NCBI GenBank assembly: GCA_000200715.1
Contig: DP000238.1
Location: 30,519 to 94,518, forward strand
Direction: 5' to 3'
Length of the DNA: 64,000 bases
DNA from: Cenarchaeum symbiosum A
GTDB taxonomy: Archaea > Thermoproteota > Nitrososphaeria > Nitrososphaerales > Nitrosopumilaceae
Made by a program: the position numbers and the translations under genes. This document shows, piece by piece, positions 1 through 64,000 of the stretch. The notes under the pieces were generated by a model that was not told the origin of the DNA, did not search any database, and worked only from the letters and a program-made list of their open reading frames with translations. Positions within the stretch are counted from its first letter, which is position 1, and each line of letters begins with the position of its first letter.

Positions 1-356
1 CCAACCAGTTGGGCAGCTGCCGCCTTTGCCGCGTCCAGCCTAGTGGGGGCATAGTCGTCTGCCGCCATGCTCCCCGACCCGTCAAGGACGAGCACAATGC
101 CTGCACCGCCTTCCGCCTGACCCGATGGGAATAGAGGGTCGGCAAGGCCCACTGTTCCTGTTCCTATGGCCGATACCAACAGGACAAACGGCAGGTGCCT
201 CCGCAGGCCCCCGCCTGCGGCCTTTTTGACGATATCAAGCGAGCTGAACCTGACGGGAGGAGACCAGGCAACAGAATGCCTCCTGTATAGAATGTACAAC
301 AGCGGTATTGCCCCTAGCAGTAACAGAACCCAGGGGGCGCCAAACGTTATATCCAC
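1..356 (-). CDS. BatA-like VWA-domain membrane protein (partial)
   Basis: The reading frame runs off the left edge; about 118 N-terminal residues are visible. A GTG start at 356 follows the stop of the upstream DUF58 gene by 3 bases. The N-terminus has a hydrophobic segment (APWVLLLLGAIPLLYILY), a second hydrophobic stretch near residues 60-75, then VLVLDGSGSMAADD, the DxSxS metal (MIDAS) motif of von Willebrand A domains. Together with the DUF58 and MoxR genes behind it this matches the BatA/MoxR arrangement. In that family the VWA protein is membrane-anchored and works with a MoxR ATPase, usually in envelope or complex assembly. The exact client here cannot be seen. Confidence 0.8.
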   Translation of the reverse strand, partial: MDITFGAPWVLLLLGAIPLLYILYRRHSVAWSPPVRFSSLDIVKKAAGGGLRRHLPFVLLVSAIGTGTVGLADPLFPSGQAEGGAGIVLVLDGSGSMAADDYAPTRLDAAKAAAAQLV

Positions 357-359
357 GGC

Positions 360-1217
360 CTAGCGCCGTCCAAAGTGCCGGAGAAAGGCGGCCTCAAACG
401 GCTCTGTCGGGCCCACATCGATGAGGCCCGCGCCTGAACGGCGCGCATCCCGGGCAAGCTCCGCACCCCTCTCTTTTGCAAGCCGCGCATACTCTGCCCG
501 AAAATGAATATCGGACGTATCTATTGCCATCTGCTCGTTATTCTCCGCATCGACGAAGATGACCTGTCCCGCATCGGGGATCTCCGCCTCTATCGAGCTG
601 GTAACGCGCACCAGTATGACATCATGTACAGCAGAAAGCCGCCCAAGCTGCTCTGCAAATGGATCAGATGCAAAGTCCGATATTACAAATACAAGGCTGC
701 GGCCCCGCAGTGCCGAGCCCAGCCCCAAGAGTGATGCCGATAGATCGGTGCAGCTGCTCCGCGGCTTGTGCCTTGCAAGGGATCCAAAGAGCCGCAGCAG
801 ATGGGCCCTCCCCCTGCCCGGGGGAATAAACCCCTCTATACAGTCTGTAAATATGGACATCCCTATTCGGTCGCCGCTCTGCTCTGCGGAATACATTATG
901 GATGCTGCAACCTCCAGCATTCTCTCTTGCTTTGCCATACCGCAGGATATGCTTCCAGAGACATCCACTGATACATGGACGGCAAGCTCCCTCTCTTCTG
1001 CAAGCTCCCGGGTATATATCGAGCCGTGCCGGGCGGAGGCGTTCCAGTCTATTCTTCTTGTGTCATCTCCCGGCACATACTCGCGCAGCTCAGCCAGGTC
1101 CGTCCCCCCGCCGCGAAAGCGCGACCTGTACCTGCCGGAACCCATGCCCCAGACCAGGCCTTTGGTTCTAAACTCTATCCTCCTGACCATGTGCAGGAGG
1201 CTTTTCTCGGGGGACAA
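360..1217 (-). CDS. DUF58 domain protein (MoxR-associated)
   Basis: 285 residues. The hallmark RxYxxGDDxRxIDW of DUF58 is present at about residues 46-58 (REYVPGDDTRRIDW), followed by a VWA-like core with DVSGSIS (residues 85-91) that could bind a metal. The start is TTG at 1217, one base after the stop of the MoxR gene; an internal ATG nine codons later is an alternative. DUF58 proteins are nearly always encoded next to MoxR AAA+ ATPases, as here, and are thought to link the ATPase to its target. No transmembrane segment is evident, so it is probably cytoplasmic. Confidence 0.85.
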   Translation of the reverse strand: MSPEKSLLHMVRRIEFRTKGLVWGMGSGRYRSRFRGGGTDLAELREYVPGDDTRRIDWNASARHGSIYTRELAEERELAVHVSVDVSGSISCGMAKQERMLEVAASIMYSAEQSGDRIGMSIFTDCIEGFIPPGRGRAHLLRLFGSLARHKPRSSCTDLSASLLGLGSALRGRSLVFVISDFASDPFAEQLGRLSAVHDVILVRVTSSIEAEIPDAGQVIFVDAENNEQMAIDTSDIHFRAEYARLAKERGAELARDARRSGAGLIDVGPTEPFEAAFLRHFGRR

Positions 1218-1218
1218 C

Positions 1219-2226
1219 CTATGGAGGGGGCACCCGGGCTAGCACCGCATCTATTACCCCTTCGGGGCGCAGGCCGTCCGCTTCTGCCTCGAATGTAAGC
1301 ATGATCCTGTGCCGGAGCACATCATGGGCTACCGCCTTTACGTCCTCTGGCATGACAAACCCCCTGCCATCTAGCAGGGCATGCGCCCGGGCCGTCCGCA
1401 TCAGCCATACAGAAGCCCTGGGGGACGCGCCGTGCTGTATGGCACCATCCAAGTCCAGGCCGGATCCCGCGGGGTCCCGGGTTGCAGCAGCTATATCCGC
1501 TACATACCGGGAGATTACCCCGTCTGCGTATACCTGCCGGGACAGGGCCTGCACCTTTTGTATATCTGCACCATCGACTACCGGCCGGGCCTCTTTTGAG
1601 CCCCCGTCCATCTCTATTATCGCAACTTCCTCCTCTCTGGACGGATAACCGACCATTATCTTTACGGCGAACCTGTCCACCTGCGCCTCTGGCAATCTGA
1701 AGGTGCCCTCGTCTTCGAGCGGGTTCTGCGTGGCTATTACAAGGAACGGCCCGGGCAGGGGTATCGTCTCGCCGTGAATGCTCGCCTGCCCTTCTTGCAT
1801 GGCCTCGAGCAGGGCGGACTGCACCTTTGGAGGGGCGCGGTTTATCTCATCAGCCAGTATTATCCGGTGGAATATCGGGCCTCTTTCCGTTCTAAACGAT
1901 CCTGATGCAGCGTCGTACACGCGTGTTCCCAGTATGTCCGCCGGCAGCAGGTCCGGCGTGAACTGTATCCGGGCAAAGTCCACGTCTATGGCCCCTGCAA
2001 GGGCCCGCGCCATCCCGGTCTTGGCAAGACCGGGCACACCCTCGAGCAATACATGCCCCCCTGCTACAAGCGAGGTGAGTATGCTGTGTATCGCCCTGTC
2101 CTGGCCGACTATGTGCCTGCGGATCTCTGCCTGTACCCCTTCTAGTATCCCCGAGAGCTCGGCTGCCTGGGAGCCCAGCTCGCGGACCTGGACGTTTCCT
2201 GCGTCCCCGAATATGGGCGATGGCAT
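1219..2226 (-). CDS. MoxR-family AAA+ ATPase
   Basis: 335 residues with Walker A GVPGLAKT (about 63-70), Walker B ILADEI (123-128), a sensor ATQNP near 169 and a C-terminal lid, the normal length for MoxR. MoxR ATPases act as chaperone-like assembly or activation factors for partner VWA proteins. It is the first gene of a three-gene minus-strand run (MoxR, DUF58, VWA) with almost no spacing, so the three are probably co-transcribed. The ATG at 2226 faces the plus-strand gene at 2334 across a short A/T-rich divergent promoter region. Confidence 0.9.
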   Translation of the reverse strand: MPSPIFGDAGNVQVRELGSQAAELSGILEGVQAEIRRHIVGQDRAIHSILTSLVAGGHVLLEGVPGLAKTGMARALAGAIDVDFARIQFTPDLLPADILGTRVYDAASGSFRTERGPIFHRIILADEINRAPPKVQSALLEAMQEGQASIHGETIPLPGPFLVIATQNPLEDEGTFRLPEAQVDRFAVKIMVGYPSREEEVAIIEMDGGSKEARPVVDGADIQKVQALSRQVYADGVISRYVADIAAATRDPAGSGLDLDGAIQHGASPRASVWLMRTARAHALLDGRGFVMPEDVKAVAHDVLRHRIMLTFEAEADGLRPEGVIDAVLARVPPP

Positions 2227-2333
2227 ATCCCTCTTGGACGGCGTATAGATAAATCAAAAGTGGTACATTTTGCAAATATACCAGCTGCCTATTATCGGCC
2301 CAAAGGGGGTAATATCCACGAGTCTTGTCCCAC

Positions 2334-3575
2334 ATGTACGGCATCATGATATGTTCTATGGCATTGTGCGCCATATCGATGCTGCCGGTATACGCACAGG
2401 CAGGTGGCGATTACAACTTTATCTGGGATATAGAGTCAGGGGAAGATGCCGCGGCTCCACATGAGGGAATAGAATCTGCAAAGCCGGACAAAGAGCCCGG
2501 GCACTCCTCTCCGGCTAGACCTGCTGAACCCAGCCCAGAATACTTTGCTGATACACTATTCCAGTATACGGATCCAAGAATCCCCATAGAGGAGAGGGTG
2601 GACAGGATGATATCGAATGCAGCCCACCTGCAGAACAGCACGTCGGAAGACAACTGGAAGCACAGGATACTCTTCTGGGACAGGTATGGCGATGATTACG
2701 TCCCCCTGGCCAGCGCGCTGCTCGACCCCCTTACCAACCAGACGTTTATTGTGGGGGGGACAGTATACGAGGAGAATCCGAACTCGAACCTGAAATACTT
2801 TCTGCTAGAGCGCGGATACGATCTCGACGACTTAGAATCCGTGCCAAACTGGGTCTTCTCCCCCGCGGAATATGACGAGCTCAGGGAGGCTGTGCTCGCG
2901 GGGGGCAGCGGCGGCACATTCGACATGAGAGAGTTCTCAAAGAACCACCTGGCACTTGATGGGGACGGGCTCCACCGGATGATGCTCGACGAGCTCCGCG
3001 GACAAGGCTCCATGGTATACGGAGATCTAGTACTGGATAGGGACCGGCCCGTCCAGGCAGTATACGAGCCGCAGGTACAGGCGGCCCGTGAGCCCCCTCA
3101 GGTGCTCGAGGTTGTACCCGAGGCACCCGGTCCTGTCCGGTCAGTCCCATCAGATCCCCCGTACCTGCTGTATGCGCTGGCAGCTGTATCAGCCGCGGCA
3201 GGTGCTGTTCTGTATGCAGTGTACACGGGGCTTTTACCAGGCATGCGGGCATCCACTCCTGCGGGCCGCCGTGCTCCCGGGGTACAGGATATGATAGGCG
3301 AATCGCGCAGGCTTCTCACGGAAGGCAGCATAAAAGAGGCCCACGGGATACTGGGCAGGGCAATCCGGCTCCACTATTCTATCGCACTGGGGCTCGGGCG
3401 CGAGGCCACCACCGATGAAGTGCTCGGGCGCCTCCGCGGCTCTGCAGATGAACACGACGCGTCCAGGTGGCTCCGCCTCTGCGGGGGTGTCGAGTATGCC
3501 CGGGAAGAGCCTAGACAAGAGGGCCTTGCAGGCGCGCTATCCTGGTTTTCAGGCATACTGGGTAGAGATACATGA
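2334..3575 (+). CDS. Membrane protein with C-terminal DUF4129-like domain
   Basis: 413 residues from the ATG at 2334; a TTG at 2325 is in frame, but a TATA-like stretch at 2308-2316 fits a leaderless start at 2334. An N-terminal signal segment is followed by a long polar extracellular part, one transmembrane helix at about 276-300, and a cytoplasmic helical tail of about 110 residues (ESRRLLTEGSIKEAHGILGR and on) that resembles DUF4129, a domain commonly encoded beside MoxR/DUF58 clusters. It is divergent from that cluster here, which supports a shared role. The extracellular part matches nothing I recognise. Confidence 0.6.
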   Translation: MYGIMICSMALCAISMLPVYAQAGGDYNFIWDIESGEDAAAPHEGIESAKPDKEPGHSSPARPAEPSPEYFADTLFQYTDPRIPIEERVDRMISNAAHLQNSTSEDNWKHRILFWDRYGDDYVPLASALLDPLTNQTFIVGGTVYEENPNSNLKYFLLERGYDLDDLESVPNWVFSPAEYDELREAVLAGGSGGTFDMREFSKNHLALDGDGLHRMMLDELRGQGSMVYGDLVLDRDRPVQAVYEPQVQAAREPPQVLEVVPEAPGPVRSVPSDPPYLLYALAAVSAAAGAVLYAVYTGLLPGMRASTPAGRRAPGVQDMIGESRRLLTEGSIKEAHGILGRAIRLHYSIALGLGREATTDEVLGRLRGSADEHDASRWLRLCGGVEYAREEPRQEGLAGALSWFSGILGRDT

Positions 3576-4510
3576 AAGGTTTGATATTTGCCGCCGTGCT
3601 ACTCATTACAGTACATGCTGCGTGGGGCGAGCTGCCTATTCTTACACAGGAGGAGGTAGATGCGGCCATGGGCCACAAGTTCTGGCTTGTTGCCTGGTCA
3701 GGGAATGGCACCCTGCACGATTCCCAGGAGGTAGACGATTCTTCAGGGATAATACTGCGGGACAAGACAAGAATATTCGAGCCGATATACTACAAGTACA
3801 AGATACCCACCGTTATAGTCGACGCGTACAAGTTCCACAATTCGACGGGGGCCAACTCCTTTTGGAGCACCTCTTCAGGCGAGCCGGTATTCGGGCTCAT
3901 GCCGTTTAGGGGCAGCTCTGCACAGACGGGCGACTGCTTTTTTGCCAGCAATATAGAAGGCGCAGTCACCTCCTGCCGAATGGATGATATCATAGTCCGC
4001 GCGGCCATCCACGACAAATACCATGAACATTACACGTACACAGAGAACATGACTATCTCTGCCGATGAGCCCACCGTCATAATGGCAAACGAGATGATCT
4101 CGAGGATCAGCGGAGAGCAGGTCAAAGTCCACGAGGTGATACGTCCGGCCCGCGTCGAATCCCTTCAGCCTTCTCCCGCGGATGATTCTGCTGCAGCCGG
4201 CCGCCCCGGCCAAGGTGTCGTGCCCCTGGGAGAAGATCAGCTGGACAGTTCACCGCCGAATCATACCCTGGAGTATTCATGCGGGCGGGACGACTTTGGC
4301 CTGGTCACACTCGACGGCCTGTACATCAATGACGATACATTCCGCGGCAGCGTCCCGCTGACTGTTATACTGTACGACGGAGAGACGGCACTGTTGTCTG
4401 ATACAGAGGAGATCCCGCATGTGGGAATATCTGAATCAAGAGAGTTCCGGGTGCATGCCAGGTGGGATGGCGGATTTACCCACTGCGAGGCGCACGCGTG
4501 GATTCAATGA
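3572..4510 (+). CDS. Secreted protein of unknown function
   Basis: 312 residues. The ATG overlaps the preceding stop as ATGA. The first 19 residues form a signal peptide ending at about AWG. The mature part is polar with several cysteines (GDCFFASN, TSCRMDD, YSCGRDDFG, THCEAH) that could pair as disulfides outside the cell. A proline/serine-rich linker near residues 200-225 separates two apparent domains; the C-terminal one looks beta-rich. I do not recognise a family. Tight coupling to the DUF4129-like gene before it and the regulator after it suggests one operon. Confidence 0.65.
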   Translation: MKGLIFAAVLLITVHAAWGELPILTQEEVDAAMGHKFWLVAWSGNGTLHDSQEVDDSSGIILRDKTRIFEPIYYKYKIPTVIVDAYKFHNSTGANSFWSTSSGEPVFGLMPFRGSSAQTGDCFFASNIEGAVTSCRMDDIIVRAAIHDKYHEHYTYTENMTISADEPTVIMANEMISRISGEQVKVHEVIRPARVESLQPSPADDSAAAGRPGQGVVPLGEDQLDSSPPNHTLEYSCGRDDFGLVTLDGLYINDDTFRGSVPLTVILYDGETALLSDTEEIPHVGISESREFRVHARWDGGFTHCEAHAWIQ

Positions 4511-4971
4511 CAGGTGCTCCCCGCGATAAAAGGGACCTGATACACCGCCATATACGGGAGAATCCCGGCCTGCTCCTGGGCGATATCTCGTCTGGAACGG
4601 GCATCCCAAAGGCCACCCTGGCATATCACGTGAACAAGCTGGTGCGTGAAAACAAGGTAAAACACAGGGCCTCGTCTAGACGCAAGAGATACTTTGCAGT
4701 CGGGTATACCGAGGTGCAGGCAGGCGCCATATGCGCCCTGAGGACGGCCACCCCGCGGGCAATCCTCGGTATGCTGCTGGATTCCCCGGGCACAAGTTTC
4801 AGCGGAATGGCATCATCTATACAAAAGTCAAGGTCGACCGTATCGGCATGCCTAAAGTCGCTGTCCGATTCGGGACTTGTGGGCTCAAAGCTTGACGGCA
4901 TGACCCGGGTGTATTTTGTGCGGGATGGCGATACAGTCCGAGAGATGCTGGATAGATACTTTAGTTCCTGA
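4507..4971 (+). CDS. Tandem winged-helix transcriptional regulator
   Basis: 154 residues from the ATG at 4507, chosen because it overlaps the previous stop as ATGA and removes a non-conserved leader. Two winged-helix units are visible: residues about 5-65 (GDISSGTGIPKATLAYHVNK, an ArsR/MarR-type recognition helix) and about 75-150 (SSIQKSRSTVSACLKSLSDS). Such double-wHTH proteins are common in archaea as DNA-binding regulators. It is the last gene of the 2334-4971 run and may regulate it. Its 3' end overlaps the convergent secreted-protein gene by 11 bases. Confidence 0.75.
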   Translation: MTGAPRDKRDLIHRHIRENPGLLLGDISSGTGIPKATLAYHVNKLVRENKVKHRASSRRKRYFAVGYTEVQAGAICALRTATPRAILGMLLDSPGTSFSGMASSIQKSRSTVSACLKSLSDSGLVGSKLDGMTRVYFVRDGDTVREMLDRYFSS

Positions 4972-6469
4972 TTTCTCCGGGGGCTAGAAAGAAGCTTCTT
5001 GGACGGTCCACCTGGAACTCGAATGTGCCCTCGCTTGAATCCCCGTTTATCCCGGATATGTACGCCGTTGCGTGCCCCGGCATATCAAAGAGAATACTGC
5101 CGGAGAATACGCCTGATTCATCTTGTTCCAGTTCCGCAAGAACGGGCCGGCCGGCAAGCGTCATGTTGAGATCAAAGTCTATGCCGTGCCGGATCTTTTC
5201 CGACCTTGAATCCATTATTATCATGCTCATTTTATGCTCTGTGCCAGACCGGAGCTCTCCGTCTGTATCCCACCAGATGACCACCTTGTACATGCCATCA
5301 GAGGTGTATTTTTTCATGGCAGCTTCTGACGGCCCTATTACATCTGCAACCTTGACTGTCGGGGCAGCTATTTCCGCAGGTGCTATCTTTATCCCCCTGT
5401 CCGGGAGTACTTTTGCAAAGTTGGTAATCTTGATGTGCTCGCACGTGTGCGTTGCGGGCTGGCCCCTTATGGGCGCGCACCCGTCAGACGAGTACGGCAG
5501 TGGCAGGGTATAGTCATAGTAGGCTGCGTATATGTTGTCCCCGGGGGTGATCCGGAGATCGTTGTTTGATCCAGAAGAATCCCCGTCGTTGAGCATTATC
5601 GTCCCATAGTGGGTACCGTCCATCGGCAGCGGCTTCCAATATTCCCTGACAAAGCGCGCCTTGACCTCTATGCCGGAGGTGTCCGTATCCGACCAGACCT
5701 GCACGGGGACCGCCTTTGTGTCAAAGCTCCACCGCGGCAGATCCACATCATCTACAACCACCTTGATCTCGTCGCCCATGGTATAGACGTCCTTGCTGAA
5801 CTTGACATTGCCCTCCCTGTACGTGTACCCGCCTGACTTTGTGACGTACGCATCTGAAGAATACTCCCAGCTCCACGTAAAGCCGCCCGATTCCTGCGTC
5901 TGTACTGTGCACATGCTGCCCCTGTCCAGCGGGGATATCGTCCTTACATCAGACGAGGTCCTGCCAAATATGTTGACCACGCCGTCGACTGTCCTCAGCT
6001 CGCCTGCAAGCTTGAGCCTGCCCCCGAATATCCCCGTATCATAGCCGATCTCGGACATGCCCACAGACCTGCCGTCTGTGACCGTCGTCCTTCCGCCGTC
6101 GGAGCTGCTGCAGGTTATCTCATTGTCCTCGCTGTTCCCTATGGTATCCATTGAATGCTTGTCGTTGTTCCAGGACGGGGCCAGCACTAAAACGTAGACG
6201 TTCCCGTGCGGGGGCCACAGGTAGGAATCATCTGCCCGGTCACAGTTCTTTATCACTTCCCCCTTGAGCTCGCTCTGGTCGACCTCGTGGTAGTTCGATA
6301 CGTTCGAGCCATACAGCGACCAGGGCTTGTTGAGGCAGAACCAGGTCATTATCCCGGGGTTCTCATAGTTTGGCTGCCTGGGGCCGCGGAACTCTGCCTC
6401 GGCGATCGTAATAGACGTGGCGCCTGCCAGCAATACTGCGGCAAATGCAGCTATAACCGTGGTCCTCAT
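4961..6469 (-). CDS. Large secreted protein of unknown function
   Basis: 502 residues from the ATG at 6469; nine upstream codons are open but the signal peptide begins here (MRTTVIAAFAAVLLAGATS, cleavage near AEA). The rest is polar and beta-rich, with aromatic and glycine-rich stretches (TWSWEYSSDAYVTKSGGYTY) and a few cysteines, including a CEHIK segment. It ends in a possible Ig-like module with no membrane anchor. No known family is recognised. It is divergently transcribed from the Asp-box protein gene across a long inverted repeat, so the two exported proteins are probably controlled together. Confidence 0.65.
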   Translation of the reverse strand: MRTTVIAAFAAVLLAGATSITIAEAEFRGPRQPNYENPGIMTWFCLNKPWSLYGSNVSNYHEVDQSELKGEVIKNCDRADDSYLWPPHGNVYVLVLAPSWNNDKHSMDTIGNSEDNEITCSSSDGGRTTVTDGRSVGMSEIGYDTGIFGGRLKLAGELRTVDGVVNIFGRTSSDVRTISPLDRGSMCTVQTQESGGFTWSWEYSSDAYVTKSGGYTYREGNVKFSKDVYTMGDEIKVVVDDVDLPRWSFDTKAVPVQVWSDTDTSGIEVKARFVREYWKPLPMDGTHYGTIMLNDGDSSGSNNDLRITPGDNIYAAYYDYTLPLPYSSDGCAPIRGQPATHTCEHIKITNFAKVLPDRGIKIAPAEIAAPTVKVADVIGPSEAAMKKYTSDGMYKVVIWWDTDGELRSGTEHKMSMIIMDSRSEKIRHGIDFDLNMTLAGRPVLAELEQDESGVFSGSILFDMPGHATAYISGINGDSSEGTFEFQVDRPRSFFLAPGEIRN

Positions 6470-6495
6470 GCTGGCATGAAATGTGTAGGCGCTCA

Positions 6496-6557
6496 AATAC
6501 CCGCAGGTACATTCGCTGAATAAGCTAGCAACTTTGCCGAATGTACCAACGGGTATT
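6496..6557. promoter_or_regulatory. Long inverted repeat in a divergent promoter region
   Basis: Arms 6496-6515 and 6538-6557 are reverse complements at 18 of 20 positions around a 22-base centre. Each arm carries TACCxxCGGGTATT or its complement. It lies between two divergent genes for exported proteins, 27 bases from each start (6469 and 6585), so each arm sits where a TATA box or operator would lie. A symmetric operator is the simplest reading; a transcribed hairpin is less likely because the centre is promoter DNA for both directions. Confidence 0.6.
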
Positions 6558-6584
6558 AAACCGGGCGCGGCCTACCCTCGACAG

Positions 6585-8177
6585 ATGAACAGGACATATC
6601 TGCTTGGAATAATATCCATGCTGCCCTTTATGATCGTAGATAGCGCGCATGCGGAAGTGCCCGACTGGGTAAAGAGCAGTGCAGGCTGGTGGGCGGCAGG
6701 CGAAATAACAGATACAGACTTTGCAGAATCGATTGGCTTTCTGATAGAGGAGGGAATCATGCAAGTTGCAGCCACTGGAACAGCAGGCCAGGCTGATTCA
6801 GAGATACCCGACTGGGTCAGAAACAACGCAGGCTGGTGGGCGTCAGGCGATATAACTGAAAATGACTTTATCGGCGGAATAGAGTACCTTGTAGATACAG
6901 GCGTGATACATGTAGATACAGGCCTTGCCGACGGTGTGGTCATAATTGTAGAAGAATCTGAATTTCAAAAGAATGCAGACGCCCCCGTAAAAGAGGAATG
7001 GATGAGGCACGCGCCAGCAGGCGATAAAATTGACTATCCGGGCGTGGCCATAGACACGTTCAGAGACGCGATACATGTGACCTACGGTAGTACAGTAGGC
7101 GGAAGCAGCAATGTAATGATCCAGACAAGCTACGACATGGGGCTGACCTGGGAGGATCCCGTCCGTGTTAATACCGACGAGGGTGTCGCGGATATGCCGC
7201 ACGCCAACCCCCCGTACATCGAGATGGGGCCAGATGGCGAGCTGTACGTTCTGTATAACGTTGGATATGACGGGCCGGAATGGGTCGAGCGCGGCTTTTC
7301 ATTCGGGTATACTGCCTTATTCTTGACGCGCTCTGATGATGGCGGCAAGACATTCACTCCTGCAATGATGGTAGAGCCAGAGACCGGCCCCGGCGGCCAG
7401 GTGGGGGCACTCCATTCCAAGACCTTTGATAGCATGTTCGTCGCTGATGACGGCAGGGTATACGTGACCTGGCTTGACTCGCGCGGCAAGCAGAATGATT
7501 CATTTCTGCCCACCGAGGTAAAGATAGCATGGTCTGATGACGGCGGTGCCTCTTTTGAGAAGTCGCGGACGATAAAGACCAAGGCGTGCCAGTGCTGTGT
7601 CACCTCCGGGTCCACAGGAACAGACGGCGAGGTATTCGTCCAGTACAGGAACATCGTGGGCAACTTTGGCGAGCCCAACATACGCGATGTAGTGGTGTCC
7701 AGATCTAACGACTATGGGCAGACATGGAACACGCCCATACTGGTAGCAGATGACGGCTTTGAGATTGATAACTGCCCGCATTCCACGTCTACCATATCTA
7801 CGGATAGCGCGGGCAACCTGCATTCTGCATGGTGGACGCAGGGGGGTCAGTCGCCTGGCACATACTATGCAGTATCATCTGACGGCGGCGAGACGTGGAC
7901 CGACCCACTATTCCTGCACGGCGACGGCGAGTGGTATCCTGCGACTACGATAAAGATATCGATGGATGCAGATGACAACCCGGTGATATTCTGGGCCGAC
8001 AAGACAGTCGAGGGCGGCGCCGTAAAGTACACCCAGATAGTAGACGGCAAGTCGACGGGAATAGTAGACCTTGGAACAGGGGATCATCCGTGGTCTGACT
8101 CTAGAGACGGCATAACCGCGCTGGTCTGGGTCTCTGATGGCAAGATCATGATGAAGAGCTGGCATGACGGGGCCTAG
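6585..8177 (+). CDS. Secreted Asp-box (sialidase-like) beta-propeller with two N-terminal PDWV repeats
   Basis: 530 residues from the ATG at 6585, where a signal peptide starts (MNRTYLLGIISMLPFMIV, cleavage near AHA). Next come two repeats of about 37 residues, VPDWVKSSAGWWAAGEIT and IPDWVRNNAGWWASGDIT, a module I associate with exported thaumarchaeal proteins. The main part has five Asp-box motifs (SYDMGLTW, SDDGGKTF, SDDGGASF, SNDYGQTW, SSDGGETW), the mark of BNR/sialidase-like propellers. A cysteine cluster CQCC (about C335, C337, C338) and NCPHS (C397) sits between blades. The sialidase catalytic arginine triad is not evident, so enzyme activity is uncertain. It overlaps the next gene by 14 bases. 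Confidence 0.75.
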   Translation: MNRTYLLGIISMLPFMIVDSAHAEVPDWVKSSAGWWAAGEITDTDFAESIGFLIEEGIMQVAATGTAGQADSEIPDWVRNNAGWWASGDITENDFIGGIEYLVDTGVIHVDTGLADGVVIIVEESEFQKNADAPVKEEWMRHAPAGDKIDYPGVAIDTFRDAIHVTYGSTVGGSSNVMIQTSYDMGLTWEDPVRVNTDEGVADMPHANPPYIEMGPDGELYVLYNVGYDGPEWVERGFSFGYTALFLTRSDDGGKTFTPAMMVEPETGPGGQVGALHSKTFDSMFVADDGRVYVTWLDSRGKQNDSFLPTEVKIAWSDDGGASFEKSRTIKTKACQCCVTSGSTGTDGEVFVQYRNIVGNFGEPNIRDVVVSRSNDYGQTWNTPILVADDGFEIDNCPHSTSTISTDSAGNLHSAWWTQGGQSPGTYYAVSSDGGETWTDPLFLHGDGEWYPATTIKISMDADDNPVIFWADKTVEGGAVKYTQIVDGKSTGIVDLGTGDHPWSDSRDGITALVWVSDGKIMMKSWHDGA

Positions 8178-9474
8178 GACCCCGCTTGTTCTATTTGCGG
8201 TCGGGGTAATAGCAATATCTGCCGCATCTACAGAACTTGTCTGGGCCGAAGGGCGCACTCCCGTATACGAGGTGTACGATTTGTCGGGCAACCCTGTATC
8301 CCTAGAGGATCTGCGCGGCTCTCCTGCGATGATAAACGTCTGGGCCACATGGTGCGAGCCGTGCAGAAGGGAGCTTCCCTATCTTCAGTCGTTGCATGAG
8401 CAGTATTCCGATGACGGGCTGGTCATGATCGGAACAAGCATAGACACATCTGGCAAGGACAGGCAGGTCGCCAATTACGCAAGGGAAGTGGGCATGACGT
8501 ATGAAATATGGAGGGACATCAACGACAAGGCTACTTTTGCGTTTAGGATGATCGGCGTCCCAGAGACCGTTCTATTGGATGCAGACGGGAGCATAATACA
8601 ACAGTGGAAGGGGCCTATCGAGCCCGGCATGGGCGTAGAAGAGACGATAGAGGCAGCGCTGGGCATAGCCCCTGCCGGGGTGATTGAATCAGGCTCTGTC
8701 GGAATCTCAGAAGCAGAAGTAATAGGCCTGGCAGTAGCATTCTCTGCAGGATTGCTAAGCTTTCTCTCGCCGTGTGTCCTTCCCCTTGTCCCCGCATATG
8801 CCACTTTCATAACTGGCATGAGCCTCAAGGAGCTATCCTCGGGTAGAACAAATACAGGCGGCGGGGCCCAGAGCAGGCTCCGTGTAAGGACTGTCGCCCT
8901 GACCAGGGGATCACTATTTGTGCTGGGGTTCTCTGTAGTCTTTGTATCGCTGGGAATAGCCGTCTCGTATGTATCATCGCTATTCGATGCCGCAATGTGG
9001 ATAGAGAGAATAGGCGGGATTGCGATTATAATATTCGGATTGCACCTGCTGGGTGTATTCCGGATAAGGCGCCTCAACATGGAAAAGCGCTTTGATTTGT
9101 CAGGCCGCTCTACTAGAAACGCAGGCTCGTTTTTGGTAGGCATGGGCTTTGGGGCCGGGTGGACGCCCTGTATAGGGCCGATACTAGCGGGCATACTTAC
9201 CCTTGCGGCAACCAGTTCAGGAGCGGGTTCCGGGGCGCTATTACTCACTGTATATTCCGCGGGCCTTGCCATACCGTTCATACTCTCCGCTTTAGCGATA
9301 AACCAGTTCCTGGTGTTCTTCAAAAGGATAAGAAAGTGGATGGGCTGGATAGAGCGGGCCAGCGGGATCCTTCTGATAGGAATAGGGGCTCTTCTGCTCA
9401 CCGGCTCGCTCTCGGCGCTTACAGCGGCCTTTAACGACACGCTGGTCCCCGGCATGACCGTCGACTCCGGGTAG
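8164..9474 (+). CDS. TlpA-like thioredoxin fused to CcdA-type membrane electron carrier
   Basis: 436 residues. After a signal anchor (about 8-28) comes a TlpA/ResA-like thioredoxin domain with WATWCEPCRREL (C64, C67) and cis-proline GVPET (131-135). From about 185 there is a six-helix CcdA/DsbD-beta domain with SPCVLPLVP (C204) and GWTPCIGP (C336), the cysteine pair that passes electrons across the membrane. CcdA moves reducing power to extracytoplasmic thioredoxins; the fusion puts donor and acceptor in one chain, in reverse order to DsbD. The 14-base overlap with the cysteine-cluster propeller gene suggests that protein is a client. Confidence 0.88.
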   Translation: MTGPRTPLVLFAVGVIAISAASTELVWAEGRTPVYEVYDLSGNPVSLEDLRGSPAMINVWATWCEPCRRELPYLQSLHEQYSDDGLVMIGTSIDTSGKDRQVANYAREVGMTYEIWRDINDKATFAFRMIGVPETVLLDADGSIIQQWKGPIEPGMGVEETIEAALGIAPAGVIESGSVGISEAEVIGLAVAFSAGLLSFLSPCVLPLVPAYATFITGMSLKELSSGRTNTGGGAQSRLRVRTVALTRGSLFVLGFSVVFVSLGIAVSYVSSLFDAAMWIERIGGIAIIIFGLHLLGVFRIRRLNMEKRFDLSGRSTRNAGSFLVGMGFGAGWTPCIGPILAGILTLAATSSGAGSGALLLTVYSAGLAIPFILSALAINQFLVFFKRIRKWMGWIERASGILLIGIGALLLTGSLSALTAAFNDTLVPGMTVDSG

Positions 9475-9490
9475 GCCCGCGGGGCAAGGT

Positions 9491-9500
9491 TTACTTAATA
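9491..9500 (+). promoter_or_regulatory. TATA box of tRNA-Ser
   Basis: TTACTTAATA lies 22-31 bases before the tRNA-Ser 5' end, the usual archaeal TATA spacing. Confidence 0.5.
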
Positions 9501-9521
9501 CGCCCGCGGTACCCACCGCGT

Positions 9522-9608
9522 GCAGGGGTCACCTAGCCTGGTAGGGTGTGGGACTGCTAATTCCATGTTCGCAAGAACACGGGGGTTCGAATCCCCCTCC
9601 CTGCGCCA
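9522..9608 (+). tRNA. tRNA-Ser (anticodon GCT)
   Basis: The acceptor stem GCAGGGG pairs with TCCCTGC. The anticodon stem TGGGA/TTCCA holds loop CTGCTAA, anticodon GCT. A long variable arm (TGTTC GCAA GAACA) marks a class II tRNA, as expected for serine. The T stem is GGGGG/CCCCC with loop TTCGAAT. The discriminator is G and the CCA end is encoded (9606-9608). No intron. Confidence 0.95.
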
Positions 9609-9644
9609 TCAAAAACTTATAGGCGCCGGTATGGGCCCATTCCC

Positions 9645-9806
9645 ATGGGAAGAAGAAAGAGCAAGAAGATAATAACAAAGGGGCCAAGGAACGTCACCAC
9701 CGGGATGTGCCCGCTGTGCAAGACGATAGGCAAGATCTTCATAACGGGGCAGATCGGCGAGGAGCGCGGCAAGTGCCCCGCCTGCAACCAGGCGTTCGAC
9801 CTCTGA
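9645..9806 (+). CDS. Elf1-like small zinc-ribbon protein
   Basis: 53 residues starting MGRRKSKKIITKGPRN, then CPLC, 19 residues, then CPAC. The basic MGxRKSK start and two CxxC pairs about 20 residues apart resemble transcription elongation factor Elf1, a zinc protein bound to RNA polymerase in eukaryotes and some archaea. The gene follows tRNA-Ser by about 36 bases and its stop is 2 bases from the convergent TatD stop. Assignment rests on motif spacing only; another small zinc ribbon is possible. Confidence 0.6.
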   Translation: MGRRKSKKIITKGPRNVTTGMCPLCKTIGKIFITGQIGEERGKCPACNQAFDL

Positions 9807-9808
9807 GG

Positions 9809-10558
9809 CTATACCCCAAGATAGCGCCTCGAGTTTGCCTCCAGGATGCGGCATGTCTCGCCGTATTCCGTGCCTATAGCGGCAGATGCGGCAAATATCA
9901 CGCTTGGCACCATCGACGGGTGGGCGGGCCTGCGCCCAAAGCACCTCGAAAACCTGACGGGCCCGTCGGTCTCGACGAGTATTCTGTCCCTGTCTGTTCT
10001 GGATAGCAGCGATCTTTTTTCTGCCGCGTATACCGCAAGGGGCCCGTACGATACGTACAGGCCCATGTCGAGCGCCCTTTTCAGGCTGCGCTTGTTCCCG
10101 TCAAACCAGTGCAGGCACGCCCTTAGCGAATAGGATTCAAGCATATCGAGTATATCATCAAGGCTCCCCCGGGAATGTATCGATACGGGCTTGGAGTGCT
10201 TTTCAGCCAGGTCCAATAGATGCTTGAAGGTATCCACCTGGTTTTTCGTATCCTCGTCGGACGTACAGTATGAAGGGTCCAGGCCTATCTCGCCTATCCC
10301 GGATATGCTCCCTGAATATTCATCAAGCATTGTAGATATCGCCTCTGGATCGCCTGGCGCCCTCTCGGGGTGTATACCCACAAAGGGCAGGATGGTCCCC
10401 GGGATGGCCATATCGAGCACCGCCCTGGAATCTATTTCATCCATGGATACACAGCAGGCGGTGATCCCCGTTCTCTTCATGCCCGTTATCATGCTGTCCA
10501 GCTGGCCCTCATATTCGGGGTCCGAGAGGTGCACGTGGGCATCGTAGATCCTGTGCAT
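9809..10558 (-). CDS. TatD-family metal-dependent hydrolase/DNase
   Basis: 249 residues, a typical TatD length. Visible metal ligands and motifs are YDAHVHLSD at the N-terminus, GEIGLDPSY, the SIHSRG histidine and LVETDGP near the C-terminus. TatD proteins are TIM-barrel metal enzymes, several with 3'-5' DNase activity. The start is ATG at 10558; the gene is divergent from the histone gene and convergent with the Elf1-like gene. Its natural substrate here is unknown. Confidence 0.85.
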   Translation of the reverse strand: MHRIYDAHVHLSDPEYEGQLDSMITGMKRTGITACCVSMDEIDSRAVLDMAIPGTILPFVGIHPERAPGDPEAISTMLDEYSGSISGIGEIGLDPSYCTSDEDTKNQVDTFKHLLDLAEKHSKPVSIHSRGSLDDILDMLESYSLRACLHWFDGNKRSLKRALDMGLYVSYGPLAVYAAEKRSLLSRTDRDRILVETDGPVRFSRCFGRRPAHPSMVPSVIFAASAAIGTEYGETCRILEANSRRYLGV

Positions 10559-10645
10559 GCCCCACGACCGTCCATTCTGTCTGTATAAACGAATCCGTTT
10601 GTGATATTTTTTGATGCTGCCCCTTTTATCGCCCCCTGTGATTCC

Positions 10646-10873
10646 ATGACGATGGGCTCATCCGAGCTGGGGCTGGCTGCAATGTACAGGATCCTCAAAA
10701 AGTCGGGTGCCCAGAGGGTCAGCGATGAATCCGCAGACGAGCTGCGCCGGACCATCGAGGAGATCGCCCTGTCCATAGCGAGAAATGCAGTGGATATGTC
10801 CAGCCATGCGGGCCGCCGGACCGTAAAGGCAGAAGACGTCAGACTCGCATCAAGGCAGTATACCAGACACTAG
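10646..10873 (+). CDS. Archaeal histone
   Basis: 75 residues from the ATG at 10646 (an ATG at 10652 is also possible). The single histone fold reads ELGLAAMYRILKKSGAQRVS, then a long central helix (DELRRTIEEIALSIARNAVD) and HAGRRTVKAEDVRLA, whose K-A-E-D-V segment is diagnostic. Histones of this kind dimerise and wrap DNA in Euryarchaeota and Thaumarchaeota. No long tails are present. TATA-like sequence lies at about 10601-10610. Confidence 0.92.
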   Translation: MTMGSSELGLAAMYRILKKSGAQRVSDESADELRRTIEEIALSIARNAVDMSSHAGRRTVKAEDVRLASRQYTRH

Positions 10874-10910
10874 TGCGTGGGGCATCCCGGGGATCAGCAA
10901 CCGATAAATC

Positions 10911-12137
10911 ATGCCCGGAATGGCTCCCTTTGGAATGGATCTGGACTTTATCACAAGCAACGCCATAATCTACGTGCTAATCGCGTGGGTGGTCATGCTT
11001 GTAGTCGCCAAGGGCCTGAAACTGCAGAACCACGGCTTTGAGATAAAGGCGTACAGCATCATATACAAGAACGAGGGGGTCCAGTCGGTGCTGACCAGGA
11101 TGCTGACCCGGTCCCGGAGGGGCATACGGGTGTTTGCGGATGTCAGCGTCGTGGCAGGCTTTGTAATGATGGGCTTTGCGTTCTGGTTTCTATTCTCGAA
11201 CATATCTGCATATTTTGTAAAGCCGACCGAGTTTGCAGAGGTGACCGTCCTCATACCGGGTGTGACGCTGACTTCGGCGTCGGCGATAATCAACTTTCTG
11301 CTGTGCATACCAATAGTGCTGATAATGCACGAGGGGGCGCACGGGATAGTGGCGACTCTGGAGAGGATCAAGATAAAGACCGGCGGCTTTGCCATATTCA
11401 TAGCCATGTTTGCGGGCTTTGTAGAGCCAGACGAAGAAGAGTTCAACAAGGCAAAAAAGATATCAAAGCTCAGGGTGATAGGGGCCGGCGCGACATCAAA
11501 TGTTTTGTTCTCTCTGTTCCTTGGGATCATACTGCTTACAAACCCGCTCTTTGCTATTATAATGCCCGAGCCTATCCTGGGCGCATTTTATGAATCACCT
11601 GACGGCGTGCTTGTGCTATCTTTGATAGAGGGGTCTGGCGCGGAGCAGGCCGGGGTGCTCCCAAATGATGTGATCACCGGAATAGGGGATGATCCGGTGA
11701 ATACTGCCGCGGATCTGCAGCTTATAGGCCTCGAGCCGGGGGAGACTGTCGACGTATCCATAATGCGGGACGGCACTGCGCTAACTATACCGGTGGTGGT
11801 CATGGAATCGCCTGACGAGCCCGGCCGCGGCCTGATAGGCGTTCTGAGGGACAACTCGTTTGCATACCAGCCCATCTACGACTTTATCAAATGGGACAAC
11901 CCGCAGGTGTCATTGTTTCTGTTATGGCTGTGGATGATCTCGTTTTTCATAGGGATAATCAACATGCTGCCCCTGCCCATTCTGGACGGCGGCAAGTTCA
12001 TACACAGTATAATAGATAAAAAGATCTCTGAAAAGTCTGTCGGGATAGTCATGTGGAGCATATACGGGATGACGTTTGTCCTCTTTGGCCTGAACATAGG
12101 CCTGTCATACGCAAAGTCCGGCTGGTTTACGATTTAG
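10911..12137 (+). CDS. Site-2-protease-type membrane metalloprotease with PDZ domain
   Basis: About 408 residues with several transmembrane helices. The zinc motif HExxH appears as MHEGAHG (about residues 140-144) and the second motif as NMLPLPILDGGKF (about 350-362), both hallmarks of M50 site-2 proteases. A PDZ domain lies between them (GSGAEQAGVLPNDVITGIGD). These proteases cut membrane proteins, often anti-sigma-type or signalling precursors. The first ATG is at 10911, but ATGs at 10920 and 10935 fit a TATA-like GATAAATC at 10902-10909 better. The thiolation gene follows 2 bases after the stop. Confidence 0.88.
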   Translation: MPGMAPFGMDLDFITSNAIIYVLIAWVVMLVVAKGLKLQNHGFEIKAYSIIYKNEGVQSVLTRMLTRSRRGIRVFADVSVVAGFVMMGFAFWFLFSNISAYFVKPTEFAEVTVLIPGVTLTSASAIINFLLCIPIVLIMHEGAHGIVATLERIKIKTGGFAIFIAMFAGFVEPDEEEFNKAKKISKLRVIGAGATSNVLFSLFLGIILLTNPLFAIIMPEPILGAFYESPDGVLVLSLIEGSGAEQAGVLPNDVITGIGDDPVNTAADLQLIGLEPGETVDVSIMRDGTALTIPVVVMESPDEPGRGLIGVLRDNSFAYQPIYDFIKWDNPQVSLFLLWLWMISFFIGIINMLPLPILDGGKFIHSIIDKKISEKSVGIVMWSIYGMTFVLFGLNIGLSYAKSGWFTI

Positions 12138-12139
12138 CC

Positions 12140-13075
12140 TTGAAGTGCGACAGGTGCGAGAACGGGGCCGCCTATATCAAGAAATATTCGGGGCAGGCGC
12201 TCTGTTCGATATGCTTTACAAAGTCGCTGGCTAGAAAGGCTGCAAAGACCGTCTCAAAGTACAACATGATAGGCCGCGGGGACAGGGTTGCAGTCGGCGT
12301 CTCCGGGGGGAAGGATTCGCTTGTGCTCCTGCATATACTCGAGCAGATGTCGCAAAAGTGGGGCTTTGAGCTCGAAGCTGTGACGATAGACGAGGGGATA
12401 CCCGGGTACAGGGACGAGGCGCTATCTATAGTGGAGGAGTACTGCGGCAGTCTGGGCGTTGCACACCGCGTGTACGCGTACAAGGATCTCTTCGATATGA
12501 CGCTTGATGAGGCGTTAAACATGAGGGGCGAGAATAGCCAGACTTCATGCTCGATATGCGGGACATTGAGGAGGAGGGCCATGGACCATGCCATACATGA
12601 CACGGGGGCCGACGTGCTGGCCACCGCGCACAATCTGGATGATACGCTGCAGACGTTTTTAATCAACATGATCTCGGGCGATACCGACAGGATAGCCTGG
12701 ATGGACCCCGATACATCGTCAAACGAGCTGCGCAAGATAAAGCCGTTCTGCGAGATATATGAATCAGAGATAGTATTCTATGCGTTTGCCAACAAGATAC
12801 CGTTCCAGGCAGAATCGTGCCCGCACATGGACGAGGGGATAAGGACTGAGTTGCGCATATTTCTCAACTCGCTAGAAGAATCACACAGCGGGGCCAAGAA
12901 CAGCCTGTACAGGTCGGTCATGAAGGTTACAGAGGCGCTAAGGCCGGAGGTGCACAAGGAGAGGCAGCAGTGCCCCGGATGCGGGAACAGCTGCACAGGC
13001 GGGGTATGCTCTGTATGCAGGACCATATCGGGGCTCCGGGGCACGGCGCAAGGCGAGGCGCCCGGGACGGCATAG
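12140..13075 (+). CDS. tRNA 2-thiolation ATP-pyrophosphatase (TtuA/Ncs6/TtcA family)
   Basis: 311 residues from a TTG at 12140, 2 bases after the protease stop; this gives the family N-terminus MKCDRC with a zinc site (C3, C6, C22, C25). The PP-loop GVSGGKDS (about 52-59) binds ATP. A central CSICGTLRRR cysteine pair and CPHMDEG fit the catalytic or cluster-binding cysteines of TtuA/Ncs6. The C-terminus carries a second zinc ribbon (CPGCGNSC and CSVC). The enzyme places sulfur on a tRNA uridine. Confidence 0.85.
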   Translation: MKCDRCENGAAYIKKYSGQALCSICFTKSLARKAAKTVSKYNMIGRGDRVAVGVSGGKDSLVLLHILEQMSQKWGFELEAVTIDEGIPGYRDEALSIVEEYCGSLGVAHRVYAYKDLFDMTLDEALNMRGENSQTSCSICGTLRRRAMDHAIHDTGADVLATAHNLDDTLQTFLINMISGDTDRIAWMDPDTSSNELRKIKPFCEIYESEIVFYAFANKIPFQAESCPHMDEGIRTELRIFLNSLEESHSGAKNSLYRSVMKVTEALRPEVHKERQQCPGCGNSCTGGVCSVCRTISGLRGTAQGEAPGTA

Positions 13076-13132
13076 ACCCCCGGGTTTTCCCATACAGAAA
13101 GATCTATACGGTAGAATACAGCGAGATATACC

Positions 13133-13612
13133 ATGGCACCAGACGGCAATCCGCTCGAAGAAGCATTGGCTCGCATGAGCGACGAGCAGAAGCTGGCGCT
13201 GCTCCGGCTGTCCATAGAGGCCGAGAAGGCGGAAAAATCGGGATCCGATGAGGAGCTTGAAAAAATGCTTGACAAGAGCTGGACGGACTATGCCCTCAAG
13301 CCCGGGGAGAGCATCGATGATCTTGCCCGTGAGGCAGCCGAGTACCAGAGGCGGCACGAGGAGCTAAATGAGCTTATTCGCAGGATGAAAAGCAGAAAGG
13401 ATGATGCCGATGCAAAGATGGCCGCATTTGCGCTCGATCTTGCCTTTGACGAGATAACCAACCCGGCCACCAAATTATGCAAGAGCAAAAAGAGGCTCGA
13501 CGGGCTGATCGGCAGGCTGGAAGGCAGGCAGGGGGATGCTGACGCGCACATGATGGCAGAGGCAATCACAGAGTACAGGAACGCCATTACCAGGGATCCA
13601 GAGTGGCTCTAA
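13133..13612 (+). CDS. Conserved-looking helical protein, unknown function
   Basis: 159 residues, highly charged and almost entirely predicted helical, with a probable coiled coil (EYQRRHEELNELIRRMKSRK). Two similar segments, SRKDDADAKMAAFALDLAFD and EGRQGDADAHMMAEAITEY, look like an internal duplication of about 50 residues. No signal peptide or membrane segment. It sits just before the SRP RNA gene. Coding potential is good but I recognise no family. Confidence 0.6.
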   Translation: MAPDGNPLEEALARMSDEQKLALLRLSIEAEKAEKSGSDEELEKMLDKSWTDYALKPGESIDDLAREAAEYQRRHEELNELIRRMKSRKDDADAKMAAFALDLAFDEITNPATKLCKSKKRLDGLIGRLEGRQGDADAHMMAEAITEYRNAITRDPEWL

Positions 13613-13667
13613 AGCGGGGGCGCCCTACGGGCCTGCCGGTCTATCCAGCACCCTGGCGCCTTAACGC

Positions 13668-13679
13668 AAATATAATACG
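13668..13679 (+). promoter_or_regulatory. TATA box of the SRP RNA gene
   Basis: AAATATAATACG is the only A/T-rich element in this GC-rich spacer and lies just upstream of the SRP RNA 5' helix. Confidence 0.55.
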
Positions 13680-13689
13680 CCTTTGTAGG

Positions 13690-14017
13690 GATTGCGGTAG
13701 TAGGGAGGATTGGGGTGCCAGCCGTGCCCCGTTCTGAAACCGGCTATATGCAGAGATCAGTAACTGCTGGGTAAATCTCTGGATAGGCAGTACCCGCTTG
13801 GCGTGCGGAAATGAAATCACGCCGAGGCGGGTGGTTGCAGGCCCGGGACCATCCGAAGGGATGGCTCTGAGGGCCGGACCATCGAAAGGGACCAGGTCCG
13901 GGAGGGAGCAGTCCTAAGTTGGAGCATCCACGCTTCCTCGTCAACGTGGCGGATCTTGTGCGCCTTGAAAAGGGGCTGTCGGTCCAGACCGGGTCCGGCA
14001 GGGCTACTACCGCAGTC
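13690..14017 (+). ncRNA. Signal recognition particle (7S) RNA
   Basis: The ends close as helix 1: 13691-13703 pairs with 14004-14016 at 12 of 13 positions plus a G-T pair. The 5' Alu-like domain has GGGTGCC, GTGCCCC and GTTCTGAAACC. Helix 8 shows the SRP54-binding signature ACCAGGTCCGGGAGGGAGCAG with a GGGA (GNRA) tetraloop and the asymmetric loop AGCAG. Helix 6-type hairpins (CCATCC GAAG GGATGG) precede it. Length of about 328 bases fits archaeal 7S RNA. A GGAGC-GGGA-GCTCC hairpin just after the 3' end may act in termination or processing. Exact ends are approximate. Confidence 0.92.
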
Positions 14018-14050
14018 GCATGGAGCGGGAGCTCCGCGCATTACCTAAAG

Positions 14051-14060
14051 AGTTTAATTG
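14051..14060 (+). promoter_or_regulatory. TATA box of tRNA-Cys
   Basis: AGTTTAATTG lies 22-31 bases before the tRNA-Cys 5' end. Confidence 0.5.
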
Positions 14061-14081
14061 ATTATGCAGGCGTGGCACCGC

Positions 14082-14153
14082 GGTGAGATGGCAGAGCGGT
14101 TATGCGTGGGCCTGCAAAGCCTATCTATGGGGGTTCAACTCCCTCTCTCACCT
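14082..14153 (+). tRNA. tRNA-Cys (anticodon GCA)
   Basis: Acceptor stem GGTGAGA/TCTCACC; anticodon stem TGGGC/GCCTA around loop CTGCAAA gives anticodon GCA. The T arm has TTCAACT and the discriminator is T (U73), the usual identity base for cysteine. CCA is not encoded, unlike the tRNA-Ser in this window. No intron. Confidence 0.95.
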
Positions 14154-14234
14154 TCAATACTGTGTCCGGCGTCGACCCCAGCTCAATAGTTCGCAAACAG
14201 TAGGAGATTTAACCGGGTCCCCTGTGGGGGATAT

Positions 14235-14366
14235 ATGAAGGCAAAGTTTCCCTCAAAGTGCCCCTCCTGTGGCGATCAGATAAAACAGGGCAAGGAGATA
14301 GCAAAGGACAGCTCTGACAGGTGGGTGCACCAGCACTGCTGTGATACGACAGAAGAGCTCCCCTAG
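14235..14366 (+). CDS. 43-residue zinc-finger protein
   Basis: ATG at 14235, stop at 14366. It contains CPSCGDQIKQGKEI, then WVHQHCC, giving a CxxC...HxxC metal site in a treble-clef-like pattern. A TATA-like GATTTAACC lies about 25 bases upstream. Very small zinc proteins of this type (CPxCGxxIxxGxxI...WVHxxC) occur in archaea; function unknown. The next gene starts 15 bases later. Confidence 0.6.
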   Translation: MKAKFPSKCPSCGDQIKQGKEIAKDSSDRWVHQHCCDTTEELP

Positions 14367-14380
14367 GCGCATCTTTATCC

Positions 14381-14917
14381 GTGAGTCCTGCATACCTATA
14401 CGCATGGGGGCGGGCCGGGCTGGACGTGTACGCGGGAAAAGAGTTCTGTGATCTGTACAGAAAGCTGGAAAATGACGAGCGCATCAGGTGTGTAGTGCCG
14501 GAGTATGTGGAGCACCTGCAGGGCGGAGGCCCCCTGAGGCTTGGCAGCAAGACAAAACGCATTATACGCATCATCGATGACGACCAGAGGCTTGGCATCA
14601 CGGAGATGTGGAAGTACGATGTCACCGGCAGCTACAGGATGCTCTATGCGCATTTCAAGCCCGGCTGGGAATGCACCATCAAGCGATGCAAGGAGAACGC
14701 CATACCTGCTATAATAGGGTGTGATCTTGAACGGGACCGGGAAAAAGAATGCGCCATACTGCACTGGATAGGCAACCATGATGACTACGACAGGAGGCAG
14801 TGTCACGGCAAGAGCCGCGGCAAGGGCGCCGGGGGCAGGGCCCGCAAAAAGCTCAAGGAGGCAAAGGCCGGGGAAAAGCCCAGGCCCAAGAAGAATCGGG
14901 GCCCCCCCAGGAAATAG
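14381..14917 (+). CDS. RelE-superfamily-like protein with lysine/arginine-rich tail
   Basis: 178 residues from a GTG at 14381. The middle (MWKYDVTGSYRMLYAHFKPG) and ILHWIGNHDDYDR resemble the G-x-YR-hhY core and ILxIGxHDxYxR ending of RelE/ParE-fold toxins and their UvrD-linked relatives. No antitoxin-like gene is adjacent. The last 45 residues are an extremely basic, low-complexity tail (K/R/G/P) that would bind nucleic acid. The family link is motif-based and tentative. Confidence 0.55.
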   Translation: MSPAYLYAWGRAGLDVYAGKEFCDLYRKLENDERIRCVVPEYVEHLQGGGPLRLGSKTKRIIRIIDDDQRLGITEMWKYDVTGSYRMLYAHFKPGWECTIKRCKENAIPAIIGCDLERDREKECAILHWIGNHDDYDRRQCHGKSRGKGAGGRARKKLKEAKAGEKPRPKKNRGPPRK

Positions 14918-14991
14918 GCCCCTGCATACCGCGTATGGGCCCCTGTGCCATGAAACCACAGATTATAAGCCCGGGCGGGCCTGTACATTTT

Positions 14992-15174
14992 ATGGCATTA
15001 ATCTGGATAGCAGTCGGCGTGGGGATTGCCGTGATCCTTGTGTTGATATTGAAGATAATCCAGACGCCGCGCCACAAGGCGGTCTCTGTCGACTATTACT
15101 GTAAGATGTGCGGGGAAAAGACCAACGGGCTAAAGTGCCCCCGGTGCTCCAAGAACGACCCGTTTGGAAGGTAG
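14992..15174 (+). CDS. Small membrane protein with C-terminal zinc ribbon
   Basis: 60 residues from the ATG at 14992, supported by a TATA-like GATTATAAG at 14960-14968; an in-frame ATG at 14950 is an alternative. Residues 3-22 form one transmembrane helix; the cytosolic tail carries C37-x2-C40 and C49-x2-C52 (CKMC, CPRC). No known family, but such anchored zinc ribbons are frequent in archaea. Function unknown. Confidence 0.6.
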   Translation: MALIWIAVGVGIAVILVLILKIIQTPRHKAVSVDYYCKMCGEKTNGLKCPRCSKNDPFGR

Positions 15175-15215
15175 CACGGCTAGATTTTTAACTGCGGGCC
15201 GCCCACGGTACAAAG

Positions 15216-15599
15216 TTGGAGACCAAGGGTGCGGGCCTGTCTGTATATGCTGAAAAGTGCAGCCGGCTCCTCGAGCAAAAAGAGATACGCTTTGCGGGGA
15301 TAATAGACGAGGAGGGCAGCCTCGTATCTGGCGGCTTCAAGGAGGGCCTGGTCCCCCTGGAAGGGGACGAGACCCGCCTCAAGTCGTTCATGGAGTTTGT
15401 CTCCCGGATATCCATCAGAAAAGAGTACGATGCCAGCCTGGGCCCGATAAACTATCTTGCGGCGCGCCGGGACAAGGCTGTTCTCGTCAGCTTTCCGTTT
15501 CCTGTAAGCAAGGTTGTATTGTTGATATCCGCAGAGCCGTCGGTGGACATAGAGCGGCTTGCGGGCAGGGTGGTGGGCACGTTTGCCGGCGTCTCCTGA
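15216..15599 (+). CDS. Conserved archaeal protein, unknown function (DUF6659-like)
   Basis: 127 residues from a TTG at 15216, about 25 bases after a TATA-like GATTTTTAAC. The pattern YAEKCSRLLEQKEIRFAGII, then GFKEGLVPL and a final KAVLVSFPFPVSKVVLLIS, suggests a small alpha/beta sensor-like fold (roadblock/profilin type) that I associate with thaumarchaeal signalling-like proteins. No membrane segment. Its stop is one base from the convergent pdxT stop. Confidence 0.55.
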   Translation: METKGAGLSVYAEKCSRLLEQKEIRFAGIIDEEGSLVSGGFKEGLVPLEGDETRLKSFMEFVSRISIRKEYDASLGPINYLAARRDKAVLVSFPFPVSKVVLLISAEPSVDIERLAGRVVGTFAGVS

Positions 15600-15600
15600 G

Positions 15601-16206
15601 TCAGGCGCACATCTTTAGAAAGTACTGGTGGAGAGACGGGTCGTTTGTAAGCTCTGGATGGAATGATACACCGAGGACGCTTCCCTGCTGGACGGCTACC
15701 TTTTTGTTATCGTATTCTGCTATAACCTGGACGCCGGGCCCTGCCTCTGTTATTACAGGAGCCCTGATGAATACGCCCCGGAATTCCTCTATCCCGCATG
15801 ATGTCATGGAGAGTTCAGTCTCAAATGATTCCTTCTGCCTTCCAAACGCGTTTCTCTCGACGCGCACATCTAGCAGGTCTAGAAGCGGCTGGCCGGTCCT
15901 GCCCACTGTCCTGTCGGTAGCCCCCTTGGATAGCAGGATGAGCCCCGCGCATATCCCGAATGCGGGCATTCCCCCGCGGACCTTGGTCCGGATGACATCG
16001 AGCAGCTCCCCGCCGGCAAGGCCGCCTATTACGGTGCTCTCCCCGCCGGGGATTATCAGGCCGTCGAGCTCTTTTATCGCAGAGGCATCGTTTACCTGTT
16101 CCACTGAGCCGCCCACGCCGGCGCGGCTTATCGCAGTATGGATCATCCCTATATTTTCGCGGACATCCCCCTGGAGGGAGAGCACCCCTATTGATGGGCC
16201 GCTCAT
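15601..16206 (-). CDS. pdxT: Pyridoxal 5'-phosphate synthase glutaminase subunit
   Basis: 201 residues. The start [12 protein letters not shown], the oxyanion segment [10 protein letters not shown], and the nucleophile region [14 protein letters not shown] (catalytic Cys) identify a class I glutaminase of the PdxT type; the C-terminal SFHPEL gives the catalytic His and Glu. It releases ammonia from glutamine and channels it to PdxS. The ATG overlaps the pdxS stop (ATGA), so the two subunits are translationally coupled. Confidence 0.96.
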
Positions 16207-17171
16207 GCAGAACCGCCCCTTTCTTGCATGCGCAGCTCCATCTTGTCGGGCCCGAGCCCCAGCATGGACTGCCTTTCGTCGATCATAGACTGCGCTTCTG
16301 CCACCTTTGCGGGATCTTCCCAGTGGGCAGTCGCCAAGACTATCGCCCGGGCCCTCTCGCTTGCGTCATCTGCCTTGAATACTCCAGAGCCCACAAAGAC
16401 GCCCGAGCATCCAAGGGACATGAGATATGCCGCATCAGCAGGGGTCGATATGCCGCCTGCTGCAAAGTTGACCACCGGGAGATCCCCCAGTCTAGCGGTA
16501 TCTTCTACCAGCTTGTAGGAGGCGCGAAACTCCCTTGCCGCCTGTACCAGGCCCTGGCGGTCGTCCGCATCGTAGAGGGACTTTATCTCCCTTATTTCAT
16601 CGCGCACTTTTTTGATGTGGATTACAGCTTCGGTCACGTTGCCCGTGCCCGGCTCGCCCTTTGTCCTTATCATGGCTGCCCCTTCCTCTATCCTGCGGAG
16701 CGCCTCGCCAAGCGACCGGGCCCCGTTTACAAAGGGGGTCGTAAAGTCCCACTTCCAGATGTGCTGGCTTTCATCGGCTGGAGTGAGCACCTCGGATTCG
16801 TCTATCATGTCCACGTTGAGCTCCTGCAGGACCTTGGCCTCGTATGTGTGGCCTATGCGGCACTTTGCCATGACGGGGATCGTCACTGCGTCCATTATCT
16901 CCCGGACTATCTCCATGCTGGCGGTCCTTGCCACTCCTCCTGCCTTGCGGACATCGGATGGCAGCTTGTCCAGGACCATTACAGAGACGGCCCCCGCCTC
17001 CTCTGCTATCTGTGCCTGCCTGACAGTGGTGACATCCATGACCACTCCGCCCTTGAGCATGTGCGCAAGGCCCCTCTTTACGGTGGACGAGCCGCGCACA
17101 GAGGAGCCTGCCCCCACCATGCCGCCCTTTATGCCCCGGGCAGTCTGTATCTCGCCGGCAAGTGGAATCAT
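16203..17171 (-). CDS. pdxS: Pyridoxal 5'-phosphate synthase lyase subunit
   Basis: 322 residues, (beta/alpha)8 barrel. Recognisable segments include [20 protein letters not shown], the lysine region [21 protein letters not shown] and [19 protein letters not shown], all highly conserved in PdxS. It condenses ribose 5-phosphate, glyceraldehyde 3-phosphate and ammonia into PLP. TATA-like sequence on the minus strand lies near 17195-17210. It is first of the pdxS-pdxT operon. Its pentose substrate is made by the transketolase group further along the window. Confidence 0.97.
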
Positions 17172-17425
17172 ATCAGGTATTACGGGCGTTGCTATTTGTA
17201 TCTATTTATGCACGCGTGCACCGTGGCGGCAGATGATCTGCCTGCAATACTGACGGACTCTGGGATGCGCTGTCCGGGCCGATGCCTGTATGTATTCCCT
17301 TACAAGTGTGGAATCTGCCTGCGAACTCGGGGTGCGGCTCTCATATGTCTGGCGGATATCTGAAAGGCACACAGGCAGGTATACACGATGATATGAAAAA
17401 GCCGCATATTCTGCGAGGAAGAATC

Positions 17426-17749
17426 TCAGCGCCTATCCATCATAAACTTGAGCTTCTCTACGCTCACTGATTTTTTATCTTTTGTCTGGATTCTCTTTAA
17501 ACGCCTCTCAAAGTTATCTGCATCATCTAGCGGTACCAAGGCCGATACCGCAACGCACCACTTGGTTCCGTCAACCACAGTATTTGTAGTCATTGCATCC
17601 TGAATATAGCCAGAAGATCCCTTGATTAAGGCATCCCGGATATCGCGGCAGTCATTATGCCTCGTCTTGGAACACTTTACGAGTATGAACGCTCCCCGCA
17701 TAATGTTTGATCTTTTTAATTCTCGGGCTACCTCCATTGACTGTTCCAT
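17426..17749 (-). CDS. Small alpha/beta protein, possibly Lrp/AsnC-type ligand-binding domain
   Basis: 107 residues, no HTH. The order of a strand (GAFILVKC), a helix with cysteines and DIRDALIKG, then strands WCVAVSALVPL and a final helix FERRLKRIQ, is like a stand-alone RAM (Lrp ligand-binding) fold, but sequence support is weak. It is flanked by about 250 bases upstream of pdxS in which I see only promoter-like sequence. Function unknown. Confidence 0.45.
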   Translation of the reverse strand: MEQSMEVARELKRSNIMRGAFILVKCSKTRHNDCRDIRDALIKGSSGYIQDAMTTNTVVDGTKWCVAVSALVPLDDADNFERRLKRIQTKDKKSVSVEKLKFMMDRR

Positions 17750-17876
17750 GGCAGCAATTCCATGAATATTTGCTATAAAGGTTTAGGATCCGGCATTGAT
17801 CACAGTTGGAGTCGGCCTACAAGTCTGGCAATTCCATCAGGCCTTGAACTGTTTTGGGAAAGACACGGCCCATAAC

Positions 17877-18410
17877 CTAGCTGCGCATACTATCCATTAT
17901 AGCATCAAGCTCCTCGCCCACGCGTGTAACTATCGGGGGAATAGTCCTCTCCGTGGCGTTCTGCTCGGGCCAGTGGATCTGGTTTCTCACGCCGTTTAGG
18001 GTGACCCGCACGCTTGACTTTTGGTACTCGTCTATACCCTCGGTTATCGGAAACGAATCAGACGGCATCGCCAGAAAGCCCGTCTCTTTAATCAGGGCCT
18101 CGAGCCTTTTGAGCGTGGGGCCGTCTATGGAGCCTGCCACCTCGGGCACGGGCACGCCATCCTCTGTTACGGTATACCGGAGGGACCCGTCATCATCTAT
18201 GATCAGGATCTCGGTCAGATGGGAGCCCGTCCTCTCTGTGACCCCGTGGGAGACGGTCCTGAGCTGGTGCCTTGTATACTCTATCTCTATTCTATCGGAT
18301 GGATTTGCAGCAGATGAGGGGATCTCGGGCTGTGTAAGCAGGGGTATTGCGATCAGCACGGCTACAATAGCAGGGACGGCCCCCAGTGCTATTATGACAG
18401 GCCTTACCAC
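17877..18410 (-). CDS. Membrane-anchored extracytoplasmic protein, unknown function
   Basis: 177 residues. One N-terminal helix (VIIALGAVPAIVAVLIAIPLL) anchors a polar domain of about 145 residues with strands LTEILIIDDDGSLRYTV and SSVRVTLNGVRNQIHWPEQ. No cysteines are conserved and no catalytic motif is seen. The domain looks like a family of small thaumarchaeal exported proteins. The gene is followed on the other strand by tRNA-Trp. Confidence 0.55.
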   Translation of the reverse strand: MVRPVIIALGAVPAIVAVLIAIPLLTQPEIPSSAANPSDRIEIEYTRHQLRTVSHGVTERTGSHLTEILIIDDDGSLRYTVTEDGVPVPEVAGSIDGPTLKRLEALIKETGFLAMPSDSFPITEGIDEYQKSSVRVTLNGVRNQIHWPEQNATERTIPPIVTRVGEELDAIMDSMRS

Positions 18411-18455
18411 GCGCCGGATATGCCCTGTACAGGCAATAAATCTTGGCAGAAAATA

Positions 18456-18466
18456 GCTTAAAATCC
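18456..18466 (+). promoter_or_regulatory. TATA box of tRNA-Trp
   Basis: GCTTAAAATCC lies 24-34 bases before the tRNA-Trp 5' end. Confidence 0.5.
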
Positions 18467-18489
18467 AAGTCCCTGGGGATAATACACGT

Positions 18490-18634
18490 GGGGTCGTAGC
18501 CTAGCCTGGTAGGGCGACAGTCTGCGAAATTACCGCCAAGGGCTCCAGAGGTCTGTACCAAGCTGGCTGATTGATGATGTAAGTTTGGAGCTGCAGAGAC
18601 CCGTAGGTCGCCGGTTCGATTCCGGTCGGCCCCA
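18490..18634 (+). tRNA. tRNA-Trp (anticodon CCA) with two introns
   Basis: Exons 18490-18518, 18540-18548 and 18599-18634 join into a perfect cloverleaf. The acceptor is GGGGTCG/CGGCCCC, the D stem GCCT/GGGC, the anticodon stem ACGGG/CCCGT around loop CTCCAGA (anticodon CCA), the variable loop AGGTC and the T stem GCCGG/CCGGT with TTCGATT; the discriminator is A. Intron 1 (18519-18539, 21 bases) lies between positions 28 and 29 in the anticodon stem, a non-canonical site. Intron 2 (18549-18598, 50 bases) lies at the canonical 37/38 site. Boundaries can slide a base or two. CCA is not encoded. Confidence 0.88.
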
Positions 18635-18636
18635 CA

Positions 18637-20901
18637 TCATTTATCCCGCAATACGTTGAGCGCCGATCCCGCCCGAAACCACCCTATCTGGGAGGCGCTG
18701 TACGAGTGGGACAGGTCCAGCGTGTCCTCGGAGCCGTCTGCATGAACCACTAAACATTTGACGTGTGTATGGGGCGCCATCGATTTGAGCCCGACAATGT
18801 TGATGGTGTCATCTTCAAGTATTTTCTCATAGTCGGCTGGATCGGAGAATACAAGGGCCAGTATGCCCTGCTTTTTGAGGTTGGTCTCGTGTATGCGCGC
18901 AAAGCTCCTGGCTATTACCGCTGCACAGCCCAGGTGCCTTGGAGACATTGCCGCATGCTCGCGGCTGCTGCCCTCGCCATAGTTGCCATCGCCTATTATC
19001 ACCCAGCGGATGCCCGCTTTCATATAGGCGCGCGCCACCTTGTGATATGGCGCCATCTCGCCGGTCAGCAGGTTTTTTCCTTTTCCCACCTCGTTATGAT
19101 ACGCGCTGACCGCTCCTAGCAGCATGTTGTCACTCAGGTGGTCCAGGTGCCCCCGGTATGCAAGCCAGGCGCCGGCGGGCGATATATGATCGGTGGTGCA
19201 TTTTCCCTTTGCCTTGGCCATTACGCGCAGGCCCTCAAGATCCGCCCCGTCCCAGGGAGGGAATGTCTCGAGCTCCTCCAGCCTCTCGCTTGATTCATCG
19301 ATTACAACCTTTACGGAATGGGGGTCGGCTGGCGGCGGCACGTAGGCGCCCTCTACTGTCTGAAAGCCGTCTTTTGGCACCTCGGGGGCGGGCGGGGGCG
19401 GCTTGAGCATGAACTTTGTGCCGTCTGCAGCAGTAAGCTCGTCCTTTAGTGGGTTGAAGGAGAGCCTGCCTCCTAGCGCCATTGCCACCACCAATTCAGG
19501 GCTGCCGATAAAGTTCATGGTGCTGCGGCTGCCGTCGTTTCTGCCGGGAAAGTTCCTGTTAAAGCTGGACACTATGGTATTCTCCTCATTTTCTTCAAGC
19601 TCCGGCCTGCTCCACTGGCCGATGCACGGGCCGCACGCATTGGCAAGGACTGTCGCCCCGATGTCCTTTAGAGATTGCATCTGCCCGTCCCTCTCGATGG
19701 TGGCGCGGATCTGCTCTGAACCGGGCGAGATCATCAGGGGGACTTGCGCCTGCAGGCCGCGGGCCTTTGCCTGCTCGGCTATCCCGGCGGCCCTCGACAT
19801 GTCCTCGTATGAGGAGTTTGTGCAGCTGCCCACAAGGGCTGCCGATATCTCGTCGATGTAGCCGTTCTTTCTGCTGTCATCGGATAGCTCCGATATGGGC
19901 CGGGAAAGATCAGGGGTATGCGGGCCCACTATATGCGGCTCCAGCCGGGAGAGGTCTATCTCTATTACCCTGGAATAGTACTTTGAAGGGTCCTCCTCTA
20001 TCTCGGGGTCCGCCACCAGTAATTCCCTGTGCAGGTTTGCAAGCTTGGTTATGCCGCATCTGCCGGTATACCCCAGGTACTCGCCCATTCTATTATCGTA
20101 CGGGAATATCGAACAGGTGGCCCCCATTTCAGCGCCCATGTTGGTTATGGTAGCCTTGCCTGTGCAGCTAATCGTGCTCGCCCCGGGGCCAAGATATTCC
20201 ACTATAGCGTTTGTGCCCCCTGATACTGTGAGCTCTTCTACCACCTTGAGTATGACATCCTTGGGGGATGTCCAGCCGCTGGATTTTCCCGTCAGGTGCA
20301 CGCCTATCCTCTTTGGGTACAACAGCTCCCATTCCTTGATAGCCATGGCCTCGGCGGCATCCATGCCGCCCACCCCCACTGCGATCATGCCGAGGCCGCC
20401 CGCGTTGGGCGTGTGGGAATCTGTCCCTATCATTAATCCCCCGGGGAACGCATAGTTCTCCAGTACCACCTGGTGTATGATGCCCGCACCTGGCTTCCAG
20501 AATCCGCATCCGTATCTAGCCGCTGCCGATTTTAGGAACCGGAATACCTCGCTGTTCTCGTCAAGGGATACCCTCATGTCTTCTCCGCCTTCGACCTTGG
20601 CCCGTATCAGGTGGTCGCAGTGGATGGTGGTGGGCAGGGCCGTCTCTTCATGCCTTGTAACCATGAACTGCAGCATGACCATCTGCCCGGTGACATCCTG
20701 GAGGGCGACCCTGTCGGGTGTAAGGTGCACATAGTCCTTGTTTTCCACCGGAATATCCGTGCCGTCCCTGACCATGTGGCCCGCCATTATCTTCTCAGAG
20801 AGCGTCAGGGGCCTGCCCGCGTCCTTTCTGTACCTGTCTATGCCCTCCCTGAGCCTTTCGTATACGCCCTGGACCATCTCGGTGGTGGTGGCTATCTCCA
20901 T
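18637..20901 (-). CDS. acn: Aconitate hydratase
   Basis: 754 residues from the ATG at 20901; 29 upstream codons are open but not conserved-looking. Fe-S ligands are visible in ALVGSCTNSS and NACGPCIGQW. The substrate and swivel-domain segments IGTDSHTPNAGGLG, CTTDHISPAG and GEGSSREHAA are typical. It isomerises citrate to isocitrate in the tricarboxylic acid pathway. It is single-gene, minus strand, ending 2 bases after the tRNA-Trp on the opposite strand. Confidence 0.95.
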   Translation of the reverse strand: MEIATTTEMVQGVYERLREGIDRYRKDAGRPLTLSEKIMAGHMVRDGTDIPVENKDYVHLTPDRVALQDVTGQMVMLQFMVTRHEETALPTTIHCDHLIRAKVEGGEDMRVSLDENSEVFRFLKSAAARYGCGFWKPGAGIIHQVVLENYAFPGGLMIGTDSHTPNAGGLGMIAVGVGGMDAAEAMAIKEWELLYPKRIGVHLTGKSSGWTSPKDVILKVVEELTVSGGTNAIVEYLGPGASTISCTGKATITNMGAEMGATCSIFPYDNRMGEYLGYTGRCGITKLANLHRELLVADPEIEEDPSKYYSRVIEIDLSRLEPHIVGPHTPDLSRPISELSDDSRKNGYIDEISAALVGSCTNSSYEDMSRAAGIAEQAKARGLQAQVPLMISPGSEQIRATIERDGQMQSLKDIGATVLANACGPCIGQWSRPELEENEENTIVSSFNRNFPGRNDGSRSTMNFIGSPELVVAMALGGRLSFNPLKDELTAADGTKFMLKPPPPAPEVPKDGFQTVEGAYVPPPADPHSVKVVIDESSERLEELETFPPWDGADLEGLRVMAKAKGKCTTDHISPAGAWLAYRGHLDHLSDNMLLGAVSAYHNEVGKGKNLLTGEMAPYHKVARAYMKAGIRWVIIGDGNYGEGSSREHAAMSPRHLGCAAVIARSFARIHETNLKKQGILALVFSDPADYEKILEDDTINIVGLKSMAPHTHVKCLVVHADGSEDTLDLSHSYSASQIGWFRAGSALNVLRDK

Positions 20902-21042
20902 GGGTATTCCGCCGCACCGGCATAAAATTAAGATTGCGGGCCCCGCAGTACACCTTGTAGAGCTGTTCTGGCCTCTTCTGCTTAACAATTATAAGCACAA
21001 CACAGGCACGATCATCGGGGGTTGCTGGAGCACTAGTATAAC

Positions 21043-21681
21043 ATGGTAAACAAGGGCTTTCCAAAGTTCGGCATGTCACAGGCGGGCGCGTTTGTTGCCG
21101 ATCTAAAAAACTACAACCTGCCGGATTTCATACTCGAACTGGTGGCAAAAGACTGCAATTCCGAGCTTCTTCCAAGGGGCAGGATAGACGACAGATTGCA
21201 GAGCATGAACGATGATGCCCTGGAATACCTTCACCGGGTGTTTGTAGGCTGCATGGAGGACAAGGCGGGCAAGTCTGCGCAGCTGCGGTTCTATGCATAC
21301 GTATCTAGCATATACCACAAATGCGAAGTTCTCATAAACGAGCCCATACCGGGAAAGTCAGGCAAGAACCACAAGGTGCCCGTCGCTGTAAAGAACAACG
21401 GCATGTACATTGCAGTGGCTTTCAACAAGGCGACAGGCAAGCCTGTCAACACGCGAGATACAAGCCGGTTCTATGATATTGTAGATGATATAAAATGCGG
21501 CGAGCACGGCACGCAGCTTACCGACGCGATATACGGCTCGTCAGTCGGTTTCAGGGGTGAGGCCCTCGTCGAGCTCGACAGGCTGGGCAATTCAAGGACT
21601 GGAAATCTAGAGAACAAGCTCGACTTTAAAACAGCCAACTTTGAGAACAACATTTATTCCATAACAAAGGCCCCGACATAA
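21043..21681 (+). CDS. Conserved-looking cytoplasmic protein, unknown function
   Basis: 212 residues with good coding character and no signal peptide or membrane segment. The N-terminal half is helical; the C-terminal half is beta-rich with KVPVAVKNNGMYIAVAFNKA and GTQLTDAIYGSSVGF. The central lysine/asparagine strand could be compared with restriction-endonuclease-like folds, but no PD-(D/E)xK pattern is clear. It is convergent with the zincin-like gene; their stops touch at 21681/21682. Confidence 0.55.
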   Translation: MVNKGFPKFGMSQAGAFVADLKNYNLPDFILELVAKDCNSELLPRGRIDDRLQSMNDDALEYLHRVFVGCMEDKAGKSAQLRFYAYVSSIYHKCEVLINEPIPGKSGKNHKVPVAVKNNGMYIAVAFNKATGKPVNTRDTSRFYDIVDDIKCGEHGTQLTDAIYGSSVGFRGEALVELDRLGNSRTGNLENKLDFKTANFENNIYSITKAPT

Positions 21682-22248
21682 TCACACCTCAAAGCCCGAC
21701 ATATCTAGCGTCATAAATTCTGCATCCCCTTCCGTCTTTGCGAATTTTTTGTCATACCTGTCAAACGCCTGACCTGCGTGGAGATGCTTTGTCCAGATGT
21801 CGTGGACATCCTGCATGTACCTTTTGTAGCCTGCCTGCCGGAGTAATTCATGCGCTATCTCGTGCGAGACGACAGTGCAGTTCTTTGATGCCAGGAAAGG
21901 CACGCCGTCTCCTTCTTTTGGCTTTTGCCAGACGGACATTCCAAAGTTCTCAGCGTGGTATCCCTCGCATGTGCAGTCGGTCCATGTAGGGTGGAAGTTG
22001 CTCAGGTAATAATGGTAGGTATCCTCGCCCCTGGAACGATGATCCCGCACAAGGGAGTGCGTATCGAGCCTGCCGAGCAGCCCTCTGCGGCGGACGACCA
22101 GCTCGTCTGATTTTACCTCTATCTCCCTGCCGAACCTCTCCTTGATCCACGATTTATAGAATAGGGCCATGCGGCCTATGTATTCAAACTCTTTTTTCCG
22201 CTCGTCGAGCTCGCTCTCCTTGACCAGGAAGATAAAGTGTAGCAGCAA
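21682..22248 (-). CDS. Zincin-like metalloprotease candidate
   Basis: 188 residues. VVSHEIAHELLRQAGYKRYM contains HEIAHE, the HExxH zinc motif in a helix, and a following histidine-rich segment (DVHDIWTKHLHAG) could supply the third ligand. The upstream part is basic and helical with aromatic CTCEGYHAENFG. No signal peptide, so a cytoplasmic zincin is implied. The family is not recognised; the motif is the only functional clue. Confidence 0.55.
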   Translation of the reverse strand: MLLHFIFLVKESELDERKKEFEYIGRMALFYKSWIKERFGREIEVKSDELVVRRRGLLGRLDTHSLVRDHRSRGEDTYHYYLSNFHPTWTDCTCEGYHAENFGMSVWQKPKEGDGVPFLASKNCTVVSHEIAHELLRQAGYKRYMQDVHDIWTKHLHAGQAFDRYDKKFAKTEGDAEFMTLDMSGFEV

Positions 22249-22267
22249 TTCAAAAAAAGGGGCAGGG

Positions 22268-22507
22268 CTATGTCTGGCCCTCGATCCCCATGAGGGTGAG
22301 TGTGGAGCGGATCTTTTCGATCTTTCTGATCTTCCATGTTATGGTCTCTCGGAGCTTTTCAACGGTGTCTGACTCTATCTTGGTCAGTATGTCGTATGCG
22401 CCAAAGGTCCCGTGGACCTCCTTTACGCCGTCGAGCCCCTTGAGCTGCTGGATTATCGCCTCTTCGGAGCCGAGCTCGCAGTTTATCAGGACATATGCTG
22501 TTGCCAT
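22268..22507 (-). CDS. Stand-alone Lrp/AsnC ligand-binding (RAM) domain protein
   Basis: 79 residues: AYVLINCELGSEEAIIQQLK, VKEVHGTFGAYDILTKIES, then a helix and STLTLMGIEG. This is the alpha/beta dimerisation and ligand domain of Lrp/AsnC regulators without a DNA-binding part. Such small RAM proteins are common in archaea and may bind amino acids or modulate full-length Lrp proteins. It lies between the zincin-like gene and the EVE gene, same strand. Confidence 0.85.
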   Translation of the reverse strand: MATAYVLINCELGSEEAIIQQLKGLDGVKEVHGTFGAYDILTKIESDTVEKLRETITWKIRKIEKIRSTLTLMGIEGQT

Positions 22508-22549
22508 GGTACTATTGGGAACAGCGCCTATATCAACAATTCCCGGCTC

Positions 22550-22984
22550 TTAGGCACGGCCCGGGGGAGACAGCCGGGACAGGGTCATTATCCGGTCCCA
22601 TATTCCCTTGGGAACAGGCATGACCGATAGCCTCGATATCCTGACTAGCTCCCAGTCCTTGAACGCCTTCTCGCCCTTCATCTCGTCTAGGGTGACGGGC
22701 CTCTTGAGGCGGGACTTGAACTTTACATCGACTACTACGAATCGCTCGTTTTCTGCCCCCGGGTCCGGATAGGGGGCAGTGGTCACCTCTATGATACCTA
22801 CTGCCTGCCTCTCTGTACCCGTATGATAGTACATGGCGAGATCGCCCTTTTTCATGTTCCTGATGTGCTTTAGGGCCAAGTTATTGCGGACCCCGTCCCA
22901 GACTGTCTTTTTGTCCTTTTGCATCTGATCGAGGCTGTAGCCACGGGGGCCGCCGGGTTCCTGCTTTACCAGCCAGTACGCCAT
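22550..22984 (-). CDS. EVE-domain protein (modified-nucleotide reader)
   Basis: 144 residues from the ATG at 22984; an in-frame ATG at 22996 is also possible. The start AYWLVKQEPG and then VWDGVRNNLALKHIRNMKKG, DLAMYYHTG and AVGIIEV are the EVE (PUA-like) signature. EVE domains bind modified bases in DNA or RNA. Upstream, 23039-23210 holds no gene I can support. Confidence 0.9.
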   Translation of the reverse strand: MAYWLVKQEPGGPRGYSLDQMQKDKKTVWDGVRNNLALKHIRNMKKGDLAMYYHTGTERQAVGIIEVTTAPYPDPGAENERFVVVDVKFKSRLKRPVTLDEMKGEKAFKDWELVRISRLSVMPVPKGIWDRIMTLSRLSPPGRA

Positions 22985-23210
22985 AGTATACGACATGCGG
23001 TGGCGCGTATTATTTTTTGTCCCCCGGGTCTGACTCACGCAAGTTCACGGATGTTTAGCCAATATCTCCCTGGGTTCTAAAGCCGGGGGTGCCCCTGATG
23101 TACCACGACTGGGTGAACCTTGGAATCACCGGCATCAGTACGATCAACGTCATCCGGGTCCGTCTTCATGGCTGCTCTAGGGGCATATGAACCGGGGGCA
23201 CGGCCAAATA

Positions 23211-24829
23211 TTAACCAGGCAGTTTTATCTCAAAGGCCGATACAGGCTCTCTCAGCCGGAAGCGCTCCCTTACTGTACCGCTGAGCTCGCCTGCTATGCC
23301 TATTACCTTGCCGCCTACCAGCACCTCTGCGGAATGGCCCTCCTCGAATATATCGTGGGGTGCCGGTCGGGTCTTGCAGGTGCCCCCCAGTATGTGCCGG
23401 GCGGCCGACTGCAAGGTGGACTTTATCTCGGTAAAGCCGGCTGAACCGTGTGAGCTTGCTGCACACAGGCTGCCCTGCTCCGATACGGGCGAGCCCCTCC
23501 CGAATACCGTCCCTATCTCGAATAGCCGCTGCGGGTATTCATGGTGTATGTTGGCGGCAAGGCTGTCGATTACCCCGGGCAGCAAAGAATCGCGCAGTAT
23601 GGTATGCTCGAGGCTCTTTGAATCAGACACCGATATCATCTTTGACGGGTCTCTGTCCGTATTCTCGTAAAGGATTCTCTTGCTTGTAAGACTCGAGTTG
23701 AGTATTTCTGTGTACCCGAGGCCAGTCATTATACCGCGCGCCGACTGGAGCATCACCTGTATGGGATGGGCCATGCCGAGGGTTGATGATGTAGGGAGCC
23801 GCGGGCCGAGCTTGTCCATGCCGTATCCAAGAGCCGCATCCTCTACAAGATCCATTTCTCCCAGTATGTCAAAGCGGTGCCTCGGGATTGTACACTCTAT
23901 TATCTTGCCCTTGGCGATAGCATCGAGGCGGCTCTTTCGGAGGGCATTTACTATTGCGGTCGGCTTCAAGTCGAGGCCCAGTGTCGAGTTTACAAGCTGT
24001 GCATCAAGGCGCATCTTTCTCGGGCGGAATAGAGGTGTTGAGTTGCCTGCGCCCGAGACGCGCACCGAGTACAGTGTGAAACCTGCCCCCTGGAGGGTAA
24101 GCGCTATCACGGATAGTACATCCTCTATTACACGCTTGTCGGTGCCTGTAACGTCGACGAACAGTCCTAGTGTCTTTGTATTCACGGTAGTTCTGGCTGC
24201 GTTTATCACGGGCGGAAACGAGACGGTCCTGCCTTTGGCGTCCAGTATGACGGGTACCTTCTTTGAGCCCTTCAGGAGTGGGCCGTACTTTGTCCCGACC
24301 TCTGTCTTTTCCAGTATTTCATCTACTGTGAGCTCGGCATCTGAGTGGAGGGGCACAAAACGATGGCCGCGGCCAGCCGTGGTGTACCTCAGGGGAAACG
24401 CTATACTGTTGATGTCATGCACGCCTATGGCGGCCTTTCTGCGCCTCTGCCCAGGCCCGCGTGCAGGTCTTCTTGCATAGATATCAGCTGTTTTAGGAGG
24501 CTGTCATCTACGTCCCGCCCCTTGGCCGCTATGCATGTTACATAGGGCCTTATCTTTGAGACAGAGGTGTCTGCCTTTATGGAGTATTTTCCGTCCCTGA
24601 TGCGCAGTTGAGCCATACCGCGCCGCACCCCAAGCAGGCCCTGCAGGCCCATGGCTATTCCATAGTCGGTGGAATAGTCGGGGCGGTTGGGGCTGTATTC
24701 AACCCTGAGCCGGTCGCCCGAACGATCTTCGATGTCCAGTCCCAGATAGGGGATCGCCTCTGCCATCCCTTTCTTGCCGGCTCCTACTATCTTTGCCAGC
24801 TTTTTGAGGTTGAGCTCTACTACCGGCAT
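23211..24829 (-). CDS. pheT: Phenylalanyl-tRNA synthetase beta subunit, interrupted by a frameshift
   Basis: The archaeal PheT sequence is split. The N-terminal frame starts at 24829 (MPVVELNLKKLAKIVG) and reads to LISMQEDLHAGLGRG, then hits a stop at 24425. The rest continues in another frame from about 24450: RRKAAIGVHDINSIAF through to EIKLPG at 23211. One base appears to be missing near 24440-24455 relative to the family pattern GRxRRKAAIGVHD. Total about 540 residues, the normal archaeal size. The protein is essential, so sequencing error or recoding is likelier than loss. It overlaps pheS by 10 bases. Confidence 0.88.
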
Positions 24830-26199
24830 TTCTCAGCAGTCCTCAGCCAGTCTAAATCGTTGTTGTAAAACTCGCGTACATCATCTATGCCGTACTTTAT
24901 CATGGCTATTCTTTCTATGCCCCCGCCCCATGCAAGTACGGGCCTTCTTATGCCCAGCGGCCGGGTCACCTCTGGGCGGAATATGCCCATGCCGAATAAC
25001 TCGACCCACTTGCCCATCCTTTCATTGTACACCATTGTCTGGAGCGACGGCTCCGTATATGGAAAGAAGGTGGGCCAGAACTTTGTCTTGCCAAGGCCTA
25101 TTCTTTTGTAGAACTCTTCTTGTATGCCCATCAGGCCGCGCAGGGTGACGTCCGGGCCAGTGACTACACCTTCTGCCTGGTGGAACTCGACTAGATGCTT
25201 GTAGCTTACTTTTTCATTCCGGAATACCCGGCCCAGTGAAAAGGCCCTTGCCTCGTCGGGTCTCTCTTCTGCCAGGTATTTTATTGTCGTACAGGTAGTG
25301 TGTGTCCGGAGGACCGTCCTTCTTGCCTCGTCCAGGCTCCAGGGCCCCCAGTTTTTCTTGTGGGCTCCAGAGACGTTTTTGATCTGTCCAGGGGTGGCAA
25401 AGTTTGACGACTGTATGCCTTCGAGGAAGAAGGTATCCTGTATCTCCCTTGCTGGATGGTCCTGCGGGGTAAAGAGCGCATCAAAGTTCCAGAAACTTGA
25501 CTGTGCAAGACTGCCGGTTATCTCGGTAAAGCCGAGGGCGACAAACGCCTCTCTTATCTCTGCTATGACCTCGTTGAGGGGGTGAACGCGGGCGGGGTGG
25601 GTTACGGGAGCGTCGGCCTCTACGTCTATGGCCTTAGTCTTGAAGTCAACTTTGATCTCTTTATCCTTGAGCTCAATCGCATGGACCATGTGTTTTTTTT
25701 CTATTATAAAGTTGGGTCGAGATCTGAGCGTATCCAGATCCTTAGAAATTAGATTCAGTATAAACGCATTTCCTTCTCCAATCCTTTCTATCGTGTCCTC
25801 ACCAGGAAGCTTATCCACGTTCTTTTCAAGCGAGATGATGCCATTTTTGTTACTTATCCATCCTTCTCTGAGAGCTATGCCCATTGCGGGCCCGAGCACG
25901 CCACCCAGTTCCTTCTTAAGCTCACGTATATTGCGCTGTCCACCTTTGAGCGCATTCATCAACCTCCTCTCCGGGAGTTTGTTCGCAAGAGCTTCGAGCC
26001 CATTTTTTCCAAGCCTGAACTCGATATTTGCAGTTTCGTTGACAGTAATGATGTCCTTGTGTTTGAGCCACTGGATTCCCCGGCGCACCTGGTCAGGCGA
26101 GAGCCCAGTAAGGAATGGAAGGTCGGCCTCAAAGCGCCACTCTCCTCTTATTACGCCAATGATCTTCTTTTCTATTTCATGTAAAACCTGCATCGGCAC
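24820..26199 (-). CDS. pheS: Phenylalanyl-tRNA synthetase alpha subunit
   Basis: 459 residues. The N-terminus carries winged-helix segments (DQVRRGIQWLKHKDIITVNE) and the catalytic class II core follows: HPLNEVIAEIREAFVALGF, the motif 2 region RVFRNEKVSYKHLVEFHQAE, and motif 3 VLAWGGGIERIAM. It charges tRNA-Phe together with PheT. It is first of the pheST operon; the start at 26199 faces trpS only 47 bases away, so the two synthetase promoters share one short spacer. Confidence 0.96.
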   Translation of the reverse strand: MPMQVLHEIEKKIIGVIRGEWRFEADLPFLTGLSPDQVRRGIQWLKHKDIITVNETANIEFRLGKNGLEALANKLPERRLMNALKGGQRNIRELKKELGGVLGPAMGIALREGWISNKNGIISLEKNVDKLPGEDTIERIGEGNAFILNLISKDLDTLRSRPNFIIEKKHMVHAIELKDKEIKVDFKTKAIDVEADAPVTHPARVHPLNEVIAEIREAFVALGFTEITGSLAQSSFWNFDALFTPQDHPAREIQDTFFLEGIQSSNFATPGQIKNVSGAHKKNWGPWSLDEARRTVLRTHTTCTTIKYLAEERPDEARAFSLGRVFRNEKVSYKHLVEFHQAEGVVTGPDVTLRGLMGIQEEFYKRIGLGKTKFWPTFFPYTEPSLQTMVYNERMGKWVELFGMGIFRPEVTRPLGIRRPVLAWGGGIERIAMIKYGIDDVREFYNNDLDWLRTAEKCR

Positions 26200-26246
26200 A
26201 AAAACCCTAAAAAGACTTTTTAAACCTTGAGCCGGAACAGGATGGA

Positions 26247-27353
26247 ATGCCCGACAACTTTGTGGTCACGCCATGGCGCGTGGAGGGCGAGATAGACTAT
26301 GACAGGCTGACCGAACAGTTCGGGACGACAAAGCTGACTGATGAGCTGCTCGACCGCCTGCGAAAGATTGCAGGCGAGGACCACTTTATGCTGAGGCGCA
26401 GGATATTTTTCTCTCACAGGGACCTGAACATGATACTTGACTCGCATGAATCAGGCAAGGGGTTCTTCCTATACACGGGCCGCGGCCCCTCGGGCCACAC
26501 TCACATAGGACACCTCATACCGTGGGTCTTTGCAAAGTGGCTGCAGGACCGCTTTGGGGCCAACATGTACTTTCAGCTTACTGATGATGAAAAGTTCTAC
26601 TCACAGAACAACATGACATTAGACGAGACAAGAGGCTTTGCATACGAAAATGCTCTCGACTTTGTCGCACTCGGCTTTGATCCCGCAAAGACTAGCATAG
26701 TAATAGACACCGAGGATATCTCCACCCTTTACCCGCTGGCCGCACAGGTTGCAAAAAAGCTCAACTTCTCCAACATGAAGGCAGTATTCGGCTTTACCAA
26801 CGAGACCAACATAGGCATGATATTCTATACATCGCTACAGTCGGCCCCGTGCTTTCTAGAGGACAAGCCGGTCCTGATCCCCCTCGGGGTAGACCAGGAC
26901 CCGCACTTTAGGCTGACGCGGGACGTGGCCCCAAAGCTGGGCAGGCCAAAGCCGGCACTCCTCCACAATATCATGGTGCCCGCTCTTGGCGGTCCGGGAG
27001 GCAAGATGTCGGGGAGCAGCGGGGGAGCAATCTACACCACAGACGACCCCGGGACTGTCAAGAAAAAGATAAACAAATATGCGTTCTCTGGCGGAAAGGC
27101 TGATGTGGAGGAGCATCGGAAGCTGGGCGGTGACCCGGAGGTGGACGTATCGTACCAGTACCTGAGGATATTCTTTGAGCCAGATGATGCCCGGCTCCGA
27201 AAGATCCACGACGAGTACAGGTCAGGATCGCTCCTGACGGGCGAGCTCAAGGGAATACTGATTGAAAAGATCAACACGTTTCTTGCCCGGCACCAGGAGG
27301 CAAGAGAGCGCGCAAAAGACAGAATGGGAGAGTTTCGGCTTGCAAAAAATTAA
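26247..27353 (+). CDS. trpS: Tryptophanyl-tRNA synthetase
   Basis: 368 residues, archaeal/eukaryotic type. HIGH appears as SGHTHIGHL and KMSKS as GGKMSGSSGG; between them are FGFTNETNIGMIF and PLGVDQDPHF. It charges tRNA-Trp; the cognate tRNA gene is about 8 kb away in this window. The start is the ATG at 26247 (a second ATG at 26242 is out of frame). The 3' end overlaps the next small gene by 14 bases. Confidence 0.96.
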   Translation: MPDNFVVTPWRVEGEIDYDRLTEQFGTTKLTDELLDRLRKIAGEDHFMLRRRIFFSHRDLNMILDSHESGKGFFLYTGRGPSGHTHIGHLIPWVFAKWLQDRFGANMYFQLTDDEKFYSQNNMTLDETRGFAYENALDFVALGFDPAKTSIVIDTEDISTLYPLAAQVAKKLNFSNMKAVFGFTNETNIGMIFYTSLQSAPCFLEDKPVLIPLGVDQDPHFRLTRDVAPKLGRPKPALLHNIMVPALGGPGGKMSGSSGGAIYTTDDPGTVKKKINKYAFSGGKADVEEHRKLGGDPEVDVSYQYLRIFFEPDDARLRKIHDEYRSGSLLTGELKGILIEKINTFLARHQEARERAKDRMGEFRLAKN

Positions 27354-27624
27354 GATCAGCTGCGAGGACAAGTATGAAGCACAAAAGCTTACCAGCCTCG
27401 TATACCTCGAAGACAGCTCCGAGACTTTCATCAACGCGATAATCAACATAATAGATACAGAGATGATAGTCGCCCTAAAGGACAAGTCCGTCCACAGTAT
27501 AGTACTCAAGGACAAGGACAACGTAGAGGCGCTCGCCGACTTTCTCCAGTCGGTACTAGACGAGGAGCACCAGATAACAGCCACTACCTCGTCTGATGCC
27601 GAAGTGGTAATTACAAAGGCCTAG
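27340..27624 (+). CDS. Small conserved-looking protein coupled to trpS
   Basis: 94 residues from a TTG at 27340 inside the end of trpS; the upstream open frame is trpS shadow. Sequence MQKIKISCEDKYEAQKLTSL, then NIIDTEMIVALKDKSVHSIV and a helix LADFLQSVLDEE: a small alpha/beta protein. Its stop TAG shares the palindrome CTAG with the stop of the convergent gene at 27621. Family unknown. Confidence 0.6.
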   Translation: MQKIKISCEDKYEAQKLTSLVYLEDSSETFINAIINIIDTEMIVALKDKSVHSIVLKDKDNVEALADFLQSVLDEEHQITATTSSDAEVVITKA

Positions 27625-27950
27625 ACTAGCCACCTATCCACCTCGGATTCCATTGCCTCCAAGACCTTGAGAAAGTACAATCTAGTCGAATACGGCATCT
27701 GTCCCATCCGGGCATCTGCCGCCGTCATAAAGTACCCTACTGCCCTCTTGGATATATCCACGGTAAACTTCATGGTAAGCACGGGGTCGCGCCTTATGCG
27801 CATTTTGCTGTGCAGCCACGGCGGAGCCATCTCCCTTGCATCGCCCATTATCGCATCGTACCATGCGGCAAGGTTGTCGGGGTCAAGGCCGTCCTTGAGC
27901 CCCTTTGTGCTGCCTTCTATCCCCTCGAGCATGCGGTCCACCGTCTCCAT
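27621..27950 (-). CDS. Small helical protein, unknown function
   Basis: 109 residues, mostly helical, with LKDGLDPDNLAAWYDAIMGD, MKFTVDISKRAVGYFMTAAD and LYFLKVLEAMESEVDRWL. No membrane segment or cysteine motif. It is convergent with the gene at 27340 and shares the CTAG stop. Start ATG at 27950. I recognise no family; coding character and neighbours support it as a gene. Confidence 0.55.
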   Translation of the reverse strand: METVDRMLEGIEGSTKGLKDGLDPDNLAAWYDAIMGDAREMAPPWLHSKMRIRRDPVLTMKFTVDISKRAVGYFMTAADARMGQMPYSTRLYFLKVLEAMESEVDRWLV

Positions 27951-28018
27951 GGGCGGGCATGCCCCGGGGTGGCTTTATCAGAGATACTCAAACCCAGCCG
28001 AGCTGCTTGTCAAAAGGA

Positions 28019-28477
28019 TCAGGGCTGCCTGCCGGAGGGGTCTATCTCTGAGTTTTTTATCCTGGTAGACGAGATTCTCGTGCCATCCTCTGCCATCACC
28101 ATCGGCACCACCACTACAGATACCGGCGGGAGGCCCTTGCCGCGCCGCAGGGCATTGAGGACGTCCCCCTGGGGATGGGTCTCCTCGCTGACCACCAGCA
28201 CATCCACACCGGGCTCAAGAACCGCCGGCCCAAAGTCTTCATCCAGCCTGCTTACCGAGTATTTTGCATCTGGAAACCTCTCCGAGATGAACGATTCAAG
28301 GGCCGCAAACCTCTCCTCATAATTCTTGGCCGGACGCTTGCCCCTCTTGAGGGCCAGTGCATCGCTTGTAAGCCCTATGATGGCCTCCGCGGCCTCGAAC
28401 GTCCTGGCGAGAAGGGCCGCGTGGCCCTCGTGTATCACATCAAATGTTCCCCCCACTGCTGCAAGCTTAAAGGCCAT
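28019..28477 (-). CDS. coaD: Phosphopantetheine adenylyltransferase (archaeal type)
   Basis: 152 residues. AAVGGTFDVIHEGHAALL has the nucleotidyltransferase (T/H)xGH region, and DGTRISSTRIKNSEI gives the ISSTxI motif near the C-terminus. This is the archaeal form of the enzyme that converts 4'-phosphopantetheine to dephospho-CoA. CoA feeds the succinyl-CoA steps encoded by sucCD later in the window. It is a single gene on the minus strand. Confidence 0.92.
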   Translation of the reverse strand: MAFKLAAVGGTFDVIHEGHAALLARTFEAAEAIIGLTSDALALKRGKRPAKNYEERFAALESFISERFPDAKYSVSRLDEDFGPAVLEPGVDVLVVSEETHPQGDVLNALRRGKGLPPVSVVVVPMVMAEDGTRISSTRIKNSEIDPSGRQP

Positions 28478-28544
28478 GGAACACGCAAGGTATTACCGCT
28501 AATTCTATTTTGCGCATACATTTTAGCCTAGCAGGGGGTGCGCA

Positions 28545-28895
28545 ATGGGGCCGCGGGAGTGCCTCGTGGAGAGGGCCGCCTCCACGCACTCCATCGTGGG
28601 GAAGGAACGCATGTCCGTTATGCTGGAACATGCGTGTATGCTGCTCGAGGCGCATGAAATGACATCCACCTTTGTACTAAATGGCCGCATCGACAGTGCG
28701 GGGCTTTCTCAAGCCCTGCAGGTTCTCGTACTCCCGAAGTGCATGGAGATAAAGAACCCTGCGGTAGATCACACAGATACGGGAACGAAAAGTGTACCGC
28801 AAAACTCGGCGTATTCGGAGCGTGTAAAGGAGGGTCGCCTTGACGAGTTACCCGGCAACATTGAATTCCTTCTGGAGAAGCTTTGTGATCTGTAA
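28545..28895 (+). CDS. Hypothetical protein
   Basis: 116 residues from an ATG at 28545; a weak TATA-like ACATTTTA lies about 20 bases before. Codon positions look coding, with many third-position G/C, but no family, membrane segment or metal motif is recognisable. The middle segment (HTDTGTKSVPQNSAYSERV) looks unstructured. The opposite strand has a weaker open frame. This could still be non-coding. Confidence 0.4.
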   Translation: MGPRECLVERAASTHSIVGKERMSVMLEHACMLLEAHEMTSTFVLNGRIDSAGLSQALQVLVLPKCMEIKNPAVDHTDTGTKSVPQNSAYSERVKEGRLDELPGNIEFLLEKLCDL

Positions 28896-28904
28896 TCTTG
28901 CGCC

Positions 28905-29969
28905 CTAGTTTACTATCACTAGCACGACAGGCCCCTTTGGAGACAGGGGCACCCCGTTTGTATCCCACATGTACGTCTCTATAAAGTATAAACCGTCCTT
29001 CTCGGGTATCCATTCTACCGACGGCATCTGCGGCTCCGGGCTGTTGAAAGAGCCACTAAACGCGCCGACATATTCAACCACCGCATCCCTGCCCGACTGT
29101 TTTACCTGCGCATAGTATACATAATCCTGGTCGTACGTCTCGCCTTGGGACGCCACCTGCAGCCACGTGCTGCTCTGTATTAGCAGCGGCTCGCCCACTT
29201 TTGTGCTCGATACCCTCTCCCCTCCCACGCTGATATGCACATCATTTATGCTGACTTTTTTGGAGATGGGCTCCGGCTGGGTCACCTCTACATCCCATGT
29301 ATTCGAGAGGAGCGTGGTCGATTCTGCAAACATGTAAAACCCCACCGTCGACCTGTGGTATGCCTCGCTAAGCGAAAAGGTAGAGGATCCACCGGCAGGT
29401 ATCACAGACGGGATATCGACTGTCACCACTTTGAGCAGCCTCGGCGGCCTGAACCCGTCGTACATGACCATGTGGATGCTCGTCTCCTCGGCGGGCGACT
29501 TTGCATTGTTCTTTATCGTCCCGGAATATTCTATCCTCTCTGCAGTGCCGGTAAGCTCGCCTCCTATCTCGAGCTCGGCAGGCTTTGACGCAGCAGATGT
29601 AAACCCGAGCAAATTCACAGATACATTGCTAGTATCCGGGTTTGCAGAGGGCGAGATTATCATGTATGGGGAGCTGCCCCGGGCGGGTATCACATCGAGG
29701 ACCGTAGTCCCGATGGTCGACTCCAGCGGGGCAAGGCTCGTATCGCCAAAAAAGCCCGCCCAGATCTTGACTGACGTAACCGGGAAATCCTTTGTATTCT
29801 CCACCTCCCCCACTATGACGGTCCGGCCCTGTGAATCGGTATAATGGTACGGCGTAAAGCTAGATAGCCCCACCCCCAGGGTGGGGTCCGTGTCTACCGA
29901 CTGTGCGAGGGCAGGCTGAACGGGGAGCAGGCCGGCCGCTAGAACAGCTATAACGAGCAGTCTTATCAT
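28905..29969 (-). CDS. Secreted protein with FxLYD-like domains
   Basis: 354 residues from the ATG at 29969, where the signal peptide starts (MIRLLVIAVLAAGLLPVQPA). Two beta-sandwich units of about 95 residues follow; the first has VIVGEVENTKDFPVTSVKIW and the second RIEYSGTIKNNAKSPAEETS. Both carry the pattern of a conserved N-x-S/T strand followed by PxGSS, as in FxLYD domains of exported proteins. The last 100 residues look like an Ig-type module. No anchor is seen. It probably acts outside the cell; ligand unknown. Confidence 0.6.
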   Translation of the reverse strand: MIRLLVIAVLAAGLLPVQPALAQSVDTDPTLGVGLSSFTPYHYTDSQGRTVIVGEVENTKDFPVTSVKIWAGFFGDTSLAPLESTIGTTVLDVIPARGSSPYMIISPSANPDTSNVSVNLLGFTSAASKPAELEIGGELTGTAERIEYSGTIKNNAKSPAEETSIHMVMYDGFRPPRLLKVVTVDIPSVIPAGGSSTFSLSEAYHRSTVGFYMFAESTTLLSNTWDVEVTQPEPISKKVSINDVHISVGGERVSSTKVGEPLLIQSSTWLQVASQGETYDQDYVYYAQVKQSGRDAVVEYVGAFSGSFNSPEPQMPSVEWIPEKDGLYFIETYMWDTNGVPLSPKGPVVLVIVN

Positions 29970-30071
29970 ACAGGAGGCTCCCCCGGGGCGATTAAAATAG
30001 TTCGGCATATCATTTGTAAACAATATAGCTAGCGTGATTCATCCTATCCACGTACTGCTGTAGGGTAACGC

Positions 30072-30176
30072 CTAGGCCTTCTTTTTGCGGGCCGTAATCA
30101 CGAACCAGTAAACCAGTCCGGGTGCGAGCCCGACAATCAGGGGTATCCATACAGGCCATCCATCTGCTGCTGCCAT
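30072..30176 (-). CDS. 34-residue single-helix membrane protein
   Basis: MAAADGWPVWIPLIVGLAPG followed by a hydrophobic run and the basic end ARKKKA: a textbook single transmembrane helix with positive-inside tail. A strong TATA-like ATTTAAAT lies on the minus strand at 30201-30208, about 25 bases before the ATG at 30176. Good promoter placement supports a real gene. It may be a small subunit of a membrane complex, but nothing identifies which. Confidence 0.55.
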   Translation of the reverse strand: MAAADGWPVWIPLIVGLAPGLVYWFVITARKKKA

Positions 30177-30417
30177 GTTGGTAAAAGCCCGACCTATTCT
30201 ATTTAAATCAACCCCAGAGGGCAGGCACGCCGTTCACATCTCAGATCCAGGGGATGCCGGACAGGCCGATCACGCCAGCGATCTGCACATTGATCCCGCT
30301 GGCAGATCCGCCCCCGGACGCATAGCCTTTCACACTGCCGCGCGGACCAGCCGCTGATGCACCAGGGCCGCATGCGGGGCCCGCCATATCGCCCCGGCCA
30401 ATACACTCGAAAAAAAC

Positions 30418-30473
30418 CGCGGCTCCGCGGCGGCTCTGCCGCGGCGGGCCCCCGCGGCGCGATCGGAGCCGCG
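30418..30473. other. GC-rich structured element with perfect 10-base inverted arms
   Basis: CGCGGCTCCG (30418-30427) and CGGAGCCGCG (30464-30473) are perfect reverse complements, with further nested pairing inside (GCGGC/GCCGC and CCGCGG/CCGCGG). It lies about 10 bases before the TATA-like stretch of the transketolase gene. The 240 bases to its left (30177-30417) show only the minus-strand promoter and no supported gene. It could be a folded RNA, an attenuator or a protein-binding site. Confidence 0.45.
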
Positions 30474-30511
30474 CCAACCCGTATAGATTTTTATTCGCAC
30501 CCCCGGGGCGG

Positions 30512-32143
30512 GTGATCAGCTTGGGCATCAACTACTGCCAGATAAAAAAGAATGTCCGCGCCGTGCGCAGATTGGTGATAAGGGGGACCACCGCGGCAGG
30601 TTCCGGGCACCCCGGGGGATCGTTCTCGATGGCAGAGATAATAGGCGTGCTCTTTTACGGGCACCTCCGGTATGATCCAAAGAATCCGTCATGGGAGGAC
30701 CGGGACAGGCTTGTCCTCTCAAAGGGGCACGCGGCGCCGGGGCTCTTTTCCGGACTGGCTGTCGCGGGATACTTTGACAAAGATGAAATAGAGACGCTCC
30801 GAAAATTCGGGAGCAGGCTGCAGGGTCACCCGGATTTAAAGTGCCCCGGCGTCGAGTTCTGCGGGGGATCATTGGGGATAGGGCTCTCATTCTCGCTGGG
30901 CATTGCGCTTGCAGCAAAGATAGACGGCAGGGGGCACCGCGTGTATACAATACTGGGGGACGGCGAATCAGACGAGGGCCAGGTCTGGGAGGCCGCCATG
31001 GCTGCAGCCAAATACAAGACGGACAACCTGACTGCAATACTGGACAGGAATCTAATCCAGCAGGATTCCCGTACAGAAGATGTAATGCCGCTTGACGCGC
31101 CCGGAATGAAAGTGGGCGACAAGTGGCGCTCGTTTGGCTGGAACGTCATAGAGGTCGACGGGCACCGCATAGAGGAGCTTGATGGAGCACTGCGGGGGGC
31201 CGCAGATACAAAGGGCGCCCCGACGATGATAATCGCCCGGACTATCAAGGGTAAGGGAGTCGAGCACATGGAGAACAATCCGAGCTGGCACGGCCAGGCG
31301 GCAGACCCGGAGATAGCCCCGATAATACAAGAGGAGCTCGGATCCCAGTGCGCCATAGCGCCCTCGATAATAGCGGGCGATATGACTGATTTATCCGGGG
31401 AGGTCCGCAGGTGTGCAGAAGGCGGGGCCGACTATATCCATCTTGATGTAATGGACGGCCGGTTTGTGCCAAACAAGACCTTTGATCATGAAAAGATAAG
31501 GGAGCTGCGGCCCATCACGCAGACCCCCTTTGATACGCACCTGATGATCGACGAGCCGGGCAGGCACATACGGGAGTATGCCGAGGCCGGAAGCGACATC
31601 ATTACCGTCCATGCAGAGGCGTGCGATTCCTCTACTTTTGGCGAGATACACGACTATCTCCGGGACAACCTGGTCGGGGTGGGCCTGGCAGTCAACCCGG
31701 GAACAGAACTGCCCCCCTGGGCTGCAAAGTTCGCGCCCACTATCGACCAGGTTATCATCATGTCGGTGGTCCCAGGCAAATCAGGACAAAAATACATCGA
31801 GGATACGCACGCCAAGGCCTCGCGGATGGCGGAACAGCTGGCTGGACACGGCTTTGAGGGGGTAATAGAGGCCGATGGCGGCGTCACAGAACAGAACATC
31901 GGCTCGTGCTTTACAGACGGGGCCCGGGCGTTTGTAGGGGGGAGCGCCATAGTGGGCCAGCGGGATATATCGTCAGCGATAACGGGCTTTCGAGAAGCGC
32001 TCGCAGACGCGCGCAGAACAATGCTGCTACACAGTGCAGAGAGGCGTGGCGGCAGAGATCTTGTAAAAAAATGGGCCGGATTACACAAGGGCAAAGCGGG
32101 GGAGCTCGTAGAGCAGCTAGCCACCAAGGAGGGATTGTTATGA
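30512..32143 (+). CDS. Transketolase N-terminal subunit fused to ribulose-phosphate 3-epimerase
   Basis: 543 residues in one frame. Residues about 8-276 are a transketolase N-half: GSGHPGGSFSMAE (31-42), LSKGHAAPG and the thiamine-diphosphate motif GDGESDEGQ with N180. Residues 280-500 are a complete epimerase: CAIAPSIIAGD, YIHLDVMDGRFVPN (H310, D312), DTHLMID (H343), MSVVPGKSGQK and EADGGV (D455), the known metal/catalytic set. A 43-residue basic tail follows. GTG start at 30512, 25 bases after a TATA-like GATTTTTATT. The fusion joins epimerase and transketolase steps in one chain. It overlaps the next gene as ATGA. Confidence 0.95.
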   Translation: MISLGINYCQIKKNVRAVRRLVIRGTTAAGSGHPGGSFSMAEIIGVLFYGHLRYDPKNPSWEDRDRLVLSKGHAAPGLFSGLAVAGYFDKDEIETLRKFGSRLQGHPDLKCPGVEFCGGSLGIGLSFSLGIALAAKIDGRGHRVYTILGDGESDEGQVWEAAMAAAKYKTDNLTAILDRNLIQQDSRTEDVMPLDAPGMKVGDKWRSFGWNVIEVDGHRIEELDGALRGAADTKGAPTMIIARTIKGKGVEHMENNPSWHGQAADPEIAPIIQEELGSQCAIAPSIIAGDMTDLSGEVRRCAEGGADYIHLDVMDGRFVPNKTFDHEKIRELRPITQTPFDTHLMIDEPGRHIREYAEAGSDIITVHAEACDSSTFGEIHDYLRDNLVGVGLAVNPGTELPPWAAKFAPTIDQVIIMSVVPGKSGQKYIEDTHAKASRMAEQLAGHGFEGVIEADGGVTEQNIGSCFTDGARAFVGGSAIVGQRDISSAITGFREALADARRTMLLHSAERRGGRDLVKKWAGLHKGKAGELVEQLATKEGLL

Positions 32144-33096
32144 CCCTTACCGATATGCGCTCAGAATACGGCAAGACCCTCGTGGAGCTTGGGAGCACAG
32201 ACCAGTCGGTGGTGGTGCTTGGCGCAGATACCACCAGCTCGCTCAAGACAGCCGGCTTTGGGCGCGAGTTTCCAGGCAGGTTCTTTAACATGGGGATAGC
32301 GGAGGCAAACCTTGTCTCGGTATCTGCGGGCCTGGCAATATCGGGCAAGACTGCCTTTGCAAGCACATACGCGATATTTCTCCCCGGCAGGGCCGTCGAC
32401 CAGATAAGAAATGCAGTATGTTATCCCACCAGAAACGGCAAGAGCGGCCTCAACGTAAAGCTTGTCGTATCCCACGGAGGCCTGACAGTCGGAGCCGACG
32501 GCGGCTCGCACCAGCAGTTGGAAGATATCGCCATAATGAGGGCCATCCCCAACATGAGGGTGCTCATACCGGCAGATACCTTTGCCGTCCGGGCTCTGGT
32601 CCGCACGATGGCAGCCGAATACGGCCCGTTCTACATGAGGATGGCGCGCTCAAAGACTCCCACAGTACACTCTGAATCCACAAAATTTGTGCCCGGCCGG
32701 GGGATAACCGTCAGGGACGGCTCGGACTGTACTATCGCATCATGCGGGATTACCGTCCACATGGCTATCGAAGCCGCAGATATGCTCGATAAAGAGGGCA
32801 TATCATGCAGGGTCCTCGACATGTTCTCGGTAAAGCCCATTGATGGTCCACTGCTTGAAAAGGCCGCGCGGGAGACGGGCAGGATAGTCACCTGTGAAGA
32901 GCACAATATACTGGGCGGTATGGGCTCGGCAGTTGCCGAGGCGGTATCAGAAAGGCACCCCGTGCAGGTAAGGCGCATAGGCGTGGATGACACATTTGGC
33001 GAATCGTGCAGGGACTCTGAGGTCTACATGCTGCTCGAAAAGCATGGCATAACGGCAGCTAATATAGCCCGGATTGCAAAGGGGATGATACATTGA
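32140..33096 (+). CDS. Transketolase C-terminal subunit
   Basis: 318 residues from the ATG at 32140, overlapping the fusion gene stop (ATGA); the longer upstream frame is epimerase shadow. The pyrimidine-binding half of transketolase is clear: FFNMGIAEANLVSVSAGLA (the conserved Glu), LVVSHGGLTVGADGGSHQQ and the C-terminal GRIVTCEEHNILGGMGSAVA. It pairs with the N-half to form active transketolase, splitting the enzyme as in many archaea. Confidence 0.95.
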   Translation: MTLTDMRSEYGKTLVELGSTDQSVVVLGADTTSSLKTAGFGREFPGRFFNMGIAEANLVSVSAGLAISGKTAFASTYAIFLPGRAVDQIRNAVCYPTRNGKSGLNVKLVVSHGGLTVGADGGSHQQLEDIAIMRAIPNMRVLIPADTFAVRALVRTMAAEYGPFYMRMARSKTPTVHSESTKFVPGRGITVRDGSDCTIASCGITVHMAIEAADMLDKEGISCRVLDMFSVKPIDGPLLEKAARETGRIVTCEEHNILGGMGSAVAEAVSERHPVQVRRIGVDDTFGESCRDSEVYMLLEKHGITAANIARIAKGMIH

Positions 33097-33758
33097 AGAT
33101 ATTCCTCGATACTGCCAATATACAGTCCATACGAAAATACAACGACATGGGCCTTGTCGACGGGATAACGACCAACCCGAGCCTGCTATCGAAAGAGGGC
33201 GGCAGCCCCAAGGAGGTAATGGCGGAGATAGCCCGGATAATAGAGGGGCCCGTCAGCCTGGAGGTGGTCAGCACCGAATATGCAGGCATGATGGAGGAAG
33301 GCCACAGGCTCCGCGGATACGGCGACAACGTGGTGGTAAAGTGCCCCATGACTGCCGACGGGCTTAGGGCATGCAAGTCGCTTACTGCCGAGGACATACC
33401 CGTGAATATCACACTGGTATTCTCCCCAAACCAGGCGCTTTTGGCGGCAAAGGCTGGGGCCGCATATGTAAGCCCGTTCATAGGCCGTTTAGACGACATA
33501 GGGCAGGAAGGCATGCTGTTGATAGAGGAAATGGTCGAGATATACTCCAACTATGAATTTGAAGCAGAGATACTAGTGGCCAGCATACGGCACCCGATGC
33601 ATGTGATAGAGGCTGCAAAGCTGGGAGCTGACGTGGCCACCTTGCCGCCGGCGGTCCTCGGCAAGATGCTCTCCCATCCATTGACCGACAGGGGCCTTGA
33701 GAGCTTTCTAGCGGACTGGGACAAGCTAAAATCTGAAAATCCTGGCGCAGGGTTCTAG
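33093..33758 (+). CDS. tal: Transaldolase / fructose-6-phosphate aldolase family enzyme
   Basis: 221 residues, the short class. The N-terminus MKIFLDTANIQSIRKYNDMG and GITTNPSLLSKEG, the Schiff-base lysine in VVVKCPMT, and AAYVSPFIGRLDD are diagnostic. The TTG start overlaps the transketolase stop as TTGA. With the two genes before it this gives the carbon-shuffling steps of the non-oxidative pentose phosphate pathway in one operon. The short family also includes F6P aldolases, so the exact reaction is inferred from context. Confidence 0.9.
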   Translation: MKIFLDTANIQSIRKYNDMGLVDGITTNPSLLSKEGGSPKEVMAEIARIIEGPVSLEVVSTEYAGMMEEGHRLRGYGDNVVVKCPMTADGLRACKSLTAEDIPVNITLVFSPNQALLAAKAGAAYVSPFIGRLDDIGQEGMLLIEEMVEIYSNYEFEAEILVASIRHPMHVIEAAKLGADVATLPPAVLGKMLSHPLTDRGLESFLADWDKLKSENPGAGF

Positions 33759-34124
33759 ACGCCTGACGCTTCTGCCTTTGTCAGCTCGACAAAGACCTTA
33801 TCCCCTACGGCCAGGTTCATCTGCTTGTATTCGTGCATGTCGAGCTTTATCCGTTACGCCCCCGGGGGAGCCGCCCATGCCCCCGAAGACCTTGTTGAGG
33901 TCCTTCATCATGTCGTTCATGTTGGTAAACCCCATGACCTTGGGGGACCCAAAGGGCGACTGGGGCTGCTGCATGTCGCCTTTCATCTCCTTTGCCGAGG
34001 ATAGCGAGACTATCACGTATGGCGAGCCGTCAGGCGAGGCGTCAATGCTCCTTACCACGTATTCCTTTTGCACGGTCCGCGCTATCCATCCCGGTAATTT
34101 AAACTTCAAGAGGGCCCATGCCAC
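33755..34124 (-). CDS. Hypothetical protein, interrupted by a frameshift
   Basis: The N-terminal frame (MAWALLKFKLPGWIARTVQK to NKVFGGMGGSPGG) is followed after 33850-33866 by a different frame reading RIKLDMHEYKQMNLAVGDKV and FVELTKAEASGV to a stop at 33755. The join looks natural if one base is removed in the GTTAC segment near 33853. The reconstructed protein is about 122 residues, small and strand-rich at both ends, with a methionine/glycine-rich middle. Its restored stop shares CTAG with the transaldolase stop, supporting the repair. No family recognised. Confidence 0.55.
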
Positions 34125-34255
34125 CGCCCTTTATGCGGAGATACAGCCTTCTGGCCGTCCTGGAGGGTCTGCAGGTGCCTGTCCCCGGGCTGCCCGCCCC
34201 GGATCCTGCGCAATGTTAAAACGAGATTGCCCCGGGCCACATCTGAGACAGGAGA

Positions 34256-34933
34256 TTGGCTGACCGCATACTAGACGATGTAAAAGGGCTCCTAAAGAGG
34301 GACGTGGGGGACCCCAAGATACTGCAGAGGATAAGGCGCGCAGCCGAGCAGGACGAGGTGGTATCCGTATACGAAAGGGAGTACGTGGAGGGCCTGGTCA
34401 GGAGGCACCTGCAGCCCTCGTATGCTGCCGGGACAGAACCCGTGGTCATCCCCCTGGAAAAAGAAAAGCTGCCCCGCAGGATTGAGCAGCCCAAAAAAAA
34501 GAGGCGGCTCTCCCGGCTGGTGCCCCGGCCGGGCAGGCTCCGGCCAAACTCTCGCAAAAAAAAGATAGCATACATCGTGATATTTGCGCTGCTTGTCACT
34601 ATAATCGCGGGATCCATTCCTCTTGGAACAGACTCGCCCCGCGGCCCGCGCGCGGTCCCGTCTTCGGGATTGTCCGTTGACTCTGATGCGACAAGGTATT
34701 CTGTCGGCGATATAATATCGATCTCTGGGGTTTCAGGCGACGGAATAGACGTCTCGCTGTCGATAGTAAACGAGGCAGGGGGGACTATCTGGAGGGAGAA
34801 TGTATCTCCTCGGGGTGATAACTCGTATTCCACATTGATCATAGCAGGAGGAGAAGGATGGGATTCTGGCGAGTATACAATCAGGGCTGTACGCGGCCAG
34901 GCAACAGAAGAGGCCCACTTTGCCGTCAGGTAA
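34256..34933 (+). CDS. Single-pass membrane protein with extracellular Ig-like domain
   Basis: 225 residues from a TTG at 34256. The cytosolic N-terminus is helical and charged (ILDDVKGLLKRDVGDPKILQ), then a lysine/arginine-rich stretch, one transmembrane helix at about 102-122 (IAYIVIFALLVTIIAG), and a beta-rich outside domain of about 90 residues (VGDIISISGVSGDGIDVSLS). The topology suits a surface sensor or anchor. No family is recognised. Confidence 0.55.
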   Translation: MADRILDDVKGLLKRDVGDPKILQRIRRAAEQDEVVSVYEREYVEGLVRRHLQPSYAAGTEPVVIPLEKEKLPRRIEQPKKKRRLSRLVPRPGRLRPNSRKKKIAYIVIFALLVTIIAGSIPLGTDSPRGPRAVPSSGLSVDSDATRYSVGDIISISGVSGDGIDVSLSIVNEAGGTIWRENVSPRGDNSYSTLIIAGGEGWDSGEYTIRAVRGQATEEAHFAVR

Positions 34934-34934
34934 T

Positions 34935-35291
34935 CTAGTACTTTGTCCTGGCCCGTAGCACGTCGGAGAGCTTGTTGAATGTCTCGTTGGCGCCCACGTC
35001 TATCAGCGATATGGTGGCGCCCTCGTATACAACCTGTTTTTCAAACTTTTCCTTTATTGCAAAGGTGACCGACGACAGGTAGAGTATACCCTTCATGTTC
35101 TCTTCGGTGACGGCCTCTGTCGGAGGGAAGATGGCCACCGAGAATACAACCCCCTTGGCCCAGTTTACAGTGGCGATGCCTCCCCCGGATGTCTTTGTGG
35201 CAAAGGCGATCTGCTGTATCCAGTCCTCGAACTTGTACTCGACAAGCTCGCGTATTATGACCTTTTTCCACGGCTCGTATACTATCTCCAA
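34935..35291 (-). CDS. Conserved-looking small protein, unknown function
   Basis: 118 residues: MEIVYEPWKKVIIRELVEYK, GGIATVNWAKGVVFSVAIF, then SVTFAIKEKFEKQVVYEGAT. A compact alpha/beta protein without signal, membrane or metal motif. It ends two bases after the convergent membrane-protein stop and lies just downstream of tbp on the same strand, possibly co-transcribed with it. Family not recognised. Confidence 0.55.
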   Translation of the reverse strand: MEIVYEPWKKVIIRELVEYKFEDWIQQIAFATKTSGGGIATVNWAKGVVFSVAIFPPTEAVTEENMKGILYLSSVTFAIKEKFEKQVVYEGATISLIDVGANETFNKLSDVLRARTKY

Positions 35292-35336
35292 TATACAGGT
35301 GAGCCATCACAGGACAATATAATCTATGAATGCTGT

Positions 35337-35897
35337 CTATTCGTAGGTCATCAGATCCTTTTCCTCAAGGAGCGCGTGCAAATTGTATACCGACCTGTAC
35401 ATGTCGGATTCTTTTTTTGCCCCGGTGCAGACAAGCTTGCCGGATGCAAACAACAGTATGACGGTCTTTGGATCTAGCATCCTGTGTATCAGCCCGGGGA
35501 ACTGTTCGGGCTCGTACATGCTGCGAGGAAGCACCCTGGCTGCCTTTTCGAGGTGTATCTTGCCGCCAAGGTTTATCGCGGCTACGATATTCTGGACCAC
35601 CACCACTGCGTCTTTTTTTATCTTGATTCCGCTCTTGCGGAGCTTTTGGACCACAGTCCGGACAGCCTTGACTGCCATATCCTCTGACTTTGCCCCGGTA
35701 CAGACCATCTTGCCTGTTCTGAATATCAGCGTGGCGGTCTTTGGGCTGGTCAGCCGGAAGACAAGCCCCGGGAACTGTTCGGGGTTGTATTCAGTATCGG
35801 GGAACTTTTTGGTCACATCGTTGAGGTCGATCTTTTGGTCGACGGAGGCTGAGGCGACCACGTTCTCTACGCTTACGATCGGCTTTGTCTGGGGCAT
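35337..35897 (-). CDS. tbp: TATA-box-binding protein
   Basis: 186 residues made of two direct repeats (about 6-95 and 96-186), each with NVVAS/NIVAA, (N/Y)EPEQFPGL-type segments, GK-VCTGAK and a basic helix. Examples are EQFPGLVFRLTSPKTATLIF and EQFPGLIHRMLDPKTVILLF. It nucleates archaeal transcription at TATA boxes with TFB. The short C-terminal acidic tail (EEKDLMTYE) is normal for archaea. See the separate entry for its promoter. Confidence 0.97.
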   Translation of the reverse strand: MPQTKPIVSVENVVASASVDQKIDLNDVTKKFPDTEYNPEQFPGLVFRLTSPKTATLIFRTGKMVCTGAKSEDMAVKAVRTVVQKLRKSGIKIKKDAVVVVQNIVAAINLGGKIHLEKAARVLPRSMYEPEQFPGLIHRMLDPKTVILLFASGKLVCTGAKKESDMYRSVYNLHALLEEKDLMTYE

Positions 35898-35898
35898 C

Positions 35899-35940
35899 TT
35901 ATATAACCGCCCGGACCCGCTTATATATACTAGTTATATT
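35899..35940 (-). promoter_or_regulatory. tbp promoter with several TATA elements
   Basis: On the plus strand TTATATAA lies at 35899-35906, one base from the tbp start codon, TTATATATA at 35921-35929, and TTATATT at 35934-35940. The middle one is placed about 25 bases before the ATG, right for a leaderless transcript. The proximal copy would lie over the start site, where TBP binding could block its own transcription. Confidence 0.6.
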
Positions 35941-36009
35941 GCGCGGGGACAGGCCCGTATACTGGCATCAGGCACTATTCTGCCCTGAATGCCCGGGTGC
36001 GCCCTGTTC

Positions 36010-36465
36010 TCAGTGGCGCCCGATCCACTGGTATCTATAATCCTCGTCTATCACGTCTGCCTGGATCTCGTTTTGTCGAGGCATGCCGCCGGGAAGCTCC
36101 ACCTCGAATAGGCCCAGCCTTCCCTTGTACGGGATGGGCACCCGGAGGGGCCGCGCGTCCCGGAGCAGAAAGCCGTACCTGTCGCCAAGGTGGCCCGCCG
36201 ATGCCAGGTGGAACAGCCTGTCCTGCCTGACCTCGCGGGCTGAGCTGTACCTCTTTACATCGTATATCTCGGCCCTTCCTATGATTACTCCCGTGACGGG
36301 CCTTTTCCGTATCTTGAGCCTGCGGCAGTCCGATTTTAGTATCCTCAGGGGGGCGTGGACGAGAAATAGGCCCCTGTATTTCGTGTTCCACCTGCGGAGC
36401 TCGACTGTTTTCTTGCCGGATACTATGAGGTCGGCAAAGGGCTGGGATACTGAAAGGCACTTCAA
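36010..36465 (-). CDS. ASCH-domain protein
   Basis: 151 residues. The start MKCLSVSQPFADLIVSGKKT with VELRRWNTKYRG and FLVHAP is the ASCH signature (PUA-like fold, proposed RNA binding). The domain covers about residues 1-115. It follows the PLP/rhodanese gene with a one-base gap, so they are probably co-transcribed, although no functional link is known. Confidence 0.85.
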   Translation of the reverse strand: MKCLSVSQPFADLIVSGKKTVELRRWNTKYRGLFLVHAPLRILKSDCRRLKIRKRPVTGVIIGRAEIYDVKRYSSAREVRQDRLFHLASAGHLGDRYGFLLRDARPLRVPIPYKGRLGLFEVELPGGMPRQNEIQADVIDEDYRYQWIGRH

Positions 36466-36466
36466 G

Positions 36467-38011
36467 CTATTCTGATGCCGGCTGGACGTACTCGGCGGGC
36501 GACTTGTTCTGGCCTGAGGGGAGGCCCGTTATGCCCCCGTTGAGGCTCTCGGTGATTACGCCCTTGCCGGCAAGGACGTTGGCCGCCATAAGCGAGGTGT
36601 TTCCTGCCATGCATACGAGAAGGGACTTTTTGGCGCCCCCGAGCTCTTTTTCGAGCTCTTCTGGGATCTGGTTGGTCTCTAGCAGTTTTCTAACCGACCC
36701 TGCCGTTGGAACGGCTATCCTGGACTTGTCCACGCCGAGTGATGCCGCCAGCATCTCTATGCCCTCTTCTTTGGGAGTAAACTGCGGGTGCACCCAGATT
36801 ATTTTATCATATTCACCGGATGCAGATGCGGCATCCTCGAGAGAGATCTTTATCTGGCGCTGGGTCGAGCGCTCTTCGAGTTTTTTGCGGTATTTTGTTA
36901 TTCCATCTGCTATCATTATTACAAATTTTGTGGATTCGCCTGACGCGGCAGTCCTCAGTGCAGCGTACAGTTCTAGCGCGCTGCTCTCTCCTATGTCGTG
37001 CCCCTTGTCGACAAAGAACTTGAGCAATGGTGCCGCTTTATCAAAGTCTTCTACGTGGACCTTTGCATAGTCGTCCGGCCGGTAATATTTGAGCCCCGAC
37101 GCCTTGTTTTCAGTGCGTATTCCAGCCACGTCCTGGCCTGCGGGGGGGAATACCACGTGGACAGCCTTGCGGGAGTACTTGTCTGATATGTGCCTGCTCA
37201 GGCCGCCGGACGTGCCCCCTGTCCCAAATGTGCAGTATATTTCATACTCAGCCATGGACTCGCCGTGCTCTTTGAGCTGCTGGTCAATTTCTGGGCCCGT
37301 TATCGTCCTGTGCGCCTCTATATTCAGCTCGTTGTCATATTGAGCGGGGCAGAATATCTTGTATATCCTGCCCAATAATTGTGCAAGCTTGATTATGTCC
37401 TGGTCGACTAGCAGCGCCTCTATTTCCTTGTAGGAGCCGTCGAATGTAGATGGATCAAAGCCGAGCTCGGTGAGCTGCGAGCGGATGTTTGCTGCTGTGG
37501 CTTTTGCTGCAACTACATCGGCGCTATCCTTCATGCCGGGCGCGGGGCAGATGTCCATGTCAAGGTCCATTATCCGTATGTTCTCGTTGCGAAGCTCCTT
37601 GAAGACGCCCTCTTGAAGCCTTCTCGATACCAGCGCGACTACCGTTATGCCGAGCTTTGTGAGCAGGCCCAGGGCTATTCCAAAGTTGCCTGATGTGGCC
37701 TCTATTACCATCTGTCCGCCGCGGAGCTTGCCTGTCGATATGGCCTCGTGGATGATATAGGCAGCAGGCCTTACCTTGATTGAGCCCGAGGGCAATACGC
37801 CGTCGAACTTGCCGTATACCTTGATCCCCTTGTTCGAGAGGTCCAGCTTGTAGACGCTCTTGGCGCACTCGACAAAGTCGTCCGTCATATCCCCGAGGGG
37901 CGTGGCACTGACTATGCCCTTTTTGCCGTCTCTTTCCTCTATGTGGGGGACCTTGGACCAGACCTGATCCTCGAACCTTTTTAGCAGCTCGGTGTCTATC
38001 TGCTCCGCCAT
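36467..38011 (-). CDS. Cysteine-synthase-like PLP enzyme fused to a rhodanese-like domain
   Basis: 514 residues from the ATG at 38011; upstream codons to 38401 look non-coding. PLP-enzyme features are GSIKVRPA (PLP lysine about K79), EATSGNFGIALG (104-115) and FGTGGTSGGLSRHI. After about residue 390 a separate domain reads IIWVHPQFTPKEEGIEMLAA and ends with the loop LVCMAGNTSLMAANVLAGKG, matching the rhodanese C-x-x-G-x-(T/S) active site (about C467). PLP synthase and sulfurtransferase activity in one chain suggests sulfur assimilation or transfer; the substrate is inferred. Confidence 0.8.
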   Translation of the reverse strand: MAEQIDTELLKRFEDQVWSKVPHIEERDGKKGIVSATPLGDMTDDFVECAKSVYKLDLSNKGIKVYGKFDGVLPSGSIKVRPAAYIIHEAISTGKLRGGQMVIEATSGNFGIALGLLTKLGITVVALVSRRLQEGVFKELRNENIRIMDLDMDICPAPGMKDSADVVAAKATAANIRSQLTELGFDPSTFDGSYKEIEALLVDQDIIKLAQLLGRIYKIFCPAQYDNELNIEAHRTITGPEIDQQLKEHGESMAEYEIYCTFGTGGTSGGLSRHISDKYSRKAVHVVFPPAGQDVAGIRTENKASGLKYYRPDDYAKVHVEDFDKAAPLLKFFVDKGHDIGESSALELYAALRTAASGESTKFVIMIADGITKYRKKLEERSTQRQIKISLEDAASASGEYDKIIWVHPQFTPKEEGIEMLAASLGVDKSRIAVPTAGSVRKLLETNQIPEELEKELGGAKKSLLVCMAGNTSLMAANVLAGKGVITESLNGGITGLPSGQNKSPAEYVQPASE

Positions 38012-38197
38012 GGTTCCTTCCGTGTAATAGCCACATTTAGAATTTGCCCGTGCGGGGAGGTCCCCCCTTGGCAGTGCCATCCGGCCTTTAGGCACGTAGA
38101 TGCAACAACCGGACTTTTTCCATGCGTCTAGACTACATCTGCCATAGATAGGCCGCTCATGGGCGGCCTCATATACCCCCATGGCCCCCATCAGGGC

Positions 38198-38611
38198 ATG
38201 GATTCCACGGATACTGATGGGCCCGCCGGCAAACCAGCTGCGCATGGCATGCACGTTACGGCCGCCACGGCCGTCTGGGTAACAACCGCCATGCTGCATA
38301 TCCAATATGGAATAGAAAAGACATTTCCTCCCAAGGTCATAATAGAGCATGCGATCGAACAAGGACTGGCGGATGTTGAACCCGCAACGATAGACTGGCA
38401 CACCAACTTACAATGTGTGGCAAACCTAGAGGCCAACCCCTCCAAGCACCGAATGCTCTACCGCACCAATGGCAGGGAATACCGCTTGTACCGTGAAGGG
38501 GACCACTACGACTCTACAAGAAAAACGGGCAAGACCACGCCGATACTAGAAGATATTCCCCCGAAATACCAGCACCTCTTGAAATGGTATTTTGACGTAT
38601 ACTGCGCCTAG
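38198..38611 (+). CDS. Small HTH-like protein of DUF7669 type (tentative)
   Basis: 137 residues from an ATG at 38198, about 25 bases after a TATA-like CATATACC; ATG 38249 is the other candidate. The core VWVTTAMLHIQYGIEKTFPP, HRMLYRTNGREYRLYREGD and PPKYQHLLKWYFDVYC resembles a restriction-associated winged-helix family with conserved RMLYRxxxxxYRLYRxGD. No nuclease domain is attached here. Its stop shares CTAG with the convergent VWA gene. Function unknown. Confidence 0.55.
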   Translation: MDSTDTDGPAGKPAAHGMHVTAATAVWVTTAMLHIQYGIEKTFPPKVIIEHAIEQGLADVEPATIDWHTNLQCVANLEANPSKHRMLYRTNGREYRLYREGDHYDSTRKTGKTTPILEDIPPKYQHLLKWYFDVYCA

Positions 38612-40176
38612 TCCGCGCCCAGCACGCCGAGCACCTTGCCCGGTATGTCGCCAAGCCTGCTGACTGCCAAAGTCCTCTCGTATCCCAGGTGCTTTAGATT
38701 GGATGCTATGGTGGTGGCCCTGACAGTGTCGGGCCCAAGGCCAAGAGCTACCATCCTTATCCCCAGCCCTCTGTACCCTTTGATCATCGAGCGAACCGCG
38801 CCCGGGTCGGCGGGCTCCCCGTCGGTCAAAGTCAAAAAGATCCCCGGCCTCTTGGCCTGCAGTATAGGAAACATCTTTCCGTACACTTCTGCAAGAGGAG
38901 TGGATCCGTTGGCCTCCACCTGGGCCAATCTCTTTGCGCACGCGCTGTTCCACTGCTGCCCCCCGGGCTTTATCATCCAGCAGACTACGGCCTTGTTTAC
39001 CGTGCTAAACGCGTATACAGAAAAGTCCACCTTGAGATAGCCTAGCACCTCACATAGCGCAAGCGTGGCTTTTTTGTATTCCACCTGGTCGCCCGCTATG
39101 CTCGAGGAATGATCCAGCATTATGGCGATCTCTGCTTTTATCACCTTTTTTACATCCGTTAAAAACGGCACGTGCCCCTCTATGTACGCCTCCCCGTCAA
39201 ACTCGTCCCCCGAGCTAAAGTTCTCCTCGCTCCACCCCGACTTCCACGACTTGAACCTGGTCTTGAGGCTGTTTATCAGGTCAAGGTCGTATATGGTAGA
39301 TTCGTCTACATCCGTCCGGGAGGGCACCTGCACCCCTACGTCGGCAGCAGTCACCCCGTGCGCGTCGTCCTTGCGGCTCTCTGCTGCAAGCGCCCTGTAC
39401 TCCTCCCTTAATGCGTCTCCTCGGGCGGCCGCACTGGGATCGACCTTTGCAAAGTCGCCTTCTGCGTCCCGGGTCACCTTGGTTAGCGCCTTGAGCAGCT
39501 CTTCTTCTGTAAGGGCCATCTGGGGCTTCATCCACGGCAGGGCAAGGGGGATGGTCAAAAGGGAGTCTATGTCGAGCATGCGGATTATCTCGGGGACCTT
39601 TTTCTCAAGCCAGCTGGTGCCGTGATCTCCAGATACAGCCTCGTCCAGTATGACATGAGCGGCCCTTGCTGCCCTTGCTATCTTTTCTGCGTGCCTGCCT
39701 GATATTTCCCCCTTGAATTTGCCGAAGAGAAACTGCTGGTAAAACCCCTCTACCACCTTGGCCCTGCCGTATACCGAGTTGAGCTGCGGGCGGTACTCCT
39801 GCTGGTACACCCTGTAAAAGGCCAGCTCCGTCCCCATGCCGCGCCATGCCTTCATGCCGAGATGCTCAATCCTCTTGGTCTCCAGAGTATTCAGTATGAA
39901 CCCAAACGCGTGGTCGCTGCTGAGCACCTTGTCACAGAACCGCAGGCGCATTGATTCATACCAGAGATACGCCCTAAACTGCCTGTACTTCTCAAAGCCG
40001 TCCCCGGAGAGCTTCTCTATCGGATAGAGTGTTATTCTAGCATCCGACATGCGCGTACGTATCCCGCCCCTCTCGGAGAACTCGATGGTGGCATTGTCCC
40101 TGCCGGACCAGCGCCTTGCAAGAAACGTGCCTATCTCTATGAGGGCGTCGCCCGGGCCCAGCAGCTCCTGCATCAT
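38608..40176 (-). CDS. CoxE-like VWA-domain protein
   Basis: 522 residues. The ATG at 40176 overlaps the MoxR stop as ATGA; longer upstream codons are not needed. The C-terminal third is a VWA domain with metal motif AIMLDHSSSIAGD (about 352-356) and LTDGEPADPG. The helical N-terminal part is typical of CoxE/YehP-type partners of MoxR ATPases. No signal peptide, so cytoplasmic. It would work with the adjacent ATPase as a chaperone pair that inserts metal or activates a client enzyme. Confidence 0.8.
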   Translation of the reverse strand: MMQELLGPGDALIEIGTFLARRWSGRDNATIEFSERGGIRTRMSDARITLYPIEKLSGDGFEKYRQFRAYLWYESMRLRFCDKVLSSDHAFGFILNTLETKRIEHLGMKAWRGMGTELAFYRVYQQEYRPQLNSVYGRAKVVEGFYQQFLFGKFKGEISGRHAEKIARAARAAHVILDEAVSGDHGTSWLEKKVPEIIRMLDIDSLLTIPLALPWMKPQMALTEEELLKALTKVTRDAEGDFAKVDPSAAARGDALREEYRALAAESRKDDAHGVTAADVGVQVPSRTDVDESTIYDLDLINSLKTRFKSWKSGWSEENFSSGDEFDGEAYIEGHVPFLTDVKKVIKAEIAIMLDHSSSIAGDQVEYKKATLALCEVLGYLKVDFSVYAFSTVNKAVVCWMIKPGGQQWNSACAKRLAQVEANGSTPLAEVYGKMFPILQAKRPGIFLTLTDGEPADPGAVRSMIKGYRGLGIRMVALGLGPDTVRATTIASNLKHLGYERTLAVSRLGDIPGKVLGVLGAD

Positions 40177-40970
40177 CCACCGAACATCGAAGTTATGATG
40201 TCGCTTACCTTTTGGTACTCGACGCTGCCCCACTGCGCGTATACATTCCCGAATACTATGGCGGCTACTGCAGCAGGCGGCATCCCGGATACTACCAGGC
40301 GCGCGTACGATATGGTCTCCCTCATGCTCGGGGAATAGTTGATCTCCTCGACAGCTGCAGCCTGCCTTAGAATGTTGGCCAGCCGGATGCCCTGCTCGAG
40401 GTCGTCGTCCGGAACACCGGGCGCGTGCCTTTTTACTATCTCAAACTCGGTCTTTTCAGGCGGATACTCCAGCCTTATCCGGACAGGGAACCTGCTGAGC
40501 AGCTGCGGGGGGAGCTCTTTTGTCCCCACGTGGGTAAGCGGGTTTATCGTGGCGACGACAAACCAATCCTTGTCAGCCTGGATAGTCTCGCCAGACGATT
40601 CCTTTAGAACTATCTGCCTTCTGTCGTCGAGCGCCTCGTCTAGACGCAATAGCACGTCAGCTTCTGCGGAATTGAGCTCGTCAAGGTACAGCATGCTGCC
40701 CTCCCTCATGGAGCGCACTAGGAGCCCCTCGTCAAAGCCCACCGAGCCGTCGCTGAGCGTCTTTGTCCCCACCAAGTGGCTTTCGCGGGTCCTGAGGCTA
40801 AAATTGATGGAATCCAGCCTAGCAGACTTTGACTTTGCAAAGTCCTTGACCAACGTGGTCTTGCCCGTCCCCTTTGGGCCGATTATCAGCACGAACAGGC
40901 CTGACTCGTGGGCCTTGTTTAGTATCTCGAAAGAGTTGTTCCAGTCAAGGTATGCCGCCTCCTGCATCAA
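40173..40970 (-). CDS. MoxR/CoxD-type AAA+ ATPase
   Basis: 265 residues. Walker A GPKGTGKT (31-38), Walker B MLYLDEL (92-98) and the sensor VVATINP are clear. It is shorter than the MoxR at 1219-2226 and its partner gene encodes a CoxE-like VWA protein, the CoxDE arrangement seen with molybdenum CO dehydrogenase maturation, though no such enzyme is nearby. The start is at 40970, with TATA-like ATTTACAATTAAG on its upstream side. Confidence 0.88.
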   Translation of the reverse strand: MMQEAAYLDWNNSFEILNKAHESGLFVLIIGPKGTGKTTLVKDFAKSKSARLDSINFSLRTRESHLVGTKTLSDGSVGFDEGLLVRSMREGSMLYLDELNSAEADVLLRLDEALDDRRQIVLKESSGETIQADKDWFVVATINPLTHVGTKELPPQLLSRFPVRIRLEYPPEKTEFEIVKRHAPGVPDDDLEQGIRLANILRQAAAVEEINYSPSMRETISYARLVVSGMPPAAVAAIVFGNVYAQWGSVEYQKVSDIITSMFGG

Positions 40971-41046
40971 CGCGTGAATCCGTGCGTATTTACAATTAAG
41001 TCTTTATGAGCGATCCCGGCCGATCCCGCCATTCCCGGGTGTACAG

Positions 41047-42498
41047 TCAGTTGGCAAACTGCTCCAGCCGGGCGTTTGATTCATCTAGCACCCTGTGGAG
41101 CTCCTTGTTCCATTCTGCAAAGCCGCCAGGCGATTCCGGATAACTCCTGTAATGTTCGACAAGCCACTTGTTCTGCTTTGTGGTAAACCTCAACCCGTCG
41201 GCGAGCCTCTTGTTGAGGGCCCCCCGGATTATCATGCCTATCTTGCCCAGGCCGCCAAAGTCCGGATGCTCGCCCTTTGATATTGACTCTACATCGAGGT
41301 TTCCCAAAAAGTGCTTCATGCCATAGTTTATCTGCTCGTTTGTCAAAGTCTGTATCAATCTCCTGAACAGCTCAAGGCCCGCCGTCTTGTACCCGTATTC
41401 GTTGATGAACTCTTTGTTGTACTTCCAGAGGCCTGCCTCGCTTGGGTCGTTTGCCTCGAGCGCCTCTGCCGCGCATCTTCCGGCTATGCTTCCAGCGACT
41501 AGTGCGGGCCCTATTCCTCCGGCATCAAGCGGCTTTGGCATCCATGCAGAATCCCCCACCAGGATATAGCCGCCTGCCACCATGCAGTCGTTCTGCCTGC
41601 GAACAGATACCTGGAATATCCCCGTCGCATTGTTCTTGTCGACACCATCCTCGGACAGCCGGGGGTTCTCTATGGCCTTGTTTCTTGCCAAGTACTCATC
41701 CATCAGGGTGTTGACCGTGTCTTTTTTGTTCATTCTTGCATTTCTTGATTCAAGAAGGCTCTTTTCTACCCCGAGGCCGATGTTGACCTTTTTGTCCCCC
41801 TTTGGGAATACCCACCCGTATCCCCCGGGGGCGATATCCTGGTCTAGATGTATTATGCAATAGTCAGGGTCGAACTCTGTAGTATCGTGTATACCCGGCT
41901 CAAAGTACATTATGTATCTGCCCGTGGATTCTATGTCGTGCCTGTCTATGCGCTTTTCGACCTTGTCGCTGTATGCCTGGCCCCTGAGCAGCGATGTCAT
42001 GCCAGTGGCATCAATGACCAGCCTGCAGGTTTTGCGAAACGGCTCCCGCGTCTTTGCATCCACTCCTTTTACCCCTGCTGCCAAACCGTCCTCTATTATC
42101 AGGCCGGTAAGGTTCTTTTCAAACTCGAACTTTACCCCCATGTTTATCGTGCGCTCGTTCTGCCTTTCTGGGAGCAGCTGCCTGTTCAGCATGTAGCCGT
42201 CCCCGTCAAAGGGGATTGATGTCTCCCTGTCCGGCGAGAACGCCATGACTCCCTTTACTTTGTGCTCTATCTCGGGCTCGCCCCATTTTACGCCGATGTT
42301 CTCCGTCATATAGTCGACGGCCTCTTTGCTTACGGCATCGCCGCAGATCCAGCCTGCCGTGTTCTTTTTGCCCGGCATGGTCTCTGGGCTCTTATCCACC
42401 ACTAGGACGGAGAGGCCCGGGCCGTGCTTTAGCACCGACTGCGCGGTCACTGTCCCTGCTAGCCCGCCGCCCGCCACTATAACATCATAGTCAGCCAT
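41047..42498 (-). CDS. Geranylgeranyl-reductase-family FAD-dependent oxidoreductase
   Basis: 483 residues. The FAD-binding start is DVIVAGGGLAGTVTAQSVLK and the second motif LVGDSAWMPKPLDAGGIGPA. A CGDAV-containing segment (GWICGDAV) and GGYGWVFPKGDKKVNIGLGV are typical of the GGR/FixC group. In archaea these enzymes saturate the isoprenoid chains of membrane lipids. The exact substrate (GG-lipid or other prenyl chain) is inferred. It is a single gene on the minus strand. Confidence 0.85.
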   Translation of the reverse strand: MADYDVIVAGGGLAGTVTAQSVLKHGPGLSVLVVDKSPETMPGKKNTAGWICGDAVSKEAVDYMTENIGVKWGEPEIEHKVKGVMAFSPDRETSIPFDGDGYMLNRQLLPERQNERTINMGVKFEFEKNLTGLIIEDGLAAGVKGVDAKTREPFRKTCRLVIDATGMTSLLRGQAYSDKVEKRIDRHDIESTGRYIMYFEPGIHDTTEFDPDYCIIHLDQDIAPGGYGWVFPKGDKKVNIGLGVEKSLLESRNARMNKKDTVNTLMDEYLARNKAIENPRLSEDGVDKNNATGIFQVSVRRQNDCMVAGGYILVGDSAWMPKPLDAGGIGPALVAGSIAGRCAAEALEANDPSEAGLWKYNKEFINEYGYKTAGLELFRRLIQTLTNEQINYGMKHFLGNLDVESISKGEHPDFGGLGKIGMIIRGALNKRLADGLRFTTKQNKWLVEHYRSYPESPGGFAEWNKELHRVLDESNARLEQFAN

Positions 42499-42633
42499 GG
42501 CCGGCAGCCTGCTGGTCGCTATTTAAAAGAAACTTGGGTCAGTTCGTCGCGGCGTCTTCACAGCTTGCGGCTCAGACTGGAGCGGCTCCTATTTCGTCAT
42601 TCCCGATCAGACTTGCCCTCGTCCGTATTTAAC

Positions 42634-43056
42634 TCAGCTGGGTTGGCGCAGTAATTGGGCGTATGCGCCGGCCATATTTCCGTCGTATACCGGTATGTGT
42701 ATTCTTATCCTGACCGAGCCCCCTTCTACATCCTCTAATCTCCCCCTGACGAGCCGCTGCTTGTCGAGGCGTATGTGTACTCCCGAGCTCTGGGGCGCGC
42801 TAGCCAGGCGGGTAAACTCGCCTGGCGCCATGCCGCGTGACAGCCTGTCCACGAACGCCTCTGCGTTTTTCTTGTCCAGCCTGCAGTTGACCATGGTTAT
42901 AGGGTTGTCATAGTGGCCCGTAAGGTTCTGGATAGTAATCATCTCCTGGATAATGCCGAGCTGTTCCTCTAGCGCCTCGTACACAAGAGATTCATCCTCG
43001 GTAGCGTGTATAATAACATCAATTTCAGCCCGCATCCCGCCGGCCATGTGGCCCAC
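42634..43056 (-). CDS. Archaeal exosome-associated RNA-binding protein (COG1325-like)
   Basis: 140 residues from a GTG at 43056, directly after rps3ae; ATG at 43047 or 43035 are alternatives. AEIDVIIHATEDESLVYEAL followed by LTGHYDNPITMVNCRLDKK is the COG1325 pattern, described as a dsRBD-like predicted exosome subunit. It would act in RNA binding or decay. It is last of the rps15-serS-rps3ae operon, an arrangement consistent with RNA processing. Confidence 0.7.
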   Translation of the reverse strand: MGHMAGGMRAEIDVIIHATEDESLVYEALEEQLGIIQEMITIQNLTGHYDNPITMVNCRLDKKNAEAFVDRLSRGMAPGEFTRLASAPQSSGVHIRLDKQRLVRGRLEDVEGGSVRIRIHIPVYDGNMAGAYAQLLRQPS

Positions 43057-43668
43057 CTATGCTTGGAGAAGCGTGATCTGCTCCTCTGCCGTGCGGACCA
43101 GCTTGACCTTTTCTAAGCCCATGTGCCTTACCTTTACCAGTTTTTTGGCCCTGGAGAGTATGTCAGAGTTTATCTTTCCATAGCAAGCGGCCTGCACAAA
43201 CTGGTCTATGTTCATCTGGGGGACGGTATTCTCTATTACATCCCTGATTATCAGTCGGAGCGCGTGCTTTTTGGAGGTGTTCAGATGCCTATACGTTAAT
43301 GCCAGCACCTTGAGCCGGAACACATACCCGTCGCTGGTCTTTACGTCCACGATATAGTTTACCTTGGACGAGCCGCGCCGGACAAGGCTGCGCAGGTACT
43401 CTTTTGAATATTCATACCTCTTGAATATGCTGGTGGCCGATTCTTCTGATACCTTGTCTATCTGAAAGTATATCTTGTAATTGTTCTGCTGGGGGTCCCC
43501 TTTGAGTATGTCGAAGAGGGTGACCTCTATGACCCTGCCCTTTGCGTGCTTGTCGTCTGTTATGGGGACGCGCGCGGCGGGAACACTGTTGAATGAATCA
43601 GGCGCGTGTATGGTTATCCAGCGCTTGTCCCTCCACTTGTCCTTTACCTTTATCTTTCTCCGTGCCAA
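43057..43668 (-). CDS. rps3ae: Ribosomal protein S3Ae (eS1)
   Basis: 203 residues. DKWRDKRWITIHAPDSFNSV at the N-terminus and VKTSDGYVFRLKVLALTYRH are typical of S3Ae/eS1, an archaeal-eukaryotic small-subunit protein. Length fits the family. It lies 59 bases after serS and directly before the COG1325-like gene in the same operon. Confidence 0.95.
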   Translation of the reverse strand: MARRKIKVKDKWRDKRWITIHAPDSFNSVPAARVPITDDKHAKGRVIEVTLFDILKGDPQQNNYKIYFQIDKVSEESATSIFKRYEYSKEYLRSLVRRGSSKVNYIVDVKTSDGYVFRLKVLALTYRHLNTSKKHALRLIIRDVIENTVPQMNIDQFVQAACYGKINSDILSRAKKLVKVRHMGLEKVKLVRTAEEQITLLQA

Positions 43669-43727
43669 ACAGTGCCGCCCCCCGGGCCCAAGATATAAGG
43701 GTATTTAGCTGATCGGAGCCGGGGCCG

Positions 43728-44984
43728 TCATATCGCCTCTTTTCCCACGTACTTTTGCAGCGGCTGTGGGACCCTGATCGTGCCGTCCGCCTCCTGGAAA
43801 TTCTCTATTATACAGGCGAGCAGCCGGGACGTGGCCGCCAGAGTGCTGTTAAGGGTGTGTACGTACTGTGTGTCCTCGTCTGTTCTGTCCCTGAATCGCA
43901 CCTTGAGCCTTCTTGACTGGAAGTCTAGGCAGTTTGAGCAGGAGACTACCTCTCTGTAGGCATCTTGGGCGGCCATCCAGCATTCTATATCGTACGTTTT
44001 GGCAGATACCTTGCCCATGTCCCCGCTGGAGAGCAGCACCACCCTGTATGGGATGCCCAGACCTTGGTAGAACTCTTCGGTTATCTCCAGCATTCTATCA
44101 TGCTCCCTCCAAGAATCCTCTGGTTTGGAGAATACAAATTGCTCTATCTTGTCGAATTGGTGGACACGGAATATTCCCTTCTGGTCCTTTCCGTGGGCAC
44201 CCGCCTCCTTGCGAAAACATGGGCTTACCCCCGCGTATCGGAGCGGCAGGCCGCCCTCAATGATCTCGTCTGAATGCATGGCGGCCATCGCGTGCTCAGA
44301 GGTGCCTATCAGGTATAGATCGTCATCTTCTATCTTGTATATGACATCCTCAAAGTCCTCTGCAATTATTGCACCTTCCATTGCATTGCGCCGTATCAGG
44401 TATGGGGGCTGCACCAAGGTGTACCCTCGGGAGCCAAGAAAATCCAGAGAGTGGCTGATCAAAGCCTGGTTGAGTCGAACAAGGCTGCCTTTAAGATAAT
44501 AAAACCTAGCACCCGAGACCTTGGCGGCCCTCTTCATGTCGAGCAGGCCCCTGCCGACGGCTAGTTCCTCATGCCCCTTGGGTACAGAGGGTGTAGGTGT
44601 CCCGACCCACTTGCGTAGCACCACGTTGGCGGTCTCGTCGGGCCCTCTAGGGACCGACTTGTCTATCATGTTGGGGATGGTCCAGGCCAGCTCCAAGTAC
44701 TCGGATTCGGCTGACTGCTGCTCTCCTTCTGCTTGGTAGAGCTTCTCCGACAAATCCTTCATCTCTTTGATGGCAGCAGTGGTGTCGACACCATCTCTCT
44801 TGAACTGCGCCACCTGCCGCCCCGCGAAGTTCCTTTCTTGACGCATATCGTCGGCCAACTGCATGAAATATCTCCTACGTTCGTCCGCATCTAATAATGC
44901 GTCAAGATCAAAGTCCACGTTCCTGGCCTGAAGCATGTCGCTCACATCCTTAGGTCTACTCCGTAGAATATGCGGATCGAGCAT
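43728..44984 (-). CDS. serS: Seryl-tRNA synthetase
   Basis: 418 residues, the usual bacterial-type size. The N-terminal coiled-coil arm (DDMRQERNFAGRQVAQFKRD and on) is followed by class II motifs: FRKEAGAHGKDQKGIFRVHQ (motif 2) and LNSTLAATSRLLACIIENFQ (motif 3). It charges tRNA-Ser, one of which is encoded at 9522. The ATG overlaps the pcc1 stop as TAATG. Confidence 0.96.
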   Translation of the reverse strand: MLDPHILRSRPKDVSDMLQARNVDFDLDALLDADERRRYFMQLADDMRQERNFAGRQVAQFKRDGVDTTAAIKEMKDLSEKLYQAEGEQQSAESEYLELAWTIPNMIDKSVPRGPDETANVVLRKWVGTPTPSVPKGHEELAVGRGLLDMKRAAKVSGARFYYLKGSLVRLNQALISHSLDFLGSRGYTLVQPPYLIRRNAMEGAIIAEDFEDVIYKIEDDDLYLIGTSEHAMAAMHSDEIIEGGLPLRYAGVSPCFRKEAGAHGKDQKGIFRVHQFDKIEQFVFSKPEDSWREHDRMLEITEEFYQGLGIPYRVVLLSSGDMGKVSAKTYDIECWMAAQDAYREVVSCSNCLDFQSRRLKVRFRDRTDEDTQYVHTLNSTLAATSRLLACIIENFQEADGTIRVPQPLQKYVGKEAI

Positions 44985-45223
44985 TACACTGTTGCCTCCA
45001 GGGCAAGCTGCACATGTTCCAGCACTTCATCTATGGTGGATACTAGCTGTTTTACATTGTTTCCGGAAAAGTTCAGTACCACACCCCCGTCTATCTCTGC
45101 CATCTCCATGCTCAGCCCCTCGGGAAAGTCCACATTGTCCGGCCCGAGCGCCTCCAGGACGGCAGAGGCCCTGCCCGGGGGCAGGCTAGGCAGGGTTACC
45201 CTGACCCTGCACGTTAGAGACAT
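44984..45223 (-). CDS. pcc1: KEOPS complex subunit Pcc1
   Basis: 79 residues: ASAVLEALGPDNVDFPEGLS, then IDGGVVLNFSGNNVKQLVST and a helix DEVLEHVQLALEATV. The pattern of a P-E/D-N loop and a final helix matches Pcc1, the dimerising subunit of the KEOPS complex that makes t6A in tRNA. It overlaps the DHH gene by 38 bases and serS by one, inside a ribosomal/translation operon that is its usual archaeal home. Confidence 0.88.
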   Translation of the reverse strand: MSLTCRVRVTLPSLPPGRASAVLEALGPDNVDFPEGLSMEMAEIDGGVVLNFSGNNVKQLVSTIDEVLEHVQLALEATV

Positions 45224-46592
45224 TTGCCTCCAGATAGTCTAGAAATACGTCTAGCTTGTCCTTTGTTATGCGGGCGCCAGCTGCCGCTGCATGGCCCCCG
45301 CCTGCACCCTCAAATCTTTCTGCGCCCATCATAAGGTCGCGCAGGTTCACCCCGCTGGTACAGGAAAAGGACTTTCTTGAAGAGAATTTTACCGTGCCTG
45401 AGCCGCCTTCTGCCCTCAGTATGACTATTTTGCCCGAGCTCCTGGGCGATCCCGCTATTATCGATGATATGGTCCCCGTCATGGATTCTGGCACTACGCC
45501 TTCCCCGTTTACCATTATGCACTCTTTGCCGTCAGATATGCGCCACCTCTCGCTCGATAGTATCGCCATGTATTCCTTGGTCATGGTCCTGTACCTTTCC
45601 AGGATCCCCTCGCATTCTTCGAGCATTATATTCCGGTCCCCCATGCAGACTGCCATACCTGCCCCTGCCATGCCTATCCTTCCGCAGGAATTGAGCATTG
45701 TGGAGTATTCCCGGGCATCCCGGAGCAGGCCCATCCTGTCCTCTTCGGGAAATGTATACGTGTGCCCTATCAGGCTGCCCCCTAATTCCCCGTCATCGCT
45801 CCCTGTCGCAAACTTTGTAACAGCAGATATCAGCTTGCGCTTTTCATCCTCGACAAGCTCCGATGGAACACGCCACCTGCCCCCTTCCTTGAGCTTTATC
45901 CCGGTTGATTCCAGCAGGGACAAACATGCTGGCCTGTTCCAGGTCAAACCCTCTATGAACGGCTGCGTGGTAAATGCAAGCGCGTCAGGCAGAGGCCTTG
46001 TCTCCCTGCCTGCCAGCAGCAAATCAAGGTCTATCTCGACAAGACCGCGCTCTTTTGCGGCAAGCGCTATTTCCTGGTTTTTTCCCGTAAAGGATCTTTT
46101 CTCACCGGAATCCTGCCTGTCGCCAAGCGCGGATACTAGCGCGCATGGGGCCAAGTCGGTGTTATCCTCGCCGATAGCACATGCTGCAAGGTACGCCATT
46201 GTCCCGGCAGAAGCCTCCGAACCGCCGTCTATTCCAAACTTCCAGGCGTTTACCACGCGGGGATTCTCATCATCTGATACCGGGTGGTGGTCTAATACGA
46301 ACCATCCACCTTTCAGCTCATCGAGCTCGGCAGAGACACCTGATCCCAGGTCCATTATAACATGCAAATCATGTGCACTCCCGCCTAGCATCTTTGCCTC
46401 TTCGGGTCCAAGCCCGCCTACAGCCGATACAGAATACTTTGCGCCGGCACGAGACAGCGCCTTTGCCATTATCCCGCCGGATGCTATCCCGTCGCAGTCC
46501 ATGTGGGTTGTAACCATGACTGTCCCGCCCGAGCGTGCACACTCGGATATTCCGTCAGAAAAACTCGACAGGGCCTCGTCTATCGAGGCCAT
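45186..46592 (-). CDS. DHH-family phosphoesterase, RecJ-like
   Basis: 468 residues. DHH motifs: TTHMDCDGIASGG (D32, D34), VIMDLGSG (D81) and VLDHHPV (D101-H102-H103). The DHHA1 domain has GGGHAAAAGARI near the C-terminus. Archaeal RecJ-like proteins are exonucleases, some bound to the replicative helicase (GAN). The gene overlaps rps15 by one base (TAATG) and pcc1 by 38. DNA versus RNA substrate is not decided by sequence. Confidence 0.9.
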   Translation of the reverse strand: MASIDEALSSFSDGISECARSGGTVMVTTHMDCDGIASGGIMAKALSRAGAKYSVSAVGGLGPEEAKMLGGSAHDLHVIMDLGSGVSAELDELKGGWFVLDHHPVSDDENPRVVNAWKFGIDGGSEASAGTMAYLAACAIGEDNTDLAPCALVSALGDRQDSGEKRSFTGKNQEIALAAKERGLVEIDLDLLLAGRETRPLPDALAFTTQPFIEGLTWNRPACLSLLESTGIKLKEGGRWRVPSELVEDEKRKLISAVTKFATGSDDGELGGSLIGHTYTFPEEDRMGLLRDAREYSTMLNSCGRIGMAGAGMAVCMGDRNIMLEECEGILERYRTMTKEYMAILSSERWRISDGKECIMVNGEGVVPESMTGTISSIIAGSPRSSGKIVILRAEGGSGTVKFSSRKSFSCTSGVNLRDLMMGAERFEGAGGGHAAAAGARITKDKLDVFLDYLEANVSNVQGQGNPA

Positions 46593-47038
46593 TACTCGAG
46601 CTGCGCCACTACCGACTTGTACTTCCAGTCCTTTGGTATGCGGCCTATCCTCTTGTAGTATACGTCCAGGCGGTGCACCTTGGCCTCTATCAGTTCGAGA
46701 GACCTTACGTTTCTTCTATCACCCTTGTTGGCCCGAAGATGCCTCTGCAGGCCCACTGCCTTTTGGACGATATTGTTCAGATCTTCTGGAAGCTCCGGCG
46801 TGGCCCCGTGCTCCTCCATTATCTGAGTTACAGACTTGCCCGTTATGGGCCGTGTCAACGGGATGGCATGCTGGTCCCGGAGCTTGGAGCCTATCTGGCT
46901 TGGCGCGAGGCCCTCTTTTGCATACTTTACTATGAGATCTTCTACCTCGCCTGGGCCCTGTATCCAGGATGGCGCTTTCGGAGAAGATGGCCTTATCGAA
47001 TGAGACTTGCCGTGCCTGTGCGAGTGGAGTCTTCCCAT
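46592..47038 (-). CDS. rps15: Ribosomal protein S15 (uS15, archaeal S13e type)
   Basis: 148 residues: MGRLHSHRHGKSHSIRPSSP at the N-terminus is the archaeal/eukaryotic extension, and the C-terminal half (LRANKGDRRNVRSLELIEAK) is the S15 core. It is first of the rps15-DHH-pcc1-serS-rps3ae-COG1325 operon. A TATA-like ATTTTAAT lies on the minus strand at about 47061-47068. Confidence 0.96.
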   Translation of the reverse strand: MGRLHSHRHGKSHSIRPSSPKAPSWIQGPGEVEDLIVKYAKEGLAPSQIGSKLRDQHAIPLTRPITGKSVTQIMEEHGATPELPEDLNNIVQKAVGLQRHLRANKGDRRNVRSLELIEAKVHRLDVYYKRIGRIPKDWKYKSVVAQLE

Positions 47039-47170
47039 GGGATCAGGGCCTATTCATGGGATTAAAATCTTTGTTGGGGCATTCTGAGGGCCTGTTCCCT
47101 TGTATGCCTGCATTGGATAATCTAGAGAACGGTTAAATACTCTTACTAGGGTATCGCTTCAAGTGATAGC

Positions 47171-47500
47171 ATGATAAAGACTATACTACTTGGAGGTCTC
47201 TTCTCCATGATCGCGCTCGGTTCACTCGGCTTTATCGGCATCGCGTACGCCCAGTATCTTGGGAATGTAGGCGAAGAGGGTGAGACAGGCAAGCAGACGC
47301 TTGAAGAGGCACTGGAACTGGCACGCAGGCGAATTGACGCTGTCAACGCCAATCCCGCATCAGGCTCTGGGACGCCCTATCTTGATGCAAACGGGGTCCT
47401 CGGAGCATCGGCGATAGCCGGAGGGGTGTTCGGCGGTGTCGCAGGCGCTCTGTTCCTCAGGGGAAGAAAAGGCAAGTACGCTGCCCAGGGCAGAGGCTAG
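47171..47500 (+). CDS. Small two-helix membrane protein
   Basis: 109 residues. An N-terminal signal or membrane helix (MIKTILLGGLFSMIALGSLG), a charged helix (TLEEALELARRRIDAVNANP), and a second hydrophobic stretch at about 80-98 (IAGGVFGGVAGALFLRG) with a basic end. A TATA-like GGTTAAATACTC lies about 30 bases before the ATG. No family recognised. It is followed closely by the S17e gene. Confidence 0.6.
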   Translation: MIKTILLGGLFSMIALGSLGFIGIAYAQYLGNVGEEGETGKQTLEEALELARRRIDAVNANPASGSGTPYLDANGVLGASAIAGGVFGGVAGALFLRGRKGKYAAQGRG

Positions 47501-47588
47501 CCGTTTTCTATTTTTATTCGATGGTGTATCAGGGGGGCTATGCGGCGCAGCCGAAGGTATATCAAGCCCCGGGGGAACAGCTATCCCA

Positions 47589-47960
47589 GTGAACAGGATC
47601 AAAAAGCACACAGAAGAGCTGCTAAAGAACCACAAGTCCGAGTTCGGGCTCAGCTTTGAAGAGAACAAAAAGACGCTAGAGAGGCTGTCCACGATACGGT
47701 ATAAGATACTCAAAAACGAGATCGCCGGGTACATCACAAACCAGAACAAAAAAGAGGCCGAAAAGGCAAGGCGGGAGGCCGAGCGGGAGAGGAGCAACAG
47801 CCGCCAGGCGGAACCTGAGCCAGAGCCTAAAAAGAGCAGCGGGGACTTTACTGTGGGCATAGGCGGGATCAGAAAGTGGACCGGCGAGACGCCGCCCGAG
47901 GCGACGCCTGTATCCTACAAGCCTGCAGATGATCCTGCGGACGATCCTGCAACTGTCTAG
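47589..47960 (+). CDS. rps17e: Ribosomal protein S17e with extended C-terminal tail
   Basis: 123 residues from a GTG at 47589. FEENKKTLERLSTIRYKILK followed by NEIAGYITNQNKKE is the S17e core, which in most archaea ends near residue 60-65. Here a further 60-residue tail continues: an acidic/basic stretch (EKARREAERERSNSRQ), EPEPEPK and a PADDPADDP end. The start codon is not ATG and was chosen because the family begins immediately here. Confidence 0.78.
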   Translation: MNRIKKHTEELLKNHKSEFGLSFEENKKTLERLSTIRYKILKNEIAGYITNQNKKEAEKARREAERERSNSRQAEPEPEPKKSSGDFTVGIGGIRKWTGETPPEATPVSYKPADDPADDPATV

Positions 47961-47980
47961 ATTCAGATATTGGTATGCAA

Positions 47981-48164
47981 TTAGTCGTGTCTAATTTGTT
48001 TGTGCGGTGTATTCCATCTGGACTGTGTTCATGTGTTAGTCGTGTCTAATTTGTATGCGTGATTGTTCGTGCACTATATGGATGGATGGATTAGCCGTGT
48101 CTGATTTGTGCGTGGGATTGTTCGCATTTTAACCGGATAATTCCATTAGCCCTGTCTAATTAGC
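47981..48164. repeat. Four-unit repeat with an exact 55-base period
   Basis: The 19-base element TTAGTCGTGTCTAATTTGT is found at 47981, 48036, 48091 (TTAGCCGTGTCTGATTTGT) and 48146 (TTAGCCCTGTCTAATTAGC). All four starts are exactly 55 bases apart. The first ten to fifteen bases contain a TTAG...CTAA inverted pattern. Units 2 and 3 also share a second patch (GTGATTGTTCG / GGGATTGTTCG); the rest diverges. It lies between the S17e stop and the membrane protein at 48214. No unit is visible on either side. Confidence 0.85.
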
Positions 48165-48213
48165 ATGATCTAATTTTAGAGATGTTTATGTGCATGTGTT
48201 TTGGAGATAGAGC

Positions 48214-48513
48214 ATGAACGCATGGGCCAGGTTCTGGAAGTGGTATGAAGACAAGATACTGGGAAGCATACTGATCATCGCGGTGATACAGTTCATACAG
48301 ATACCGCATATGATCTGGAATGCCGACTTGTATTTGGAGCTGGGCACGATAAGCAGGGTGCATCCGGCGTTGGACTGGCTGCTGTACGGGGTGGACCTGA
48401 TAGAGATTGTATCGATAATCAATGTCGGGATGATAATGTACAGCCTTGTAAAGAAGAGAAGGGCCGAGAGGCGGATGGCGCACAAGGCTACCGAGAGCAG
48501 TCTCGCAGACTAG
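48214..48513 (+). CDS. Small membrane protein
   Basis: 99 residues with two transmembrane helices: ILGSILIIAVIQFIQIPHMI and a second at about 58-78 (VDLIEIVSIINVGMIMYSLV), then a basic cytosolic tail (KKRRAERRM). No family recognised. It is directly downstream of the four-unit 55-base repeat and its stop shares CTAG with the convergent HNH gene. Confidence 0.6.
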   Translation: MNAWARFWKWYEDKILGSILIIAVIQFIQIPHMIWNADLYLELGTISRVHPALDWLLYGVDLIEIVSIINVGMIMYSLVKKRRAERRMAHKATESSLAD

Positions 48514-49469
48514 CGTATACGTGGCGTGAAAAACTCGTCCCCGTTGTATTCCTTTATACACGTGTCAAAGAGTAGGCGGTACGATTCTTCGCTGTAGCCT
48601 GGCTTGAATTTTTTTAGACATTGGGGGATGCCCCTGTTGCGCTCGACCACCTTCTCGAATATGTCTTTTTCTGGCAGCATGTCCGATTTTGTACAGTTGC
48701 ACTGCTGGCAGGCAAGCGTGCAGTTGTACAGGTCGGTGGCAAATACATAGTTGTGGGGTATGACGTGGTCGACATGGGGCTTGGAGAACTTGTCCTCGCA
48801 GTAAAAGCACCTTGAATCCTGCCATTTTTTCATCTTCTCCTGTGCGATAGAGCCCAGGGCTTTTCTTCCCGTTGGCTCGCCTTCTATCTTGCTGGTTATC
48901 TGCGGGGTCATGCGGTTGAGCTTTTCAAGGTATCTTGCCAGTACGTTGTTTATCCCCTGTTTAAGCAGAACTCGGTGCCCCCGCAGAAACTCGATAATGT
49001 CATCGTCGAGCTGTATGGTGCTCGGGCCCGTCTTGACGTACAGGCCCTTCATGTCCGTCAGCAGGTGGACTAGGACCTCTGGTTTTATGCTCATCTTTAT
49101 GACCCTCTTTCTAAACTCGTCCATCTCTTCACTGGCCATCACCTCTATTGTGGGCGGCTTGTCGCCTTCCTTGTGGGCTGCCTTTACCAGCCGGGTTATG
49201 TTGGCATCTTGGCGGTCCTGGGACTGCCGGAGGCGGAAGCTGTATTCCATGTCCCAGTAGTATTTGGCAAACCTGGCTGCGATAAAGTTCAGGTCTATCA
49301 CCAGCTTGCCGTCTTTTCTCTCCAGCCATCTCTCCCCCGCGAGCCTTCTGGTACCATCCAGGTCCGCCACGTCCAATAGAGCCCGGAGGAATACCGGCTT
49401 GTACGTGCTTGCCATCCTGTTGGAATTGCCAAAGAACCGGTTGAACATACGGAGATAGTCCTTTGCCAT
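48510..49469 (-). CDS. HNH endonuclease-family protein
   Basis: 319 residues. The HNH part is C-terminal: RCFYCEDK (C221, C224), HVDHVIPH (H232, D234, H235), an asparagine near 249 and the second pair CQQC (C254, C257), forming a zinc-bound beta-beta-alpha metal site. Residues 1-200 are helical and unidentified, with a positively charged start (KDYLRMFNRFFGNSNR). The sequence says nuclease of DNA or RNA; target unknown. It stands alone, without a methylase or a CRISPR locus, and faces the GT2 chimera across a divergent region. Confidence 0.8.
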   Translation of the reverse strand: MAKDYLRMFNRFFGNSNRMASTYKPVFLRALLDVADLDGTRRLAGERWLERKDGKLVIDLNFIAARFAKYYWDMEYSFRLRQSQDRQDANITRLVKAAHKEGDKPPTIEVMASEEMDEFRKRVIKMSIKPEVLVHLLTDMKGLYVKTGPSTIQLDDDIIEFLRGHRVLLKQGINNVLARYLEKLNRMTPQITSKIEGEPTGRKALGSIAQEKMKKWQDSRCFYCEDKFSKPHVDHVIPHNYVFATDLYNCTLACQQCNCTKSDMLPEKDIFEKVVERNRGIPQCLKKFKPGYSEESYRLLFDTCIKEYNGDEFFTPRIR

Positions 49470-49649
49470 GAAAGAACACCTCCTTCGGAGTAATAATATT
49501 TTCCGGACGTGATCTGTGAATAAGCGGTATTTGATCTGCGTAGATTCATAAGCAGGATAGCACTGTATGTAGATCTACAGGAAATATCTGGGGTAACCGT
49601 GTGTTACTACAATCGACTGCTTTTTAACAAGGGCTCACTGCGTAGACAC

Positions 49650-52600
49650 ATGGACCTATACATCTTCCATGGTATAGTGGCACTACTGGTCTTTTGTGTC
49701 ATCATGGCTATATGCATAAAATGGTCTATGATTATCTACAACACGCTCTGGTCTAGACGACACGTGATTGGCATCAACGACGTGAACGAAAACTCCTCAC
49801 AACCAAAAGTTTCGATAATTGTACCCGCGAGAAACGAGAAGGGTGAAATAGCGAGATGCCTCGATACGCTTTTGAAACAAGATTATCATGACTACGAAGT
49901 GATCGCCGTCGACGACGGCTCCAATGATGGGACGTATGATATAATGAAGTCATTTAAGGATAGGGGTATCTTGAGTATGCAGACCGAAAAGCCCGACGGA
50001 TGGCTAGGTAAGTCCTGGGCCTGCTCGGAGGCAGCTAAGAGGGCATCCGGCGAGTTGCTCCTGTTTACAGATGCCGATACGGAACACAAACCGGATTCCC
50101 TCTCCAAGGCGGTTTCGCATATGACAGCGCACGGACTCGACTGTCTCTCATTAACTCCCCAACTTAAGATGGACTCTGTGTGGGCTAGAGCGGTGCTGCC
50201 ACTCATAACTTCCTTCAAGCTGGTAAAACCCTGTGGCATCATACAGTACACAGAGGCACAAGCCAACGACCCCCGTTGCAGGATGGGTGGCTTCAACGGA
50301 TCCTACCTACTCATCAAGACTGATGCCTATCAGAAGATCGGCGGCTTCGCCCGGGTAAGAAACGAGCTCTTTGAGGACTGGGCCCTTGGATTGATCGCGC
50401 GGGAAAATATGCTCAAAACACGTATAGCTGACGGTAGAAAACTAGTCAGCGCTGCTTGGGCCCGGGACCGACGTTCACTTAACGAAATACTTCGAAGGAT
50501 GACCATCCAGATGCATGGACGCAGAAAAATAACCAACATAAAAGATTTTTTCCTGCTGGCAGTATTGATGTTTGCTCCGTATATCGCCGCAGCAGCATCA
50601 TCTCTTGCGCTTATTCTCCATACAGAAGTTTCTACAGTCATGGTTACAGCAGGCGCTGCCGCGTCCGTCTTTTTCCACATGGCCGCATATGCAATACATG
50701 CAAAAGGTCTAGGACTGTCGCGGCGCAGCGTATTTCTAGCTCCCTTGGGCGGCTTTATCGCAGCGACGGGATATCTGAAAGGAATAACCGCAGAAAGTAC
50801 CACTTGGCGGGGTAGGAGAATAACCACCAAGGACATAGCAGATGAAAATATCATGTTGAATAATCATGTGAAAGCATACAAAAGATTTCTAGCGTGGTGG
50901 AAAGAATGGATCTATCCAAAATATGGCGAGGTACCACCCCCGTTTCATAGGAGATCGTGGTTAGTATGGGGGTTGATTTTTGGCATCGTGTTTATCATTA
51001 CGTATTACCTACACGTCTATGATCAGAGATTTGAACTAAAGAATGCTGCCGATATTCTGATAATTAATGTGGAAGTATTAGTTACGGTTCTATCTGTCAC
51101 ATTAGGCGCAACATTACTGGGTATTCAATTCAGGGCCCAATCCTACTCAATGTTGTTTCTTATGAAACAGATAAACAATTTAGTGGTATACCTGTTTGTA
51201 GGAATATTTGTATCACAAGTAATAATCAATCTAGGATTTATTATATGGATTCCAGAGAAAGATCTGGATGTATACATTCCATTTGTATTTTTGGGCACCG
51301 TATTCTCCATGTTTTATCTCGTCGGATACATATATCACATGATCCACAAGCTACATCCACATGAGATAATGAACGAAGTTGGAAGAGATATTAATAAAAT
51401 TGTGCTCGAGATAGGTAAGTGTAAAAAACGTAATGATAATTCGTACACGTCACCATTTACGACGGTAAATCTCGACAACTGGAATGCTATAATGCTGAAG
51501 GAAAAATCGCATAGATCTGAATATGAAAAATTTGACGTATGGAAAGAAATAATGTTGAGAACAGTAAAAAATGATAACGTTACTCTGTTTAAGAAAGGAC
51601 TAGAAAAAATCTTTGAAATATATGACAAAATCATGAAACTAATACTAGATGTTCATGCCGTAGAAATAAACAAATTGAATCAAGACGTAAAATACGAGAT
51701 AAACTTTGCCAATTTTGGTGTAATACGTCACAAGAATTATCACAAATGGGAGAAAGAAGTTCGACAATTAACTTTGACATTGCATTTTTTTGTCGAATAT
51801 GTTAACGATATCATGATATCTTCAATTGAAAATAACCGTGATCTTTGTGTTTTAACATTTATGAGAATATTCACGAGAAGAGACGAGTCATATTTAAGAA
51901 AATATGGTTGGCATTTCGGTCCGGGATTGATGTTCGATGTATGGTATGATGTAATGCGGCGGTGTATAATTGAGGAGAAAGATGATCTAATACGTCAGGG
52001 TATAGGCCATCTTGAAAAAAGACTGAAGTTACAATTATCTGAATGTAAAGAAACATGCGAAGATACAATAGTTCGAGGAGTTTTTCATCATGTCTTGTCG
52101 TCGTTAGTGCCTTTAGCGATGGATAAAAATAGCATCTATCTAAATGCATATCTAGACATTGTTGAAATATATCAGATTCCAAACATGCATGAATTACATG
52201 AATGTGAAACTAAGTCATGCCTACATCCTATATCTCCGTGGATAGTACCAGTAGAAAACCGACCTCAATTATTTGAATTAGTGAAAAATGGTATGCATCA
52301 TCCAGATGGGTGTTCATATATTATTGATAGCGCATATGGAAAAAGAGATTTGTCATTATTTTCTAGCGGAATTGACGCACTATTTGATAGCCTCATTGGT
52401 ACAAAATACTATCCCGTAAAAGTTATAAGATATCCTAATCCCCCTGAACGTATTCCTACAAACATTACGTTTGAAAATATTTCAGAAGAGGATATAAGAT
52501 TTAGATGGTTATATGAAGCACTTTTAGATATAACAGAAAATATAGAAGAGAGTGAATTCATATACGAAATTGTTTCCAAGTTAGAAGAGTTAAAATCTAA

Positions 52601-52859
52601 TTCACATATAGATCAAATATGGTTAAATTTTGTATCTAGAATAATTACATTGAAAAACCCTGGTTTAAACAACATTCGATCTGATTTAAAGAACATATTA
52701 CAAATTATAAACAAACCTTCACTACAGACAGATTATGTGGAATTACGAGAGAAATGTCAGAATATATTGCAGGAAATTCCCAGTTCAAAGAATGAATATG
52801 TGTCGTTGTATCATTTAGAGAGAATAGGAATAGATTTTCTATGTGAAAACAACAAATAA
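49650..52859 (+). CDS. Family 2 glycosyltransferase fused to a membrane domain and a large unknown C-terminal region
   Basis: 1069 residues from an ATG at 49650 (17 codons upstream are also open; TATA-like CTTTTTAAC at 49620-49628). After an N-terminal helix, residues about 52-285 are a GT2 domain: KVSIIVPARNEKGEI, AVDDGSNDGT, FTDADTEHKP and FEDWALG. Membrane helices and SESTTWRGR-type ending (TTWRGRR) close the enzyme near residue 390. A second part follows: four further helices (about 435-562), then about 500 soluble residues with no recognised domain. From nt 50,850 onward the DNA becomes much more AT-rich than before. It may modify surface glycans or lipids. Confidence 0.75.
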   Translation: MDLYIFHGIVALLVFCVIMAICIKWSMIIYNTLWSRRHVIGINDVNENSSQPKVSIIVPARNEKGEIARCLDTLLKQDYHDYEVIAVDDGSNDGTYDIMKSFKDRGILSMQTEKPDGWLGKSWACSEAAKRASGELLLFTDADTEHKPDSLSKAVSHMTAHGLDCLSLTPQLKMDSVWARAVLPLITSFKLVKPCGIIQYTEAQANDPRCRMGGFNGSYLLIKTDAYQKIGGFARVRNELFEDWALGLIARENMLKTRIADGRKLVSAAWARDRRSLNEILRRMTIQMHGRRKITNIKDFFLLAVLMFAPYIAAAASSLALILHTEVSTVMVTAGAAASVFFHMAAYAIHAKGLGLSRRSVFLAPLGGFIAATGYLKGITAESTTWRGRRITTKDIADENIMLNNHVKAYKRFLAWWKEWIYPKYGEVPPPFHRRSWLVWGLIFGIVFIITYYLHVYDQRFELKNAADILIINVEVLVTVLSVTLGATLLGIQFRAQSYSMLFLMKQINNLVVYLFVGIFVSQVIINLGFIIWIPEKDLDVYIPFVFLGTVFSMFYLVGYIYHMIHKLHPHEIMNEVGRDINKIVLEIGKCKKRNDNSYTSPFTTVNLDNWNAIMLKEKSHRSEYEKFDVWKEIMLRTVKNDNVTLFKKGLEKIFEIYDKIMKLILDVHAVEINKLNQDVKYEINFANFGVIRHKNYHKWEKEVRQLTLTLHFFVEYVNDIMISSIENNRDLCVLTFMRIFTRRDESYLRKYGWHFGPGLMFDVWYDVMRRCIIEEKDDLIRQGIGHLEKRLKLQLSECKETCEDTIVRGVFHHVLSSLVPLAMDKNSIYLNAYLDIVEIYQIPNMHELHECETKSCLHPISPWIVPVENRPQLFELVKNGMHHPDGCSYIIDSAYGKRDLSLFSSGIDALFDSLIGTKYYPVKVIRYPNPPERIPTNITFENISEEDIRFRWLYEALLDITENIEESEFIYEIVSKLEELKSNSHIDQIWLNFVSRIITLKNPGLNNIRSDLKNILQIINKPSLQTDYVELREKCQNILQEIPSSKNEYVSLYHLERIGIDFLCENNK

Positions 52860-53414
52860 AATCTGTATGTGTTAACCCTAGATCGTTTGAATATAATATT
52901 GTGTTCAAATCGATTTAACTTGTTACAAAACTACTAATTCTTCTGACAGTTGTATGCTGCAACATGCCTATCACTATCGACCAAAAACTCTCAGAATTGT
53001 ATGAAGCTATCTAGGTGTCCAAATGCTCTATATGTATAGCACTAAAAGATGTCCTTCTATCATCGAACCTGTATTGATCTCTTCCCATCAATATATTTGC
53101 ATGTGCTGAATATGAGCATCATTCGAATTGTACCGCATGTGTCTACATAGTCTACAAATAACTCACATAATATAGAATGATTTGGACCTGTCTTGGCATA
53201 CTGTTATCTACGTACGATGTATTTACGTCACTATCCACACCTGCTCCTGCAGGTTCCTCATGTTTAGCTACGTCGTTACTTCGGTAATTTGACAAACAAC
53301 CACATGTTTGTCCTGAAAAGTCGAGTGCATCGCAGCTTCCCTAGAACACGGTGGCGGCATCTACATGGACACACCCTGTGACTACAAGTATAGACATCTC
53401 ATAGAACCAGAGGC
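52860..53414. other. AT-rich gene-free stretch
   Basis: No open frame of note on either strand, no tRNA, no clear hairpin or repeat. Base composition stays AT-rich like the end of the preceding chimera, unlike the rest of the window. It may be decayed sequence at the border of an acquired block, or untranslated DNA of unknown role. Confidence 0.6.
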
Positions 53415-53582
53415 CTACTTTTTCGCGCCCAGGTTGCGGTTCTTTAGACGGAGATAGTTGTTCCTGCACTTTCTGCACCGGGTGGCGGCCATCGAGTTTC
53501 TCGCCCCGCAGTAAAAGCAGATCTTCATGTGGAGGCGGGCCTTTTGGGCTATCTGCCTTTTCGCCACGTCCGTTATCGGCAT
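53415..53582 (-). CDS. rpl40e: Ribosomal protein L40e (eL40)
   Basis: 55 residues: MPITDVAKRQIAQKARLHMK, then CFYCGARN and CRKCRNNYLR, giving the CxxC...CxxC zinc site of L40e, with a basic end. Length and motif are typical of archaeal L40e, a large-subunit protein near the sarcin-ricin loop. It is a short minus-strand gene at the edge of the AT-rich stretch, with sucD beginning after it. Confidence 0.92.
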   Translation of the reverse strand: MPITDVAKRQIAQKARLHMKICFYCGARNSMAATRCRKCRNNYLRLKNRNLGAKK

Positions 53583-53611
53583 AATGTATCTCTCCGAGCC
53601 TCTCTTTTAAT

Positions 53612-54526
53612 CTAATCGGATCCCTGTATCTTTCTGGCCAAGAGAATGGGGACCTCGGCGGGCCTCTTTGCGACAGGCACGTTTGCCTTGTTGAACATGG
53701 ATATCTTGGATTCTGCCGATCCGTAATTCCCCATGACTATGGCCCCTGCGTGGCCCATCCTCTTTTCCTTGGGGGCGGCCCTGCCGGCGATATACGCGAC
53801 AGTCGGCTTGTTGAATTTTGTCTCGGTTATCCTCTGGGCGAGCAGCTCTTCGGCATCCCCGCCTATCTCGCCCACTACTACAAGGCCCCTCAGACCCGGT
53901 ATCTCCCGCACCATCTCAAAGGCGTCAATCAGCCGGGTTCCGTTTATGGGGTCGCCGCCTATCCCTATTGTTATGGCCTGGCCAAAGCCGGCCTGGGTCA
54001 GAGCGTTTGATATCTCGTACAGTAGAGTCCCGCTCTTTGAGAGTACAGCTACATCTCCGAGCTTGAAGGGGCCGGCGGGCATTATCCCCACTTTAATCAC
54101 CTCGGGTATTATCACACCGGGAGTATTGGGGCCTATAACGATCGCGTCTTTTTTACGCGCAAGCTCGAGCAGCTCTAGAGTATCCCTGACGGGGACGTGC
54201 TCCGGTATGGCGACAAGCAGCTTGATACCTGCTTCGAGTGCGTCTTTTGCCGCAGATAAAAAGAACTTTGCGGGAACAAACATGGCGGATATCTGGGCGC
54301 CTGTGGCCTCAACTGCCTCGCCGATATTCCCGTACAGGGGTATCCCCTCAAAGTCCTTGGCACCCTCCCTCAGTGTTACACCTGCTGCAATGTTGGTCCC
54401 ATACTCTTTCATTAGACGTGTATGTGTAGAGCCGAACTTACCCGTAATCCCCTGTACTACGACGGGCTTTTTTCCATAGTCGGAATCCCCGGGTGTTCCC
54501 CGGAGCAGCTGAATAATATCGGTCAT
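53612..54526 (-). CDS. sucD: Succinyl-CoA synthetase alpha subunit
   Basis: 304 residues. VVVQGITGKFGSTHTRLMKE (CoA/nucleotide-binding region), VIGPNTPGVI, GDVAVLSKSGTLLYE and the phospho-histidine region RMGHAGAIVMGNYG are conserved. It interconverts succinyl-CoA and succinate with ADP/GDP phosphorylation, linking the TCA pathway with CoA pools. ATGA overlap with sucC shows translational coupling. Confidence 0.96.
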   Translation of the reverse strand: MTDIIQLLRGTPGDSDYGKKPVVVQGITGKFGSTHTRLMKEYGTNIAAGVTLREGAKDFEGIPLYGNIGEAVEATGAQISAMFVPAKFFLSAAKDALEAGIKLLVAIPEHVPVRDTLELLELARKKDAIVIGPNTPGVIIPEVIKVGIMPAGPFKLGDVAVLSKSGTLLYEISNALTQAGFGQAITIGIGGDPINGTRLIDAFEMVREIPGLRGLVVVGEIGGDAEELLAQRITETKFNKPTVAYIAGRAAPKEKRMGHAGAIVMGNYGSAESKISMFNKANVPVAKRPAEVPILLARKIQGSD

Positions 54527-55629
54527 TTTTCGATCCCCATTACTGCTGCGCTTATAGCGTCCTCTACCGTATCGTACAAGTTGGTGCTCGAGCTCTTTAG
54601 CATCTCTCTGGCTTTGTCGGATTCTGCGCCCCTTAATCTGGCATATACTGGCAGGTCCACTATTCCATCATCGTACGCCTTTAGAAATGCAGACGCTATC
54701 GTTGTAGTCTTTACTATGCCCCCGTACAGGTTAACCAGAATTCCCTTTACCCTGTCCATTTTGTTTATCAGGGTAAGGGCTTCATAGACTGATTCTGTAG
54801 TGGCACCGCCTCCCACATCCAAAAAGCACGCGGGCCTGCCCCCGCTGTCAGAGAGCATATCAAGTGTCGACATGACTAGCCCCGCGCCATTCCCCACTAC
54901 AGCAATGTTCCCGTCAAGCTCGACAAGTGAGAATCCGCTCTTCTGGGCCCTCTCTTCGAGCTCGGAGGATTCCCTGTACTTTTCCAGCTCTTGGTGCCTG
55001 AATGCGGCATTATCATCGGTCATTACCTTGCCGTCTAAAGCCAAGAGTGTCCCATCTGATAGTATGGCCAGGGGGTTTATCTCTGCCAATTCCGCCTCTT
55101 TTTCTGTAGTGAGTAGTGAGAGCTTTTGCAGTATGTCGGATAGATCTTTGGCGGCAGCACCCTCGAGGCCCATCTCAGATGCCACTTGTGCTGCGACCTC
55201 CGGGCTTACCTTCCCCAGGCCGACCTCCTTTATGATCTGGCTTTTTACTGATTCTATCTCCACTCCCCCTTCTGCGGATGCTATCACAGTATAGCATCTT
55301 TTGCTCCTGTTTAGGAACAGCGACAGGTAGAGCTCCTTTGATATGTCGGCCATCTTCTCTAGTAAAATTGCCCTTGCCCTCTCGCCCTTTATCGTCAGGT
55401 CGTACACCTGCGGATACCGCAGTACAAGCTCGTCTTCGTTTGTGCATTTTTGTATCCCGCCTGCTTTGCCGCGGCCCCCGACTGGCACCTGTATCTTTAT
55501 GACAAACGGGTATCCTATGTCCTTGGCATCTTTTCTTGCCTGTTCTATTCCCTTTGATGCCCTGCCCTGCGGCACCTTTATCCCGTATTCTGCAAAGAGC
55601 TCCTTTGCCTGATACTCCAAGAGGCGCAA
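54523..55629 (-). CDS. sucC: Succinyl-CoA synthetase beta subunit
   Basis: 368 residues with an ATP-grasp N-terminal half (LLEYQAKELFAEYGIKVPQG, VIKIQVPVGGRGKAGGIQ) and the C-terminal CoA-ligase part (PACFLDVGGGATTESVYEAL, ILVNLYGGIVKTTTIA). It binds nucleotide and succinate. It is first of the sucC-sucD operon on the minus strand. Confidence 0.96.
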   Translation of the reverse strand: MRLLEYQAKELFAEYGIKVPQGRASKGIEQARKDAKDIGYPFVIKIQVPVGGRGKAGGIQKCTNEDELVLRYPQVYDLTIKGERARAILLEKMADISKELYLSLFLNRSKRCYTVIASAEGGVEIESVKSQIIKEVGLGKVSPEVAAQVASEMGLEGAAAKDLSDILQKLSLLTTEKEAELAEINPLAILSDGTLLALDGKVMTDDNAAFRHQELEKYRESSELEERAQKSGFSLVELDGNIAVVGNGAGLVMSTLDMLSDSGGRPACFLDVGGGATTESVYEALTLINKMDRVKGILVNLYGGIVKTTTIASAFLKAYDDGIVDLPVYARLRGAESDKAREMLKSSSTNLYDTVEDAISAAVMGIEK

Positions 55630-55704
55630 TCTAGGGATAATGCCCGGGACGGTCCTTATAATCGTATGAAGGGGAACAACGCAGGATTTACTGCAGACTC
55701 GTAT

Positions 55705-55725
55705 CCGCCGGTTCCGCGCCGGCGG
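55705..55725 (-). terminator. GC-rich hairpin after the 55726 gene
   Basis: CCGCCGG (55705-55711) and CCGGCGG (55719-55725) are perfect reverse complements with a 7-base loop, directly abutting the stop codon of the minus-strand gene at 55726. Archaeal terminators normally use T-runs; no T-run follows, so this may instead be an RNA 3' stabiliser or a leader element of sucC. Confidence 0.35.
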
Positions 55726-56061
55726 TCACGGCTGGCCAAAGCGGCTCTCCAAAAGCGCGATGATCTCCTGCAGCCTGTCCCGGCTTATGCGGATCAGCCT
55801 TGCCGGGTACTCGTCTATCGTGTATACTAGCTGCTCGTTGAAGGTGGGCGGAACGGGCCCGCCAGATGTGACGCGCTGCTCGATTACATGGTCCACCACC
55901 AGCGTGCAGATGGTCTCTTCATAACAGTCCTCTTCCTCTTCAAGGGTCTGCCTGTACAGCAGGATCGGCGTGCCCGTCCTGTTGACGTCGGCGCTGCCGC
56001 GCCGGAGCAGTCTGACCAGGTGCTGTACCTGCCATGAATCCAGGCTGATCTGTTTTACCAC
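55726..56061 (-). CDS. Small protein, unknown function
   Basis: 111 residues: MVKQISLDSWQVQHLVRLLR, then PILLYRQTLEEEEDCYEETI and the helix DRLQEIIALLESRF. Alpha/beta, acidic, one or two cysteines, no membrane segment. It lies between ileS and sucC on the same strand and could be co-transcribed with either. No family recognised. Confidence 0.55.
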   Translation of the reverse strand: MVKQISLDSWQVQHLVRLLRRGSADVNRTGTPILLYRQTLEEEEDCYEETICTLVVDHVIEQRVTSGGPVPPTFNEQLVYTIDEYPARLIRISRDRLQEIIALLESRFGQP

Positions 56062-56115
56062 GGGGTATCTCTACGGACTTGCTATTTATGCCCGCCGAGT
56101 GAAGAATTTTTGGCC

Positions 56116-59100
56116 TTATTCGACAGAAATCCGGATTTTCTGGCCGTCCATCTCCTCTTCGGAATACTCTGCACATGACCCGCCGATCTCTATCCTGTTT
56201 ACCCTGACAAGAAAGGCAAGCTCGTCCTTTCTCTCCTTGATCATAGCGATCTGCTCGGGATCAAGGCCGTCTATGCAGGCCTGTTCCAGCATGTCTGTAG
56301 GCCTGTACGCTCTATCCTTTCTGAGCTTTTGCAGCCTTCTAGCCAGGTCCTTTACCAGGCCCTTGGCGAGCAGCTCCTTGCTTCTGTAAATGGAGATGAG
56401 TGCTGCTGCGTCGCCGTGCCTTGCAAAGACAAAGCCCTCGCCGGCCTCGATCTTTACCGTTATGTCACCGGGGCCCAGTGTGATCTCCTTTCCTTCCACG
56501 TCTACTTTGAGGGATCCATACCCTTCAAAGCTGGCAATAATCTCCTCCCTGCCCATCCCCTCAAAGGCCGATACGAGGCCGCCCATTAGCCTGCCCGCCC
56601 GCGGACCCACCGCCTTTCTATCCAGTTTTATCTCGGCCGATACTGGAAGTCCCAGTCTCTTGAGTGCCAGCAGGTATCCCAGATCATCCTCTGCCCCGAC
56701 CTCCACTATGTCGCATTTTTCCAAGTTTATCTGCGAGAGCAACAAGTCGTAGAGGGGCATGATCTTTGACATCTGTCCGCTCCCTACGCATACGGTCCCG
56801 CCGACGAGTGGCCAGCGGCGCTTGAGCTTGCCTTTCATACGGGCTGCAGCCGCGGCAGATGCGGCATCCCGGAGCAGGTCAAAGGATTCCTCGAGGGCGC
56901 GGTCCTCTAGCAGGGGATCCTCCCGGGGCCACCCTTCGAGGAGTATGCTCTGTTTGTCTCGGAATACGCCCTGGTAGAGGTATTCCGTGGTATACGGGCT
57001 GATCGGGTGCAGCATCACATCAAGGGCCTGTAATACCTCGGAGATCACCGCGTATATCGCCATCCTTCTGTCCTTTTTGGAGTCGTCTTCATCCCAGAGC
57101 TCGCCCCTGACTATGGGTACGTACACCTGGCTGAGCATGTTGATTATGAACGATTCAAGCGATCTTGCATACTCGTGTAATCTGCACCGCTCGCTGTACC
57201 CTGCGGCATCCCGTATGAGCCCCTGCAGCTTGGAAAGTATCCAGATGTCGGGCGGCCGCAGCAAGCCTGCCGTCTTGGCCTCTGCGGCGGTGCCCCCGCC
57301 ATACCCGTCGTATTCGCTGTTCTGCTTAAAGTACAAGTGAAGATGATACAGCGTGCTGAGCACCTGGTATGGCCGTGACATCATCTCGTTAGCATCAAAG
57401 CTTAGCGGCTCGATAGGGCTTGCCTTCCACATTAGATAAAACCGGACAAGGTCAGCAGGATGCTCACGTAGCATCTCGCCTGCTTCGAGCATGTTTCCAA
57501 GGCTCTTGCTCATCTTGTTGCCCTTTTTGTCGAGTACATGACCCTGGAAGAGGAACGACTTGTACGGCGATGAGCCGCTCATTATCACATTTTCGACTAG
57601 AAGCGTATACGCCCAGCCTCTCGTCTGGTCTATCCCCTCGGTGAAAAACGGCGCCGGTATGTGCTGTACATACTCGTTATCCGTGAGTGACGAGAATGGC
57701 GCAGAGCCGCTGTTGTGCCATGTATCGAGGACGAACTGCTCCCTCTTTGTGTTGGTTCCACCGCACTTGCTGCACTTTATCTTTACCTCGTCTATCCATG
57801 GCCTGTGCAGCTCAAATTTCCCGGGGGGTTCTGCCGCGGCAGCCTCTATCTCCTGTCTAGAGTACAGCCAGTTTCTGTTCTTGCAGTCGGTACAGTTCCA
57901 CACGGGTAAAGGGCAGCCCCAAAAGCGCTCCCGGGATATGCACCATGGGTGCTTCTCTTTCACTATTCCGAGGAATCTGTTTCTTGGCTGCTCAAAGAAA
58001 TACTCTACGCTTTCAGCCGCATCCACAACCTCGCTGCCCAGTTTGCCAAGCTTGTAGAACCAGCCCCTTCTTGCAAGCCAGACTATCCTGTGGTGCGAGC
58101 GCCAGCAGAGCGGGTACTTGTGCCGGAGCTTTCCTATGCGGACAAGGGCGCCCCTTTCCTTGAGGTCCTCCACTATGACACGGTCCGCATCCCGGACGAA
58201 CAAACCAGAGTATTTGCCTGCATCTGGCGTGAACTTTACCTCGTCGTCTATAGGGCAGAATATCTCCACTCCCCTTTTGTGGGCTATCTTGATGTCCTCT
58301 TCGCCGTTGGCAGGCGACAGGTGCACAAGCCCGCTGCCCGTGCTGGCATCTACAAACTCCTCTGATACGGCCACATGGTAGCCCCTCCCCGATAGCTCCC
58401 GGAGGGCGGGCACCTCCTCGTATAGAGGATGGACGTACTTTAGCCCCTCGAACTCGGATCCCTTTGAGCTCTTTTCTATAGAGTATTCCTCTATGCCCAC
58501 CTCCTTGAAGAACTCTGCTGTGCGGGTGGCCCCCACTATCCACGTTTCATCCCCTACGCGGACATGGTTGTAGTCTTCGTCAGGATGGAGGCCGACCATC
58601 GCGTCTGTAACCAGAGTAAAGGGCATAGTAGTCCAGATTATGAGGTATACATCCCGGTCGTCCAGTTTTACCTTGTAGTATAGAGATGGGTCGCTGACCT
58701 CTTCATACCCCTGGTTGACCTCTGCATGGCTTAGGGACGCCTGGCAGCTCGGACAGTACGCTATTACGGTAAAGTCGACCTCGAGGATGCCCCGCTCGTT
58801 TGCCTTTTTTAGTACCTGCCATTCTCTTTCTATGAAATCATCCCGGTAGGTCCAGTAGGCCTTGTCCTGGTTTAGCGATACGCCCAGCAGCCGGTCTGCT
58901 TCTTTCCACTGTACCTGGTATTTTCCCACCAGGGCCTTGCACTCGGCTACAAGTTTTTCTATTCCCATGGATTCGACTAGCTCGCTTTTGCCTTCTGCCA
59001 CGCCGAGCTCCTTTTGGACCTGCAGTTCTACGGGGAGCCCCTGCGTGTCCCATCCCGCGTTGAAGATCACCCTTTTTCCGCGCAGGGTATTGTACCGGTA

Positions 59101-59295
59101 CCAGAGGTCCTTGATCACCCTGCCTCTCAGGTGCCCCGCGTGGGGGGGCCCGTTCATGGTGGGGGGCCCCTCGATGAACATGACCTCTTCCCTGTTGCCT
59201 GATTCTGCTATCATCCTGTCAAGGTCTGCACCCTCCAGGTGGGATCTCACCTCTTCTTCTATTCCCTTGGGGTCGTACTTTTCGCGCAGTTCCAT
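56116..59295 (-). CDS. ileS: Isoleucyl-tRNA synthetase
   Basis: 1059 residues, the normal archaeal IleS length. HIGH region PPHAGHLRG and KMSKS as GNKMSKSLGN are clear; the editing domain lies between, and zinc-type CTDCKN and CSKCGG follow. It charges tRNA-Ile and edits valine. A short A/T-rich divergent region separates its start at 59295 from purD. Confidence 0.97.
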   Translation of the reverse strand: MELREKYDPKGIEEEVRSHLEGADLDRMIAESGNREEVMFIEGPPTMNGPPHAGHLRGRVIKDLWYRYNTLRGKRVIFNAGWDTQGLPVELQVQKELGVAEGKSELVESMGIEKLVAECKALVGKYQVQWKEADRLLGVSLNQDKAYWTYRDDFIEREWQVLKKANERGILEVDFTVIAYCPSCQASLSHAEVNQGYEEVSDPSLYYKVKLDDRDVYLIIWTTMPFTLVTDAMVGLHPDEDYNHVRVGDETWIVGATRTAEFFKEVGIEEYSIEKSSKGSEFEGLKYVHPLYEEVPALRELSGRGYHVAVSEEFVDASTGSGLVHLSPANGEEDIKIAHKRGVEIFCPIDDEVKFTPDAGKYSGLFVRDADRVIVEDLKERGALVRIGKLRHKYPLCWRSHHRIVWLARRGWFYKLGKLGSEVVDAAESVEYFFEQPRNRFLGIVKEKHPWCISRERFWGCPLPVWNCTDCKNRNWLYSRQEIEAAAAEPPGKFELHRPWIDEVKIKCSKCGGTNTKREQFVLDTWHNSGSAPFSSLTDNEYVQHIPAPFFTEGIDQTRGWAYTLLVENVIMSGSSPYKSFLFQGHVLDKKGNKMSKSLGNMLEAGEMLREHPADLVRFYLMWKASPIEPLSFDANEMMSRPYQVLSTLYHLHLYFKQNSEYDGYGGGTAAEAKTAGLLRPPDIWILSKLQGLIRDAAGYSERCRLHEYARSLESFIINMLSQVYVPIVRGELWDEDDSKKDRRMAIYAVISEVLQALDVMLHPISPYTTEYLYQGVFRDKQSILLEGWPREDPLLEDRALEESFDLLRDAASAAAAARMKGKLKRRWPLVGGTVCVGSGQMSKIMPLYDLLLSQINLEKCDIVEVGAEDDLGYLLALKRLGLPVSAEIKLDRKAVGPRAGRLMGGLVSAFEGMGREEIIASFEGYGSLKVDVEGKEITLGPGDITVKIEAGEGFVFARHGDAAALISIYRSKELLAKGLVKDLARRLQKLRKDRAYRPTDMLEQACIDGLDPEQIAMIKERKDELAFLVRVNRIEIGGSCAEYSEEEMDGQKIRISVE

Positions 59296-59375
59296 GACTT
59301 GGGCACTATATCACACACTAAATTAGTATTGACTGTATATTTCTTGGAATATATACCGGGTGCGGCGGCGGCCGT

Positions 59376-60626
59376 TTGTTGAACGTGCTCGTGGTAGGCT
59401 CCGGTGGGCGCGAGCATGCACTGGGCTGGCGGCTCTCCCAGAGCCCGGGTGTCGAGGAGGTCTTTACCGCCCCGGGCAACGGCGGGGCCCCGGGCAGTGT
59501 GGGGATTGGGTTTTCTGATCTAAACGCCTTGGCCGATTTTGCCGATGAGAACGGCTGCTTTACTGTTGTGGGACCTGAGGCTGCCTTGGCCGACGGAATA
59601 GTCGACTACTTTGAGGACAGGGGCCTTGGGATAATCGGGCCCTCCAAGAAGGCGTCATGGCTTGAATCAAGCAAGATATACGCAAAAGAGTTCATGGCGC
59701 GAAACGGCATCCCGACTGCAGAGTTTGCCTCCTTCGACGAGCCCCGAAAGGCGCTAGTGTACGCGGGCTCGCTGTCGTATGACGTAGTGGTCAAGGCCGA
59801 CGGGCTGGCAGAAGGCAAGGGCGTGGTAGTTTGTCATTCTAAACAGGATGCAGAATCAGCCATAGATGCGATGCTTGTCGATGGAAAATTCGGCGACGCT
59901 GGCAGAAAAATAATAGTGGAGAGGCGCCTCGACGGCATAGAGGCCTCGTACATTGCCCTCTGCGACGGGGACAGCGCCATTCCGATGGCCGCAAGCAGGG
60001 ACCACAAGAGGGCCCATGACGGGGACAAGGGCCCCAACACCGGCGGGATGGGCGCGTACTCGCCTGTTCCGGAAATGGATGGGCCCATGTCAAAGAGGAT
60101 ACAAGATGAGATAATCAACAAGACCGTCTCATGCATGAAATCAGAAGGGACGCCCTTCCGGGGGTTTTTGTACGCGGGTATCATGATCGATAAAGGGCGG
60201 CCGTTCGTCCTGGAATACAACGTAAGAATGGGGGATCCCGAGTGCCAGCCGTTGATGATGCGCGCAGACTTTGACCTGTACGAGTATCTTTCTGCGGCTA
60301 CAGGAGGTGGACTCTCCGGCCTGCCTGCCCCCAAGTGGAGCAGCCAGCATGCCGCATGCATAGTCATGGCGTCAGGGGGCTACCCTGTACGGTATGATAT
60401 AGGCGAGGAGATAACGGGCCTGGGGGATGTACCCGAGGACGTAATGGTCTTTCACGCAGGCACACAGCAGGACGGGGAGAAAGTGCTCACCTCGGGGGGC
60501 CGCGTCCTGGGGGTGACCGCCCTGGGAGATACTCTGTCTGGTGCAGTCTCGCGCGCCTATGATTCTGTATCGAAGATATCATGGCCTGGCGCGCAGTATA
60601 GGACAGACATAGGGGTCAGACCCTGA
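59376..60626 (+). CDS. purD: Phosphoribosylamine-glycine ligase
   Basis: 416 residues. VLVVGSGGREHALGWRLSQS and VVVKADGLAEGKGVVVC with GGMGAYSP are the ATP-grasp PurD signatures. It performs the second step of purine synthesis. The start is TTG at 59376 (a TTG at 59379 also fits), 25 bases after a TATA-like AATATATACC. The 3' end overlaps the convergent 5-formyl-THF cyclo-ligase gene by 11 bases. Confidence 0.96.
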   Translation: MLNVLVVGSGGREHALGWRLSQSPGVEEVFTAPGNGGAPGSVGIGFSDLNALADFADENGCFTVVGPEAALADGIVDYFEDRGLGIIGPSKKASWLESSKIYAKEFMARNGIPTAEFASFDEPRKALVYAGSLSYDVVVKADGLAEGKGVVVCHSKQDAESAIDAMLVDGKFGDAGRKIIVERRLDGIEASYIALCDGDSAIPMAASRDHKRAHDGDKGPNTGGMGAYSPVPEMDGPMSKRIQDEIINKTVSCMKSEGTPFRGFLYAGIMIDKGRPFVLEYNVRMGDPECQPLMMRADFDLYEYLSAATGGGLSGLPAPKWSSQHAACIVMASGGYPVRYDIGEEITGLGDVPEDVMVFHAGTQQDGEKVLTSGGRVLGVTALGDTLSGAVSRAYDSVSKISWPGAQYRTDIGVRP

Positions 60627-61167
60627 TCGTCTCATCTTCTGTCACTATCCAGTTTACAGGTATGTCATGTTCTTCAGTGGGGACTGATTTTACCAGCTGT
60701 TTGGAATAGCACGGAACAATCGAGGGTATATCCAGGCCTGCAAGGAACCTGTCGTAGTAGCCGCGGCCGTACCCCAGCCGCGAGCCGTCCCTGGCTGTTC
60801 CCACCGCGGGAACAATTATCACGTCAGGATCTATACATTCCTCACAGTCGTTCCGTGGCTCCATGATGTCGAATTTGCCACTCTCGAGACGGCCAAGATC
60901 CCGCACCTCCCTGAATACTAGATCTTCTCCGGGTATAGACGGCAGGCAGACCTTTCTCCCGCTATCCAGCAGGCCTTGCATCAGTGTATGAGTGGGCACC
61001 TCGCTTCCCATTGAGTAATAGCATGCCACCGAGCGGGCCTTGGCAAACTCGGGGATCTTGCCCATCCTGCGGGCGATCTTCGCCTCTGCTATCCTGATTA
61101 TATCGTGTGAGAGGGAGTCCCTTCTGGATAAGAGCACGCCCCGGAGGGCCTCTTTTTCAGCGTTCAA
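60616..61167 (-). CDS. 5-formyltetrahydrofolate cyclo-ligase
   Basis: 183 residues. The N-terminal RDSLSHDIIRIAEAKIARRM, the central PSIPGEDLVFREV and the C-terminal GYGRGYYDRFLAGL loop are the 5-FCL signature. It converts 5-formyl-THF to methenyl-THF, feeding folD, whose stop overlaps it by 11 bases. Together with folD and purN it forms a one-carbon/purine group. Confidence 0.93.
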   Translation of the reverse strand: MNAEKEALRGVLLSRRDSLSHDIIRIAEAKIARRMGKIPEFAKARSVACYYSMGSEVPTHTLMQGLLDSGRKVCLPSIPGEDLVFREVRDLGRLESGKFDIMEPRNDCEECIDPDVIIVPAVGTARDGSRLGYGRGYYDRFLAGLDIPSIVPCYSKQLVKSVPTEEHDIPVNWIVTEDETIRV

Positions 61168-62020
61168 GGCTCTTTACCAGCGAGGCGGCAGTGGTGGTAT
61201 TCTTTAGCAGCATGGCGACGGTCATCGGGCCCACACCCCCGGGGACGGGCGTTATGTGGGAGGCCTTTTCCGATACGGCCGCGTAGTCGGCGTCTCCTGT
61301 AAGGCCTCTATCCGACCTGCTTATTGCCACGTCTATGACTACGGCTCCCTCCTTTACCATGTCCGGGGTTAGCACGAATTTGTCACGGTTGCCCACTGCT
61401 GTAACTATCACGTCTGCCCTTCTGGATATGCTGCCTATATCCTTGGTCCGGGAATGGCAGGTGGTCACGGTGGCATTTCTACCCAGGAATAGATGGTGCA
61501 GGGGAATCCCCACCAGCCGGCTCCTGTTAATCAGCACCACTTCTTTGCCTTCGAGTTCTATATTGTAATAGTCCAGCATCTCCATTATCCCGAGTGGCGT
61601 ACAGGGGATGAGAGTCGCGGTCCCGGCAGTTAGCAGGCCCGCGTTTAGCGGCGTGAGGCCGTCTACATCCTTGAGGGGCGATATGGCAGATACCACCTTG
61701 ATCTCGCGTATGCCCTCTGGCAGGGGCATCTGCACCAGTATTCCGTGGACGGAGCGGTCGGAGTTGAGCTCGGCTATCAGCTTCAAGAGATCCCCCTCGG
61801 TGGTGGATGGCCCGAGCCGGTGGTCCTGGGTGGTTATCCCCACTTCGGCGCATGCCGCATGCTTGTTTCGCACATATGTGCCTGATGCGGGGTCGTCCCC
61901 CACTAGAACAGTGGCAAGGCACGGGTCGGTCCCGCCCGATTTTAGCTCGGCTACTGCCATCTTTACCCTTTCCTTGACGGCGGCTGCCACCGCCTTTCCA
62001 TCCATTCTTACCGTGGCCAA
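61157..62020 (-). CDS. folD: Bifunctional methylene-THF dehydrogenase / methenyl-THF cyclohydrolase
   Basis: 287 residues from a TTG at 62020, matching the usual MxxxxDGKxxA start and a TATA-like element about 25 bases upstream; the ATG at 62005 would be 5 residues shorter. Conserved DGKAVAAAVKERVK, VGDDPASGTYVRNK, DVDGLTPLNAGLL, PCTPLGIMEML and the Rossmann VVLINRSRLVGIPL are seen. It interconverts methylene- and formyl-THF. Its formyl-THF product is used by purN nearby. Confidence 0.94.
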   Translation of the reverse strand: MATVRMDGKAVAAAVKERVKMAVAELKSGGTDPCLATVLVGDDPASGTYVRNKHAACAEVGITTQDHRLGPSTTEGDLLKLIAELNSDRSVHGILVQMPLPEGIREIKVVSAISPLKDVDGLTPLNAGLLTAGTATLIPCTPLGIMEMLDYYNIELEGKEVVLINRSRLVGIPLHHLFLGRNATVTTCHSRTKDIGSISRRADVIVTAVGNRDKFVLTPDMVKEGAVVIDVAISRSDRGLTGDADYAAVSEKASHITPVPGGVGPMTVAMLLKNTTTAASLVKSLER

Positions 62021-62130
62021 CTTTATTCCCGCGGAATTTTTGTTATTTAATGCTTGGAATCCCCATGCCGCGGCATCTCCTAGGACAAACCGGCCCAAGA
62101 TTTGAATATACGTAGGAGCCCGCCCATATT

Positions 62131-62445
62131 GTGAAGACAGAGTTTGACGTCTCCAAGTATGCGGCAAAGCTGCGTGGAACCAGGTATTACCACACGTTCA
62201 TAGACCGGGATTCCCTGGCGGCGGGCATCCTCTGTCTTGACCCCGGGGATGAGGATACGCAAGAGCCCCACGATACAGATGAGGTATACTATGTGATCAA
62301 AGGAGACGGCTTTCTCCGCATAGGTAAAAAAGATCATCCGGTATCTGCCGGAATGGCGTTTTTCGTGCCAAAGGAGATGGAGCACCACTTTCATGGGCAT
62401 ACCAAAAGACTTGAGGTGATCTACTTTTTCGGTGGAACGGACTAA
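62131..62445 (+). CDS. Cupin-domain protein
   Basis: 104 residues from a GTG at 62131. The double-stranded beta-helix motifs GDEDTQEPHDTDEVYYVIKG (first cupin motif with H and E) and MEHHFHGHTKRLEVIYFF (second motif) are clear. Likely binds a metal; ligand unknown. Its stop overlaps the convergent purN stop through CTAA. A TATA-like GAATATACG lies about 25 bases upstream. Confidence 0.85.
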   Translation: MKTEFDVSKYAAKLRGTRYYHTFIDRDSLAAGILCLDPGDEDTQEPHDTDEVYYVIKGDGFLRIGKKDHPVSAGMAFFVPKEMEHHFHGHTKRLEVIYFFGGTD

Positions 62446-63068
62446 CCCACGCATACCCTGCGGCCCTTGACCTGTATCTTTCCCCGTGCAAACAGCTCCA
62501 CCGTATAGGGGTAGATCTTGTGCTCGCGGGCCAGTATCCTCTTTGAGAGGGACTCTTCTGTGTCGTCTTCCCGTATCTGGACCACCGACTGGGCCACCAC
62601 GGGGCCCGTGTCTGTGCCCTCGTCTACCAGATGGACCGTACACCCGGAGACCTTGGCGCCGTATTCGAGCGCCTGCTTCTGGGCATCAATTCCGCGGAAG
62701 GATGGCAAAAGGGCGGGATGTATGTTGAGCATCCTGTGCTTGTACCTTTTGACGCACTCGGGCCCGATGATCCTCATAAAGCCCGCCAGGCAGACCAGCC
62801 CGTCCCTGCGGGTCACCCCGTGCCTGCGCAGGGCGGCCATCACCTTCCGGTCGTACTCTTTCCGGGTGCCGGAAAAGCCCCTGCTTTCTACCACTTCTGT
62901 ATCGACCCCCAGCCTCTCCGCTATGCGGAGGCCCCGGGCGTCGGACCTGCTGGAGATGACCACCGCCAGGTTGGCGGGGACTCGTCTCTTCTGCACGTGT
63001 TTTATTATCGCCTCCATGTTGCTGCCCCTGCCGCTGATCAATATTCCAATATTCAGCAATCTAGTCAA
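62442..63068 (-). CDS. purN: Phosphoribosylglycinamide formyltransferase
   Basis: 208 residues. NIGILISGRGSNMEAIIKHV at the start, the catalytic region HRMLNIHPALLPSFRGID (Asn-His) and VDEGTDTGPVVAQ (Asp) are PurN hallmarks. It uses 10-formyl-THF to formylate GAR, the step after PurD. It is divergent from the nuclease at the right edge; a promoter region of about 50 bases separates them. Confidence 0.96.
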   Translation of the reverse strand: MTRLLNIGILISGRGSNMEAIIKHVQKRRVPANLAVVISSRSDARGLRIAERLGVDTEVVESRGFSGTRKEYDRKVMAALRRHGVTRRDGLVCLAGFMRIIGPECVKRYKHRMLNIHPALLPSFRGIDAQKQALEYGAKVSGCTVHLVDEGTDTGPVVAQSVVQIREDDTEESLSKRILAREHKIYPYTVELFARGKIQVKGRRVCVG

Positions 63069-63119
63069 ATGTGCGTCATTCCTGCAGTTTATATCAATTA
63101 TACCTCGGGGGGTGCATGT

Positions 63120-64000
63120 TTGACCAGCGTTAACACGAACAGCATCCGCATGACCGACAACGGCATATCCTGCGAGCTAAACGGCCAAAAGATCTACATG
63201 GACCCCAAGCGGGCCGCGGCCGACGCACTCAACTTTCTATCTCACGGGCACACCGACCATCTGCCGTCGGGAGGCACCGGCAGGCTGCTCGCGTCTAAAG
63301 AGACCGCCAGAATAGCCTCGCTAAGGGGGACGAAAATGGAGAACCATGTAGACGGCATGGACGGCCTTGAGATGATCGATGCGGGGCACATACTGGGCGC
63401 CCGCGGCCTGCTAGCCGACGGCGTCTTTTACACGGGGGACATATGCACCAGAGAAAGGGGCTTTCTTCCCGGCGCCCGCGTGCCAAAGTGCGAGGTCCTG
63501 ATCACCGAGTGCACCTTTGGGCTGCCCGAGTTCTCGCTTCCCTCCCTTGACGAAGTAAAAGTGGAGACCAACCGCATAATATCGGAGGCATACTCGTCGG
63601 GGAGGCCGGTCATACTAATGGGGTACCAGCTGGGAAAGGCGCAGACGCTAAGCCACCTGTTCGGGCACTGGGATCCGTTATACTATCACGATTCTGTAAA
63701 AAAGATGAACGATCTGCACCGTGAGATGGGGGTGCCCCTCCGGGATGTGCCGGGGCACTCTGAGGTGGAATCAGAAGGCCTGCTGGACAAGGGGCCCTGG
63801 GTAATGGTGGCGCCCATGATGACCGACAGGAATGCGTTTGTGCGCCGAATGCGGATAAAGTACAACGCGGTGATGGTGAGCTTTAGCGGGTGGGCGCGCT
63901 CGCCGAGATTCTCATTCGGGCAGAGGGGAGACCACTCTGTTCCGTTGAGCGACCACTGTGATTATAACGAGCTTGTAAAGATGGTGGAAGATTCGGGGGC
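63120..64000 (+). CDS. Metallo-beta-lactamase-fold nuclease/exonuclease-like protein (partial)
   Basis: Cut by the right edge; about 293 residues are visible from a TTG at 63120 (a TATA-like TTATATCAATTATA lies about 25 bases before; ATG at 63150 is the alternative). SHGHTDHLP (H42, H44, D46, H47) is the metal motif, followed by GHILGARGL and VFYTGDICT. The domain order is that of the RNA-processing or DNA-repair nucleases of the CPSF73/SNM1 type. The later part (WARSPRFSF, VPLSDHCDYNEL) fits their beta-CASP-like or RNase J-like region. Substrate not determinable from this fragment. Confidence 0.8.
   Translation, partial: MTSVNTNSIRMTDNGISCELNGQKIYMDPKRAAADALNFLSHGHTDHLPSGGTGRLLASKETARIASLRGTKMENHVDGMDGLEMIDAGHILGARGLLADGVFYTGDICTRERGFLPGARVPKCEVLITECTFGLPEFSLPSLDEVKVETNRIISEAYSSGRPVILMGYQLGKAQTLSHLFGHWDPLYYHDSVKKMNDLHREMGVPLRDVPGHSEVESEGLLDKGPWVMVAPMMTDRNAFVRRMRIKYNAVMVSFSGWARSPRFSFGQRGDHSVPLSDHCDYNELVKMVEDSG

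Follow-up and report, generated by a model that had tools for sequence, protein, structure and literature searches.

Glycosyltransferases of the HpnB/CruG type belong to a class of enzymes that transfer sugars onto lipid carriers on the inner side of the membrane. The GT2 enzymes of this type (TIGR03469, NF045692) are the closest described relatives of the first half of an open reading frame in Cenarchaeum symbiosum A, resembling it over their full length (residues 35-407 of P0001) and sharing its motifs and C-terminal membrane segments. However, the C-terminus of the C. symbiosum enzyme continues into another gene. The likeness of that second gene to DUF2254 proteins (PF10011) is confined to a membrane part, whereas the rest of the profile is unmatched and a different, longer helical region lies 3' of the membrane part. 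This region is compatible with HEAT/ARM-type alpha-solenoids in its predicted stacked antiparallel helix pairs and in its structural matches to generic helical-repeat proteins, but it has no sequence match to them and its structural scores are at the level of any helical repeat.

The window, that is, the whole 64,000-nucleotide stretch analyzed here, derives from a genome of 2,045,086 bases in a single contig, that of a symbiont of an Axinella sponge with relatives among the Nitrosopumilaceae. The frame is open without interruption from a GTG at 49599 or an ATG at 49650 to a stop at 52859 on the forward strand, and includes the following features.

49650-50852, + strand: complete HpnB/CruG-like GT2 glycosyltransferase of 401 codons (PF00535, TIGR03469, motifs), with GTG 49599 as alternative start
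50842-50853, + strand: join, reaching from the best changepoint in composition to the second gene's ATG
50853-52859, + strand: complete second gene of 668 amino acids, four transmembrane helices and an alpha-solenoid, 33% GC (stand-alone homologues, paralogues, GC)
50961-51341, + strand: four-helix membrane part, DUF2254-like (PF10011, alignment, hydropathy)
51342-52856, + strand: predicted cytosolic alpha-solenoid (all-helical models, homologue L042, generic helical-repeat structural matches)
51531-51626, + strand: first Trp-anchored helical hairpin repeat (repeat HMM)
51933-52028, + strand: second Trp-anchored helical hairpin repeat (repeat HMM)
52860-53420, no strand: non-coding, AT-rich tail separating the second gene from the gene for ribosomal protein L40e (composition)

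Two genes in one open frame

Total GC is 0.496 before and 0.329 after a changepoint at 50842 (2-log-unit support 50810-51029), in agreement with an earlier note on this DNA that the frame turns AT-rich near 50,850. The changepoint in GC3 is broader (best 51018, range 50403-51198). In a codon-usage scan, which the earlier note had suggested, the codon-adaptation index, referenced to six neighboring core genes, is 0.69 to 0.76 in the core genes, 0.62 in the glycosyltransferase, and 0.51 in the second half. The composition break is a gene boundary, and the changepoint at 50842 coincides with both the end of the glycosyltransferase (codon 401) and ATG 50853.

The identification of the first third as a GT2 enzyme was confirmed by a match to PF00535 over residues 1-401, counted from ATG 49650 (E 7.5e-28; 98 bits against a gathering cut-off of 23.3), and by an intact set of acidic catalytic motifs (DD 88, DAD 141, and ED 242) with a Q/RxxxR-like QMHGR (QxxGR) at 287. 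The enzyme aligns to positions 5-376 of the 386 in the HpnB profile TIGR03469 but scores far below its equivalog cut-off (145.7 versus 379.25 bits). The C-terminal ends of 23 distinct homologues from related genomes fall within a few residues of the codon-401 column, the tail residues of the window enzyme align with the tails of most of them, and the next codon is ATG 50853. The nearest relative of the window enzyme in the tree is a stand-alone gene of IBTHAUMO2 (C91; support 0.995), a grouping based on long branches. The housekeeping Nitrosopumilaceae enzyme, represented in the same genome by a copy at 1261078, clusters with the copies of relatives apart from this pair, and the window enzyme is 38% identical to it. 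An accessory HpnB/CruG-like lipid glycosyltransferase is the best explanation for the first half. In another, GC-rich genome (L070 1060-9388, G319:C44), two adjacent HpnB-like glycosyltransferases lie 3' of a pair of AT-rich ORFs that have a P-loop motif and GC contents of 33% and 45%.

From ATG 50853 onward, the second half can be aligned over its length with a family of complete proteins, and on these sequence comparisons it is a whole gene rather than an extension of the glycosyltransferase. The suggestion that the frame is a gene fused to foreign DNA is largely right, since both halves are complete elsewhere and the composition breaks on their boundary. The other possibility raised in the earlier note, a long acquired gene whose N-terminal part has adapted, was unsupported because the join is where related glycosyltransferases stop and where relatives of the C-terminal part start. 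That note had also held that orthologues with the same full-length architecture and even composition across many genomes would indicate a native gene; none of the genomes searched has the full-length architecture.

A predicted membrane-solenoid family in two sponge symbionts

The four helices noticed earlier downstream of the glycosyltransferase correspond to hydrophobic segments at residues 438-561, after the join. This membrane part holds the family's most conserved stretch in the alignment, VTLGxTLLGxQFRAQ[ST]Y. In the window copy it passes the gathering cut-off of PF10011 (E 5.8e-8; 31.5-32.4 bits against 28.8) but matches only positions 17-180 of the 368 in the domain, and most homologues score under the cut-off. 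The C-terminal region, earlier called unidentified and the most promising undescribed domain in the window, thus belongs to a family of whole homologues and has a weakly DUF2254-like membrane part, while the description still fits its soluble solenoid, where a profile search of about 450 residues gave no family match.

The soluble region is predicted to be an alpha-solenoid with a recurring Trp hairpin. An HMM of the first hairpin, later iterated, detected a third hairpin in four homologues, scoring above all 1000 shuffles, which indicates that divergent repeats are present in this region. Structure prediction, also proposed in the earlier note, gave an all-helical but weak model for the window copy (pLDDT 53), built from four sequences with the genome's own paralogues left out. 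The model for the homologue L042 was fairer, with a pLDDT of 65.5 overall and blocks of 69-92 within residues 231-410. VIA-align and fold searches returned generic helical-repeat proteins as the best structural matches, and a sequence search of the module against solved structures returned nothing convincing.

Four paralogues are present in the C. symbiosum genome, all without a glycosyltransferase.

112019-114715: par2, 52% GC
96313-99045: par3, GC within 31-39%
2008886-2012268: par4, split over two frames, GC within 31-39%
2036671-2040713: par5, split over two frames, with one ambiguous base, GC within 31-39%

Upstream of the membrane part of par5 is a long in-frame stretch (L032 14037-15674, - strand) with a weak Toprim-like match (E 0.0066), and this may be a further case of the module being joined to a different gene. 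Three stand-alone module genes, none with a glycosyltransferase, were found in IBTHAUMO2, a symbiont of the sponge Ianthella basta that we take to be Ca. Nitrosospongia ianthellae (PMC6790972). They lie at L040, L041, and L042, and the lengths in the set are 586, 635, and 641 amino acids. The IBTHAUMO2 genes and the paralogues share the membrane part, the conserved motif, the helical region, and a similar length with the window module, but are 24-42% identical to it and have no glycosyltransferase fused to them.

A first scan of the genome contigs with a single sequence as query gave no match. With a family profile, and in a set containing one genome per species, members were identified in two genomes, both from sponge symbionts, whether 250 genomes of the taxonomic family or 400 of the order were searched. 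No additional convincing member was found among 398 genomes of the phylum, where two marginal matches (E 0.007-0.009) were discarded as having internal stops and covering short stretches, and none in G001, the second species of the genus. No match was obtained for the module when phages, plasmids, viral contigs, and PHROGs were searched. Eleven gene families exclusive to the two symbionts are reported in PMC6790972, and the module family may already figure among these as an unnamed cluster.

Genomic surroundings

Directly upstream of the glycosyltransferase and divergent from it is an HNH endonuclease gene (48510-49469, - strand; PF01844, E 2.2e-7) with a host-like codon index of 0.76. By par2 is a defense-like island (L036 2823-18858, G000:C1:114822-130857) with two Cas3-type helicase genes, of which one is Cas3g (E 1.1e-160), together with an HmaA-like helicase, apparently split into oppositely oriented pieces with a stretch of N between them. 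Five mutually similar GC-rich ORFs, transposase-like by eye, form a run at L031 9409-17129 (G000:C1:2014409-2022129); an ORF in IBTHAUMO2 (L042 8102-8524) resembles them and has no profile match. At 2023-2035 kb of the genome, two near-identical long genes resembling those for surface proteins (L031 18388-20000 with L032 2-3928, and L032 5326-10519) lie a few kilobases apart in opposite orientation.

A search for attachment or repeat sequences at the boundary, as the earlier note had recommended, did not identify an integrated element. No tRNA was found at 46000-56000, and a flanking direct repeat (22 nucleotides, 77%) was judged to be chance. The flanking core genes (a DHH-family protein, 45186-46592, and succinyl-CoA ligase, 53612-54526) lie at distant positions in G001 and G003, and in G319 they occupy separate contigs, so the empty site cannot be read. 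A tblastn search of the AT-rich tail for a remnant of the family gave nothing convincing.

Origin of the second gene and reality of the join

We consider it likely that the frame comprises two genes, of which the second was acquired horizontally. GC content is 31-39% in the window copy, par3, par4, par5, and L041, and reaches 52% in par2, 57% in L042, and 62% in L040, in GC-rich genomes, a spread that would be expected if the acquisitions date from different times. In free-living relatives, the GC content is 32.5-34.2% (PMC7848895), which makes a low-GC thaumarchaeal donor possible, and no donor of the module was seen among the genomes, phages, plasmids, and viral contigs searched. The same values could be taken to mean that the AT-rich half is native and old, and that it retained its ancestral composition as GC increased in the rest of the genome. 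Sponge symbionts often have a higher GC content than free-living relatives (PMC7848895), such that an unchanged relic would be AT-rich without any recent acquisition. This reading is very unlikely, because the same protein occurs at high GC in par2, L042, and L040 and the module is present in no low-GC relative among 250 genomes. Fusion of the second gene to a glycosyltransferase was found in no second genome among those searched, and all other members of both families are stand-alone. The join contains no in-frame stop, and since both other frames carry stops on either side (50836, 50843, 50857, and 50861), the separation could have been lost through a change or error at one base. There is a substantial, if slightly less than even, probability that these are adjacent and probably overlapping genes encoding two separate proteins, their apparent fusion being due to a single base that was miscalled or is polymorphic in an assembly made from a natural population; the ambiguous base in par5 and the two frames of both par4 and par5 also point to errors or decay in the family. 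However, the glycosyltransferase tail is in frame to codon 401 and the module from its first codon, which confines any such error to a few bases around the join. In our judgment, the existence of a truly fused product could go either way.

A different role for the locus, with the module serving at the membrane as an effector or sensor against phages and the glycosyltransferase as a linked accessory in a defense island, would be consistent with several of its neighbors. Par2 adjoins the Cas3g-like gene, the IBTHAUMO2 C91 glycosyltransferase adjoins DrmC-like, MkoA-like, and PbeA-like ORFs, and the HNH gene adjoining the window glycosyltransferase has weak PtuB-like matches in PADLOC; the distribution of the family is also patchy, multi-copy, divergent, and AT-rich. 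However, PADLOC profiles did not match P0001 or par2, the module has no recognized catalytic domain, and the remaining copies are alone between core genes or beside transposase-like ORFs, without common partners. Given this isolation, the link to defense is a lead only, and we regard a defense function as unlikely.

Proposed mechanism and implications

Under the reading of two joined genes, two complete genes would have come to lie end to end in one frame, with loss of the stop of the first joining them. The glycosyltransferase has three clear membrane segments, and there are positive charges near the join, which together suggest that the glycosyltransferase domain, the join, and the solenoid are all cytosolic, a topology compatible with a single polypeptide. 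A real join would give one membrane protein of seven or eight transmembrane helices with the glycosyltransferase domain and the solenoid in the cytosol. The enzyme would load a sugar onto a lipid carrier on the inner side of the membrane, and the joined protein would tether it to the solenoid, which could serve as a docking scaffold keeping the transferase and a partner together at the membrane. We propose this docking role, suggested by the predicted fold, tentatively. It is a more speculative and rather improbable extension that a true fusion links a lipid glycosyltransferase with a new family of membrane-solenoid proteins moving between sponge-symbiotic thaumarchaea, as a surface-glycosylation machine linked to a life inside the host.

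The fused copy illustrates that a change in composition inside an open frame can reveal a gene boundary which would escape annotation. It also draws attention to a small family, with four transmembrane helices and a solenoid, for which we found no description. The distribution of this family is sharp, with multiple copies in each of two sponge-symbiotic ammonia-oxidizing archaea and none elsewhere in their taxonomic family as sampled. This makes the family a tractable candidate for adaptation related to hosts or viruses, and it may serve to mark the exchange of genes between symbionts of sponges.
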